From NCBI RefSeq assembly GCF_014359565.1, contig NZ_JACIZD010000016.1, positions 1-51,049 on the forward strand: 51,049 bases of DNA. The letters run 5' to 3'. A program made the translations under genes and the position numbers. Below the pieces are notes generated by a model. That model worked only from the letters and a program-made list of their open reading frames with translations, was not told where the DNA came from and ran no database searches. This stretch comes from Immundisolibacter sp. (GTDB lineage: Bacteria; Pseudomonadota; Gammaproteobacteria; Immundisolibacterales; Immundisolibacteraceae). Positions 1 to 51,049 of the stretch are shown in pieces (positions within the stretch are counted from its first letter, which is position 1; every line of letters begins with the position of its first letter).

Positions 1-1013
1 ATGTAGGAGAGGATCTTTTCGTACTGCGGGCGGGTGGTGACCGGGCCGACCTGGGTACCCGGATCGGCCGGGTCGCCCAGGCGGGCGCGTTTGGCGAAGG
101 CGACCAGGCGCTCGACGAAAGCGTCGTGGATGCTGTCCTCGACCAGCACGCGCGAGCCGGCGATACAGGTTTGCCCGCTGGCGGCGAAGATGCCGGCGAT
201 GACGCCCTTGACCGCCTGATCGAGGTCGGCGTCCGCAAACACGATGTTGGGTGACTTGCCGCCCAGTTCCAGCGTGGCGGGGATCAGCCGCTCGGCGGCT
301 GCCTTGTACACGCCGCGTCCGCCGGCCTCGCCGCCGGTGAAGGCGACCTTGGCGACCTTCGGATGCGCCACTAGCGGCACGCCGACTTCGGCGCCAAACC
401 CCGTCACCACGTTCAGCACGCCGGGCGGGAAGCCGACTTCGTCGAAGATGCGCGCCAGTTCGATGCTAGACGCCGACGTGAACTCGGACGGCTTGAGCAC
501 CACGGTGTTGCCGGCCGCCAGGGCCGGGGCGAGCTTCCAGGTCGCCAGCATGAGCGGCGAGTTCCACGGCGTGATGGCGGCGATGACGCCCAGCGGCTCG
601 GGGCGGGTGTAGACGGTGACGTCGGGCTTGTCGATGGGGATGACGCGGCCTTCCAGGTTCTCGGCGAGACCCGCGTAGTAGCGGTACCAGGACGGCAGGT
701 AGCGCGCCTGACCGCGGGTTTCGGCAATCAGCTTGCCGTTGTCGCGGGTTTCGGTCTGGGCCAGCTCGCCGGCGGCCTGCTCCAGGCGATCGGCCAGGGC
801 ACGCAGCAGGCCGGCGCGGTAGGCCGGCTTGCTGCGTCCCCAGCCGCTTTCGAATGCAGTGCGGGCCGCAGCCACGGCGGCATCGACATCGGCCGGACCG
901 CCGCGGGCGATCTGCGCCCACGGTTCCAGCGTGTAGGGATTCTCGGTGTCGAACCACTCGCCGGTGGCGGGGTCGCGAAACTCGCCGCCGATGTAGAGGG
1001 GATAGCGCTGCAT
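1..1013 (-). CDS. Aldehyde dehydrogenase, NAD(P)-dependent (3' end beyond window)
   Basis: Oxidises an aldehyde to the carboxylic acid in the cytosol; the substrate cannot be told from sequence. The visible 337 residues show the ALDH fold: the cofactor stretch ITPWNSPLM, the glutamate motif LELGGKSPN and the catalytic-cysteine motif GQTCIAGSR near the left edge. About the last third (usual length 480-500) lies outside the window, so no stop is seen. The ATG at 1013 is preceded by GGAGC. The cupin gene on the same strand ends 63 bp upstream, so the two are probably co-transcribed. The catabolic neighbourhood suggests an aldehyde from an aromatic or alicyclic pathway, which is inference. Confidence 0.93.
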   Translation of the reverse strand, partial: MQRYPLYIGGEFRDPATGEWFDTENPYTLEPWAQIARGGPADVDAAVAAARTAFESGWGRSKPAYRAGLLRALADRLEQAAGELAQTETRDNGKLIAETRGQARYLPSWYRYYAGLAENLEGRVIPIDKPDVTVYTRPEPLGVIAAITPWNSPLMLATWKLAPALAAGNTVVLKPSEFTSASSIELARIFDEVGFPPGVLNVVTGFGAEVGVPLVAHPKVAKVAFTGGEAGGRGVYKAAAERLIPATLELGGKSPNIVFADADLDQAVKGVIAGIFAASGQTCIAGSRVLVEDSIHDAFVERLVAFAKRARLGDPADPGTQVGPVTTRPQYEKILSY

Positions 1014-1076
1014 GGGGTGCTCCGCAAGATAAGGACGGACGATGCCCTGACCGGCCGGACGGGGCCGGGAGGGCGC

Positions 1077-1730
1077 TTACTTGACGCGCGCGGTCATGGC
1101 CTCGCCGGGTGGCCGGGCATTCAGGCCGGCTTCGCCGACCACCTCGAACTGCCCCGTTTCGACCGCCTTTTTCTGGCCCCAGGACCAGTGGATGTGCACG
1201 CCGTTGGAGCGGTCATAGCGGTTCTGGATGATGCTGGCCAGGGAATGGCAGCGCACGGCCAGCTCGATCGAGTCGTCGGTTTCCGGGTACAGCTCGTGGG
1301 CCACGCCGGGCGGCGAGCAGTCCACATCACCCGGCCCCATGACGATCTCGTCGATCTTGCGCAGGCGCACCTTGCCGGTGGCCGGGTCCACGCCGTCCTG
1401 CGTCCAGTGCACCAGGCGCAGCTTGCCGGCCACCTGCACGTTGATGGCCCAGCAGGCGCCGTGGTCGTGCGGCTCGCGGTAGCCGATCTTGGACGAGTGC
1501 ACGCCCATGATGCCGAGGCCAGGATCCTTCATGCTGCCGTACAGGTCGGGATCGTCCGCGGTCGCGTCGCGCAGGGCGGCGAGCAGCTGGGGATCCGCGA
1601 CGGCTTTTTTGATGACTTCGGCCAGTCGTTCCATCACGCCGGGGCGGTGCGCGTCGTCGCCGGCGATGCGCAGCATTTCGTCCAGCATGGCCTGCATGGC
1701 CGGCGGTTGGGTTTTGGTAGGTGCGTTCAT
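1077..1730 (-). CDS. Cupin-fold protein, cysteine-dioxygenase-like
   Basis: 217-residue protein with a cupin metal-binding stretch containing PHDHG and a later region (CSPPGVAHELYP) that can supply another ligand histidine. This resembles small non-heme-iron thiol dioxygenases and related cupins, but I cannot assign a substrate. A helical N-terminal part of about 80 residues precedes the beta barrel. Reading in this frame can be extended upstream to 1880, but the ATG at 1730 has a good GAGGAG ribosome site, so I use it. It lies just upstream of the aldehyde dehydrogenase on the same strand. The cupin fold is reasonably sure; the function is open. Confidence 0.8.
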   Translation of the reverse strand: MNAPTKTQPPAMQAMLDEMLRIAGDDAHRPGVMERLAEVIKKAVADPQLLAALRDATADDPDLYGSMKDPGLGIMGVHSSKIGYREPHDHGACWAINVQVAGKLRLVHWTQDGVDPATGKVRLRKIDEIVMGPGDVDCSPPGVAHELYPETDDSIELAVRCHSLASIIQNRYDRSNGVHIHWSWGQKKAVETGQFEVVGEAGLNARPPGEAMTARVK

Positions 1731-1994
1731 CGGTTGTCTCCTCGTCATCGATCGGGGTGCGGATACGCCACCGGGCAACGATAACACCCGGTCCGCAGCC
1801 GGGATCGGGCTGTGCCGCGTCGTTGATCGTCGAGCACCGGGGACGGTCCGGATGTCATCGACCCGCAACGGAACTGCCACCGGCCGGTCACGCCAGGGTC
1901 ACGGTTTCGAAAAGTGCGGCCCCGATAGTTGGGTGCGGATGCCTTGGCGTCCACCCACCATTCACGCCTTCGGGCACGCATTCGGGGAGCAACG

Positions 1995-3275
1995 ATGGAA
2001 AAGACACTGTTTTCTCGATTCACGGGCGCGCTGTTTGCGGCCGGCTGCCTGGTCAGCGCCGCGCTGCATGCTGCCGGGCCGGCTGATGACCATCAGGGCC
2101 CGCTGTCGGCGTTCGGCAAGCCGGACCTGCGTGCCAGCGTTCAGGTGGGGCCGCGACCGTTCTATCTGGTAGCAGGCATGGACGAGGGCGCCCTGAAGTC
2201 GAAGTTGCAGCGCTGTGCGGACGGGCCGTTCCGGCGCACTGATTTCTCGATCGGCCATCGCGGTGCGGGGCTGCAGATCCCGGAACACACGCAGGAATCG
2301 TATGAGGCCGCTGCCCGGATGGGCGCCGGCATCGTCGAATGCGATGTGACGTTCACCAGCGATGGCGCGCTGGTGTGCCGCCACGCCGAGTGCGACCTGC
2401 ACACGACGACCAACATCGTTGCCACCGATCTGAACAGCAAGTGCTCGGTGCCGTACAGCGGGCCTGGCTCGTCGCCGAAGTGCTGTACCAGCGACATCAC
2501 GCTGGCCGAGTTCCGGACGCTCACGGGCAAGATGGACGCCAGCAACCCGGCGGCGCCGGATGCGCAGGGCTTCCTGGGCGGTACTGCCGACTGGCGCACG
2601 AACCTGTACACCGGGCGCGGCACCTTGATGACGCTGGACGAGAGCATCGCGCTGAATCAGCGGCTGGGCGTCAAGCACACGCCGGAATTGAAGGGCGGCG
2701 ATCCGGCGCGCATCGCGGCCGTGTTCGGCGGCCAGGCGCAGTACGCGCAGGCGTTGATCGACCACCTGCAGGCGGCGGGTGTCAGCCCGCGTGACGTCTG
2801 GCCGCAGTCGTTCGACCTGGCCGACGTGCTGTACTGGATCCGCAACGCGCCGGCCTACGGCCGCCAGGCGGTGTACCTGGTGGACTACGATCCGGCGGCA
2901 CGCGACACGGTGCCGCCGCTGCCGCGGGCCACGCTCGAATCGCTCAAGGCCCAGGGCGTGAAGATCATCGCCCCGCCGATTCCTGCCCTGCTGGCGGTGG
3001 ATGCCGAAGGCCGCATCGTGCCGTCGGCACTGGCGAACGAGCTCAAGCGGCTCAAGTTCGACATCATCACCTGGACTTTCGAGCGCTCGGACCTGCGCCA
3101 GGGCGCGTCGAAAGCGGGTTTCTACTACGCCTTCGATCCCGAGGGCCGGGCGATCGCCAAGGACAGCGACATGTACAAGGCGCTCGACGTGCTGGCCAAG
3201 CGCGTAGGCGTGCTGGGCATTTTCTCCGACTGGCCGGGCACGGTGACCTATTACGCCAACTGCATGGGTCTTTGA
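1995..3275 (+). CDS. Secreted glycerophosphodiester phosphodiesterase
   Basis: Hydrolyses glycerophosphodiesters to sn-glycerol 3-phosphate plus an alcohol, probably in the periplasm. 426 residues start with a Sec signal peptide (positive N-terminus, hydrophobic FTGALFAAGCLVSAALHA, then a cleavable AAG). The GDPD signature is visible: IGHRGAG followed by IPEHTQESY, and GIVECDVTFTSDG with the metal-binding E and D. Several cysteines (for example SSPKCCTSD) suggest disulfides. The start at 1995 was chosen because GGGGAGC lies just upstream and the signal peptide begins there. It is a single gene, convergent with the flavin oxidoreductase across a GC-rich hairpin. Confidence 0.88.
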   Translation: MEKTLFSRFTGALFAAGCLVSAALHAAGPADDHQGPLSAFGKPDLRASVQVGPRPFYLVAGMDEGALKSKLQRCADGPFRRTDFSIGHRGAGLQIPEHTQESYEAAARMGAGIVECDVTFTSDGALVCRHAECDLHTTTNIVATDLNSKCSVPYSGPGSSPKCCTSDITLAEFRTLTGKMDASNPAAPDAQGFLGGTADWRTNLYTGRGTLMTLDESIALNQRLGVKHTPELKGGDPARIAAVFGGQAQYAQALIDHLQAAGVSPRDVWPQSFDLADVLYWIRNAPAYGRQAVYLVDYDPAARDTVPPLPRATLESLKAQGVKIIAPPIPALLAVDAEGRIVPSALANELKRLKFDIITWTFERSDLRQGASKAGFYYAFDPEGRAIAKDSDMYKALDVLAKRVGVLGIFSDWPGTVTYYANCMGL

Positions 3276-3281
3276 GAGGCC

Positions 3282-3313
3282 GGCGCGGGGCGGTCACGGC
3301 GCCGCCCCGCGCC
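3282..3313. terminator. GC-rich hairpin between convergent genes
   Basis: A perfect 12-bp stem (GGCGCGGGGCGG / CCGCCCCGCGCC) with an 8-nt loop lies between the stops of the phosphodiesterase and the flavin oxidoreductase genes. There is no T-run on either side, so it may only stabilise 3' ends or act with Rho. Confidence 0.45.
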
Positions 3314-3319
3314 CCGTCC

Positions 3320-4390
3320 TCAAGTGAAGTGCGGCATCACCTTGTCGGCAAACAGGCGCATGGAGTTGCTGACCTTGTCGTGCGGCATGGCGCCGACGTT
3401 GGTCCACAGGATGATGTCCTGCAGGCCGACCTCGTCGCGCAGACGGGTGATGCGCTCGATGGCTTCCTCGGGGCTGCCGAAGATGGCCAGCTCGCGGCAC
3501 ACGAAGTCGTAGTTCAGGTCCTTGGTCAGCTCGCCGAGCTGCAGATAACCCTTGTAGCTGTCCGGGAACTGGGCGTGCTTTTTCTGCAGGCGGCCCATCA
3601 TCTCGCCCATCATCACGCCGATGATGTCGTAGTAACTCATCATGGCTTTTTCCACGTCACGCCGGGCGCGCGCACCGTCGCTGTCGATGTATACCGGCAG
3701 CAGCACCGGCAGGCGGAACTTGGCCGGGTCCCGCTCGTACTTGGCCAGGGCCGCCTTGTAGCCGCCCACGGCCTGCTTGAGCTGTTCCAGCGGCAGCACC
3801 TGTGCTGGAAGGAACAGGTTGAAGCCGTACTCGCCGGCCAGATCAAAGGTGTCCGGGCTGAAGGCCGACACGAAAGTCGGCAGGGTCGGCTTCTGCAGCG
3901 GCTTGGGCACCACGCGCACCCGGTCGATGGTGTTGAACTTGCCCTTGAAGCTGAATTCTTCCTCGGTCCAGGCCAGGCGGATGATGTCCAGGTGTTCCCG
4001 GAACAGTGCCTTGCTCTGGTCGATGTCGATGTTGAAATGGTCGTAGATGCCGGTCATCGGGTGGCCGCGGCCGATGCCCCAGTCGACGCGGCCGCCCGAC
4101 AGGATGTCCAGCGTGGCCAGTTCCTCGGCCAGGCGCAGCGGCTGGTTGATCGGCAGCACCGAAATGCCCATGCCCAGACGAATGCGTTTGGTGACCTGGC
4201 TGGCGGCGGCGGCCAGCAGCAGCGGCGCCGGCAGAATCGAATAGGCGCGCTGGAAGTGCAGCTCGGCCAGCCACAGGCAGTCGTAGCCCAGTTCGTCGGC
4301 CAGGCAGAACTGGTCCAGGTGCTCCTGGTAGAGCTCGGCGTCGCTGCGATCGGCGGCGCCCTGCATCTCGTAAAACAGACCGAATTTCAT
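3320..4390 (-). CDS. LLM-class flavin-dependent oxidoreductase (luciferase-like)
   Basis: 356 residues with the bacterial-luciferase/LLM TIM-barrel pattern: N-terminal MKFGLFYEMQ, then SQVTKRIRLGMGISVLP, DILSGGRVDWGIGRG, and a C-terminal GSPEEAIERI. Such enzymes use reduced FMN or F420 to oxygenate or dehydrogenate small substrates. The ATG at 4390 has AAGGAG at proper spacing; the longer possible frame to 4567 lacks family similarity. It is transcribed divergently from the diiron-oxidase/Rieske operon 177 bp away, so it may serve the same pathway and need a flavin reductase from elsewhere. Confidence 0.88.
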   Translation of the reverse strand: MKFGLFYEMQGAADRSDAELYQEHLDQFCLADELGYDCLWLAELHFQRAYSILPAPLLLAAAASQVTKRIRLGMGISVLPINQPLRLAEELATLDILSGGRVDWGIGRGHPMTGIYDHFNIDIDQSKALFREHLDIIRLAWTEEEFSFKGKFNTIDRVRVVPKPLQKPTLPTFVSAFSPDTFDLAGEYGFNLFLPAQVLPLEQLKQAVGGYKAALAKYERDPAKFRLPVLLPVYIDSDGARARRDVEKAMMSYYDIIGVMMGEMMGRLQKKHAQFPDSYKGYLQLGELTKDLNYDFVCRELAIFGSPEEAIERITRLRDEVGLQDIILWTNVGAMPHDKVSNSMRLFADKVMPHFT

Positions 4391-4566
4391 GCCGGACCAC
4401 TCCTTGGATTGGCGGCGCGCACGGCGCCGGATTGCGGTTTTCTTGACTTGCGGGTGACCACGGCGCGACCATGCGCGCATGGCTGACCGAACGTTCCGTG
4501 GGCGGCTATTCGACCACCGGTTGCCACGCGCCGTCCACGCACCCCAACGCGCAGAGGAGAAACACA

Positions 4567-5286
4567 ATGAACCAGCAGGACATCGTCGACCGCATTGCCG
4601 CCCGCTGCGTGGAATCGGCCAACACCTGGCCGTGGCTGACCGGCAAGCTGACGGTCGGCATGGCGCAGGCGTGGATGATCCAGCACTCCATCCGCAACCG
4701 CCAGTTCAGTGCCAGCTACCGCCCGGCCTGGATGAGCCGCTGCCCGGACCAGGCGGTGGTGCGCAAGACCATCGGCCAGATGCTCGAAGAACTGGTCTAT
4801 GACGAGAACCTGAAGGCGCCGCACACCAAGATCCTGTTCGAGATGGCCCGCACGCTCGGCCTGACCGACAAGCAGCTGCACGAAGCCGTGCCCAACGCCA
4901 AGACCGACATCTGGCACCAGGTGACCGAGAACCTGTGCCGCAACCGGCACTGGATCATCGGCTGGCTGTCGACCTCGCTGGAAGAATTCGTGCTGACCGC
5001 CATCGACCGCGAGACCAACATCAGCGCCGACAAGTGGCAGAAGGACCTTGGCCTGACCGACGAACAGCTGTTCTTCTTCCGCTACCACGAGAAGGCCGAC
5101 ATGGAACACGCCGGCAAGGTCGTATGGGCGCCGATCAAGCGCCACGTGACCACGCCGGAGCTGGCCGCCGACGTGCTGGCCGGTCTGGATACGGCGCTGG
5201 AGGCCTCGCGCATCTTCTACGAGGGCGTGATGGACCTGGCCGCCGAGCTCGACGCGCAGGGCGTCAAGCTGCCGTCGGCCGCCTGA
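4567..5286 (+). CDS. Heme-oxygenase-like diiron (TenA/PqqC-fold) oxidase
   Basis: 239-residue all-helical protein of the iron-containing redox enzyme (HDO) type. Candidate metal ligands follow the usual order: EELVYDE, APHTK, LEEF, RYHEKADMEH. The family includes oxidative enzymes such as SznF-like and CADD-like proteins as well as TenA/PqqC, so the fold is firmer than the reaction. The ATG at 4567 has GAGGAG upstream. It is the first gene of a rightward operon with the Rieske oxygenase (30 bp gap), aldehyde dehydrogenase and alcohol dehydrogenase. A direct role in substrate oxidation or in making a cofactor for that pathway is inference. Confidence 0.75.
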   Translation: MNQQDIVDRIAARCVESANTWPWLTGKLTVGMAQAWMIQHSIRNRQFSASYRPAWMSRCPDQAVVRKTIGQMLEELVYDENLKAPHTKILFEMARTLGLTDKQLHEAVPNAKTDIWHQVTENLCRNRHWIIGWLSTSLEEFVLTAIDRETNISADKWQKDLGLTDEQLFFFRYHEKADMEHAGKVVWAPIKRHVTTPELAADVLAGLDTALEASRIFYEGVMDLAAELDAQGVKLPSAA

Positions 5287-5316
5287 GTCATCCCGCTTTT
5301 TCCGGAGCCTCCTCAC

Positions 5317-6507
5317 ATGAATGCCAACACCCAGTTCATCCAGGATCTGGTCACCTTCCCGGCCAAGACCAATGCCATCCCCAAGATGCTCTACGAGAGC
5401 GCGGAGATCTATCAGCTCGAAATGGAGCGGCTGTTCTACGGGCCGCACTGGCATCCGGTGGCGCACGTGGGCGAGATCCCGAACGCGGGCGACTACAAGA
5501 CCTTCTATATCGGCGAGGTGCCGATCCTGATCACCCGCCTGGAAGGCGGCGCCGTCGGCGTGTTCCACAACGCCTGCTCGCACCGCGGCACCCTGCTGGT
5601 GCCCGAGGTGCGCGGCAATGGCACCGAGTTCCAGTGCCCGTATCACCGCTGGCTGTTCGACAACGGCGGCAACCTGCGCGGCGTGCCGGGCGAGAACGAT
5701 TTTCCGGAAGACTTCTGCAAGGCCGACTTCGGCCTGCGCAAGATTCGCTTCGAGGTCTTTACCGGCCTGGTGTTCGCCACCCTGGACGACCACGCGGCGC
5801 CGCTTTCGGAGCAGCTTGGCGAAATCGCGGCGCCGCTGGCGGCCTCGCTGGGTGGTGACGGCAGGCTCAAGCTGCTCGGCTACCAGAAGGTCATGTACAA
5901 CGCCAACTGGAAGACCTACCGCGACCAGGATGGCTATCACCCGCCGCTGTTGCACGCCGCCTTCAAGATGCTCAACTGGCAGGGCGGCAAGGGGCAGTGC
6001 ACGATTTCCGAGAACGGCAACATCGCGCTGGTGTCGCAGCTGGCTGCGGTGCGCAACACCGAGTTCCTGCAGGATCCAAGCCTGGTACAGTTCAAGGGTG
6101 TCGACCCGAGCCAGGGGTCCTACGTGGTGTGTCCGTCGCTGTTGTCGTTCGGCAGCAAGCACCTGGACATGTTCAATTTCCGCTTCGGCATTCCGCGTGG
6201 GCCGCTCAAGACCGAAGTCCACTGGGCCTACTTCTGCCACGAGGACGATGACGAGGACATGGTGCGCCACCGTTTGCGCCAGTCCTCGAATCTGCTCGGC
6301 CCGTCGGGCCTGGTCAGCCTGGAGGACGCGGCCGTGTTCCACCGCATCCAGAACGCGCTCAAGGCCGGCACGCCGAATGCCTACTTCATGAAGGGCGTGC
6401 GCAAGGACGCCGATCCGTACAAGTCCGGCCAGAACGACGAGATCGCCAACATCGTCTGGTGGGAGTGGTACCGCAAGCAGATGGGTTTCAGCCGCGCCGC
6501 GGCCTGA
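5317..6507 (+). CDS. Rieske non-heme iron oxygenase, catalytic alpha subunit
   Basis: 396 residues. The Rieske [2Fe-2S] site is C87-x-H89 and C107-x2-H110. The mononuclear iron site appears as D205-x2-H208-x4-H213 in DGYHPPLLH. This is the alpha subunit of ring-hydroxylating dioxygenases or O-demethylases, which hydroxylate aromatic rings with electrons from a ferredoxin and reductase. No beta subunit, ferredoxin or reductase is adjacent, so it is either alpha-only or borrows partners; a [2Fe-2S] ferredoxin is encoded at 20827-21156. It is followed after 142 bp by the dehydrogenase pair. Substrate unknown. Confidence 0.95.
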   Translation: MNANTQFIQDLVTFPAKTNAIPKMLYESAEIYQLEMERLFYGPHWHPVAHVGEIPNAGDYKTFYIGEVPILITRLEGGAVGVFHNACSHRGTLLVPEVRGNGTEFQCPYHRWLFDNGGNLRGVPGENDFPEDFCKADFGLRKIRFEVFTGLVFATLDDHAAPLSEQLGEIAAPLAASLGGDGRLKLLGYQKVMYNANWKTYRDQDGYHPPLLHAAFKMLNWQGGKGQCTISENGNIALVSQLAAVRNTEFLQDPSLVQFKGVDPSQGSYVVCPSLLSFGSKHLDMFNFRFGIPRGPLKTEVHWAYFCHEDDDEDMVRHRLRQSSNLLGPSGLVSLEDAAVFHRIQNALKAGTPNAYFMKGVRKDADPYKSGQNDEIANIVWWEWYRKQMGFSRAAA

Positions 6508-6649
6508 AGCGGCGGTCGACAGCGAAATAAGGTTTTTTGCGGTCCTGCCAGGGCCGGTCGGGTGAAAACAGCCGCAGCTTCGTTTACCGAGCTGCGAGCG
6601 GGCCTGGTCCGGTCCTGCGCATGGCCGCTTCGGTCGAGGAGAACACCGC

Positions 6650-8125
6650 GTGAGTTATGACTTCGCGCCGCTGGTAAACAACACGTTTCCGGCGGTCAGT
6701 GAGCGTTTTGCAGCCATCAATCCGGCCACCGGCGAGACCATCGGTTCGGTGCCGGAATGCGCCGGCCTGGTGGACGAGGCGGTGCGCGGGGCGCTGGCCG
6801 CCCAGCGCGAATGGGCCAAGGTGCCGCTGTTCCAGCGGGTGGGTCTGGTCGGCAAGCTGGCGGCCGTGCTGGAACAGCACGGCGAGGAACTGGCGCAGCT
6901 GGACGTGCTCGATACCGGCAGTCCGATTCACGTCATGCGTGCCGACGTCCGCGCCTCGGTCGGCATGCTGCGCCACCAGATGGGCCTGGCGCCGCAGGTG
7001 TTCGGCCGCTCCGGGGACCGCTTCACCGGCGACAACATCCACTTCACGCTGCCGCAGCCGTTCGGCGTGGTGGCGCGCTTCTGTGCCTTCAATCACCCGC
7101 TCATGTTCAGCATCATGCGCATCGCGGCGCCGCTGCTGATGGGCAATTCGCTGATCATCAAGCCGTCCGAGCACACGAGTCTGTCGACGCTGCGCATCGG
7201 CGAGATCCTGGCCCCGCACATCCCGCCGGGCCTGATCCAGATTCTCACCGGCGGCATTCCGGTGGGCGAAGCCATCGTCGGTCACAAGGACATCAAGCGC
7301 ATCACGCTGACCGGCGGCAAGGCGGCGGCGCTGGCCTTCTACCGCATCGCCGCCGAGTCCGGGCACCTCAAGGACTTCACCTTCGAGCTGGGCGGCAAGA
7401 ACCCGATGGTGATCTATCCGGACGCGGACGCCGAGAAGGCCTTCACCTCGGCCGTGCATGGCATGAACTTCTATCAGACGGCCGGCCAGAGCTGCGGCTC
7501 GACCAGCCGCATCTTCATCCATCGTTCGCTGTACGAGCAGGCCAAGGCGGCCATCAAGACGGCCTGCGAGGCGATTCGCATCGGTGATCCGCAGGATCCC
7601 GATACGCTGATGGCGGGCCTGTCGACGCAGCAGCAGTTCGACAAGACCCTGCGTTACATCGAGCTTTCAAAGCGCGAGGGTCTGCCGCTGCTGACCGGTG
7701 GTGCGCGCCTGACCACGCCGCCGTTCGACAAGGGCTTTTACGTGCCGCCGACGGTGTTCTACGACGTCACCCGCGAGCACACGCTGTTTCGCGAGGAAGT
7801 CTTCGGCCCGGTGCTGGCGCTGATCCCTTGGGACGACGAGCAGCAGATGCTGGCCGACATCAACGCTGTTGAATACGGCCTCACGGCCAGCGTGTGGACG
7901 TCGAGTCTGGACACCGCGATGGAGTTCGCGCGCCGGGTCGAGTCCGGAACGGTGTGGATCAACGGTTCGTCCAAGCACTTCCCGGGTTTCGGCTTCGCCG
8001 GCCAGAAGGATTCCGGCCTTGGTCAGGAAGAAACCCTCGAAGAGCTGGTGTCGTTCACGCAGCTGAAAGCGGTGCATTACTTCGGCGCAGAAGGTCGAAA
8101 AAACGTGGAGATCCGATTGATATGA
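6650..8125 (+). CDS. Aldehyde dehydrogenase family protein
   Basis: 491 residues of full ALDH length. Cofactor region FCAFNHPLMF, glutamate motif FELGGKNP and catalytic cysteine motif GQSCGSTSR are intact. The start is GTG at 6650 with GAGGAG ten bases upstream. The reading frame overlaps the next gene by 4 bp (ATGA), so the alcohol and aldehyde dehydrogenases are translationally coupled and probably perform two successive oxidations (alcohol to aldehyde to acid) on the product of the Rieske enzyme. Substrate unknown. Confidence 0.93.
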   Translation: MSYDFAPLVNNTFPAVSERFAAINPATGETIGSVPECAGLVDEAVRGALAAQREWAKVPLFQRVGLVGKLAAVLEQHGEELAQLDVLDTGSPIHVMRADVRASVGMLRHQMGLAPQVFGRSGDRFTGDNIHFTLPQPFGVVARFCAFNHPLMFSIMRIAAPLLMGNSLIIKPSEHTSLSTLRIGEILAPHIPPGLIQILTGGIPVGEAIVGHKDIKRITLTGGKAAALAFYRIAAESGHLKDFTFELGGKNPMVIYPDADAEKAFTSAVHGMNFYQTAGQSCGSTSRIFIHRSLYEQAKAAIKTACEAIRIGDPQDPDTLMAGLSTQQQFDKTLRYIELSKREGLPLLTGGARLTTPPFDKGFYVPPTVFYDVTREHTLFREEVFGPVLALIPWDDEQQMLADINAVEYGLTASVWTSSLDTAMEFARRVESGTVWINGSSKHFPGFGFAGQKDSGLGQEETLEELVSFTQLKAVHYFGAEGRKNVEIRLI

Positions 8126-9222
8126 AAGCCAAAGCGCTGGTACTGGCGGCCTACAAGGAACCGCTCGAAGTCCGTCAGTTCGACGTGCCGGAGCCGGAGC
8201 CCGGTGCCATCGTGGTCCGGATCGACCGCGCGACGATCTGTGGCACCGACCATCATGTGCACATGGGCCTGCTGCAGCCGGTGTCGAAAACGCCCGCCAT
8301 CCTTGGCCACGAGATGGTCGGCGTGATCGAAAAGCTCGGTGCCGGTCGGGATACCGACGTGGCCGGGGCGCCGCTGGCCAAGGGCGACCGGGTGATCTGG
8401 GCTTATGCCTACTGCGGCAAGTGCTATTACTGCGTGGTGGCCCACCAGCCGACGCTGTGCACCAATTTCACGCCCTACGGCTACGCCGACTGCGGCAAGC
8501 CGCCGCATCTGCTGGGCGGCTTCGCGCAGTACGCCTACATCCTGCCGGCCTGCCACGTGGTCAAGGTGCCGGACGAGGTGCCCAGCCACTGGGCTTCGTC
8601 CGCCAGCTGCGCGCTGCGCACCATCATGCACGCCACGGCGCGCGCCGGCGGCATCCGCCCGGCCGAGACGGTGTTGGTGCAGGGCAGCGGGCCGGTGGGT
8701 CTGTACGGCGTGGCGGCAGCGCGCGCCTTCGGTGCCCGGCGGGTGATCTGCTTCGGTGCCCCGGACGGGCGGCTGGACGTGGCCACGGCGTTTGGCGCCG
8801 ACGCCGTGTGCAACATCGAGAAAACCGACGCCAAGCAGCGCGCGGAACTGGTCCGAAGTTTTACTGACGGCCGCGGCGCGGATCTGGTGTTCGAGTGCTC
8901 GGGCTCGCACCACGCACTCGAAGAAGCCATCGGCATCACCCGCATGGGCGGGCGCATCGTGGTGATCGGCGCCGGTGACCCGCAGCCGGCGCAGATTCCC
9001 GGCATGGCCTTCGTGATGAAGCAGATCAGCGTCCACGGCATCCGCTCGGCCGGCATCGAGTACTACCGCGAGGCGCTGGCCTTCCTGGCCGCGCAGAAGG
9101 ACAACTTCCCGTTCGAGCGGCTGTTCGGCGAAACCTACAGCCTGGCCGAGATACCCAAAGCCATGGAGCGCATGCACCGGCTGGAGGAGATCAAGCCGGT
9201 GGTGGATCCGTTCAAGAGCTAG
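8122..9222 (+). CDS. Zinc-dependent medium-chain alcohol dehydrogenase
   Basis: 366 residues. Catalytic zinc ligands fit CGTDHH and the GHEMVG glutamate/histidine motif. The structural-zinc cysteines lie in AYCGKCYYC plus a following C. The Rossmann stretch VQGSGPVGLYG binds NAD(P). It oxidises an alcohol to an aldehyde or ketone in the cytosol. The start overlaps the aldehyde dehydrogenase stop (ATGA), and a strong terminator follows 24 bp after its stop, so it is the last gene of the operon that begins at 4567. Confidence 0.93.
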   Translation: MKAKALVLAAYKEPLEVRQFDVPEPEPGAIVVRIDRATICGTDHHVHMGLLQPVSKTPAILGHEMVGVIEKLGAGRDTDVAGAPLAKGDRVIWAYAYCGKCYYCVVAHQPTLCTNFTPYGYADCGKPPHLLGGFAQYAYILPACHVVKVPDEVPSHWASSASCALRTIMHATARAGGIRPAETVLVQGSGPVGLYGVAAARAFGARRVICFGAPDGRLDVATAFGADAVCNIEKTDAKQRAELVRSFTDGRGADLVFECSGSHHALEEAIGITRMGGRIVVIGAGDPQPAQIPGMAFVMKQISVHGIRSAGIEYYREALAFLAAQKDNFPFERLFGETYSLAEIPKAMERMHRLEEIKPVVDPFKS

Positions 9223-9245
9223 ACAAAGAAGGGGAGGGGTAATCC

Positions 9246-9287
9246 AGCGGCGGCTACCCAGGCGCAGGGTAGCCGCCGCTTTTTTTG
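9246..9287 (+). terminator. Rho-independent terminator after the Rieske/ADH operon
   Basis: A perfect 14-bp stem (AGCGGCGGCTACCC / GGGTAGCCGCCGCT) with a 7-nt loop is followed directly by a run of seven T. It ends the rightward operon at 4567-9222. Confidence 0.93.
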
Positions 9288-9294
9288 TTTGGCC

Positions 9295-9906
9295 TTATTC
9301 GGCGGCCTTCAGTTCCTTCGCCACCAGCTGGTCGAGGGCTGCGAACATGCCCTCTTCGCTGCCGGCACTGGTGCCGTCGACGCGGTACTTGCCGTTGACG
9401 ATGAAGGTCGGCACGCCTTCCAGACCGTAGGCACGGGTCATCTGATTGGCGCGGCCGAGCTTGCCGTCCACGTCGAAGGAGTTGAAGGCTTCCCTGAATT
9501 TCTCGCGTGGCACGCCCTGGCCGGCGAAGAACTCGGTCAGGCTGGCCTCGTCGTTCAGGTCCTTGCGGTCACGGTGGATGGCTTCGAACAGGGCCTTGTG
9601 CACGTCCTCGCCCAGCTTGAGCTGCTGCATGGCGTAGTAGGCGCGACCGAGCACCGCCCAGCGCTGGTTGAAGATGGCCGGCACGCGGATGAATTCCACC
9701 GATGCCGGTTGTTTCTTGCGCCAGGCAGCAATCTGCGGCTCGGCGTGGTAGCAATGCGGGCAGCCGTACCAGAAGAACTCGATCACCTCGACCTTGGCGG
9801 GATCGCGCGTGGGCTGCGGCTGGGCCAGTTCCACCCAGGGCTCGGCCTGGGCACCGAGCGTGGTCAGCAGCAGGGCGAACAGGCCGGTGAGCAGCGGCAG
9901 GCGCAT
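9295..9906 (-). CDS. dsbA: Periplasmic thiol:disulfide interchange protein, DsbA type
   Basis: 203 residues with a Sec signal peptide ending in GAQA, a thioredoxin-fold active site FFWYGCPHCYH (CPHC as in DsbA), and the cis-proline stretch GVPTFIVNG. It introduces disulfide bonds into exported proteins. It follows the cytochrome c4 gene on the same strand (23 bp gap), a linkage common in gammaproteobacteria, which suggests that the two periplasmic redox proteins are co-transcribed. Confidence 0.92.
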   Translation of the reverse strand: MRLPLLTGLFALLLTTLGAQAEPWVELAQPQPTRDPAKVEVIEFFWYGCPHCYHAEPQIAAWRKKQPASVEFIRVPAIFNQRWAVLGRAYYAMQQLKLGEDVHKALFEAIHRDRKDLNDEASLTEFFAGQGVPREKFREAFNSFDVDGKLGRANQMTRAYGLEGVPTFIVNGKYRVDGTSAGSEEGMFAALDQLVAKELKAAE

Positions 9907-9929
9907 GGGCGTCCTCCTGGAGCGCGACT

Positions 9930-10535
9930 TCAGTGCAGGCCGGAGACGTATTGCGACACGGCGTCGATTTCCGCCTTGCTCATGCGTGCTGCGATGTCGC
10001 GCATGATGCCGTTGATGTCAGTGCTGCGTTCGCCGCTGGCGTACAGGCCAAGCTGCGTGGTGACGTACTCCGGGTGCTGACCGCTGAGTGCCGGCCAGCC
10101 GGCCGGGTCGTTGCCCAGGCCCTGTGGGCCGTGGCAGGCCATGCAGGCGGGCACGCCGGTCTTGGCGTTGCCGGCCCGGTACACCTGGGCGCCGGCGGCA
10201 ACGACGTCTTGCGGAACGCTGCCCAGCTTGACGGTTTGGCTGGCATAGAAGGCCGCCAGATCCTCGATGTCCTGATCGCTCAGATTGGCGGCCATGGGCG
10301 ACATGAGCGGGTTCTTGCGCTGGCCATCGCGCAGGGCCTTCAGTTGCGTGACGATGTAGCCGGCATGCTGGCCGGCGATTTTCGGGTACATGCCGACCGG
10401 ACTGTTGCCGTCGGTGCTGTGGCAGGCCTGACAGGGGGCTGATTTTTGCTGGCCGGCGGTGGCATCGCCCGCCGCCTGCGCGCCGCCCGCCATTGTCAGG
10501 GCGGCAGCCACCACGATCCACTTGCAGCCTCGCAT
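9930..10535 (-). CDS. Diheme cytochrome c4
   Basis: 201 residues with a signal peptide ending in AQAA and two CxxCH heme sites (CQACH and CMACH), each heading a class I cytochrome domain of about 90 residues with PKIAGQH and PALSGQH repeats. This two-domain layout is that of cytochrome c4, an electron carrier in the periplasm between the bc1 complex and terminal oxidases. Divergent from engB and upstream of the dsbA-like gene. Confidence 0.93.
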   Translation of the reverse strand: MRGCKWIVVAAALTMAGGAQAAGDATAGQQKSAPCQACHSTDGNSPVGMYPKIAGQHAGYIVTQLKALRDGQRKNPLMSPMAANLSDQDIEDLAAFYASQTVKLGSVPQDVVAAGAQVYRAGNAKTGVPACMACHGPQGLGNDPAGWPALSGQHPEYVTTQLGLYASGERSTDINGIMRDIAARMSKAEIDAVSQYVSGLH

Positions 10536-10717
10536 CCGCAGACTCCCGGTTGAGTGTTGGTTGGGGGTATTGGGGTTGGTTCGCTGCGCTGCATTCGGGG
10601 CAGCGCAAACGGCGCGGTATTCTAGCAGCAGTCACTGGCCGGTCCTGCCGGATCGGGTCGGCCACGGCCGGTTCTGCCAGGGCCCGTTCCTTCAACGTCA
10701 CCTGCTGTACCTTCCCG

Positions 10718-11335
10718 ATGACCGATCCGGTTCCCAATCCCCTGCAAGGGGCCCGCTTCTGGCGCGCCGCCACGGCGCTCGACCATCTGCCCCCGGACGA
10801 GGGCGCGGAGGTGGCCTTTGCCGGTCGCTCCAACGCCGGCAAGTCCAGCGCGCTGAACACGCTCACCGGCCAGCGTGCGCTGGCGCGGGTCAGCAAGACG
10901 CCGGGGCGCACGCAGGAGCTGCTGTTCTTTCAACTGGACGATCACCGTCGTCTGGTGGATTTGCCCGGCTACGGTTACGCCGCCACCTCGGCGGCCCGTC
11001 GGCGCGACTGGGGCGAAGTGATCCCAGCCTACTTTGCCAGCCGGCGCAGCCTGCGCGGGCTGCTGCTGTTCATGGACGTGCGCCGCCCGCTGCAGGTGGG
11101 CGATCGGCAGCTGATTCTGGCCGCGGGCGAGTTTGGCTTGCCGGTGCAGCCGGCCGTGACCAAATCGGACAAGCTCGGCCGCGGCGCGCTGCAAAGCGCA
11201 ATGCGCGCCTTGCAGAAAGAGCTGTCGGTGTTCGAGGCGGTGTTGCCGCCGCTGCCGCTGTCGAACCTGAGCGGGGAGGGCGCGCCGGCGATTCGCGAGC
11301 AGGTGCGGGCCTGGCTGGATGCGGATGCCGACTGA
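10718..11335 (+). CDS. engB: Ribosome-biogenesis GTP-binding protein EngB/YihA/YsxC
   Basis: 205-residue GTPase needed for assembly of the large ribosomal subunit. G1 is GRSNAGKSS, G3 is DLPGYGYA, G4 is TKSD and G5 is SNLSGEG. The frame is open further upstream to 10493, but the family start matches the ATG at 10718. The ribosome site there is weak. Divergent from cytochrome c4, as is usual for this pair. It ends about 100 bp before the tail of the isc operon, an interval with only an imperfect hairpin. Confidence 0.93.
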   Translation: MTDPVPNPLQGARFWRAATALDHLPPDEGAEVAFAGRSNAGKSSALNTLTGQRALARVSKTPGRTQELLFFQLDDHRRLVDLPGYGYAATSAARRRDWGEVIPAYFASRRSLRGLLLFMDVRRPLQVGDRQLILAAGEFGLPVQPAVTKSDKLGRGALQSAMRALQKELSVFEAVLPPLPLSNLSGEGAPAIREQVRAWLDADAD

Positions 11336-11439
11336 AGGAAACCCGGAAGCATTCCGCGTTTCCCGCAGCGCAGGGACGCGCTGCCAAAACGTGTGACCCA
11401 TCGGAAAACTGTACAGCCAGCGTATCTGGCGGCGGCCCA

Positions 11440-11634
11440 TCAGTCCAGTTCGGCGATCCAGGCCTGTTGCAGGGCTTCCAGAATCCGCTCGCCGCAGCGC
11501 TCGGGCGCGTCGTCGAAGCCGGGCAGCGCCAGCACCCAGGCGCGCAGGTCCGTGAACCGCACGGTGGCGGGGTCGACCTGCGGATAAAGCTCGGCCAGCG
11601 CCTCGGCCAGAGCCTGGCTGTCGGTCCACTTCAT
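11440..11634 (-). CDS. iscX: IscX, small acidic regulator of iron-sulfur assembly
   Basis: 64 residues that start MKWTDSQALAEALAE and contain a conserved FTDLRAWVLALPGF helix, matching IscX. It binds IscS and modulates cluster assembly. The ATG overlaps the fdx stop by 4 bp. It is the last gene of the isc operon. Confidence 0.93.
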   Translation of the reverse strand: MKWTDSQALAEALAELYPQVDPATVRFTDLRAWVLALPGFDDAPERCGERILEALQQAWIAELD

Positions 11635-11969
11635 GTGGCTTCGCGGACCTGGTTGAGGGTGTAGCGGGGGATTTCGATGGTCAGATCGGCACTGGCGATG
11701 CGCACCTGGCAGGACAGGCGTGAGTGCGCTTCCAGGCCCCAGGCCTTGCCGAGCTGGTCTTCCTCGTCGTCGCTGGCGGCGCGCAGCGAAGCGAAGCCCT
11801 GGCGCACGATGACGTGACAGGTGGTGCACACGCAGGCCTTGGCGCAGGCGTGGTCGATGGCCACGCCGTGCGCCGCCAGGGCATCGCACAGGTGGCTGCC
11901 GGTGCTGGCTTCGAAACGCGCACCCTGCGGGCACAGCTCCGGGTGCGGCAGGACGGTGACGGTCGGCAT
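11631..11969 (-). CDS. fdx: ISC-type [2Fe-2S] ferredoxin
   Basis: 112 residues of the adrenodoxin-like class with cluster cysteines in HACAKACVCTTCH and a later LSCQ. It supplies electrons for cluster assembly on IscU. The start touches the hscA stop (1-bp overlap) and the end overlaps iscX, so translation is coupled along the operon. Confidence 0.95.
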   Translation of the reverse strand: MPTVTVLPHPELCPQGARFEASTGSHLCDALAAHGVAIDHACAKACVCTTCHVIVRQGFASLRAASDDEEDQLGKAWGLEAHSRLSCQVRIASADLTIEIPRYTLNQVREAT

Positions 11970-13825
11970 CAGGGAAGCGCCGCCAGGTGCTGGCCGGTCA
12001 GGGCGGTGTGCACGGCGACATCCATGCGCCGGGCGGCGAACTCGGCGGTGACGGCGTCGAGCCCATCCATGGCGACGCGGATGGGCTCGATCCGGCCCTC
12101 GCCCAGCGCCGTGCGCAGGGTGTCCATGGCGCTGACGATGGCGCGGCGTTCGACGGCGTTGAGCAGCCGCTCGCCGTCGGCTTCCAGTGCGCGGGCGGTC
12201 GCCAGCATGATCCGTTCGCTCTCCACCGTCAGCTCGCGCAGGCGCCGCTCGTCGGCATCCTCCAGCAGATGCGCCCTGGCATCGGCCAGCATGGCGGCGA
12301 TGGTCGGCTCGTCAAGGCCGTAGGCCGGCTTGACGCTGATTTCGGCGGCCACGCCGCTGTTTTGTTCGACGGCGGCGACGCGCAGCAGGCCGTCGGCGTC
12401 GACCTGGAAGGTGACGCGCACCCGCGCCAGACCGGCCGGCATGGGCGGGATGCCGCGCAGCTCGAAGCGCGCCAGAGTGCGACACTGGTCGGCCCGCTCG
12501 CGCTCGCCCTGCAGCACCTGGATGGCGATGGCGGTCTGGCCGTCCTTGAATGTCGTGAAGTCCTGCGCGCGGGCCACCGGCAGCGTGCTGTTGCGGGGGA
12601 TGATCTTCTCGGTCAGCCCGCCCAGGGTCTCGATACCCAGCGACAGCGGAATCACGTCCAGCAGCAGCCAGTCGTCGCTGCGGTTGCCGGCCAGCGCATC
12701 GGCCTGCAGGGCGGCGCCGATGGCCACCACGGCGTCCGGGTCCAGATCCGTCAGCGGCGGGCGGCCGAAAAACTGAGCCACCGCGGCACGGATGGCCGGC
12801 ATGCGCGTGGCGCCGCCGACCAGCACCACGCCGGTCACCTCATCTGCCGTGACGCCGGCATCGCGCAGCGCCCGCCGCACCGGCGGCAGGGTGCGGGCGA
12901 CCAAATCGGCGGTCAGGGCCTCGAAGTGGCTGCGACTGAGCGTGAGGTCCAGTACCTGCCCGCCGGGCAGGCTGTGTATGACGGCAACCTCCGTGCGTTC
13001 GCTGAGCGCCTCCTTGGCCGCCCGGGCGAGGCCCAGCAGCGTCTGGCGCTGGCTGGACGTCGGCGCGTCCAGGTGCGCCTGAGCTGCCATCCAGTCGGCC
13101 ACCACATGATCGAAATCATCGCCGCCGAGCGCGGCGTCGCCATTGACCGCCAGCACCTCGAACACCCCGCCGGTAAGGCGCAGCACCGAAATGTCGAAGG
13201 TGCCGCCACCCAAATCGTAGACCGCGTACACGCCCTCGGCCGCCTGATCCAGACCGTAGGCCAGCGCCGCGGCAGTCGGTTCGGCCAGCAGGCGCAGCAC
13301 CTCGATGCCCGCCAGGCGCGCGGCATCCTTGGTGGCCTGGCGCTGCGCCTCGTCGAAATAGGCCGGCACGGTGATTACAGCGCCGACCAGCTCGCCGCCC
13401 AGGGCGGCCTCGGCGCGCTGGCGCAGGCTGCGCAGGATGTGCGCCGACACTTCGACCGGGCTCTTGACGCCGCCGGCGGTCGCGATTTGCACCATGCCCG
13501 GGGCGTCCAGCAGCCGATACGAGGGCCGGATGGCGACGTCATGCAGGCCGCGCCCCATCAGGCGCTTGACCGAGGCGATGGTGTTGGCCGGATCGTCGGC
13601 CAGGGCGGCGCGCGCCGCGGCGCCGACGCTGATCGCGCCGTCGGCGTGGTAGCGCACCACCGACGGCAGCAGGCGCGCGCCGTCGGCATCCGCCAGTACC
13701 GTCGGCAGGCCGTCGCGCACCGTGGCCACCAATGAGTGGCTGGTGCCCAGGTCGATGCCCACCGCCAGGCGATGCTGATGCGGGGCGGTGCTCTGGCCGG
13801 GCTCGGCAATCTGCAGCAGGGCCAT
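11969..13825 (-). CDS. hscA: Hsp70-type chaperone HscA
   Basis: 618 residues, full length for HscA. The ATPase domain begins with [13 protein letters not shown] and contains [12 protein letters not shown] and [11 protein letters not shown]. The substrate domain follows from about residue 390. HscA, helped by HscB, binds the LPPVK loop of IscU (present in the iscU product here) and drives cluster release. It overlaps hscB by one base. Confidence 0.96.
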
Positions 13826-14340
13826 CAGACCTGTACCTCCTCGTCGGCCTCGACCACGGCGTCGAGCAGCCGGCGCAGGAAACCGTATTCGAGCAGGCAG
13901 GCACTGGCCGTGTCGGGGCTGGCGGCGTCGAGCGCGGCGGCCAGCCGGGCCTCGCAGGCATCAAGCTGCGCCCGCAGTTCGGCGCCCAGGCGCTGCAGGG
14001 CCTCGCCATCGCCCCTGTCCCGGACGTTGTCGAGCGTTTCGTGCCAGGTCATTTGCTGCATCAGCAGGGCCGATGACGGGCGCGCCTGGCTGGCGTCGAC
14101 GCCGCGCAGCGCAAGCAGGTGGGCAGCGCGCCGCGCCGGGTCCTTGAGGATGCGATAGGCCTCGTTGATGGCCGTGGCGGCACTGAGCGCCTGCTCCTGC
14201 GCGGCGGCGGCGCCCTGCACATGGCGGTCCGGGTGGGCGCGCCGGGCGCGCTCACGGTAGGCGGCGTCGAGCTGCTCGCGGTCCAGCGCAAAGCGCTGCG
14301 GCAGGCCGAGCAGGGCGTAGAAGTCGACGGCGGCGCTCAT
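13825..14340 (-). CDS. hscB: J-domain co-chaperone HscB
   Basis: 171 residues with an N-terminal J domain ([11 protein letters not shown], then the HPD loop in RRAHPDRHV) and a C-terminal IscU-binding helical bundle. The ATG at 14340 lies 5 bp after the iscA stop and gives the family N-terminus; a longer frame to 14376 would overlap iscA. It delivers IscU to HscA. Confidence 0.94.
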
Positions 14341-14345
14341 GGCGA

Positions 14346-14669
14346 TCAGGCGCTGAAGCTCTCGCCGCAGCCGCACTCGCCGCGGGCGTTGGGATTGTTG
14401 AACTTGAAGCCTTCGTTCAAGCCCTCGCGCACGAAGTCCAGCTGCGTGCCGTCGACATGGATCAGGCTACCGGGGTCCACCAGCACGGTCACGCCGCCGC
14501 TGTGGAAGCTGAGGTCGTCCGGACTGGCCTGGTCGGCGAATTCGAGCACGTAGGACAGGCCCGAGCAGCCGCTGCTGCGCACGCCAAGACGCAGGCCGAC
14601 GCCGCGGCCGCGGTTGGCCAGGGCCTTGCTGACGTGGCGGGCGGCGGCTTCGGTGAGAGTGATGGCCAT
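14346..14669 (-). CDS. iscA: A-type iron-sulfur carrier IscA
   Basis: 107 residues with the three A-type cysteines in SSGCSGLSY and ECGCGESF. It carries clusters from IscU to target proteins. It sits between the erpA-like gene and hscB. The short N-terminus and [11 protein letters not shown] tail match IscA rather than ErpA. Confidence 0.93.
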
Positions 14670-14681
14670 GGCGGGGTGCTC

Positions 14682-15023
14682 CTAGACGGTGAAGGAACTG
14701 CCGCAGCCGCAGGTGCTGGCGGCGTTCGGGTTCTTGATGACGAAGCGCGCGCCGGACAGGTCTTCCTGGTAGTCGATTTCGGCGCCGGACAGGTACTGGA
14801 AGCTCATCGCGTCCACCAGCAGGGTGACACCGTCGCGCTCGACCGCGGTGTCGTCGTCGGCCGCCACCTCGTCGAACGAGAACCCGTACTGGAAGCCGGA
14901 GCAGCCGCCGCCGGACACGAACACGCGCAGCTTCAGCGCCGGATTGCCTTCCTCGTCCAGCAGCGTGCGCACCTTGTCGGCGGCGGCGGACGTGAACAAC
15001 AGGGGTGAGACGAGGTCGTTCAT
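14682..15023 (-). CDS. erpA: ErpA-type A-type carrier inside the isc operon
   Basis: 113 residues with [11 protein letters not shown] and STCGCGSSF. The longer N-terminus, the FQYGF motif and the [11 protein letters not shown] stretch identify ErpA. In enterobacteria erpA is a separate gene; here it is inserted between iscU and iscA (12 bp before each neighbour), giving the operon two different A-type carriers. That would suit a machine with a heavy demand for [4Fe-4S] targets such as nitrogenase. Assignment to ErpA rather than a second IscA is fairly sure. Confidence 0.88.
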
Positions 15024-15035
15024 GGCAGTCTCCTT

Positions 15036-15425
15036 TCAGGCTGGGGCGCCCTGTTTCTGGCGCAGGTCGTCGATGGCGGCGCGGATCGCATCCTCGGCCA
15101 GCACCGAGCAGTGCAGCTTCACCGGCGGCAACGCCAGTTCCTCGGCGATGGCGGTGTTCTGGATTTCGAGCGCCTGGTCGAGCGTGCGGCCCTTGAGCCA
15201 CTCGGTGACCAGCGAGCTGGACGCGATGGCGCTGCCGCAGCCGTAGGTCTTGAAGCGGGCGTCCTCGATGACGCCGTCCTCGCCGACGCGGATTTGCAGG
15301 CGCATCACATCGCCGCAGGCCGGCGCGCCGACCATGCCGGTGCCGACCTTTGGGTCGGCCACGTCCAGGCTGCCGACGTTGCGCGGGTTTTCGTAGTGGT
15401 CAAGCACGCGATCGCTGTACGCCAT
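15036..15425 (-). CDS. iscU: Iron-sulfur scaffold IscU
   Basis: 129 residues with the scaffold cysteines in APACGD, YGCGSA and LHCSVLAED, and the HscA recognition motif LPPVK. Clusters are built here from IscS sulfur. It is not the longer NifU, which has extra [2Fe-2S] and Nfu domains. Gap to iscS is 27 bp. Confidence 0.97.
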   Translation of the reverse strand: MAYSDRVLDHYENPRNVGSLDVADPKVGTGMVGAPACGDVMRLQIRVGEDGVIEDARFKTYGCGSAIASSSLVTEWLKGRTLDQALEIQNTAIAEELALPPVKLHCSVLAEDAIRAAIDDLRQKQGAPA

Positions 15426-15452
15426 GGGGAGTCTCCGGTCAGGGGTTGAAGG

Positions 15453-16673
15453 TCAATGCGAGGCCCACTCGACGCTGGCAAGGTCGACGCCTTGCTGATG
15501 CATGTCCCACAGCGGCGACAGCTCGCGCAGGCGGCCGACCTGGCTGGTCAGTTCACTGATGGCGAAATCGACTTCGGCTTCGGTCGTGAAGCGGCCCAGG
15601 CTGAAGCGGATCGAGCTGTGGGCCAGCTCGTCCGGCAGGCCCAGCGCGCGCAGCACGTAGGACGGTTCGAGGCTGGCCGAGGTGCAGGCCGAGCCGCTGG
15701 ACACGGCGATGTCCTTGATGGCCATCATCAGCGACTCGCCCTCCACGAAGGCGAACGAGAGGTTCAGGTTGTGCGGCACCCGCTGCACGGCGTCGCCGTT
15801 CAGGTGTACTTCGTCGAGGGCCATCAGGCCGTCTTTCAGACGCTGGTGCAGCGCCGCGATGCGGGCGTTGTCGTCCGCCATTTCAAGGCGCGCCAGGCGG
15901 AAGGCCTCGCCCATGCCGACGATCTGGTGCGTCGCCAGCGTGCCCGAACGCATGCCCCGCTCGTGGCCACCGCCATGCATCTGCGCTTCCAGGCGAACGC
16001 GCGGCTGGCGGCGCACGTACAGCGCGCCGATGCCCTTGGGGCCATAGGTCTTGTGGGCCGAGAACGCCATCAGGTCGACCGGCAGGGTGGACAGATCGAT
16101 CGCCACCTTGCCGGTGGCCTGTGCCGCGTCGACATGAAACAGCACGCCCCGCTCGCGGCACAGCGCGCCCAGGGTGGCGATGTCCTGCACCACGCCGATC
16201 TCGTTGTTGACCAGCATCACCGACGCCAGCACGGTGTCCGGGCGCAGCGCGGCGGCGAAACGGTCCGGGTCCAGCAGGCCGTTGGCGTCCGGCGACAGGT
16301 ACGTCACCTCGAAGCCCTGGCGCTCGAGCGCCCGCATGCTGTCGAGGACGGCCTTGTGCTCGGTGGTCACCGTCACCAGGTGCCGGCCGCGGTCCTGATA
16401 GAACTGCGCGGCGCCCTTGATGGCCAGGTTGTCCGACTCGGTGGCGCCGGAGGTCCAGACGATCTCGCGCGGCTCGCAGCCGACCAGCGCCGCCACTTCG
16501 GCGCGCGCCTCGACCACCGCTTCCTCGGCCACCCACCCAATACGGTGCGAGCGGCTGGCCGGGTTGCCGAAATGCTGCCCAAGATAGGGCAGCATCCGGG
16601 CCACCACCCGCGGGTCGACCGGTGTGGTGGCGGCGTAGTCCAGATAAACCGGAAGTTCGAGCATGGTGTGCAT
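15453..16673 (-). CDS. iscS: Cysteine desulfurase IscS
   Basis: 406-residue PLP enzyme that takes sulfur from cysteine. N-terminal [19 protein letters not shown] lysine in [11 protein letters not shown], and the mobile-loop active cysteine in [14 protein letters not shown], as in group I IscS. Two nearby starts exist, 16673 and 16664; AAGGCGG lies upstream of both and its spacing does not settle the choice. It is the first gene of the isc operon. No iscR precedes it. Instead a sigma-54 promoter lies about 57 bp upstream and a NifA site beyond it, divergent from nifA. Confidence 0.96.
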
Positions 16674-16729
16674 CCGCCTTGAGTTCGGCCGCCACAGGAC
16701 GGCTGGGCCGGGGTTCTGGCAGGGCTAAC

Positions 16730-16744
16730 GCAAGCCGTGTGCCA
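16730..16744 (-). promoter_or_regulatory. Sigma-54 promoter of the isc operon
   Basis: Reading leftward the site is TGGCAC-ACGGC-TTGC, a perfect match to the -24/-12 consensus with GG and GC spaced by ten bases. The predicted start falls near 16719, about 46 bp before iscS. The NifA site at 16829-16844 lies 85 bp upstream of the -24 box. Seen directly; activity is inferred. Confidence 0.85.
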
Positions 16745-16828
16745 GCCTCCGGCGGGCGGGCTAAGCGGCTGAATATGAAGCGATCACCAATGCCGGGGCG
16801 GCGGTACGGATGGGCCGTCTGTCGGCTT

Positions 16829-16844
16829 TGTCGCGTTGGCTACA
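16829..16844. promoter_or_regulatory. NifA upstream activator site shared by isc and nifA
   Basis: TGT-N10-ACA (TGT CGCGTTGGCT ACA). It lies 85 bp from the isc -24 box and 87 bp from the nifA -24 box, so one NifA dimer site can serve both divergent sigma-54 promoters. I found no second match in the interval. Confidence 0.8.
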
Positions 16845-16930
16845 GGTCATGTGCGGGCTGTCTGGCCAGGGCCCCGGGTGGATTGCCGTGCGCCTGCCGT
16901 CGATGCGCGGTGGTGGCGATTTCCCGCGGC

Positions 16931-16946
16931 TGGCACCCGTATTGCA
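16931..16946 (+). promoter_or_regulatory. Sigma-54 promoter of nifA
   Basis: TGGCAC-CCGTA-TTGCA, a perfect -24/-12 match. Predicted start near 16957, about 57 bp before the nifA start. With the upstream NifA site this implies autoactivation. Confidence 0.88.
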
Positions 16947-17013
16947 TGCTTTGAACTGGTGACAACGCCCGCGCCCTGGCGGGTGGATACCCAATTCCTG
17001 CCGAGGTATGCCC

Positions 17014-18657
<1,644 letters not shown>

Positions 18658-18700
18658 GGTCAGCTCACTTGGGTGGTAAGGAAACCTCTGAACCCATGAT

Positions 18701-18824
18701 CCCCCGTCGTTGCGAGGAGCGCGCGGCGCGACGTGGCAACCTTGCCTTTGGTTTGACCGGGGGCGTGCCGGCGGGCGGCAAGGCAAGGTCCTAACGTCGC
18801 TGCGCTCCTCAGGACGACGGGGCG
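18701..18824. repeat. Dispersed palindromic repeat, copy 1
   Basis: The two ends are inverted versions of each other: the left end reads CCCCGTCGTTGCGAGGAGCG and the right end, read in reverse, CCCCGTCGTCCTGAGGAGCG; both then run through a GCGACGT-like stretch into CCTTGCCTT. A second copy with the same two end types lies at 27711-27822. It has no open frame and resembles small non-autonomous (MITE or REP-like) elements. It fills the gap between nifA and the VOC gene and abuts the VOC stop codon. Confidence 0.75.
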
Positions 18825-19781
18825 TTACAGCGACGGCTGCAGGAATGCCGCCTGCAGGTCCCGATCGAAGTACGACAGCGCCTTGCCCAGTTGCGACTCG
18901 GTCCAGCGCACGGCCTCGAATTCCGGGTGAACTTCGGTGATGCGCCCGCCGGCGCACAGCTCCAGACGCACGCCGAACGGATCGTGGAAGTGCAGCGAGA
19001 AGGTCTTGCCGTAGGACTGGCGGGTCGGGCCGTAGATGTCGATGTTCACGCCGGCCTCGCGCAGGTACTGGCCATCGATCAGGATGTCGTTCGGGTCTTC
19101 CTTGGTAAAGGCGATGTGGTGCAGGCGCCCGGCCGGGCCGGGGAAGATGGCCAGCTCCTGGCCGCCGGCTTCCTTCTGCATGCGAAACAGCAGCGCCGAC
19201 AGCAGCCGCCGGCCGTCGTCGCTGTCGATGCGCTCGGAGATCACGAAGCCGAGCGCCTGGGTCAGGAAGTCCACCGCCGCCTGCGGGTCCGCCACGGTGA
19301 TGCCGGCGTGGTTCAGGAAAAACGGCGCCGGGGTGCCGCGCAGGGGCCGCGGCGTGACCCAGTCGGGTGAGTCGAAGCCGGTCATGTAACCGATCTGCGG
19401 CAGGTCGGCAAACAGGCGCAGCGTGGGGCCACCGGGGACGGCGAAGGTGATGGATTCGCCCATGCCGGACAGAACTCCGGCTGGATGATGAGCGACTTCC
19501 ACTCCGGCCCTTATCACATTGTTTTCAAGCTGTTTCATGTCCTTAGAATCCCGCACCTGGAAGCCGATTTCGACCAGGCGATTCTCGGGCGCCTCGTCCA
19601 GCACCAGGGAGTAGGGGAAAGCCTCGTGCCAGCAGCGCAGGTAGAGGCGGTCCGGCTGACGGTAGGTTTCGACCAGGCCCAGGGATTCACAGTAGAAGAA
19701 CTGCGCCTGACGCAGGCGCGAGTCGTTCAGCGCCAGGCGCACATAGGCGATGCGGATGATGCCGCCGTGTTTCAGGGCCAT
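18825..19781 (-). CDS. VOC-family extradiol-dioxygenase-like protein
   Basis: 318 residues with two vicinal-oxygen-chelate modules. The C-terminal module carries likely iron ligands in FLNHAGI, RLHHIAF and GVRLELCAG, the His-His-Glu set of catechol 2,3-dioxygenase-type ring-cleavage enzymes. It is the last gene of a leftward catabolic operon and lies 63 bp after a second VOC gene. The substrate and whether it truly cleaves a catechol are not visible. Confidence 0.85.
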   Translation of the reverse strand: MALKHGGIIRIAYVRLALNDSRLRQAQFFYCESLGLVETYRQPDRLYLRCWHEAFPYSLVLDEAPENRLVEIGFQVRDSKDMKQLENNVIRAGVEVAHHPAGVLSGMGESITFAVPGGPTLRLFADLPQIGYMTGFDSPDWVTPRPLRGTPAPFFLNHAGITVADPQAAVDFLTQALGFVISERIDSDDGRRLLSALLFRMQKEAGGQELAIFPGPAGRLHHIAFTKEDPNDILIDGQYLREAGVNIDIYGPTRQSYGKTFSLHFHDPFGVRLELCAGGRITEVHPEFEAVRWTESQLGKALSYFDRDLQAAFLQPSL

Positions 19782-19844
19782 GCCGGGATTCTCCTTTGCC
19801 CGCCGACGCGGGCCGCGTGTTGGGTCGTATTGCCGAACGTCAGG

Positions 19845-20771
19845 TCAGGTGACTTCTGCAAAAAAAGCCTCCGGCACGGCGTTCTCGTAATAGAACGCGC
19901 CGCGCGGGAAATGCTCCGCCTGCCAGACGATGGGCGGCACCCAGCCGGGCGCGCCGGGGGCCAGATAGGCCCCGTTGTAGAACTCGTTGCGGTTGCCGGA
20001 CGGATCGTGGAAATAGATGGTGGTGACGCCGGCGATGCCGTGCCGGGTGATTCCGTATTCGAGCGCCGGGACGGCTTTTTCCTTCAGCAGGTCCACGCCG
20101 TGGATGACCTCGGTGCGGCTGTCCATGCCGAAGGCCATGTGGTGGAAGTGGTTGTCCGGGCCGGGGCCGATGGCCAGGTCGTGCATGGTGTGGCCGCAGG
20201 TCAGGAACGCGGCGAGCGTGTTGCCGGCCGGATCGACGACTTTCTCTGTCAACGAGAAATCAAGCACTTCGGTCAGAAACTTGACGTTGTCGCCCGGATT
20301 CTGGGCCGAGATCAGGGTGTGATCCAGATGCGTCACCCGCCCGCCGGGGGTGCTGTGTGCGGACACCGGATTGGGGTTCTCCATGCCGGTGAGGTAGCCC
20401 ACTTTATCGGCGTGGTAATAGAGCACCATGTGCTGCCCGGACGGCAGCGGAAAGCGCACGCCCTCGCCCTGGCCCTTGACCGCACCGGCGGGTACCCGCG
20501 TTACGGGCAAACCATACGCGGTCACGGCGGCGGCGGCTTCGTCCAGGTCGGCCGGATCGCTGACCTTGAAGCCCAGGTGCTCGACCCCGGCGGTTTTTGC
20601 CGGATTCAGGATCACGCAGTGGTGGTCCTGGGTGTCGGCGGCTTGCAGGTAGACGCGGCCTTGCGCATCGCGGTCGGTTTCACGCAGGCCCACCACGTGG
20701 ACGTAGTGCCGCGCGGCGGCCTCCACGTCCATGACGTTGATGCTTGCGTATGAGAATCGGCTGACGGCCAT
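19845..20771 (-). CDS. VOC-family extradiol-dioxygenase-like protein
   Basis: 308 residues, two VOC modules. Candidate ligands: H in VTHLDHTL, H in HFHHMAFGM, E in GNRNEFYNG. This is the pattern of type I extradiol dioxygenases that open catecholic rings next to the diol. The start at 20771 has GAGGAG. It is only distantly similar to the neighbouring VOC protein, so the pair probably acts on different ring intermediates rather than being a recent duplication. Confidence 0.87.
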   Translation of the reverse strand: MAVSRFSYASINVMDVEAAARHYVHVVGLRETDRDAQGRVYLQAADTQDHHCVILNPAKTAGVEHLGFKVSDPADLDEAAAAVTAYGLPVTRVPAGAVKGQGEGVRFPLPSGQHMVLYYHADKVGYLTGMENPNPVSAHSTPGGRVTHLDHTLISAQNPGDNVKFLTEVLDFSLTEKVVDPAGNTLAAFLTCGHTMHDLAIGPGPDNHFHHMAFGMDSRTEVIHGVDLLKEKAVPALEYGITRHGIAGVTTIYFHDPSGNRNEFYNGAYLAPGAPGWVPPIVWQAEHFPRGAFYYENAVPEAFFAEVT

Positions 20772-20826
20772 GTCTGGCTCCTCTGTGGGGGTGTTCGGGG
20801 TCTGGCGCCCCGTCAGTTCAATTCGA

Positions 20827-21156
20827 TTATCCGCCCAGGATGCGCGACAGCGGCGCCCTGTCGCGCTGTCGCCACGGATGGGCGGTTTCGACCACCAGCG
20901 GGCTGATCGGGACGGCTCGGCACAGCAGGGTGTAGTCCTCGCTGCCGGAGCCTTCGTCCAGCCAGCGCGACGAGGCGGGCAGGGGATAGTGCACCGCGCC
21001 TTGCAGCAGGCGCGCCCGGCAGGCACCGCAGCCGCCCTGTTCGCAGGCCACGTGCAGCGTCACGCCGGCCCGGCGGGCGGCGACCAGCACCGTGTCGTCC
21101 GCTTCGCAGGCAAAGCTGATTTCGGACTGGCCGGCGTGACGCAAGGTGACCTGCAT
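20827..21156 (-). CDS. Plant-type [2Fe-2S] ferredoxin
   Basis: 109 residues with cluster cysteines in ACEQGGCGACRA (C-x4-C-x2-C) and a downstream LLCRA. Typical of ferredoxins that feed oxygenases. It follows iorB by 10 bp and precedes the VOC genes, so it is part of the same operon. It could serve the Rieske oxygenase at 5317-6507 or accept electrons from the ferredoxin oxidoreductase; both are inference. Confidence 0.88.
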   Translation of the reverse strand: MQVTLRHAGQSEISFACEADDTVLVAARRAGVTLHVACEQGGCGACRARLLQGAVHYPLPASSRWLDEGSGSEDYTLLCRAVPISPLVVETAHPWRQRDRAPLSRILGG

Positions 21157-21166
21157 GGGACGGCGC

Positions 21167-22756
21167 CTAGGCCGCGGCGCTGGATGCCGGCAGCGCCGCG
21201 GCCAGGCGATCGCGCAGCAGGTACAGGCAGGCGGCGCCCTTGCCGGCTTCGCTCGCCAGCAGTTTCAGGGCCTCGTCGCCCACGGCTGCGGCGTCACCGC
21301 CGGCGGCGGCTAGCTGTTCGAGCAGCGGCAGGCCCTGGTCGATGAACATCCAAAGATCATCCAGCGCCTTGTCGCGCACGCGGCCGTAGCCCTTGACCAC
21401 GCGGCCGGCATCGGCGGCCAGCCGCCCGAGCGTCGCATCGCGCCCCAGCCAGTGCAGCACGGCGTCGCGCCAGCGTTGCAGCAGGATCAGTTCCTCGTGA
21501 TGGCGCAGGGAGCGGCGGCGCAGATGGCGCATGGCCGCGACCAGGGACATGGTCAGATAGCCCCAGGGCCGGTTGATGCGCACGCGCATGGGCATGGCGA
21601 TGTGGTCGAAGTCCGCGCGCCAACGCCGGCCGCGCTCGCGTATCCAGCGGCCGATCGGCGCCGGCAGCATGCCGTAGATCTGCGGCGGGTCCGGGGCCAG
21701 GAAATCGTCGACCCAGAACGGGTCTTCGCCGCGCACGTTGTGGTCCTGGCGCATCTTGGCGAAACGCTCCGGACGCAGCTTCAGCTGGGCCACGCGCTGG
21801 GCGTCCTCGTAGCTCATCCAGTTGGCCAGGTGCTGTGCGTAAGCTGCGGTAACGATTGAGCTGTCGGCGCCTGATTTGGCGGTCTCGGCGGCGTGGACTT
21901 CCTGCACGCGGGCGATGTAGTCGCGCACGTAGGCGGCGTCCTGGAAGTCCAGCAGGCGGTAGCAGGCCTCGGCAAAAATGCGCGACAGCGGCGGCACGGC
22001 GCTGCGCGCCTGATCCAGCAGTCTGCGGTAGTCGCTGCGCCGGCGTTGCGGCAGGGCCTGTTCGCGCTGCTGCGCCAGCTGCTGCCAGTCCAGCACCTCG
22101 CTTTCCTTGAACAGGGCGCGCGGCAGGGTGCCGTCCCGCATCATCCGGTAGCCCAGGTCAAAGGCCTTGAGGTTGTCGGCGACGCCGACTTCGGCCTCCT
22201 CGATGGCGCGGTGGAAGGGTTCCGCCGGCAGGTCGAACACCTTGCTCGCCACCACGGCGCCCAGCAGCACGGCATTGCTCGACAGCAGTGACAGGCCGGC
22301 CTGTGCCACCACTTCCTGGGCATGGAACAGGTAACTGTCGCTGGACAGCGTCTCGGCCGCCTTGCGGATGACGCCGGACGGGTAGATGCCGCCCTCGGCC
22401 GGGGTTTTTTCCAGCGTGCCGTAGTAGCGGTAGGTGTTGGCGATGATGGTGCAGTCCGGGTGCGCGAAACCGCCCTGCAGCAGCCGGCCCAGTTCCAGGA
22501 ATTCCTGGCTCAGCAGCAGGTCCACGTCGCCCGGCACGGCGTAGGCGGACAGGATCGGTGGCTTGTCGCCGTGGGGTCGCGCCTCGACGTAGTAAATGAC
22601 CGAACCTGCCCGCTGCGACAGGCCGAGCAGGCCGATGCTCTGCGCCTGCCAGCCGGCGTTGATCAGGCCCTTGACCATCCAGTCGCTGAGGACGCCGCCG
22701 CCCTGGCCGCCGACGGTGCCGATGAGGATGCGCGTGGCGCGTTTTTTCTGGGGCAT
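21167..22756 (-). CDS. iorB: Indolepyruvate-type ferredoxin oxidoreductase, beta/gamma subunit
   Basis: 529 residues. The first 200 contain the gamma-type domain (IGTVGGQGGGVLSDW, GLLGLSQRAGSV) seen in IorB; the remaining 300 form the C-terminal extension found in long proteobacterial IorB proteins. With IorA it would oxidatively decarboxylate an aryl 2-oxoacid to the acyl-CoA, reducing ferredoxin. The gap to iorA is 15 bp. The real substrate could be another 2-oxoacid made during ring breakdown. Confidence 0.85.
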   Translation of the reverse strand: MPQKKRATRILIGTVGGQGGGVLSDWMVKGLINAGWQAQSIGLLGLSQRAGSVIYYVEARPHGDKPPILSAYAVPGDVDLLLSQEFLELGRLLQGGFAHPDCTIIANTYRYYGTLEKTPAEGGIYPSGVIRKAAETLSSDSYLFHAQEVVAQAGLSLLSSNAVLLGAVVASKVFDLPAEPFHRAIEEAEVGVADNLKAFDLGYRMMRDGTLPRALFKESEVLDWQQLAQQREQALPQRRRSDYRRLLDQARSAVPPLSRIFAEACYRLLDFQDAAYVRDYIARVQEVHAAETAKSGADSSIVTAAYAQHLANWMSYEDAQRVAQLKLRPERFAKMRQDHNVRGEDPFWVDDFLAPDPPQIYGMLPAPIGRWIRERGRRWRADFDHIAMPMRVRINRPWGYLTMSLVAAMRHLRRRSLRHHEELILLQRWRDAVLHWLGRDATLGRLAADAGRVVKGYGRVRDKALDDLWMFIDQGLPLLEQLAAAGGDAAAVGDEALKLLASEAGKGAACLYLLRDRLAAALPASSAAA

Positions 22757-22771
22757 TGCTTGGTTCCGGAG

Positions 22772-24907
22772 TCAGGCTGCGCGCAGCGCCGGCAGCAGGC
22801 GCTCGCTGAGGCGTTGCATGAAGCGCTCGAAGCGGCTGGCGTTGCGCACCACGGTCACCTTGTGAAAGGACGGACACAGCTGGGCGGCGTGGGCGATTTC
22901 GCCGCACACGCCGCAGCCGACGCAGGTGGTGTCGATGGCCGCCACCGGCGCGGTCTTGAGCGTGTTGGGGGATTCTTCCAGCGTCAGCGACGGGCAGCCG
23001 TTGACGCGCATGCAGGAGTGATCGCCGACGCAGACCTCCTCGTCCACGCCCAGGCGCTCGACCTCGGTGCGCTTGCCTTCGGCAATCGCCTTGGCGCGCA
23101 TGGGCTTGACCGTGCGCTGGCGCTGCAGCTGGCACTCGGCCTCCGAGATCAGCACCCGCAGCTGTGGGTCAGGATCGGCCTGGATTTTCTTCAGCTTTTT
23201 CTGGAAGTCGCGGAAGTTGTATGGGTTGGCCTTCTCGACGTGCTTGACGCCCAGGCCCTTGAAGGTGCGCTCGATGTTGAACACGCCGCCGCTGGCCTGG
23301 CCGGTCAGCTGCGCACCGGAGTTGGGGTTCTCGTGGGCGCCGGTCATGGCGGTCCACTTGTTGTCGAGCACCAGGTAGGTGGCGTCCTGCTTGTTGTAGA
23401 GGCCGTTCACGACGCAGGTGTTCAGCGCCGAGTGCCACAGCGTGCCGTCGCCGACCACCGAGACGTTCTTCTGTTCCGAGATGGCCGACAGCGCCGTGGC
23501 CGCCGCAAGACCGCCGCCCATGCCGATGTTGGAGTCGGCCATGTGGAAAGGCGCCAGGCCGGCCATGCCGTAACAGCCGACGTCGGTGGCGTGCCAGTCC
23601 TTCTGGCCGGTGAGCATCTCGTTGATCTTCATCATGCTGAACACGGGCCGCTCCGGGCAGCCGGTGCAGAAGGTCGGCGGGCGCGGCGTGACCGGCTTGG
23701 GGAACAGCGTGGCGGCCAGCTTCTGGCGCTCCACGTAGCCGTTGGCGGTGGCGCTGATGGCCTCGGCGCGCTCCGGCAGCAGGCGGGCCATGAACTGCGC
23801 CAGCGCCGGCAACACCCGGCCGGGCACCAGTTCGCCGACGCCGGGGATCAGGTCGTGGCCGTGGAACGGCGTGGCGATGCCGCGCTGGTGCAGCATGGCG
23901 CGGATCTGCTGTTCCATCAGGTCCGGCTGGCCTTCCTCGACCAGCAGCACCTCGCGCTTGTCCTTGATGAAATCGATGATCTGCTCGTCGCACAGCGGGT
24001 AGACGACGTTCAGTTGCAGCACGCTGATGGCCGGATCCGTGACCCCGTCCTCGTCGGCCAGGCCCAGATTGGCCAGCACGCGCATCACGGTGTTGAACAC
24101 GGTGCCATGGGTGATCAGGCCGATCGGCGCGTCCGGGGCGCCGAAAATCTCATTCAGACCGTGCTGAACGATGTACTCGCGCGCCTTGGGCAGGCGGTCG
24201 CGGTAGCGCTCCAGTTCCTGACGCTGGGTGTTGGGCGGCAGCGGGTAGCGGGCCGGGTCCTTGATGCCTTCCTTCAGCTTGTGGATGACGTTGTACTGGC
24301 CGATGCGGTTGTCGCCGACGGTGACCTGCGCATTGGCATGCGACAGCTGCGGGCGCAGCAGCAGGGCCACCACGCTGGTCGCTGCCTCGGACAGCTCGAA
24401 GCTCTCGCGCGTCATGCGCAGCAGCAGCTGCTGGTCGGCGCGCGGGTCGATCACGATGATCCCGGACTTCATGGCCCACGGCAGAGTGCGCTGGGCGACG
24501 GTGGTGCTGGACACGCCGTAGTCCTCGCCGACCACCAGCACGCAGCCGCCCAGCGGGCCGATCTGCGACACGTGATCGACCACGTCGGTCGACACGCCGT
24601 TACCGAGCACTTTCCAGGTCACCGCGCCGCGCACCGGGGCGAATACGGAGGCCGTGCACATGGCGGCGGCGGACATCTCGTTGGCGGACGATTCCACGTA
24701 CACGCCGTATTTCTTGAGCACCGGCTCGTAGGCGTCGGCGGCAGCGTCGATCAGGTTCGCCGTCGGCGCGCCCGGATAGCCGCCGAAGTAGCTGATGCCG
24801 GCTTCGAGCAGGCCCTTCAGCACCACCAGTGCGCCGTCGCCGTACAGGGTCTGGCCGCTGGTGTGTTCCAGCTGGTCGATTTCGGAGGTATTGAATGCGT
24901 GGCTCAT
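22772..24907 (-). CDS. iorA: Indolepyruvate-type ferredoxin oxidoreductase, alpha subunit (TPP, Fe-S)
   Basis: 711 residues. N-terminal pyrimidine domain (GGYPGAPTANLID, then ESSANEMSAAAM), TPP domain with FCTGCPERP and VVGDGTLWHSALN, and C-terminal cysteines including TTCVGCGVCG for iron-sulfur clusters. The start at 24907 follows the family N-terminus; the frame stays open far upstream but as antisense to the MaoC gene. It acts with IorB. Such enzymes are oxygen-sensitive in many organisms, of note beside oxygenase genes. Confidence 0.9.
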   Translation of the reverse strand: MSHAFNTSEIDQLEHTSGQTLYGDGALVVLKGLLEAGISYFGGYPGAPTANLIDAAADAYEPVLKKYGVYVESSANEMSAAAMCTASVFAPVRGAVTWKVLGNGVSTDVVDHVSQIGPLGGCVLVVGEDYGVSSTTVAQRTLPWAMKSGIIVIDPRADQQLLLRMTRESFELSEAATSVVALLLRPQLSHANAQVTVGDNRIGQYNVIHKLKEGIKDPARYPLPPNTQRQELERYRDRLPKAREYIVQHGLNEIFGAPDAPIGLITHGTVFNTVMRVLANLGLADEDGVTDPAISVLQLNVVYPLCDEQIIDFIKDKREVLLVEEGQPDLMEQQIRAMLHQRGIATPFHGHDLIPGVGELVPGRVLPALAQFMARLLPERAEAISATANGYVERQKLAATLFPKPVTPRPPTFCTGCPERPVFSMMKINEMLTGQKDWHATDVGCYGMAGLAPFHMADSNIGMGGGLAAATALSAISEQKNVSVVGDGTLWHSALNTCVVNGLYNKQDATYLVLDNKWTAMTGAHENPNSGAQLTGQASGGVFNIERTFKGLGVKHVEKANPYNFRDFQKKLKKIQADPDPQLRVLISEAECQLQRQRTVKPMRAKAIAEGKRTEVERLGVDEEVCVGDHSCMRVNGCPSLTLEESPNTLKTAPVAAIDTTCVGCGVCGEIAHAAQLCPSFHKVTVVRNASRFERFMQRLSERLLPALRAA

Positions 24908-24945
24908 GGGACGGCTCTCGAAGACAGGTGAGGGGAGGGGCCGGA

Positions 24946-25407
24946 TCAGACCGGGCGGCGGCGCAGCATGCGCGTGGCCAGATACTCCAGCACCGCATCG
25001 CCGGACTGGTTCGTCACCCGGTTGCGGGTGGTGACCAGGCCGCGGTCGGGTTTGGACGTTTCGCGCCGCTCGGCCAGGGAGACGTTCACTTCGATGGTGT
25101 CGCCCAGGTACACCGGGCCCTGCATCTTCAGTTCGGCACCCAGGAAGGCGATGGCGCTGCCGTGCAGGTGGCCGGTCTGGATCACCAGGCCCTCGGCGTA
25201 GCTGAACACCAGCGCGCCCGGCGCGATGCGCCGCCCGAACGGCGTGTCCCTGGCGATGTACTCGGCGTCCATGAACAGCGCCTCGTTCATGCCGACCAGC
25301 GTCACGAAGCTCAGGATGTCGAACTCGGTCACTGTGCGCCGACCGGTGGTGAGCGTCCAGTCGGGTGCGTAGTCTTCCCACCATTGCACGGGCATGGGCA
25401 CGGCCAT
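24946..25407 (-). CDS. MaoC-like (R)-specific hydratase / hot-dog domain protein
   Basis: 153 residues with a hot-dog fold. The usual D...H dyad region reads DTPFGRRIAPGALVFSYAEGL, where the hydratase motif normally has G-H; here R and I replace part of it, so activity is uncertain. It would hydrate an enoyl-CoA in a CoA-linked pathway. The start at 25407 has TGAGGTG. It lies between the crotonase genes and iorA in one operon. Confidence 0.8.
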   Translation of the reverse strand: MAVPMPVQWWEDYAPDWTLTTGRRTVTEFDILSFVTLVGMNEALFMDAEYIARDTPFGRRIAPGALVFSYAEGLVIQTGHLHGSAIAFLGAELKMQGPVYLGDTIEVNVSLAERRETSKPDRGLVTTRNRVTNQSGDAVLEYLATRMLRRRPV

Positions 25408-25414
25408 GGGCACC

Positions 25415-26194
25415 TCAGCGGCCGGTGAAGCGCGGTGCGCGCTTCTCAAGGAAGGCCTGCACGCCCTCGTGGTGATCGTGCGAGGCGTGCATCAGGCCCT
25501 GACCGGCGGATTCGAGATCCATGAAGGCGTCGAAGGGCATGCGCACGGCATCGCGCAGGGCGTGCTTGGCGAAGGTCATGGCCAGCGTGGCGCCTTCGGC
25601 CAGTTCCGCCACCAGGCCGTTCACCGCGTCGTCGAAGCCGGCCTTGGGCACTACCTCGGTGTAGATGCCAAGGTCCAGCGCCTGCGCAGCGGTCAGCGTC
25701 TTGGCGCGCAGCACGATGTCCTTGGCGCGCATCAGGCCCACATGCTGGGCCAGCAGCCACATGACGCCGGCGTCCGGAATCGCCCCGATCTTGCCGAAGG
25801 CGGTGACGAAGCTCGCTTCCTCGGTGGCAATGACGAAATCGGCCGCCAGCGCCATCGCCAGGCCCGCCCCGGCCACCGGGCCCTGCAGGGCGCACACCAG
25901 CGGCTTGTCGAGCGTGATCAGCGCCCGCGACAGCGGCCGGATGCGCAGCGCAATGAGGTTGCGGATCGCCACTGGGTGCGTGTCCGTGAACAGGTCGCGC
26001 AGGTCGCCGCCGGCGCAGAACACCGGCCCCGCGCCGCGCAGCACCAGCACCCGCACGCCGGTGTCCAGGTTCACCGCCTCCAGGGTCTGGCGCAGCTCTT
26101 CGATCATGCGCCCGTTCATGGCGTTACGGACCTGCGGGCGGTTCAGCGTGATCGTGGCGACGGCGCCGTCGACGGCGTAGGTGATGGTTTCCAT
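25415..26194 (-). CDS. Enoyl-CoA hydratase/isomerase (crotonase family)
   Basis: 259 residues. Oxyanion-hole segments FCAGGDLRDL and QGPVAGAGLAMA. The motif GAIPDAG carries an aspartate as in PaaG/isomerase-type crotonases, so an isomerase or ring-modifying role is as likely as hydration. It ends 7 bp before the MaoC gene and lies 44 bp after another crotonase. Confidence 0.88.
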   Translation of the reverse strand: METITYAVDGAVATITLNRPQVRNAMNGRMIEELRQTLEAVNLDTGVRVLVLRGAGPVFCAGGDLRDLFTDTHPVAIRNLIALRIRPLSRALITLDKPLVCALQGPVAGAGLAMALAADFVIATEEASFVTAFGKIGAIPDAGVMWLLAQHVGLMRAKDIVLRAKTLTAAQALDLGIYTEVVPKAGFDDAVNGLVAELAEGATLAMTFAKHALRDAVRMPFDAFMDLESAGQGLMHASHDHHEGVQAFLEKRAPRFTGR

Positions 26195-26238
26195 GGTGCT
26201 CTCGGGCGGGCAGGGGTGGCGCAGGCTTACTGGCAGGC

Positions 26239-27030
26239 TTACTGGAACTTGGGCTTTTCCTTGGCGAAGAAGGCGCGCAGCGCCTCGCGGTGATCGGCGC
26301 TGGCAAAGGTCAGCCCTTCCATGGCCAGCGAGGCGGTCAGCACCTGCTCGATGACCTGACCGACGAACAGGTTCACCGAGCGCTTGGTCAGCTGGATCGC
26401 CAGCTGCGGTCCGCTGGCCAGCTTGCGGGCCAAGGCGTAGGCGCGGTCCTGCAGTTCGGCGGCCGGTACGGCGTGATTGACCAGGCCGATCGCGGCCGCC
26501 TGGGTGCCGGTCAGCGCATCGCCGGTCATCAGGAATTCCTTGGCCCGGTTGGGGCCGATCAGCAGCGGCCAGATGATGGCGCCGCCGTCGCCGGCCACCA
26601 CGCCGATCGACACGTGCGGGTCGGCGATCTTGGCCGTCTCGTCCATGAAGCTGACGTCCGCGAACAGGCCGATGGTTGCGCCCAGGCCCATGGCGTGGCC
26701 GTTGATCATCGACACGATCGGTTGCGGCGTGTTGGACATGGTCTTGACGATGTCCAGGCCTTCCTTGAGCACCACCGCGTAGCGTTCGCCCTTGCCCTCG
26801 ATGCTCTCGATCCATTTCAGGTCACCGCCGGCACAGAAGGCCTTGCCGTCCGGGTCGCCGGTCAGCACCACCACGCGCGTGTCGGTGTCCAGCGCCACCT
26901 CCAGAAACACCCGCGCCAGCTCGGCATGCATGTCGGCGTCGACCGCATTGCGCGCGGTCGGATTCGACAGCGCAATGGTCAGGATGCTGCCGTCGCGGTG
27001 GAACTTCAGGCGCTGGTAATCCTGGTACAT
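26239..27030 (-). CDS. Enoyl-CoA hydratase/isomerase (crotonase family)
   Basis: 263 residues. Oxyanion-hole segments FCAGGDLKWIES and NGHAMGLGATIGL; SIGVVAGDGG in the second active-site region. Clear AGGAGG ribosome site before the ATG at 27030. It is the first gene of the leftward operon that runs to 18825 and is only distantly similar to the second crotonase, so the pair probably catalyses successive steps. Confidence 0.88.
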   Translation of the reverse strand: MYQDYQRLKFHRDGSILTIALSNPTARNAVDADMHAELARVFLEVALDTDTRVVVLTGDPDGKAFCAGGDLKWIESIEGKGERYAVVLKEGLDIVKTMSNTPQPIVSMINGHAMGLGATIGLFADVSFMDETAKIADPHVSIGVVAGDGGAIIWPLLIGPNRAKEFLMTGDALTGTQAAAIGLVNHAVPAAELQDRAYALARKLASGPQLAIQLTKRSVNLFVGQVIEQVLTASLAMEGLTFASADHREALRAFFAKEKPKFQ

Positions 27031-27369
27031 GTCTTCCTCCTGATGCCGAATGGTTTGTTTTGAGGCCGAAACCGATGCGCAAGGATAACGCACGGCGCGC
27101 CGGCCTACCCGCCGTTTGGGAGCGTTGCAATCAGCATCGGGACACAAGCGCCTGGACGGGCGTGTTGTAAAGGCGCCAGGCACAGCACCGGCGCGCAGAG
27201 CGGATTTTTCGACGGGGTCCACCGCTGGCCAGCGGGCCGAAGCGCATGTGAGAAGCGCATGCGAAAAGGCCAAGGCGCCGCCCAGCCGCGCCCCTGTGGA
27301 AGCGATTACGTCTTGCCCCCCGGCGAGGACGTTCTGCGGCTGATCCCCGGAGCGATGGCCGGACAGGTT
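27031..27369. other. Intergenic stretch without recognisable gene
   Basis: I see no convincing gene, RNA or promoter motif here. It must hold the promoter of the leftward crotonase operon near its left end. Short frames present have no family pattern. It borders decayed IS material. Confidence 0.4.
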
Positions 27370-27712
27370 GAGGACGCGCTACGGCGTGTTTGACTTGGCG
27401 GTGCCGCCAGTCGTGGAAGCCGCAGTGGGACACCACCAGCCCGCGGCACAGCAACCGCAGCGGATAACGAGCCCGTTCACGCGCGACGAAGGCGTACCTC
27501 ACTTGGGCTCCCTGGCGAAGAACGCAGTCGCTTTTAATTTCAGGATCTCGCGCTCCATCTTGAGCGTCGCGTTCTTGGCCCGCAGCCGGGCCAGCTCGCT
27601 GACCGCCTGGCGGCTGGGCGAGCTCAGCGAGGGGCCGGATGCGCCCAGCCAGTTGGCCAGGGGTCTTGGCCGACATGTCCAGTTGCCGTGCCGCTTGGGC
27701 GGGTCCCATCGC
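27370..27712 (-). pseudogene. Decayed IS3-family transposase fragment (orfA end, orfB start)
   Basis: Reading leftward, QAARQLDMSAKT resembles the helix-turn-helix of IS3-family OrfA. After a frame change, LRAKNATLKMEREILK with AFFAREPK then a stop gives the OrfA leucine-zipper tail. A second overlapping frame continues as the OrfB start, with YAFVARERARYP and CRGLVVSHCGFHDW. The OrfA helix is frameshifted and the OrfB catalytic (DDE) part is missing, so this is a remnant. It marks an old insertion between the catabolic and nif regions. Confidence 0.75.
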
Positions 27713-27822
27713 CCTGAGGAGCGCAGCGACGTGAGGGCCTTGCCTTCATGGGTTGCGTCGGCAGCGCCGACGTACAGTCAAGGCCAGGTTGCCGCGGCGG
27801 CTGCGCGGCCTCGCAACGACGC
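27711..27822. repeat. Dispersed palindromic repeat, copy 2
   Basis: Left end CCTGAGGAGCGCAGCGACGT followed by CCTTGCCTT; right end, read in reverse, CGTCGTTGCGAGGCCGCG then GGCAACCTGGCCTT. These are the same two end types as the repeat at 18701-18824, with a different middle. It abuts the IS3 remnant. Confidence 0.75.
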
Positions 27823-27862
27823 CGAGATATCGGGCGAGGGGGGAAACGGTGGCCGAGCGTCT

Positions 27863-27934
27863 GAAGCCCGAGCGACTGACACCCAGCAGCCGGCGCAGGC
27901 GGACGGTGTCGGCCTTCTTCTGCCACTGATGGAT
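27863..27934 (-). pseudogene. Possible second transposase scrap (OrfB-like)
   Basis: The leftward frame contains WQKKADTVRLRRLLGVSRSG, which resembles the start of IS3/IS2-type OrfB proteins. Only about 24 residues look related; flanking residues do not. Weak, offered because it fits the cluster of mobile-element debris here. Confidence 0.3.
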
Positions 27935-27980
27935 GCAGCGCGTCGCGTTTGTCGTACCCCTATCGGGGGTGCGCCCGGAT

Positions 27981-27996
27981 TGTCGCGTCTGCGACA
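27981..27996. promoter_or_regulatory. NifA upstream activator site of nifB
   Basis: TGT-N10-ACA, in fact the longer palindrome TGTCG-CGTCTG-CGACA. It ends 58 bp upstream of the nifB -24 box. Confidence 0.85.
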
Positions 27997-28053
27997 TCCG
28001 ACAATTCTCGATAAACAAACGCCATATCAGACTGTTGCGCCTTCATGAGCCGC

Positions 28054-28069
28054 TGGCACGGCGGTTGCG
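28054..28069 (+). promoter_or_regulatory. Sigma-54 promoter of the nifB operon
   Basis: TGGCAC-GGCGG-TTGCG, a perfect -24/-12 element. Predicted start near 28080, giving an 80-nt leader before nifB. Confidence 0.9.
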
Positions 28070-28159
28070 AAAGGTGTGCTGACTTCCCCCACGCGATCGC
28101 ACCGTAGCGCTCGCGGCCCGCTGGCACCGGGCCACAGTCAACGCACATCAGGAGGCGCC

Positions 28160-29719
28160 ATGCACGCTGAAACGAATCATCCGAACATCCAGCCACTGCT
28201 GCCGCTGGACGCGCTGTTGCAGAAGGCTGCCGAGCACAAGGGCTGCGGCACCTCCAGCGAGGGCGGCAAGGCGAGCTGCGGCTCGTCCGGCGGTCCGGAC
28301 AACATGACTCCGGAGGTGTGGGAGAAGGTCAAGAACCATCCCTGTTATTCCGAGGAAGCCCATCACCACTACGCGCGCATGCATGTCGCGGTGGCGCCGG
28401 CCTGCAACATCCAGTGCAACTACTGCAACCGCAAGTACGACTGCGCCAACGAGTCCCGCCCCGGTGTGGTGAGCGAAAAGCTGACCCCCGAGCAGGCCGC
28501 CAAGAAGGTGCTGGCGGTGGCTTCGACCATTCCGCAGATGACGGTGCTCGGCATCGCCGGCCCCGGCGATCCGCTGGCCAATCCGGACAAGACCTTCAAG
28601 ACCTTCGAGCTGATCGCCAAGACCGCGCCGGACATCAAGCTGTGCCTGTCGACCAATGGCCTGGCGCTGCCGGATCACGTCGACACCATCCAGTCGTTCA
28701 ACGTCGACCACGTCACCATCACCATCAACATGGTGGACCCGGAGGTCGGCCAGCACATCTATCCGTGGATTTACTACCAGAAAAAGCGCTGGACCGGCAT
28801 CGATGCGGCGCGGATTCTGACCGAGCGGCAGATGCAGGGACTGGAGATGCTCACCGCGCGCGGCATCCTGTGCAAGGTCAACTCGGTGATGATTCCGGGC
28901 ATCAACGACAGGCACCTGGTCGAGGTGAACCGGGCGGTCAAGTCCCGCGGCGCCTTCCTGCACAACATCATGCCGCTGATCTCGGCGCCGGAGCACGGCA
29001 CCGTGTTCGGCCTGAACGGCCAGCGCGGCCCGACCGCGCAGGAACTGAAGGCCTTGCAGGACGCCTGCGAGGGCGAGATGAACATGATGCGCCACTGCCG
29101 CCAGTGCCGCGCCGACGCGGTCGGGCTGCTGGGCGAGGATCGCAGCGCCGAGTTCACCACCGAAAAGATCGACCAGATGGAGGTCGTCTACGACGCCACC
29201 ACCCGCCGCGAGTACCAGCAGGTGGTCGAACAGGAGCGCCAGGCGACAGTGGCGGCCAAGAAGGCCGAGCAGGAACAGCTTTCGCAACTGGCGGATGCGG
29301 AAGGCATCTCGATGCTGATCGCGGTGGCCACCAAGGGCCACGGCAAGGTCAACGAGCACTTCGGCCACGCCACCGAGTTCCAGATCTACGAAGTCAACGC
29401 CAAGGGCGCCAAGTTCGTCGGCCACCGCCGGGTGGACCTGTACTGCCAGGGCGGCTACGGCGAGGAAGACTCGCTGGTGACCGTCATCCGCGCCATCAAC
29501 GACTGCCATGCCGTGTTCGTCGCCAAGATCGGCGGCTGCCCGAAAGACGACCTGAAAAAGGCCGGCATCGACCCGGTGGACAAGTACGCCCACCAGTACA
29601 TCGAGCAGTCGGCCATCGCCTATTTCATGGACTACGTCGGCAAGGTTCGGGCCGGCGAGATCACCCACCAATCCCGAGGCGATGCGGACATCCGCCAGGG
29701 CGCCTACATCGCCGCCTGA
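28160..29719 (+). CDS. nifB: NifB, radical-SAM FeMo-cofactor core (NifB-co) synthase
   Basis: 519 residues. The radical-SAM motif is CNIQCNYC near residue 90, followed by [10 protein letters not shown] and further cluster cysteines including [12 protein letters not shown]-terminal NifX/NafY-like domain ([17 protein letters not shown] onward, about 380-490) is fused, as in most proteobacterial NifB. It inserts a carbide and sulfur to make the 8Fe precursor of FeMo-co. Start at 28160 after AGGAGG. First gene of a long operon that continues to 35753. Confidence 0.97.
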
Positions 29720-29748
29720 TTTTCATTGACCCAAAGGAGCCTTGCGTC

Positions 29749-29973
29749 ATGGCTTACAAGATCGTCGCCTCCCAGTGCACCGGCTGCTCGGCCTGCGAGC
29801 CGGAATGTCCCAACCAGGCCATCTCGGAAAAGAACGGGGTATTCGTGATCAACCCCAAGAAATGCACCGAGTGCATCAATTACTTCGACGAGGCGCAGTG
29901 CGCGGCGGTATGCCCGGTGGACGACACCTGCATCATCGACCTCGCCTACCCGCGCTATCAGGCCAGCGCGTGA
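29749..29973 (+). CDS. fdxN: 2[4Fe-4S] ferredoxin associated with NifB
   Basis: 74 residues. First cluster motif [12 protein letters not shown], second [18 protein letters not shown] with the insertion typical of Allochromatium-type ferredoxins. Such FdxN proteins give electrons to NifB or nitrogenase. AAGGAG precedes the ATG. It lies 29 bp after nifB and its stop overlaps the GTG of the next gene. Confidence 0.93.
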
Positions 29974-30362
29974 GGCCCGCCGTGGATATCACCCTGACCC
30001 CGGCGGCGCAGAAGTTCATGCGCCGCATGGTCCGCTTCGGCGGCGACGGCGTGACCGGCTTTCGGCTGCTGGTGAGTCCGGGCGGCTGCTCGGGCCTGGC
30101 CAGCGAGTTCACCGTCGAGGTGGCGCCGCCGGCCGGCGATGTGGCCCTGGAGATGGACGGCTTCAAGCTGTTCCTGCCGGCCCAGAGCCGCCTGCTGCTG
30201 CAGGGCGCGACGGTGGATTTCGCCGACACGCCGACCGAGTCGGGCCTGACCTTTCGCAACGTCGCCGGCGCCGGCAGCTGCAGCAGCACGGCCAGTGCGC
30301 CCACCGCGCCGGCCCTGGCCACGGTCGACGTGGCCAGCATCGGCCGTCAGCGCCGCTCGTAG
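29970..30362 (+). CDS. HesB/IscA-like protein of the nifB operon
   Basis: About 130 residues. [14 protein letters not shown] and [12 protein letters not shown] match A-type carriers and the first cysteine is kept. The C-terminal CxC motif, however, is replaced by [10 protein letters not shown], leaving one cysteine, followed by an Ala/Thr-rich tail. It may bind a cluster differently or have lost that role. The GTG at 29970 overlaps the ferredoxin stop (GTGA); GTG 29982 is an alternative start. Confidence 0.83.
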
Positions 30363-30371
30363 GGACGGACC

Positions 30372-30944
30372 GTGGCCGCCGTTCTGGAACCGCTACGCCG
30401 TGCATCAGCGCCCGAACCGGCCGCAGCCGCTCCGACCAGCGTCGAGCAGGTGTTCCTGGCGACCACGGTGCTGGGCGGCGCATTGCCGCCCGATGCCGAA
30501 AGACATCTGCGAGCCGCCGGCCTGAACTACCCCGACGATGCCGTGGCGGAGCGGCACCTGGCCGCCGCGGCGGCGCTGGCGCCGGACCATGCGGCGGTGC
30601 TGATCGGCCGCTACCGGTACTTCTTCTACAAGGGTCGCTGGGCGCAGGCGCTGGCGGTGGCCGAGCAGTGCCTGGTCTGGGCGGCGCGGCATCTGGGGCT
30701 ACCGGCCGACTGGACCGAGGTGCGGCGCAGCGCCGCCGACTTCGACGATTACGACGCCGTGCTGGCGCGGTTCTATCTGTTCACGCTCAAGGGCTATGCC
30801 TATCTGCACCTGCGCCTGGGGCAACTCGGTGAGGGCCAGCAGGCGGCGCGCAAGCTGCTGGAACTGGACCCTGCCGACCGCATCGGCGGACAGGTTCTGC
30901 TGGACGTGCTGCTGCGCCTGGAGCAGGGCGATGACGACGACTGA
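30372..30944 (+). CDS. Nif-associated tetratricopeptide-like protein
   Basis: 190 residues, nearly all helical, with TPR-like pairs (AERHLAAAAALAPDHAAV, GRYRYFFYKGRWAQALAVAE, LHLRLGQLGEGQQAARKLLE) and an acidic end. No catalytic motif. The start is GTG at 30372. Its last 14 bases overlap the LRV gene, so the two are coupled. Likely a protein-protein adaptor in nitrogenase maturation; inference from context. Confidence 0.75.
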   Translation: MAAVLEPLRRASAPEPAAAAPTSVEQVFLATTVLGGALPPDAERHLRAAGLNYPDDAVAERHLAAAAALAPDHAAVLIGRYRYFFYKGRWAQALAVAEQCLVWAARHLGLPADWTEVRRSAADFDDYDAVLARFYLFTLKGYAYLHLRLGQLGEGQQAARKLLELDPADRIGGQVLLDVLLRLEQGDDDD

Positions 30945-31728
30945 GTCGGACATCGACGCACTCGATTTTCGCGGCCAGGCGCTGCCCTGTGCCGCCTGCC
31001 GGCACCGGGACTGGCTGGCCGACGGCGCCTGCCGGCCGGGCCAGGCCTGCGTGCACGACCGCTACGCGCGGCGCATCGACCGTTTTTTCAGTTGGCACCC
31101 GGAACTGGCCGCGGACTACTTGGAGCACCCGTATTTCGAGGCGCGCGCCGTGGCCGCCAAGTACGCGCCGGTGTTTCGTCTGCTGCCGCTGCTGGACGAT
31201 CCGGACGAGACCGTGCGCTGGAGCGCCGCCGCCCGCCTGCCGCAACGCCACCTGCTGCGCCTGCGGGACGATCCGCACCGCGAGGTGCGCATCCGCGTCG
31301 CCCACCGCTTGCAAGGCAGTGACCTGGAAGCCATGCGCCACGACACGGACTACTACGTGCGCCTGGTGGTCGCCAGACGCTTGCCGGAGCATCGCCTGGG
31401 CCTGCTGCTGAATGATCCGGAACCGCAGGTGCGGCGCGAACTGGCGCGGCGGCTGGATCCGTCACGGCTGATCTGCCTGGCCGCCGACGAGGATGCCGAG
31501 GTCCGCCTTGAAGTGGCCCGCCGCCTGCCGCCGCACCTGCTGGTCTGGCTCAGCGGCGATGCCGACTGGCGCGTGCGCTACGCCGTGACCGAGCGCATCG
31601 CGCCGAAGCAGCTCGCGGCGCTGCTCGCAGACCCCGACCCCCTGGTGCACGCGTTGGCGAACGAGCGCCTCGCCGAGTGCCGGGAGCCGTCTTTCCCCAC
31701 TGACCGTCAGGGTGAACAGCATGGGTGA
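30931..31728 (+). CDS. LRV protein: [4Fe-4S] domain plus leucine-rich-variant repeats
   Basis: 265 residues. N-terminal cysteines in LPCAACRHRDW, GACRPGQAC suit a small [4Fe-4S] domain. From about residue 70 there is a run of repeats of about 24 residues with the pattern DPxxxVRxxxAxRLP, as in the Azotobacter vinelandii LRV protein, which is also nif-linked. Function of the family is unknown; a cluster-bearing scaffold is plausible. Overlaps the next gene by 8 bp. Confidence 0.85.
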   Translation: MTTTESDIDALDFRGQALPCAACRHRDWLADGACRPGQACVHDRYARRIDRFFSWHPELAADYLEHPYFEARAVAAKYAPVFRLLPLLDDPDETVRWSAAARLPQRHLLRLRDDPHREVRIRVAHRLQGSDLEAMRHDTDYYVRLVVARRLPEHRLGLLLNDPEPQVRRELARRLDPSRLICLAADEDAEVRLEVARRLPPHLLVWLSGDADWRVRYAVTERIAPKQLAALLADPDPLVHALANERLAECREPSFPTDRQGEQHG

Positions 31729-32041
31729 CATTGCCCGCGATTCGGACACCAATGAACTGGTGGGTCCGCCGCGTTTCAACTACGGCGACAAGGTGCGCAG
31801 CCGCAAGACAGTGCGCAACGACGGCACCTTCACCGGCCGGGAAATCGGCGACGTGCTGGTCAAGAAAGGCGACGTCGGCTACGTCACCAGCATCGGCACC
31901 TTCCTGCAGCAGTTCTACATATACGGCGTCGATTTCGTGTCGCACGGCTACCGCGTGGGCATGAAAACCCGCGAACTGGAAGCGGTCGAGCCAGCGGTGG
32001 AGGCTGCGCAGACCGAGACCGATAGGCAGGCCCAACCATGA
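31721..32041 (+). CDS. nifZ: NifZ
   Basis: 106 residues with the NifZ core: FNYGDKVRSRKTVRNDGTF, GDVGYVTSIGTFLQQ, YIYGVDFVSHGYRVG. NifZ helps form the second P-cluster of the MoFe protein. The ATG at 31721 (AGGGTGA upstream) lies inside the end of the LRV gene. The stop overlaps the next start (ATGA). Confidence 0.94.
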   Translation: MGDIARDSDTNELVGPPRFNYGDKVRSRKTVRNDGTFTGREIGDVLVKKGDVGYVTSIGTFLQQFYIYGVDFVSHGYRVGMKTRELEAVEPAVEAAQTETDRQAQP

Positions 32042-32277
32042 CGCCCGGCGAACCGGCCCGGTTTTCCTGGGGTCAGCGGGTGCGGGCGCTGATCGACCTG
32101 CACAACGACGGCTCCTACCCCGGCTTGCCGCAAGACGCTCTGCTGGCCCCGGCCGGCAGCACCGGCGAGGTGGTGCAGGTCGGGGTCGAGGTCGAGTCCG
32201 GCGTGTCGGTATACCTGATCGAGTTCGGCCCCGGCCGCGTGGTCGGCTGCCTGGAACAGGAACTGGACCCGGCCTGA
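32038..32277 (+). CDS. Second, shorter NifZ-domain protein
   Basis: 79 residues: WGQRVRALIDLHNDGSYPG, GSTGEVVQVG, YLIEFGPGRVVGCLEQEL. This is the NifZ fold core without flanking regions, only distantly similar to the nifZ just upstream, with which it overlaps by 4 bp. Could act as a partner subunit or handle another assembly step. Confidence 0.82.
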   Translation: MTPGEPARFSWGQRVRALIDLHNDGSYPGLPQDALLAPAGSTGEVVQVGVEVESGVSVYLIEFGPGRVVGCLEQELDPA

Positions 32278-32281
32278 GGAC

Positions 32282-32650
32282 ATGGCCATGACCGCGCCCA
32301 GCGCCCTTCAAGCCACCGCGCGCCATCCAAACGAGGTGGACCTGAAACGCATTGCCCGCGCCCTGCACAGCCGCCGGCGCTACCGCTACGTGACGCCCAG
32401 CGTGCATGCCGCGCCCGGCGGCTACCGCATCGACAGCCCGTGCTGTTCGCGAAACGTCGACCCCGGCGGCGGCGTGATCGACATCGCGCTGCTGGAACAC
32501 CGCGCCGACGCGGCGCCGGACAGCGGCCCCTGGTGCCTGTACGCCCGCGACCACGTCGCCGGCGCCTGGCAGTTTTGCGGCAGCCACCGGCGCCTGGCCG
32601 ATGCGCTCGATCTGCTGTGCACCGATCCCGAACGGCGCTTCTGGCGCTGA
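32282..32650 (+). CDS. DUF3024-like nif-associated protein
   Basis: 122 residues: ELDLKRI-like start (VDLKRIARALHSRRRYRY), then RIDSPCCSRNVDPGGGVIDIA, two adjacent cysteines, and WQFCGSHRRLADAL. I recognise the pattern from small proteins found beside nif genes; function unknown. The paired cysteines and other Cys/His might bind metal. It starts 4 bp after the second nifZ-type gene. Confidence 0.7.
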   Translation: MAMTAPSALQATARHPNEVDLKRIARALHSRRRYRYVTPSVHAAPGGYRIDSPCCSRNVDPGGGVIDIALLEHRADAAPDSGPWCLYARDHVAGAWQFCGSHRRLADALDLLCTDPERRFWR

Positions 32651-32684
32651 CCCTGACCACACCCTGCCACCGGAAGCCCATGCC

Positions 32685-32897
32685 ATGAAAGTGATGATCC
32701 GCAAAGACGCCGCCGGCAGCTTGAGCGCCTACGTGCCCAAGAAGGATCTGGAAGAACCCATCGTGGCGATGGAGAAAACGCAGATGTGGGGCGGTCAGGT
32801 GACGCTCGCCAACGGCTGGCGGCTGGAGCTGCCGGACCTGGCGGCCGACACGCGCCTGCCGGTGACGGTGGAAGCCCGCCGGCTGGAAGACGCCTGA
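32685..32897 (+). CDS. nifT: NifT/FixU
   Basis: 70 residues with MKVMIRKD, LSAYVPKKDLEEPIV and GGQVTLANGWRLELP, the NifT signature. A conserved but dispensable nif protein of unknown role, usually located after nifK; here it sits in the nifB operon instead. Confidence 0.93.
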   Translation: MKVMIRKDAAGSLSAYVPKKDLEEPIVAMEKTQMWGGQVTLANGWRLELPDLAADTRLPVTVEARRLEDA

Positions 32898-32907
32898 GCC
32901 GGCCGCC

Positions 32908-33159
32908 ATGGAAAGCGTCGACCTCGAAGCCCTGGATGCCCTGCTGGCCGCCGCCGGTGGCCCGGACGGCGCGGCGCTGCGCGCGCGCTTTCCACGTCTG
33001 ACGGTCACCCGCTGTGACGCCGCCGACCTGGCCGAGTCGCCCTACCGCAGCTACCCCGGTTTCGATCTGCACCTGGTCAACGGCGCCGGCCATTGCTGGC
33101 AGCTCACCGCCGACCCGGCGCAGGCCACCGGCATCGTCCTGGCGAGGCGCGCACCGTGA
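32908..33159 (+). CDS. Small nif-operon protein of unknown function
   Basis: 83 residues, acidic N-terminus, FPRLTVTRCDAADL and SYPGFDLHLVNGAGHCWQLT. No catalytic motif I know. Short proteins of this type accompany nifT in several diazotrophs, to my recollection, but I cannot name the family firmly. Ten bp after nifT and overlapping the DegT-like gene by 4 bp, so surely co-translated. Confidence 0.65.
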   Translation: MESVDLEALDALLAAAGGPDGAALRARFPRLTVTRCDAADLAESPYRSYPGFDLHLVNGAGHCWQLTADPAQATGIVLARRAP

Positions 33160-34310
33160 GCGACGACTGCACCATCCTGTTTTCCGACCCCGACATCTCG
33201 ACTGCCGAGCTGGCAGCGGTGGACGCCGTGCTGCGCTCGCCGAATCTGGGCGACGGCCCGCAGGTGGCCGCCTTCGAGGCCGAGTTCGCGGCCTATCTGG
33301 GCCGCCGTCACGCGGTGGCGGTGGCCAGCGGTCGCATCGGCCTGCTGCTGGCGCTGCGTGGCCTGGGGATAGGCCCGGGCGACGAGGTGATCGCGTCCGC
33401 CTATGGCTGGCGCGAGACCGCCCATGCCATTGCGCTGGCCGGCGCCACACCGCGTTTCGTGGACGTCGACTACTGGTCCGGCACGCTGGCGCCGGACAAG
33501 GTGGCCGCTGCCGTCACGCCGGCCACGCGGGCCATCCTGGCGGCCAACACGCTCGGCCACCCGGCCGCCTGGGAACCGCTGCGGGCGCTGGCCGACCAGC
33601 ACGGCCTGCGCCTGATCGAGGATTCCAGCGAGGCCATCGGCTCGCTCTACCGCGGCCAGCCGGTCGGCAGCTTCGGCGACCTGGCCGTGTTCGATTTCAG
33701 CCAGCCGGCAGCGCTGTGCTGCGGCAGCGGCGGCATGCTGGTCACCGACGACGCCGATCTGGCCGCCATGGCGCGCCGGCTGCGCGGCCGGCGGCCGGCC
33801 GACCGGGGCAACATCGTCGGTTCCGGCGTGGTGCCCTACGCGGCAGACCTATCGGAAATACAGGCAGCGCTGGGCCGGGTGCAGCTCGAACGCCTGCCGG
33901 CCATCCTGGAGCGGCGCCTGCAGGTGGAGGCCTACTACCGCGAGCACGTGCTGTCCTTCGAGGGCATCAAGCCGCCCTACCAGGCGCCCGAGGTCGACCA
34001 GGTGCACTGGTTCTTGTACGTGGTGCACCTGGGCACGCGCTTTAGCCGCTCCAGTCGCGACGCCATCGTCGAGGATCTGCGCACCGAGGATGTCGAGTCG
34101 CATCCCTACTGCCAGCCGCTGCATCGCCAGCGCGCCTATCTGCCGGCCGGCACGGCGGCGATCAAGCTGTTCGTCACCGAAAAACTGGCCGACCGCGCCG
34201 TCGCGCTGCCGTTCCACGGGCACCTGACCGAGGAACAGGTGGCCTTCGTCGTGGCCACCATGAAGGACGCCTCGGTCAACGTCGGCGCCGGGGCGGCGAT
34301 TTATCTGTAG
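33156..34310 (+). CDS. DegT/DnrJ/EryC1-type PLP-fold protein lacking the PLP lysine
   Basis: 384 residues of the sugar-aminotransferase family: ASGRIGLLLALRGLGIGPGD, LIEDSSEAIGSLYRG, VGSFGDLAVFDFSQ and LSEIQAALGRVQLERL are all in place. Where the family has F-x-x-x-K before a G-x-GG turn, this protein has FSQPAALCCGSGG, so the Schiff-base lysine is Ala and no lysine lies nearby. Normal transamination is therefore unlikely; a binding or structural role, or altered chemistry, fits better. GTG start at 33156 inside the previous gene. The flanking genes place it in nitrogenase maturation. Confidence 0.85.
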   Translation: MSDDCTILFSDPDISTAELAAVDAVLRSPNLGDGPQVAAFEAEFAAYLGRRHAVAVASGRIGLLLALRGLGIGPGDEVIASAYGWRETAHAIALAGATPRFVDVDYWSGTLAPDKVAAAVTPATRAILAANTLGHPAAWEPLRALADQHGLRLIEDSSEAIGSLYRGQPVGSFGDLAVFDFSQPAALCCGSGGMLVTDDADLAAMARRLRGRRPADRGNIVGSGVVPYAADLSEIQAALGRVQLERLPAILERRLQVEAYYREHVLSFEGIKPPYQAPEVDQVHWFLYVVHLGTRFSRSSRDAIVEDLRTEDVESHPYCQPLHRQRAYLPAGTAAIKLFVTEKLADRAVALPFHGHLTEEQVAFVVATMKDASVNVGAGAAIYL

Positions 34311-34335
34311 TCAGCAACCCATAAGGAGACCGTCC

Positions 34336-34641
34336 ATGCCATTCATCACCGTCCAGCCGTCCGGCAACCGTTTCGAGGCCGCGACCGGCAGCAGCCTGCT
34401 GGCCGCCCTGCTGGCCGCGGGCGAACCCATTCCCCACAAATGCGAAGGCAAGGCGCAGTGCGGTTCCTGCCATGTGTTCGTGCATGAAGGCCGCAAGTCG
34501 ATCTCGAAGATCGGGGCGGCCGAGAACGAGCGCCTGGACGCCATCGTCGGCGTCGGCTCGAAGTCGCGCCTGGCCTGCCAGTCGCTCCTTGGCACGGAGG
34601 ATGTCACCGTCGAACTGCTCGGTTTCGGCTCCGGTCTGTGA
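34336..34641 (+). CDS. Adrenodoxin-type [2Fe-2S] ferredoxin of the nif operon
   Basis: 101 residues with cluster cysteines in HKCEGKAQCGSCH (C-x5-C-x2-C) and RLACQS. The class matches ferredoxins involved in biosynthesis rather than photosynthetic electron flow. AAGGAG precedes the ATG. It may give electrons for cofactor assembly or to the neighbouring gene products. Confidence 0.88.
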   Translation: MPFITVQPSGNRFEAATGSSLLAALLAAGEPIPHKCEGKAQCGSCHVFVHEGRKSISKIGAAENERLDAIVGVGSKSRLACQSLLGTEDVTVELLGFGSGL

Positions 34642-34680
34642 CCGCCGCCGGTTCAATCCCCCACACCTGGAGATACCCAC

Positions 34681-34902
34681 ATGGCCGCGGATGAAACGAT
34701 GATTCACGTGCGCTTCGCCCCGGACGGCACCGTCACCGAGATCGGCGCCCGCCCGGCCGGTCTTGGCGCACAGGACTGGTTCAACCTGCTCAGCGAGGTC
34801 GCCGGGCAATACTTTGCCGCCCTGTCCGGCGGGCGCGGCCTGTTTCGCCTGCCACCGGCGGCGCTGGGCGCCGTGCAGGCCAAACTGGACGAGGCCGCCT
34901 GA
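34681..34902 (+). CDS. Small nif-operon protein of unknown function
   Basis: 73 residues: MIHVRFAPDGTVTEIGARP, then WFNLLSEVAGQYFAALSGGRG and LFRLPPAALG. Compact alpha/beta protein, no cysteine, no known motif. Start ATG 34681 or, less likely, 34699. Its stop shares a base with the start of the SIR2-like gene, so the two are coupled and probably work together. Confidence 0.65.
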   Translation: MAADETMIHVRFAPDGTVTEIGARPAGLGAQDWFNLLSEVAGQYFAALSGGRGLFRLPPAALGAVQAKLDEAA

Positions 34903-35753
34903 TGGACACCGCCGTCGCCGCCGTGCTGGCCGGCCTGTCTGCCGGACAGGTGGTGCCTTACCTTGGCCCCGGCGTGCTGGCGCTGGCCGGCCCGGCCTGC
35001 CCGCTGCCGGCCTCGCCACAGGCACTGGTCAAGCACCTGACGGCCAAGGCCAGCGTGCCGCACAAGCTGCTCGGCAACCTCACCGCGGCGGCGCAGTTCA
35101 TCGAGAACTTCAAGCACCGCAAGACCGTCGCCGCCGCCATGCGCGAGGCCTTCGCCCCGGCCGTCGCGCCCACGGCGCTGCACCGGTTGCTGGCGGATAT
35201 CGCCGGCCTGCCGCTGATCGTGCACGCCTGGTACGACGACCTGCCGCAGCGGGCGCTGGCCGGCCGGGGCGACTGGGGCATGGTGCAGGGCGTCAGCCAG
35301 GCCGAGCATCAGGGCGTCTGGTGTCACCATTTCGACGCCGCGGGCACCCTTACCACCCCCGAGGCGGCCGGCGCCTGGACCACGCTGCTGTACCAGCCGC
35401 TGGGCTCGGTGGCGCCGGCCGGCAATTTTCTGGTGTCCGATTCGGACTTCGTCGAGGTGCTGACCGAAATCGACATCCAGACGCCGATCCCGGCCGAGGT
35501 GCAGCGCCGCCGCGCCGGGCGGCAGTTCCTGTTCCTGGGCTGCCGCTTCGACGACCAGCTCGGCCGCACCTTTGCCCGCCAGGTCATGAAGCGCTCGTCG
35601 GACCAGCACTACGCGGTGTTGCCGGAAACACCCAGCCGCAACGAGGCGCGCTTTCTGGCGCAGCACGGCATCGAGGTGCTGGCGCTGTCGCTGGCCGACT
35701 TCACAGCCTGCCTGGCCGGTGAGGCAATGCCGGCACAGGCGCTGGCTGGCTGA
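34902..35753 (+). CDS. SIR2-like domain protein in the nifB operon
   Basis: 283 residues. PYLGPGVLAL near the N-terminus is in the place of the NAD-binding glycine loop, and FLVSDSDFVEVL, IP, LFLGCRFDDQLGRTF match the tail of SIR2-type (SIR2_2) domains. The usual catalytic histidine motif is not clear (CHHFDAAGTL may hold it). Family members cleave or bind NAD; several act in defence. Being last in a nif operon suggests sensing of NAD or ADP-ribose linked to nitrogenase, which is inference. It ends in a palindrome (CTGAGCCGGCTCAG) shared with the convergent gene. Confidence 0.75.
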   Translation: MDTAVAAVLAGLSAGQVVPYLGPGVLALAGPACPLPASPQALVKHLTAKASVPHKLLGNLTAAAQFIENFKHRKTVAAAMREAFAPAVAPTALHRLLADIAGLPLIVHAWYDDLPQRALAGRGDWGMVQGVSQAEHQGVWCHHFDAAGTLTTPEAAGAWTTLLYQPLGSVAPAGNFLVSDSDFVEVLTEIDIQTPIPAEVQRRRAGRQFLFLGCRFDDQLGRTFARQVMKRSSDQHYAVLPETPSRNEARFLAQHGIEVLALSLADFTACLAGEAMPAQALAG

Positions 35754-35759
35754 GCCGGC

Positions 35760-36296
35760 TCAGAAGTCCGCGTCCGACTGCGCCAGAAAGTCCGCCTCAT
35801 CGGGGGTCGAGGGACGGCCGAGGATGGCGTTGCGGTGCGGGTAGCGCCCGAAGCGGTCGATTACCGCCTTGTGGCGCAGTTCGTACTGGTGGTTGTCCTG
35901 CGGCGCGAAGGCCGCGAACAGCGGCTCCGCCAGCGCGTGGATGGTGCGCGACTCGCTGTGCATGTAGGGCATCAGCATGAAGCAGCGCTGCACCGGCTCC
36001 AGTGCCCTGAGCACGCCGGCGGCCACCGCCTCCTGCGCCAGTGCCAGGGCCATGCCGTCTTGGGCGAAGGCGTGCGGCGTGTCGCGGTGGATGTTGCGCG
36101 AGAACTGGTCCAGAACGATCACTTCCGCCAGCCGTCCATGCGGCGTGGCACGCCAGGTGTACAGCTCGCAACTGGCGGCCTGCTGCAGCAGCGCCGCGTA
36201 ACGCCGGCGGATCAGCGCATCGAAGGCCGGGACGCCGGCCCACCACTGGGCGGGCTCGGTCTGTTCGAACCAGAAAGCGAGAACGTCGTCATGCAT
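35760..36296 (-). CDS. DUF924 family protein
   Basis: 178 residues: VLAFWFEQTEPAQWW, LAEVIVLDQFSRNIHRDTPHAF, FMLMPYMHSES, RFGRYPHRNAILGR. These are the marks of DUF924, a widespread helical family of unknown role. Convergent with the nifB operon, 6 bp away, so probably independent of it. Confidence 0.92.
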   Translation of the reverse strand: MHDDVLAFWFEQTEPAQWWAGVPAFDALIRRRYAALLQQAASCELYTWRATPHGRLAEVIVLDQFSRNIHRDTPHAFAQDGMALALAQEAVAAGVLRALEPVQRCFMLMPYMHSESRTIHALAEPLFAAFAPQDNHQYELRHKAVIDRFGRYPHRNAILGRPSTPDEADFLAQSDADF

Positions 36297-36450
36297 GCGG
36301 GCGGTGCTGCCGGTAGCCGAGGGGCTGCGACAGCTTACTTAAGAAGATCAGCAGCCTAGGAGCCATGCATTTGGTCGCCAGCAGACGCGTGCGACGGCCA
36401 ATCGACTGTGCCAAAGCCGACGCAGGAATGTGGCATCCACTCGTACCGCG

Positions 36451-37182
36451 TCAGTCCGACAGGTAGTACTCGACCGTCGACACCACCCGCACCTTCTTGA
36501 TGTGCGGGTTGTTCTTGTCCCGCGGCTCGATGCTGAACTGGCCCTGGGAGGCGCTCTTGATCTTGCCTAGTGTGCTGTGCGAGTCGGCGGCGAACTTCTG
36601 TGCCACCTGTCGGGCGTTGTCGGTGGCTTCTTCGATCATCTCCGGCTTTACCGCATTAAGCCGGGTGAACAGGTAATCGGTCTGTGACTGGTAGTCGCCG
36701 CCGGTAAAGGCGATGCCCTGCTTGCCGAGCTCGGACAGCGCGCCCATGATCGAGCGCACCGCGTCGATGTTTTCCGAGTACACGGTGACGGTCTGCTGGG
36801 CCGTGTAGCGAAACTCCGGTCTGGCATTGTTGCCGTACTGCTGGGCTGACTTGTCGGTCACGGCAGGGGCGGACGCGGTGATTTCGCCCTCGGCGACGCC
36901 GTGTTCGACCAGAAACGTTCTGACCCGGGCCGTGTTGTCCTCGGTCACGGCGTACAGGGCCTGCAGATCGTTGCCGGCGGCGGTGAACTGTATCGGCCAG
37001 ATCACGACATCGGCCGGATATTCCCGCTCCGACAGTCCCTTCACCGTCACGCTGCGTTCGTACTGTTTCACCCGGATGGCCGATGTCCCGAGCAGGTAGC
37101 CCAGGGAACTCAGGCCGAGAAAGATGAACACGCCCAGCAGCAGGGCGCCGAGTCTGTCGTTGCGCAGCATGGTGTTGCCCAT
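36451..37182 (-). CDS. SIMPL-domain (DUF541) membrane-anchored protein
   Basis: 243 residues: one N-terminal membrane segment (LGALLLGVFIFLGLSSLGYL) then a SIMPL domain with ERSVTVKGLSEREYPADVVIWP and a C-terminal VRVVSTVEYYLSD. Periplasmic or outer-face location, role unknown. The start is uncertain; ATG 37182, ATG 37170 and GTG 37206 are possible and no strong ribosome site decides. Confidence 0.85.
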   Translation of the reverse strand: MGNTMLRNDRLGALLLGVFIFLGLSSLGYLLGTSAIRVKQYERSVTVKGLSEREYPADVVIWPIQFTAAGNDLQALYAVTEDNTARVRTFLVEHGVAEGEITASAPAVTDKSAQQYGNNARPEFRYTAQQTVTVYSENIDAVRSIMGALSELGKQGIAFTGGDYQSQTDYLFTRLNAVKPEMIEEATDNARQVAQKFAADSHSTLGKIKSASQGQFSIEPRDKNNPHIKKVRVVSTVEYYLSD

Positions 37183-37383
37183 CACGGTGTCGTGTGCTCC
37201 GGACACGGGAGTCGGCAGCGTAACCCAAGGTTCATGTCAGTCGGCATGACACCGGTTCGGGTCTCGCCCGACCGGTCGTGGCGTGACGCCGAGACCGCAG
37301 GCGCATTCGGTGATTCCGCCACAGTGATGCCCCGGCACGCGCCGCGCGGCAGTATTCGCCGGGAAGCGCATCCATGCTGCGGT

Positions 37384-37989
37384 TCACGCCGCGGGTGGAC
37401 CCTCGCCGCGCGCCGCCGCCAGCAAGTGGGGGATGCGGTCGTTGCCCCAGAACAGGCGTCCGTCGAGCGCAAAGGTGGGCACGCCGAACACGCCGCCGTC
37501 GGCGGCCCGGTCGGTGGTGTCAATGAGCGCCTGCTTGATGCCGGGGTCGGCAATCTGCGCCCTGGCCCAGGTTTCCGGCAGCCCGCAGGCGCCGGCGACA
37601 TCCAGCACCACCTGCGCCTGCTGCAGGTCGCGTCCCTGTGACCAGGCGGCGTCGGCCAGGTGGCGGGCCAGCACCGCGCGCCGGGCGGGGTCGGTCACCG
37701 CCAGGCACAGGCGCAGGCCGTGCAGCGGGTTGAACGGGTGCGCCGGCGGGCCCGTGAAGGGCAGGCCGCGCTCGGCGGCGCGCCAGCGGATGTCGTCGAA
37801 GATCTGCGCGCGCTTGCCCGGCACTTCCACCGGCGCCGGCTGGCCGTGGCGCTTGAGGATGGCGCCGAAGGCGACCGGCGTGACGATCACGGCGCGGCCG
37901 GTGGCCTGCTGGATGGCGTCTACGGCGTGCAGCGCCAGCCAGGCGTAGGGGCTGACCAGATCGAAGTACAGCGTGATGGGCGTGGCCAT
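37384..37989 (-). CDS. 2-Hydroxychromene-2-carboxylate isomerase family protein (DsbA fold, GST kappa-like)
   Basis: 201 residues: LYFDLVSPYAWLA at the N-terminus, PHPFN-type loop (AHPFNPLHGLR) and GVFGVPTFALDGRLFWGNDR at the end. The family includes NahD, which isomerises the chromene intermediate of naphthalene degradation with glutathione. It fits the aromatic-degradation profile, though homologues act on many substrates. Starts a leftward group of small genes. Confidence 0.88.
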   Translation of the reverse strand: MATPITLYFDLVSPYAWLALHAVDAIQQATGRAVIVTPVAFGAILKRHGQPAPVEVPGKRAQIFDDIRWRAAERGLPFTGPPAHPFNPLHGLRLCLAVTDPARRAVLARHLADAAWSQGRDLQQAQVVLDVAGACGLPETWARAQIADPGIKQALIDTTDRAADGGVFGVPTFALDGRLFWGNDRIPHLLAAARGEGPPAA

Positions 37990-38013
37990 GACTTGCTCCT
38001 CGGTGACGCAGCG

Positions 38014-38505
38014 TCAGTACGCGGTGCCGTCCTTGCGGGTGAAGCGCCAGCCGGCGCCGGTGAGTTCGGCGGCCAGGTCGTCGTCCGGGTAGGTCACCCG
38101 GTCGCCCGGCGTGCGGTCGCCCACTTCCAGGTACAGCACCTCGGCAGCGCTGCGGTTGATCAGCTGATGGGCGTCGCCGCTGCCGGCCGCAAAACCGGCG
38201 CACATGCCGGGCTCCAGCAGGGTCTCGCCGGCGTCGGTGACCAGTGTCGGGCAGCCCGCCAGCACGTAGATGAACTCGTCCTGCGCGGTGTGGGCATGGC
38301 GCAAGGCCGAGATGGCGCCCGGCGCCAGGCGGGTCAGGTTGACGCCGAAATTGCCCAGCCCGAACACGGCACCGAGTGCACGCTTCTCGCGCCCGGCCAG
38401 CGCCGCCTCCACTTGCGCCACGACGGCATCCGGATAGGCAGAGACGCGGCGGCGGGGCGGGCAGTCGGCGGCGCGCACGGCAATCGGCGGTTTGGGGTCG
38501 GGCAT
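38014..38505 (-). CDS. Cupin-domain protein
   Basis: 163 residues with a single cupin barrel: SALRHAHTAQDEFIYVLAG (metal-binding His/His/Glu) and a second motif around GSGDAHQLINRS. The C-terminal GDRVTYPDDDLAAEL resembles cupins annotated as sugar or aromatic-acid handling proteins. Substrate unknown. It lies 24 bp upstream of the isomerase gene in the same orientation. Confidence 0.85.
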   Translation of the reverse strand: MPDPKPPIAVRAADCPPRRRVSAYPDAVVAQVEAALAGREKRALGAVFGLGNFGVNLTRLAPGAISALRHAHTAQDEFIYVLAGCPTLVTDAGETLLEPGMCAGFAAGSGDAHQLINRSAAEVLYLEVGDRTPGDRVTYPDDDLAAELTGAGWRFTRKDGTAY

Positions 38506-38520
38506 GGGATTTCCCCCCGG

Positions 38521-38877
38521 TCAGGCGGCGTAATGGGCGGCGGCCTGGATGACCTGGCCATCGGGCCCGAACTCGAACCACTCCGCCGCCGGGCCGCGGG
38601 CGCCCTGGTAATGCAGCAGCAGGCTGTCGACGCCAACAAAGACGTCGATCAGCGTGAACCGCAGATCCGGCAGGCGGCGCAGCGCTTCGGACCAGTAGGC
38701 GCCCACCGCGGACTTGCCGCTGAGCCGGCCGGATGGCACGCCGGCGAGCTGCGCGATCAGCGGCGAGCTCATGGTGAAGTCGTCGGCGTAGTGGGACAGG
38801 ATGGCGTCCAGATCGTGCCGGTTCCAGGCGTCGATCCAGTCGGCAGCGAAGCGGTGGGCGAAGTCGGGGTCGAGCAC
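38521..38877 (-). CDS. SnoaL-like / NTF2-fold protein
   Basis: 118 residues with the fold signature WIDAWNRHDLDAILSHYADDF near the start and WFEFGPDGQVIQAAAHYA at the end. Such proteins are small isomerases, cyclases, or ligand binders. A relative lies at 39327-39725; the start motifs WNRHDLDA(I/V)L match closely, so they are paralogues. Confidence 0.85.
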   Translation of the reverse strand: MLDPDFAHRFAADWIDAWNRHDLDAILSHYADDFTMSSPLIAQLAGVPSGRLSGKSAVGAYWSEALRRLPDLRFTLIDVFVGVDSLLLHYQGARGPAAEWFEFGPDGQVIQAAAHYAA

Positions 38878-38902
38878 GGCGCGGCTCCTGTGCGAATGGG
38901 TT

Positions 38903-39346
38903 TCAGGCAGCGGACGGCAACAGGGCCATCAGCGACACCAGGGCGCGGGCGCACAGGGTCTCGGTATCGCCGTCCCGGGCGTACACGTTGGCATCGCAAA
39001 CGGTCAGCGTGCGACCGGCCTTGAGCACCTGCGCCCGGCCGAAGAACGCCTGGCCGCGGGCCGGATTGAGCAGGTTGATCTTGAACTCGGTGGTCAGCAC
39101 CTGCGCCTGCGCCGGCATGAGCGAGAAGGCCGCATAGCCGGCGGCGTTGTCGGCCAGCGTACTGACCACGCCGGCGTGCAGGAAGCCGTGCTGCTGCGTC
39201 AGCCGGGGGTCGAACGCCAGCGTGATCTCGCAGCTACCCGGCTGCAGCCCGGTGAGGCGAGCGCCCAGCGTGGCCATGAACGGCTGCGCCGCGAAGCTGT
39301 CGCGCACGCGGCGCTGATAGTCGGGGTCAGGAGCGGTGAATGACAT
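38903..39346 (-). CDS. PaaI-type hot-dog thioesterase
   Basis: 147 residues: QHGFLHAGVVSTLADNAAG is the active motif region of PaaI/YdiI-type acyl-CoA thioesterases, followed by EFKINLLNPARG. It would hydrolyse an aryl- or acyl-CoA. The first 20 bp overlap the upstream SnoaL-like gene. Confidence 0.88.
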   Translation of the reverse strand: MSFTAPDPDYQRRVRDSFAAQPFMATLGARLTGLQPGSCEITLAFDPRLTQQHGFLHAGVVSTLADNAAGYAAFSLMPAQAQVLTTEFKINLLNPARGQAFFGRAQVLKAGRTLTVCDANVYARDGDTETLCARALVSLMALLPSAA

Positions 39347-39725
39347 GCGGCTTCTCCGGCGCGCGCGGCGCCAGTGGATGGATGGCGGTGTGGCTCAGCA
39401 GGCCGTTCGGCCGGAAACGAAAGGTCTGCGCATGCAGCCGGCCGCCGCTGCGGTACAGCAGGACCATGCTGTCGGTGCCGGTCAGGGTGGCGGTTGCCGC
39501 CAGCTGCAGGCGCGGCGCCACGGTGAGCGAGGCGGCGGTCAGTGCCCGTGCCCACCAGGCAGCCACTGCGGTCTTGCCGCGCAGGCGGCTGCCTGGTGCC
39601 GGCAGGCGCGGAGCGGTCAGCTCGATGTCGTCCGCGCAGTGGGCCAGCACGGCGTCCAGATCGTGCCGGTTCCAGGCGCCGATCCAGGCGACGGCGAAGT
39701 GCCGGGCAAAGCCGGTGGTGATCAT
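39327..39725 (-). CDS. SnoaL-like / NTF2-fold protein
   Basis: 132 residues: AWIGAWNRHDLDAVLAHCADDIE, LRGKTAVAAWW, FRFRPNGLLSHTA. Same fold as the gene at 38521-38877 and a paralogue of it, with a longer, basic C-terminal tail. Overlaps the DinB-type gene by 4 bp (ATGA) and the thioesterase by 20 bp, so the group is tightly coupled. Confidence 0.82.
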   Translation of the reverse strand: MITTGFARHFAVAWIGAWNRHDLDAVLAHCADDIELTAPRLPAPGSRLRGKTAVAAWWARALTAASLTVAPRLQLAATATLTGTDSMVLLYRSGGRLHAQTFRFRPNGLLSHTAIHPLAPRAPEKPHVIHRS

Positions 39726-40243
39726 GTGCTGGCCTCGTCCACATGGGCCACGCCCGGCATCCAAACCAGATCGATGTCGCCGTAGTCGACGCCCAGGCGG
39801 CTCAGCAGCGCCGTCAGCTGCCCGCGGTGGTGAATCTGGTGGTTGAACAGATGCGTCAGGGCAGTCCACCGCGGCAGGGTCATGACCTTGCCGGTCACCA
39901 CGCTGGTGTAGCGCACCGGCTGCATCAGGTCGGTTTCCCGGCAGGTCTGCAGGTAGTCGTGCAGCGCGGCGTCGGCTTGCGCCTGACGCCGGCGCAGGGC
40001 CGGCAGGTCGGGAGCCAGCTCGGCGTCCAGCCGGCTGGCCGGTGGTGCGGTGCCGCGGATGCGCGCCTGCCACAGCAGGTCGCCCAGCAGAAGATGGTTC
40101 AACGTGCCGTGCACGGACCGGAAGAACGCGCCCAGGTCGGCCCGGTAGTCAGCAGCGCTCAGGCCGGCACAGGCGTCATACAGGCGTGTGTTGACCCAGC
40201 GGTTGTAGGCCGCGGAAAGGCGCAGTTGTGTCAGGGCGTCCAT
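39722..40243 (-). CDS. DinB-family protein
   Basis: 173 residues, four-helix bundle type: YNRWVNTRLYDA, HGTLNHLLLGDLLW, ALTHLFNHQIHHRGQL. The three histidines (GTLNH, FNHQIHHRG) are the metal triad of DinB/YfiT-like proteins, some of which are thiol-dependent transferases. Role here unknown. Confidence 0.9.
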   Translation of the reverse strand: MDALTQLRLSAAYNRWVNTRLYDACAGLSAADYRADLGAFFRSVHGTLNHLLLGDLLWQARIRGTAPPASRLDAELAPDLPALRRRQAQADAALHDYLQTCRETDLMQPVRYTSVVTGKVMTLPRWTALTHLFNHQIHHRGQLTALLSRLGVDYGDIDLVWMPGVAHVDEAST

Positions 40244-40288
40244 GCGGTCTCCTGGTTGGCGAAGCGAGGTCGGGCGGGCATGAGGGGC

Positions 40289-41080
40289 TTACACATGTAG
40301 CGCTCCCGAGTGGATGGTGACCGCCTGCCCGGTCAGGCGCACCCGATCCCCGGCCAGTTCCACCCCGACCACGCCGCCGCGCCGGGAGGCCTGGAAGCCA
40401 GTCAGTCGCGTGCGGCCGAGGCGCGCGCACCAGTAAGGCGCCAGTACACAGTGCGCGGAGCCGGTGACCGGGTCTTCCGGTAAGCCGACACCGGGAGCGA
40501 AAAAGCGCGAGACGAAATCCTGGTCCGGTCGGTCGCCCGGCGCGGTGACGATCAGCCGCTCGATACCGGCTGCCGTCAGCGCGGCGATGTCTGGCGTCAG
40601 TTGGCGCACCTGGGCGGCGTGCTCCAGCACCGCCACGTGGCCCTTCGGCCAGCGGCCGGTCCACACCGGCGAGGCGCCCAGCGCGGCGACCAGTCCCGCT
40701 GGCGCGGACGCTGGCAGCGGCGGGTCGGCTGGCAGGTCGAGCGTGATGCCCCGCCCGTGACGCGTGGCAGTGAGCGGTCCGCTGCGGGTATGAAAACGCA
40801 GCGGCCAGTCGGCGTGCCGGCGCTCGTGCCACAGCACATGGGCACTGGCCAGCGTGGCATGGCCGCACAGGTCCACCTCGACTGCTGGCGTGAACCAGCG
40901 CAGGTCCCAGTCGCCGTCGGCGCGCGGCCGCAGGAAAGCGGTCTCGGACAGGTTGAGCTCGCCGGCCAGGGCCTGCATCCAGGCAGTATCGCGCGGCGTA
41001 TCGGGCAGGCAGACGGCGGCCGGATTGCCGGCGAAGGGCCAATCGGTGAAGGCGTCGACGATGTACAGCGGTGTGGTCAT
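40289..41080 (-). CDS. PhzF-family isomerase/epimerase-like protein
   Basis: 263 residues: IVDAFTDWPFAGNPAAV, LSETAFL with the family glutamate, DLCGHATLASAHVL, and EDPVTGSAHCVLAPYW. The fold is that of PhzF and diaminopimelate epimerase. Physiological substrate of most members is unknown. Start 41080 has AAGGA. Divergent from a MocR regulator, which may control it. Confidence 0.9.
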   Translation of the reverse strand: MTTPLYIVDAFTDWPFAGNPAAVCLPDTPRDTAWMQALAGELNLSETAFLRPRADGDWDLRWFTPAVEVDLCGHATLASAHVLWHERRHADWPLRFHTRSGPLTATRHGRGITLDLPADPPLPASAPAGLVAALGASPVWTGRWPKGHVAVLEHAAQVRQLTPDIAALTAAGIERLIVTAPGDRPDQDFVSRFFAPGVGLPEDPVTGSAHCVLAPYWCARLGRTRLTGFQASRRGGVVGVELAGDRVRLTGQAVTIHSGALHV

Positions 41081-41224
41081 GGCGGTCCTTCGCAGCGGTC
41101 GGCGCACTGTACGTGCGGGGCAGGGTAGCGGTACAGATTCAAAAACAGATTATTGTTGCGGCACAGTTGTCGATGAATCACGCCTGTGCCGGTCCCGCCG
41201 GCCGCCTGCTGTACCGGAGCTGCG

Positions 41225-42649
41225 ATGGACCTGTTGTATGACCGCCTGGCCGCCGACCTGCGCGAGCACATCGAGCAGGGCGTCTATGGCGCCGGCGAGC
41301 GACTGCCCGGGGTGCGGGTGCTCAGCCGCACGCGCGGCGTCAGCGTGGCCACCGTGCTGGCCGCCTACCGGCGCCTGGAGGCCGACGCTCTGATCGAGGC
41401 GCGTGCCCGTTCCGGCTACTACGTGAGTGCGCGGCCCGCCGCCCGGGTGCCGGCGCCGGCGCGTTCGGCGCCGGCCGCGCAGCCGAGTCCGGTGACCGGA
41501 CAGGAGCTGGTGCTGAGCCTGGTCAAGGCCAGCAACGACCCGGCGGTGGTGCAGTTCGGTGCCGCCGTGCCGGACCCCAGCTTCCTGCCGGTGCGGGCGG
41601 TGGAACGGGCTCTGGCCCGTGCCGCCCGCCAGCACCGCAACCGGGCGGCGGCGTACGAGTTTCCGCCCGGCCTGCCGGAACTGCGGCGGCAGATTGCGCG
41701 CCGCATGTCCGCCTACGGCTGCGCCGTCGGCGCCGACGATGTCGTCATCACCAACGGCTGTCAGGAAGCACTGGTGCTGGCGCTGCGCGCCGTGACGCGG
41801 CCGGGGGACGTTGTGGCCATCGAGTCGCCGACGTTTTACGGCTCGTTGCAGGCGCTCGATTCCCTGCAACTGGAAGCGCTGGAGATCCCCACCGACCCGG
41901 TGGACGGCCTGTCGCTGGAGGCCCTGCAGCTGGCGCTGGACCGCTGGCCGGTGCGCGCCTGCATCGCCACGCCGAACTTCAGCAACCCGCTGGGGTACTG
42001 CATGTCCGAGGCGCGCAAGCGGCGCCTGCTGACGCTGCTCGGCGCCCGCGGCGTGCCGCTGATCGAGGACGACATCTACGGCGATCTGGGCTTCGGCCCG
42101 CGCCGGCCGCCGCCGTGTCTGGCGCTCAGCGCGGGGACCGGCGCCGAGGTGCTGTACTGCGCGTCGTTCTCCAAGACCCTGTCGCCGGGGCTGCGCGTGG
42201 GTTGGCTGGTGCCGGGGGGGCACCAGGCGCGGGTGGAATACCTCAAGTACGTTCTGAACATGGCCAGCCCGACGGTGCCGCAGCTGGCGCTGGCGGACGT
42301 GCTGCACAGCGGCGGCTACGAGCGCCACCTGCGCGCGGTGCGCGGCGACTATGCGCGTGCCGTGGGCCGGATGATCGAGGCGGTGACGCGGCATTTCCCG
42401 GCCGGCACGCGCATCACCCAGCCGGCCGGCGGTTTCGTGATCTGGGTGGAACTGGCGCCGCGGGTGGACAGCCTCAAGCTGGCAAAGCTGGCCCGCGCCG
42501 AGGGCGTCAGCATCGCGCCCGGGCCGATCTTCTCGGCCACCCAGAAGTATCGGAACTTCATGCGTCTGTCGTGCGCCTGCCGCTGGGACGGCCGCGTCGA
42601 GGCGGCCGTGGGGCGGCTGGCGCGCCTGCTGGACGCCGCCGCCGGCTAG
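41225..42649 (+). CDS. MocR-type GntR transcription regulator with aminotransferase domain
   Basis: 474 residues. N-terminal GntR winged helix (about 1-75; LPGVRVLSRTRGVSVATV), a Pro/Ala-rich linker, then a class I aminotransferase domain with the PLP lysine in ASFSKTLSPGLRVGW. MocR proteins sense PLP or amino compounds and often regulate the divergent gene, here the PhzF-type gene 144 bp away. Its stop abuts that of the nifO gene on the other strand. Confidence 0.92.
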   Translation: MDLLYDRLAADLREHIEQGVYGAGERLPGVRVLSRTRGVSVATVLAAYRRLEADALIEARARSGYYVSARPAARVPAPARSAPAAQPSPVTGQELVLSLVKASNDPAVVQFGAAVPDPSFLPVRAVERALARAARQHRNRAAAYEFPPGLPELRRQIARRMSAYGCAVGADDVVITNGCQEALVLALRAVTRPGDVVAIESPTFYGSLQALDSLQLEALEIPTDPVDGLSLEALQLALDRWPVRACIATPNFSNPLGYCMSEARKRRLLTLLGARGVPLIEDDIYGDLGFGPRRPPPCLALSAGTGAEVLYCASFSKTLSPGLRVGWLVPGGHQARVEYLKYVLNMASPTVPQLALADVLHSGGYERHLRAVRGDYARAVGRMIEAVTRHFPAGTRITQPAGGFVIWVELAPRVDSLKLAKLARAEGVSIAPGPIFSATQKYRNFMRLSCACRWDGRVEAAVGRLARLLDAAAG

Positions 42650-43036
42650 CTAGCGCCGCGAGCAGCCGTCCGGCGCGGCGCTGGCGAAGCGCACGCCGAT
42701 CTGCCGTTCGAGTTCCGCCGCGTCGAAGCCGACCGTGCGCCAGCCAGCCACCTCGATCAGCGGGCGGCGTATCAGCAGCGGTTCGGCCAGCAGCAGGGCC
42801 AGCGCCGTGGTCGCGTCCAGGTCGTCCGGACGGACCGCGCCGGATTTGACCCGCGGCGCGGCGCGGTTGAACCACTGCGCCACCGGCCGGTCGCCGAAGA
42901 AAGCCCGCAGACGCTCAGTGGTCCACGGTTCGCGCAGCAGGTCGTGGGCGAGCACCTGGCAGCCGGCGGCTTCGAGCAGGCGCTTCTGGCGGGTGTTGTT
43001 GGCACAGCCCGGCTTCTCGTAGAAGTTCACGCGCAT
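42650..43036 (-). CDS. nifO: Nitrogenase-associated ArsC/Spx-family protein (NifO type)
   Basis: 128 residues with a thioredoxin-like ArsC fold: MRVNFYEKPGCANNTRQKRL, LLREPWTTERLRAFFG, RRPLIEVAGWRTVGFD. The FYEKPGCxNN start is that of the nitrogenase-associated NifO family, linked to molybdenum or nitrate effects in Azotobacter. The start overlaps the draG end by 10 bp. Confidence 0.9.
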   Translation of the reverse strand: MRVNFYEKPGCANNTRQKRLLEAAGCQVLAHDLLREPWTTERLRAFFGDRPVAQWFNRAAPRVKSGAVRPDDLDATTALALLLAEPLLIRRPLIEVAGWRTVGFDAAELERQIGVRFASAAPDGCSRR

Positions 43037-43947
43037 CCGATCGTGTCCTGAAGGCGCTCACGGGCGATCCTCAGCAGGCCCTGCACCTGCGCCTCGATGG
43101 CGGTTCTGACCGGTGCTTCGAGACGCCCCAGCCAGCGGCGCGGGATGGCCCCGACGCCGTAGGTGGCGCCGGCCAGCATGCCGGCCAGCGCGCCGGTGGT
43201 ATCGGCATCCTCGCCGCGGTTGACCACGTCGATCAGGCAGCGCTCGAAGCTGTCGGTGCGAAAGTAGCCGTGCAGTACCGTTTGTACGGTTTCCACCACC
43301 AGGGTACTGGCGCGGCCGGGGTAGGGCCGGAAGTTGAACTGCCCCCAGGCGGCGATCAGGCGGTTGGCCTCGGCCCGGCAGGCCTTGTGGCCGCCGCCCA
43401 GCAGCAGCGCCTGCAGCATGCGCCCGAAGGCCACGGCGGCGGCGTCCGACAGCGGGTGGTTGTGCGTGAGGTGGCACTGGGCGAGGGTCCAGTGCTCCAG
43501 CGCGGCGTGGTCGCCCAGGCTGGCCAGCGCCACCGGCAGGTTGCGCACGGCGGCGCCGTTGCCTGGATCGCCGGCACTGGGCGGCGCGCTCAGGCTGCGG
43601 TCGCCAAGATAGCGCCGCAGACCGCGCCGGCATGTGTGGTCGACATCCACCGGCGTGCCGACCAGCCAGGCGGCGAGCGCCTCGGCCGCGGCACGTGGAT
43701 CGAAGCCCCCACCGTCGATGATGCTGGCGCCCAGCGCCAGGCACATCTCGGTGTCGTCGGTCACCTGGCCGGGGCGCAGCTTCAGCCAGCCGCCGCCGCG
43801 CAGGTTGTGATGCACGCCGAAGCTGGCGGCGATCTCGGCCACGCTCATGAACTCCACGGTGGCGCCCAGCGCATCCCCGACCGCGAAGCCCAGGTAGGCA
43901 CCCAGCGCGCGGCGCTCGATGTCCGCCCAGTCGAACGATTCAGCCAC
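43027..43947 (-). CDS. draG: DraG, ADP-ribosyl-[dinitrogenase reductase] hydrolase
   Basis: 306 residues: YLGFAVGDALGATVEFM, the metal-binding QVTDDTEMCLALG, and a C-terminal NRGEDADTTGALAGMLAGA with the second set of metal-binding acidic residues. It removes ADP-ribose from the NifH arginine (R102 here) to reactivate nitrogenase. Its partner draT is not next to it or elsewhere in the window. The start is a GTG at 43947 with a weak ribosome site. Located between the receiver-like gene and nifO, leftward. Confidence 0.92.
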   Translation of the reverse strand: MAESFDWADIERRALGAYLGFAVGDALGATVEFMSVAEIAASFGVHHNLRGGGWLKLRPGQVTDDTEMCLALGASIIDGGGFDPRAAAEALAAWLVGTPVDVDHTCRRGLRRYLGDRSLSAPPSAGDPGNGAAVRNLPVALASLGDHAALEHWTLAQCHLTHNHPLSDAAAVAFGRMLQALLLGGGHKACRAEANRLIAAWGQFNFRPYPGRASTLVVETVQTVLHGYFRTDSFERCLIDVVNRGEDADTTGALAGMLAGATYGVGAIPRRWLGRLEAPVRTAIEAQVQGLLRIARERLQDTIGCA

Positions 43948-44073
43948 GGGCGATCCATGGCCGATGTCCGACAGTCATGAAACGGGGCGCGCCCTGTGCG
44001 AGCAGGCCGGGCGCCATTGCGCAGGTTTTCGCCGTGCCGGGGAGGCCCGCCGCGGCAGCGCGGCAGGCGCCCG

Positions 44074-44487
44074 TCAACGCACGGCAACCGGAATGTGCAG
44101 TTCCGTGCGCCGGCCGAGCTGGCGGTCCACCGCCCGGCGCACGGTCTCCACCGTCAGCGGTTTCCACAGCACCCCGTCGGCGCCGGCGGTGGTCGCCCAC
44201 TCGGCGGCCGTGCCCGCGTCGCGGTCGGCCACCGCCAGCAGCCGGGCACCGCCGCATTCGGTCTTGAGGGCGCTCGGCGCACCGTGCGCGGCCAGCAGGG
44301 CCACGCCGACCAGCAACAGGTCTGGCATCAGCGGCGCCGTGGCCAGTGCCGCCAGGTCGGTCAACAGGTGAGTCTCGTTCTCGTCCTGCAGCATGAATTG
44401 CAGGACCGTGGCGGTGATGTCGTCGTCGTCCACCACGAACACGCGCCGGTTCTCCACCGCGCGGGCTGCGTCTACTCCGATTTGCAT
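44074..44487 (-). CDS. Degenerate receiver-domain protein divergent from nifH
   Basis: 137 residues of a CheY-like fold: VFVVDDDDITATVLQFML at the start, a KPL lysine motif (GVLWKPLTVE) near the end. The position of the phospho-accepting aspartate (PDL-x-L-x-D) reads PDLLLVGVAL, with Gly in its place, so ordinary phosphorylation is excluded. No output domain. Good GGAGG ribosome site before the ATG at 44487. It lies upstream of draG and nifO and diverges from nifHDK, so a role in nitrogenase control by protein contact is plausible. Confidence 0.78.
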   Translation of the reverse strand: MQIGVDAARAVENRRVFVVDDDDITATVLQFMLQDENETHLLTDLAALATAPLMPDLLLVGVALLAAHGAPSALKTECGGARLLAVADRDAGTAAEWATTAGADGVLWKPLTVETVRRAVDRQLGRRTELHIPVAVR

Positions 44488-44524
44488 GGCTTGCCTCCGC
44501 AAAGCTGTCTGTGCGGGACCTCCA

Positions 44525-44540
44525 AGCAAGATTCGAACCG
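44525..44540 (-). promoter_or_regulatory. Possible weak sigma-54 promoter of the receiver/draG/nifO unit
   Basis: Reading leftward: CGGTTC-GAATC-TTGCT. GG and GC have the correct ten-base spacing and TTGCT fits the -12 box, but the -24 box departs from TGGCAC. It lies about 40 bp before the receiver-like gene. The palindromic NifA sites at 44696-44740 are 155-200 bp upstream. Confidence 0.4.
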
Positions 44541-44695
44541 TTTCTTTTTTTGCGTACGAGCAGGGCGACGGATGCGTCATCCGTCGCAGGCATTTTCCGC
44601 GTGAGTCGGGCCCTGGCAGACAGGGGAGGGCGCAGCGACGTGTTTTGTTTGTCCGGCGTCGGGCTGGCTTTTCGATCCGCGGCAGTGCTGGCCGC

Positions 44696-44711
44696 TGTTG
44701 TGTTTGTCACA
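44696..44711. promoter_or_regulatory. NifA upstream activator site 1 of nifH
   Basis: TGT-N10-ACA (TGT TGTGTTTGTC ACA), 98 bp upstream of the nifH -24 box. Confidence 0.8.
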
Positions 44712-44724
44712 CAGCCCACCGCTG

Positions 44725-44740
44725 TGTCGCCTTTCGAACA
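44725..44740. promoter_or_regulatory. NifA upstream activator site 2 of nifH
   Basis: TGT-N10-ACA (TGT CGCCTTTCGA ACA), 29 bp from site 1, 69 bp upstream of the -24 box. Between it and the promoter lies an unusually AT-rich stretch (about 44757-44801), the usual place for an IHF-induced bend. Confidence 0.8.
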
Positions 44741-44809
44741 GCCCGCCTGGCCTTGGTTTTTATTAAAAAATAATATTCACTTCAATACGTTAATTTAAAC
44801 AATCGAGCT

Positions 44810-44825
44810 TGGCACAGCGGTTGCG
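44810..44825 (+). promoter_or_regulatory. Sigma-54 promoter of nifHDK
   Basis: TGGCAC-AGCGG-TTGCG, perfect -24/-12 element. Predicted start near 44836, leaving a leader of about 139 nt before nifH. Confidence 0.92.
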
Positions 44826-44875
44826 TTAAGACCGCCGAGGGACCAGTTTGGGCGGAAGGCGCGGTCGCAGAATAA

Positions 44876-45880
<1,005 letters not shown>

Positions 45881-45899
45881 GGCCCCAAGCAAACGGAAT

Positions 45900-45925
45900 C
45901 TGCCCAGGGCGCAAGCCCTGGGCAG
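45900..45925 (+). promoter_or_regulatory. Stem-loop between nifH and nifD
   Basis: A perfect 11-bp stem (CTGCCCAGGGC / GCCCTGGGCAG) with a GCAA tetraloop and no T-run. Such a hairpin after nifH typically protects the nifH message or slows readthrough, giving more NifH than NifDK. Confidence 0.7.
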
Positions 45926-46026
45926 TGCCCTTCGACTCATCCCCACCCGATGGCATGCACAGCAACCCGATCGGCTTGGGGTTCAACGGAAACTTCAGTT
46001 CCAAGGTGTAAGTTAGGAGACCGAAC

Positions 46027-47481
46027 ATGAGCCTGACAGTCGAACAAACCAAAGAGCGCAACAAGGCGCTCATCGACGAAGTGCTGGAGGTCTATCCGGA
46101 TAAGACCGCCAAGCGCCGCGGCAAGCATCTGGGCACTTTCGAGGAAGGCAAGTCCGACTGCGGCGTCAAGTCCAATGTCAAATCCATTCCCGGCGTGATG
46201 ACCATTCGTGGTTGCGCCTACGCCGGTTCCAAGGGCGTGGTGTGGGGTCCGATCAAGGACATGATCCACATCTCCCACGGTCCGGTGGGCTGCGGCCAGT
46301 ATTCCTGGGCGGCGCGGCGCAATTACTACATCGGCACCACGGGGGTGGATACCTTCGTGACCATGCAGTTCACCTCCGATTTCCAGGAAAAGGACATCGT
46401 CTTCGGCGGCGACAAGAAGCTCGCCAAGATCATGGACGAAATCGAGGTGCTGTTTCCGCTCAACCACGGCATCACGGTGCAGTCCGAATGCCCGATCGGC
46501 CTGATCGGCGACGACATCGAGGCCGTTTCCAAGGCCAAGTCGAAGGAATACGGCGGCAAGACCATCGTGCCGGTGCGCTGCGAGGGCTTCCGCGGCGTGA
46601 GCCAGTCGCTGGGCCATCACATCGCCAACGATTCGATCCGCGACTGGGTGTTCGACAAGCTCGACCCGGACCGTCCGGCGCCGTTCGAGAGCTCGCCCTA
46701 CGACATCGCCATCATCGGCGACTACAACATCGGCGGCGATGCCTGGTCCTCGCGCATCCTGCTGGAGGAAATGGGCCTGCGCGTGGTGGCGCAGTGGTCC
46801 GGCGACGGCTCCATCGCCGAGCTTGAGAACACGCCCAAGGCCAAGCTCAACGTGCTGCACTGCTACCGCTCGATGAACTACATCAGCCGGCACATGGAAG
46901 AAAAGTACGGGATTCCGTGGGTGGAATACAACTTCTTCGGGCCGACCAAGATCGCCGAATCGCTGCGCGAAATCGCCGGCCATTTCGACGACAAGATCAA
47001 GGAAGGCGCTGAGCGGGTCATCGCCAAGTACCAGCCGCTGATGCAGGCGGTGATCGACAAGTACCGCCCGCGCCTGGAAGGCAAGAAGGTGATGCTGTTC
47101 GTCGGCGGCCTGCGCCCGCGCCATGTCATCGGTGCCTACGAGGATCTGGGCATGGAGGTCATCGGAACCGGCTATGAGTTCGGTCACAACGACGACTACC
47201 AGCGCACCACCCACTACGTGAAGGACGGCACGCTGATCTACGACGACGTCACCGGCTACGAGTTCGAGAAGTTCGTCGAGGCGCTGGAGCCGGACCTGGT
47301 GGCTTCCGGCATCAAGGAAAAGTACGTCTTCCAGAAGATGGGCTATCCGTTCCGGCAGATGCACTCCTGGGATTACTCGGGTCCTTATCACGGCTATGAC
47401 GGCTTTGCCATCTTCGCCCGCGACATGGACATGGCGATCAATAGCCCGGTGTGGGCGCTGACCAAGACACCCTGGAAATAG
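46027..47481 (+). CDS. nifD: NifD, nitrogenase MoFe protein alpha chain
   Basis: 484 residues. P-cluster cysteines C63, C89 and C155; FeMo-cofactor ligands C279 (LHCYRS) and H446 (QMHSWDYSG). The proton-path histidine lies in SQSLGHH. These match molybdenum nitrogenase rather than VnfD/AnfD. Start at 46027 after TTAGGAG. The 147-bp gap from nifH holds a stem-loop, and the 107-bp gap to nifK holds a REP-like repeat. Confidence 0.99.
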
Positions 47482-47487
47482 GAAAGC

Positions 47488-47570
47488 GTAGGGTGGGTTA
47501 GGCGAACGGCGCCATAACCCACCGCTGAAGATTTGGCCGGTTACGCGGCTGTGCCGCTAACCCACCCTAC
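47488..47570. repeat. REP-like palindromic repeat between nifD and nifK
   Basis: GTAGGGTGGGTTAG at 47488-47501 is repeated in perfect inverse as CTAACCCACCCTAC at 47557-47570. The left arm also pairs with an inner TAACCCACC (47514-47522), so alternative hairpins can form. This GGGTGGGTTA-type palindrome is a widespread intergenic element in bacteria. It begins 6 bp after the nifD stop. Confidence 0.82.
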
Positions 47571-47588
47571 AACCGCAGGAGCATTATC

Positions 47589-49148
47589 ATGAGCCAGAAC
47601 GCCGACAACGTGGTCGATCATTTCAACTTGTTCCGGAGTCCGGAATACGTGGATATGTTCAAGACCAAGAAAGAAAACTTCGAAAACGCCGAACCCACCG
47701 ACCGGGTCGAGGAAATCCGCGAGTGGACCAAGACCTGGGAATACCGGGAAAAGAACTTCGCCCGCGACTCCCTGACCGTCAATCCGGCCAAGGCCTGCCA
47801 GCCGCTGGGCGCGGTGTTCGTGGCGGTCGGCTTTGAAAGCACGCTGCCGTTCGTGCACGGTTCGCAGGGCTGCGTCGCCTATTACCGCAGCCACTTCAGC
47901 CGTCACTTCAAGGAACCCAGTTCCTGTGTGTCGTCCAGCATGACCGAGGACGCGGCGGTATTCGGCGGCCTGAACAACATGATCGACGGCCTGGCCAATG
48001 CCTACAGCATGTACAAGCCCAAGATGATCGCCGTGTCCACCACCTGCATGGCCGAGGTGATCGGCGATGACCTGAACGCCTTCATCAAGAACGCCAAGGA
48101 AAAGGGCTCGGTGCCGGAAGAATTCGACGTGCCCTTCGCCCATACCCCGGCCTTCGTCGGCAGCCACATCACTGGCTACGACAATGCGCTGCTGGGCGTG
48201 ATCAAGCACTTCTGGGACGGCAAGGCCGGCACCGTGCCGGTGCCCGAGCGCGTGCCGAACGAGAAGATCAACTTCGTGGGCGGTTTCGACGGCTACACCG
48301 TCGGCAACCAGCGCGAAATCAAGCGCATCTTCGACCTGATGGGCATCGAATACACCATGCTGTGCGATGCATCGGACGTGTGGGACACGCCCACCGACGG
48401 CGAATTCCGCATGTACGACGGCGGCACCACGCTGGAAGACGCTGCCGCCGCGCTCAACGCCAAGGCGACGGTTTCCATGCAGGAATACTGCACCACCAAG
48501 ACGCTGGAGTTCTGCGCCAGCAAGGGCCAGGAAACGCTCGCCTTCAACCACCCAGTCGGCGTCGCCGGCACCGACCAGTTCCTCATGGAAATCGCCCGCC
48601 TGACCGGCAAGGCCATCCCGGAGGCACTCGCCAAGGAACGCGGCCGGCTGGTGGACGCCATCGCCGATTCCAGCGCCCACATCCACGGCAAGAAGTTCGC
48701 AATCTACGGCGATCCGGACCTGTGCTATGGCCTGGCGTCCTTCCTGCTGGAACTGGGCGCCGAACCCACGCACGTGCTGTCCACCAACGGCGGCAAGGAG
48801 TGGGAGGCCAAAATGCAGGCGCTGTTCGACAGCTCACCCTTCGGCAAGGGCTGCCATGCCTACGCCGGCAAGGACCTGTGGCACATGCGCTCGCTGCTGT
48901 TCACCGAGCCGGTCGACTTCCTGATCGGCAACACCTACGGCAAGTACCTGGAGCGCGACACCGGCACGCCGCTGATCCGCATCGGCTTCCCGGTGTTCGA
49001 CCGCCACCACCACCACCGCTACCCGGTGTGGGGCTACCAGGGCGCGATGAACGTCCTGGTGTGGATCCTGGACAAGATCTTCGACGAGATCGACAAGAAC
49101 ACCATCGTGCCGGCCAAGACCGACTACAGCTTCGACATCATTCGCTAG
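47589..49148 (+). CDS. nifK: NifK, nitrogenase MoFe protein beta chain
   Basis: 519 residues. P-cluster cysteines C70, C95 and C153 fall at the same numbers as in Azotobacter vinelandii, and the P-cluster serine lies in [11 protein letters not shown]-terminal extension of about 55 residues is complete. The C-terminus [14 protein letters not shown] matches the family. AGGAG precedes the ATG. A strong terminator follows, so nifT, nifY and nifEN do not follow nifK as they often do. Confidence 0.99.
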
Positions 49149-49165
49149 CAGCGAGTCGTCCGAGC

Positions 49166-49203
49166 AAAAGGCCGCGCAGCGCGAACTGCGCGGCCTTTTT
49201 TTG
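49166..49203 (+). terminator. Rho-independent terminator after nifHDK
   Basis: A perfect 14-bp stem (AAAAGGCCGCGCAG / CTGCGCGGCCTTTT) with a 6-nt loop, running into further T. It separates nifHDK from the next nif-regulated unit. Confidence 0.93.
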
Positions 49204-49277
49204 TCGTCGCCACATCCCCGAAGCGCGGGAAAGCGCCTTGGAAATGTCCGGCGCGTCACTGCGGCATCCATGCCGCC

Positions 49278-49293
49278 TGTCACAGGCGCGACA
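49278..49293. promoter_or_regulatory. NifA upstream activator site of the post-nifK unit
   Basis: TGT-N10-ACA (TGT CACAGGCGCG ACA), 73 bp upstream of the -24 box at 49366. Confidence 0.75.
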
Positions 49294-49365
49294 AACGCGA
49301 CACAGCCCAGGTTCCCGGGCGCTCGACATGTCCCTGAAACGGCGTGAATTACAGCCTGTGCGGAC

Positions 49366-49381
49366 TGGCCCGGGCGTTGCT
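49366..49381 (+). promoter_or_regulatory. Sigma-54 promoter of the post-nifK unit
   Basis: TGGCCC-GGGCG-TTGCT. GG and GC are correctly spaced; one -24 base differs from TGGCAC. Predicted start near 49392, about 30 bp before the gene at 49423. Confidence 0.75.
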
Positions 49382-49422
49382 TTGCAAGCTCAGGCTCCCC
49401 ACCGGTCGCAACTCCCACGCCC

Positions 49423-49746
49423 ATGGACACGTCAAGGACACCGATCAAGCTGACCCAGGACGGCCGCCGAGTAGAAGTGGTCGGCCGTGCCATCTGTCTC
49501 GATGGCCGCCGCGAGGCGGACGCCCTGACGCCGGTGCACCGGCACCCGAACCGCGCCGCCATCTGGCGGGCGGTGCCGGATGCCACCCACATGGCCGGCC
49601 GGGTGCCGCTCACCGCCCAGGAAGCGGCCCAGGCCCAGGCCGCACTGGACGCCGCCCGGGCGGCCTATGAAGCAAGCCCGCTGGCCATTGCGGAGCGGAT
49701 CCGCCACGCCGCGGACGACATCCTGAAGCTGCGCATCGATGAATGA
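49423..49746 (+). CDS. Unrecognised nif-regulated protein 1
   Basis: 107 residues. N-terminal half likely beta-rich (IKLTQDGRRVEVVGRAICLDG), middle HRHPNRAAIWRAVPDATHMAG, C-terminal half one long Ala-rich helix (AQEAAQAQAALDAARAAYEA). No cysteine, no membrane segment, no signal peptide. I do not recognise the family. It stands right after a sigma-54/NifA promoter pair and after the nifK terminator, so it is probably made only during nitrogen fixation. Confidence 0.8.
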   Translation: MDTSRTPIKLTQDGRRVEVVGRAICLDGRREADALTPVHRHPNRAAIWRAVPDATHMAGRVPLTAQEAAQAQAALDAARAAYEASPLAIAERIRHAADDILKLRIDE

Positions 49747-49776
49747 GGCGCCGTGCCGGCGCGTGGAGCAGGGCCC

Positions 49777-50244
49777 ATGATCCACGTACTCGAAGTGCCG
49801 CAGCAAGGCCGTGCGCAGGCGTGGTTCGCCTTCGACGAGACCGACCTGATCGGCAAGATTCGCGCCGCGCGGGCGCGGCCGGACGGGCAGCTGCATGCCG
49901 TGGCCAGCCCGCGCGAACTGCTGGCCGCCAGCGGCCAGGCGCCGGACACGGCGCCGCCCTGGATCGCGGCACTGGCGCAGCTGCACGGCTGGGACACGCC
50001 GCTGTATCGCGCCGACGCCTTGCTGGGGGAGGGGATTTATCAGGCCGAACCGGTCAGCGAGCTGCGCGCCTGCGTCGCGGCACTGGTCGACACGCTGCAG
50101 ACCTGCCGCGTGTACCCGGACGACCAGACAGCCCTCGATGCGCTGTACCGCGATCCGCTGTACCAGGGGCGCGACGGCTTCTACGCCCACATGGCCCTGC
50201 GGGAACAGCTGATCGCGCTGGAGGTGCTGGCGGATGATTTGTGA
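49777..50244 (+). CDS. Unrecognised nif-regulated protein 2
   Basis: 155 residues: MIHVLEVPQQGRAQAWFAFDE, VASPRELLAASG, YRADALLGEGIYQAEPVSELRACVAALVDTL, FYAHMALREQL. Mixed alpha/beta, acidic, cytosolic. Start 49777 was chosen for GGAGC upstream; the frame is open to 49753. It follows protein 1 by 30 bp in the same unit. No known motif. Confidence 0.78.
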   Translation: MIHVLEVPQQGRAQAWFAFDETDLIGKIRAARARPDGQLHAVASPRELLAASGQAPDTAPPWIAALAQLHGWDTPLYRADALLGEGIYQAEPVSELRACVAALVDTLQTCRVYPDDQTALDALYRDPLYQGRDGFYAHMALREQLIALEVLADDL

Positions 50245-50324
50245 ACGCACGGCGCGCCAGCGCAGGCGGCCTGCCCGCAGGCAGCGGGCCTGAACACCTT
50301 GCCCATCCGGATCGGGAGCCGCCC

Positions 50325-50768
50325 ATGAGCAGCATCTTCATCAACATCACCAAATCCGGGGCGCTGGAAAAGTCGCCCATCGACAAGGCGGTCACCCGCG
50401 TGGCCGTGGCCTTGGCCCGCCAACGCCTGCAAGGCGCCTTGCCCGCCGGCCCGAGTCTGGAGATCACGTTCCTGCTGGCGTGCGCGGACCTGCAGCCGGA
50501 TTTCGAGGGCATGCGCATGGGCGGTTACACGGCCGACGACCCGGTGCTGCGCTTCCACGCCGCCGTGCCGGCGCAGCTGGCTCACTCGACGCTGGCGCCG
50601 CGTTACGTGGCGGCGGTGCTCGATGACGTGCTCGGCAACGCCCACGACTATTTCGCCGAGCGACAAATACCCTTCGACAGCCCGGCGTGGCGCCGCGTGT
50701 TCGACGCCGCAGCCGTGCACGGCGAAGACCTCTCGGACCTGACCGAAGCGGCGCTGCCGGCGTTCTGA
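50325..50768 (+). CDS. Unrecognised nif-regulated protein 3
   Basis: 147 residues: SSIFINITKSGALEKSPIDKAV, SLEITFLLACADLQPDFEGMRMGGY, HAAVPAQLAHS, and a helical C-terminus. Cytosolic, with a single cysteine. Start 50325 has GGGAG. It follows protein 2 by 80 bp, with no terminator seen between, so is probably co-transcribed. Family not recognised. Confidence 0.78.
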   Translation: MSSIFINITKSGALEKSPIDKAVTRVAVALARQRLQGALPAGPSLEITFLLACADLQPDFEGMRMGGYTADDPVLRFHAAVPAQLAHSTLAPRYVAAVLDDVLGNAHDYFAERQIPFDSPAWRRVFDAAAVHGEDLSDLTEAALPAF

Positions 50769-50809
50769 GCAGGCTGCGTGGCCTGATGGCTGCGGGCGGG
50801 GAGGGGGAG

Positions 50810-50875
50810 GATTCGGCCCGAGGGCGGGCCTCCCACGGGCGCTGTGTTGTGGGAGCGGCGCCCTCGCCGCGAATC
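50810..50875. repeat. REP-type inverted repeat pair
   Basis: GATTCGGCCCGAGGGCGGGC with CCTCCCAC on the left faces GTGGGAGCGGCGCCCTCGCC with GCGAATC on the right across a short spacer. The GTGGGAGCGG...CGCGAATC pattern is that of REP elements common in Pseudomonas and relatives. It can fold to a long hairpin and may end transcription of the unit upstream. Confidence 0.8.
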
Positions 50876-50878
50876 TTC

Positions 50879-51049
50879 TGTCATGGTCAAGTTTCAGTGG
50901 ACACCGGGATAGGGGATTTCAGGTGGTGGCTTTCTCGTAGTCGGCCGGGGAACGGTAGCCGAGGGTGGAGTGCAGCCGGTGGGTGTTGTAGAAGCCGACG
51001 ATGTAGTGGGTGACGTCGGCGATGGCTTCGTTGGGATTGGCGTAGCGGC
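50879..51049 (-). mobile_element. End of an IS3-family insertion sequence (continues beyond window)
   Basis: The tip TGTCATGGTCAAGTTTCAGT, near 50879, has the TG end and AT/GC layout of IS3-family inverted repeats. The transposase reading frame begins 40 bp inside it. Only this end is in the window. Confidence 0.75.
50919..51049 (-). CDS. IS3-family transposase OrfB, C-terminal end (partial)
   Basis: The 43 visible residues include ADVTHYIVGFYNTHRLHSTL and YRSPADYEKATT before the stop. YN-x-x-R-x-H-x-x-L is the hallmark just after the catalytic glutamate in IS3-family integrase domains. The rest lies beyond the right edge, so I cannot tell whether the copy is intact. Confidence 0.88.
   Translation of the reverse strand, partial: RYANPNEAIADVTHYIVGFYNTHRLHSTLGYRSPADYEKATT

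Follow-up and report, generated by a model that had tools for sequence, protein, structure and literature searches.

Three protein families found almost only in diazotrophs make up a candidate NifA/sigma-54-controlled nif accessory operon in Immundisolibacter

Attempts to move nitrogen fixation into new hosts are held back by incomplete knowledge of accessory genes. NifA-controlled nif clusters encode small proteins such as NifT, NifZ, NifW and the NifX-associated DUF269, and the three small proteins analysed here, designated orf107, orf155 and orf147, likewise appear to be encoded in such a cluster; none of the three matches the NCBIfam or Pfam models for those and similar families. Accessory genes of this kind, controlled by NifA and with no assigned function, are already known, while the three families themselves appear to be new, and no description of them was found in the literature. 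Conserved NifA sites have been reported upstream of bolA in Alphaproteobacteria (PMC4999443), which fits the operons here that begin with bolA. For Methylococcus strains, genes without a known function have been noted in the nifK-nifE interval (PMC8527097); in strain EFPC2 this interval holds a 2Fe-2S protein and not the present families. On plasmid pBN1 of Paraburkholderia aromaticivorans, genes annotated as hypothetical protein follow nifK in the order nifK-orf107-orf155-nifE, which is the order of orf107 and orf155 after nifK in our locus. The plasmid differs in that its nifK-nifE stretch has no orf147 and no promoter of their own was seen for the two genes, which are apparently read with nifHDK.

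The window, by which we mean the whole 51,049-nucleotide stretch of DNA that was analysed, lies in contig C16 of a 3.09 Mb Immundisolibacter sp. genome (G000). The identities of nifH, nifD, nifK, nifA and nifB in the window were confirmed by NCBIfam. The features of the locus are:

47589 to 49148, forward strand: nifK, which closes the upstream nifHDK operon (NCBIfam TIGR01286; score 858 bits, cut-off 427)
49166 to 49206, forward strand: intrinsic terminator of nifK, a 14-pair stem (49166-49199) followed by a T run
49278 to 49293, forward strand: putative NifA upstream activator site (UAS, TGT-N10-ACA), TGTCACAGGCGCGACA, assigned by motif, with equivalents in relatives
49366 to 49380, forward strand: putative sigma-54 -24/-12 promoter (TGGC-N7-TTGC), TGGCCCGGGCGTTGC, assigned by motif, recurring in relatives
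49423 to 49746, forward strand: orf107, 107 residues, with conserved Cys25, His41 and an AGR motif
49777 to 50244, forward strand: orf155, 155 residues, with conserved HGWD, YRAD and Cys110
50325 to 50768, forward strand: orf147, 147 residues, with a conserved P-x-F-x-GMR motif
50880 to 51049 (boundary approximate), reverse strand: one end of an IS3-type element, its transposase recognised by eye

An earlier note, made from the sequence of this locus, had placed a NifA site and a sigma-54 promoter after the nifK terminator, followed by three genes for proteins of 107, 155 and 147 residues. Both sites were located, at 49278 and 49366, and the three open reading frames are present, all on the forward strand. 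The UAS and the sigma-54 promoter are 88 bp apart, and the first base of the promoter lies 57 bp ahead of the first ATG, that of orf107. Across the whole window there are five UAS/sigma-54 promoters, ahead of iscS, nifA, nifB, nifH and the three-gene operon, against a chance expectation of 0.08 pairs per window, the mean for random sequence generated by a first-order Markov model of the window. NifA is encoded in the same genome at 17008-18657 (TIGR01817; score 726 bits, cut-off 529). By promoter motif and the presence of NifA in the genome, the operon fits the NifA/sigma-54 regulon, and its dependence on NifA and RpoN is predicted. Under nitrogen-fixing conditions, NifA bound to the site at 49278 would switch on transcription from the sigma-54 promoter (49366), an induction predicted from the promoter sequence, and the three proteins would be produced together. 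As a whole, orf107-orf155-orf147 is probably a NifA/sigma-54-driven nif accessory operon.

The reality of the three genes was assessed by comparison with orthologues from a congener (G002) and three other loci. Reading frames were kept in the orthologues and dN/dS ranged from 0.17 to 0.51, which points to purifying selection on all three genes. The same evidence settles the coding strand: an antisense open reading frame at 49432-50250, favoured by GC-frame alone, was ruled out by the conservation of the forward-strand frames. On the Kyte-Doolittle scale, hydrophobicity peaks at an average of 1.26 over 19 residues, which is too low for a membrane span, and the cytosolic location proposed in the earlier note is therefore reasonable.

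None of the three proteins reaches any family cut-off in Pfam or NCBIfam, and nothing consistent emerged when all sequences in the three family alignments were scanned against Pfam. Sequence searches of the PDB, with single proteins and with profiles, gave just weak, short matches, and PADLOC and PHROGs gave weak scores alone (best 16 bits). No relatedness of orf155 to orf147 or to orf107 was detectable, no relatives of orf155 were found in viral contigs, and none of orf147 in plasmids. The predicted structure of orf147 is confident (mean pLDDT 85.2), and a Foldseek search of the PDB with this model gave no match below E 0.1. The best structural rows for the model were YbeY (UPF0054)/zincin-like folds, with a weak score (Z 5.6; 113 residues superposed at 5.5 A) of the size that common arrangements also give; membership would call for His metal ligands as well, and the orf147 family has no conserved His. 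The predicted structure of orf155 was unusable (mean pLDDT 39.9). There is one conserved Cys in orf107, one in orf155 and none in orf147. Because a chain holds at most one, none of the three looks like a classical Fe-S protein; Fe-S scaffolds and ferredoxins have several conserved cysteines in one chain, and all three proteins lack such a set. The profile searches of the three proteins and the structure search for orf147 agree with the earlier note, which could assign the proteins to no family.

Distribution was assessed relative to NifK. Among 369 genomes of the class, orf147 was found in six, the same six by a single sequence and by a 17-sequence profile, and all six lie within the 31 NifK-positive genomes (0 of the 338 others). 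The probability of this overlap is about 2e-7 by our own arithmetic, with genomes treated as independent, two of them sharing a genus. A scan of genome contigs that was blind to nif genes recovered 15 orf147 loci, and every one was in a genome with nif genes: NifK was found in 13, and a NifN-like protein alone in two MAGs of 1.8 and 2.6 Mb. The set includes a Glaciecola MAG and the MAG Ch67, in which orf147 does not adjoin nif genes on the stretch examined. A search of the 31 nif-positive genomes together with two MAGs and two plasmids recovered orf107 and orf155 from the identical seven records, always together (7/7). In a sample of the phylum (n = 289), the sole further clear match was a NifK-positive genome, G602, in which orf107 and an internally shortened orf155 sit side by side. 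Two marginal partial matches in the orf107 and orf155 searches (E 4e-4) came from genomes that lack NifK and resemble chance matches. All full-length orf107 and orf155 matches whose genome was checked belong to nif-positive genomes or nif plasmids. The three families are therefore found almost only in diazotrophs, and the case that would have spoken against the earlier note, occurrence mainly in non-diazotrophs, did not arise.

Among the 31 NifK-positive genomes of the class, orf107 and orf155 occur in five and orf147 in six. Families as sparse as these are not a general requirement of nitrogen fixation, and a distribution so patchy points to helpers that are conditional, not core. Absence from most diazotrophs would also suit genes that are nif-region passengers without part in nitrogen fixation. 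We regard this as very improbable: carriers are almost exclusively diazotrophs, the genes are under purifying selection, and a NifA-type promoter is conserved across great distance, even away from nif genes.

The conservation of the promoter was assessed with a sigma-54 site placed 25-130 bp before the start codon and a UAS 45-200 bp before the sigma-54 site. A UAS/sigma-54 pair precedes the operon or a lone orf147 at 12 of 16 testable loci, compared with a background rate of about 0.7% per position in those sequences; the sigma-54 pattern was looser than that of the window scan, and near-identical loci (the window and G002, L026 and L027) bring the number of independent tests below 16. At L038 the pair is present though orf147 is not beside nif genes. 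L029, L033 and L036 gain a pair once a single mismatch is tolerated in each site; L040 carries three exact copies of the UAS and no sigma-54 match. No such pair was seen upstream of orf107 and orf155 in genomes G143 and G175 or in P. aromaticivorans, where the two genes may be read from other promoters. Diazotroph-bound carriers, conserved gene order and a conserved promoter support the core proposal of the earlier note, that of a nif accessory operon, so far undescribed, under a NifA/sigma-54 promoter of its own. Lying outside the curated libraries searched, three families with a conserved NifA-type promoter are concrete candidates for accessory genes.

Gene order in relatives bears on what the operon may do. 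The order 107-155-147 is kept at L028 and L029, and in the congener G002 it is 107-155-147-nifE-nifN, followed by a NifX-like gene and DUF269. At L012, L026 and L027 the order is BolA-107-155-rhodanese/ankyrin-147, so that the nif-linked BolA and rhodanese share an operon with the three genes under a NifA/sigma-54-type promoter; none of orf107, orf155 and orf147 itself matches either of these two families. A homologue of the rhodanese-ankyrin gene is also present in the Immundisolibacter genome, on contig C22, about 5 kb from nifN. Since related operons start with bolA and carry a rhodanese-ankyrin gene between orf155 and orf147, iron-sulfur or sulfur handling for nitrogenase maturation or repair is the role we tentatively favour, at somewhat below even confidence. 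More broadly, and just as provisionally, the three undescribed families could represent a dedicated nitrogenase support step (Fe-S or sulfur delivery, repair, or electron-donor handling) that is absent among characterised nif genes. A function inferred from neighbours is guilt by association, and nitrogenase protection and electron supply are live rivals.

Electron supply is suggested by more distant relatives, in which orf147 is paired with a flavodoxin gene, so that orf147 may instead or also serve an electron donor. The flavodoxin gene lies directly downstream of orf147 at L032, L033, L034, L039 and probably L031, and most of these orf147-flavodoxin loci have a NifA/sigma-54-like promoter in front. 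On a further, rival reading orf147 would act in electron delivery as the partner of a NifA-controlled flavodoxin, with orf107 and orf155 as separate additions. We consider this improbable, as no flavodoxin neighbours orf147 in the lineage of the window or at L035, L036, L038 and L040, and the fold search with orf147 produced no confident match to a redox protein.

Elsewhere, orf107 and orf155 mostly sit in nif regions. Genome G143 keeps one or other of them away from nifHDK, and in Methylococcus EFPC2 both are in the plasmid nif region, at separate places. Small unassigned proteins are encoded near orf107 and orf155 in G143 (L011, 9312-9632) and G175 (L067, 10558-10842 and 12242-12694), and for the G175 pair Pfam gave no match. 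In Bradyrhizobium, an unannotated stretch (L043, 8001-8261) with about 49% identity to orf107, possibly a remnant, has a Rieske gene on one side and fdxB on the other and lies on the other strand from the nif genes.

Nodule symbionts were compared with P. aromaticivorans, whose NifK is 86-95% identical to the beta-rhizobial NifK proteins. P. sprentiae, a nodule symbiont, has a frameshifted orf107 that is split between frames and an interrupted orf155 that matches only as far as about residue 53, with other genes inserted between. Nothing related was detected in the plasmid segments downstream of nifK from P. phymatum, P. sabiae, P. phenoliruptrix and C. taiwanensis. Broken or missing orf107 and orf155 in nodule-dwelling beta-rhizobia, a small and related sample, would fit a free-living role. 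These losses, set against the intact genes in the nif cluster of P. aromaticivorans, together with a bacterial-like globin gene ahead of the operon at L028, raise the alternative that the operon shields nitrogenase from oxygen or by-products in free-living growth. We hold this to be unlikely, if worth keeping in view: the symbiont losses are few, come from related bacteria and might reflect drift, a globin gene adjoins the operon at one locus, and the proteins have no redox motif.

The operon would originally have lain between nifHDK and nifENX. In the Immundisolibacter genome of the window an IS3-type element lies between orf147 and nifE, and nifENX resumes on contig C22. A flank continuous with G002 is present both at the end of the window and on contig C22, and the end of the element is found at three contig ends. 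Contig comparison thus indicates that the element now parts the operon from nifENX. A REP-like repeat of about 64 bp follows orf147 (50811-50874), with an 86% identical copy in the nifENX region on C22. The gap between nifK and orf107 is about 270 bp in the window and about 7.8 kb in G002 (L010, 1-7100).

Other features were noted in the nif region of the window. The divergent iscS and nifA promoters (16744-16931) share one palindromic NifA site at 16829-16844, which suggests that a single site may serve NifA in controlling both nifA itself and the ISC operon. The ISC-type set at 11631-16673, behind a NifA/sigma-54 promoter, comprises IscS, IscU, two IscA-like proteins, HscB, HscA and a ferredoxin; it was assigned by eye, its counterpart being the annotated set in Methylococcus EFPC2. 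A SIR2-like protein is encoded at 34902-35753 and has relatives of 51-58% identity in the nif regions of Methylococcus and Bradyrhizobium.
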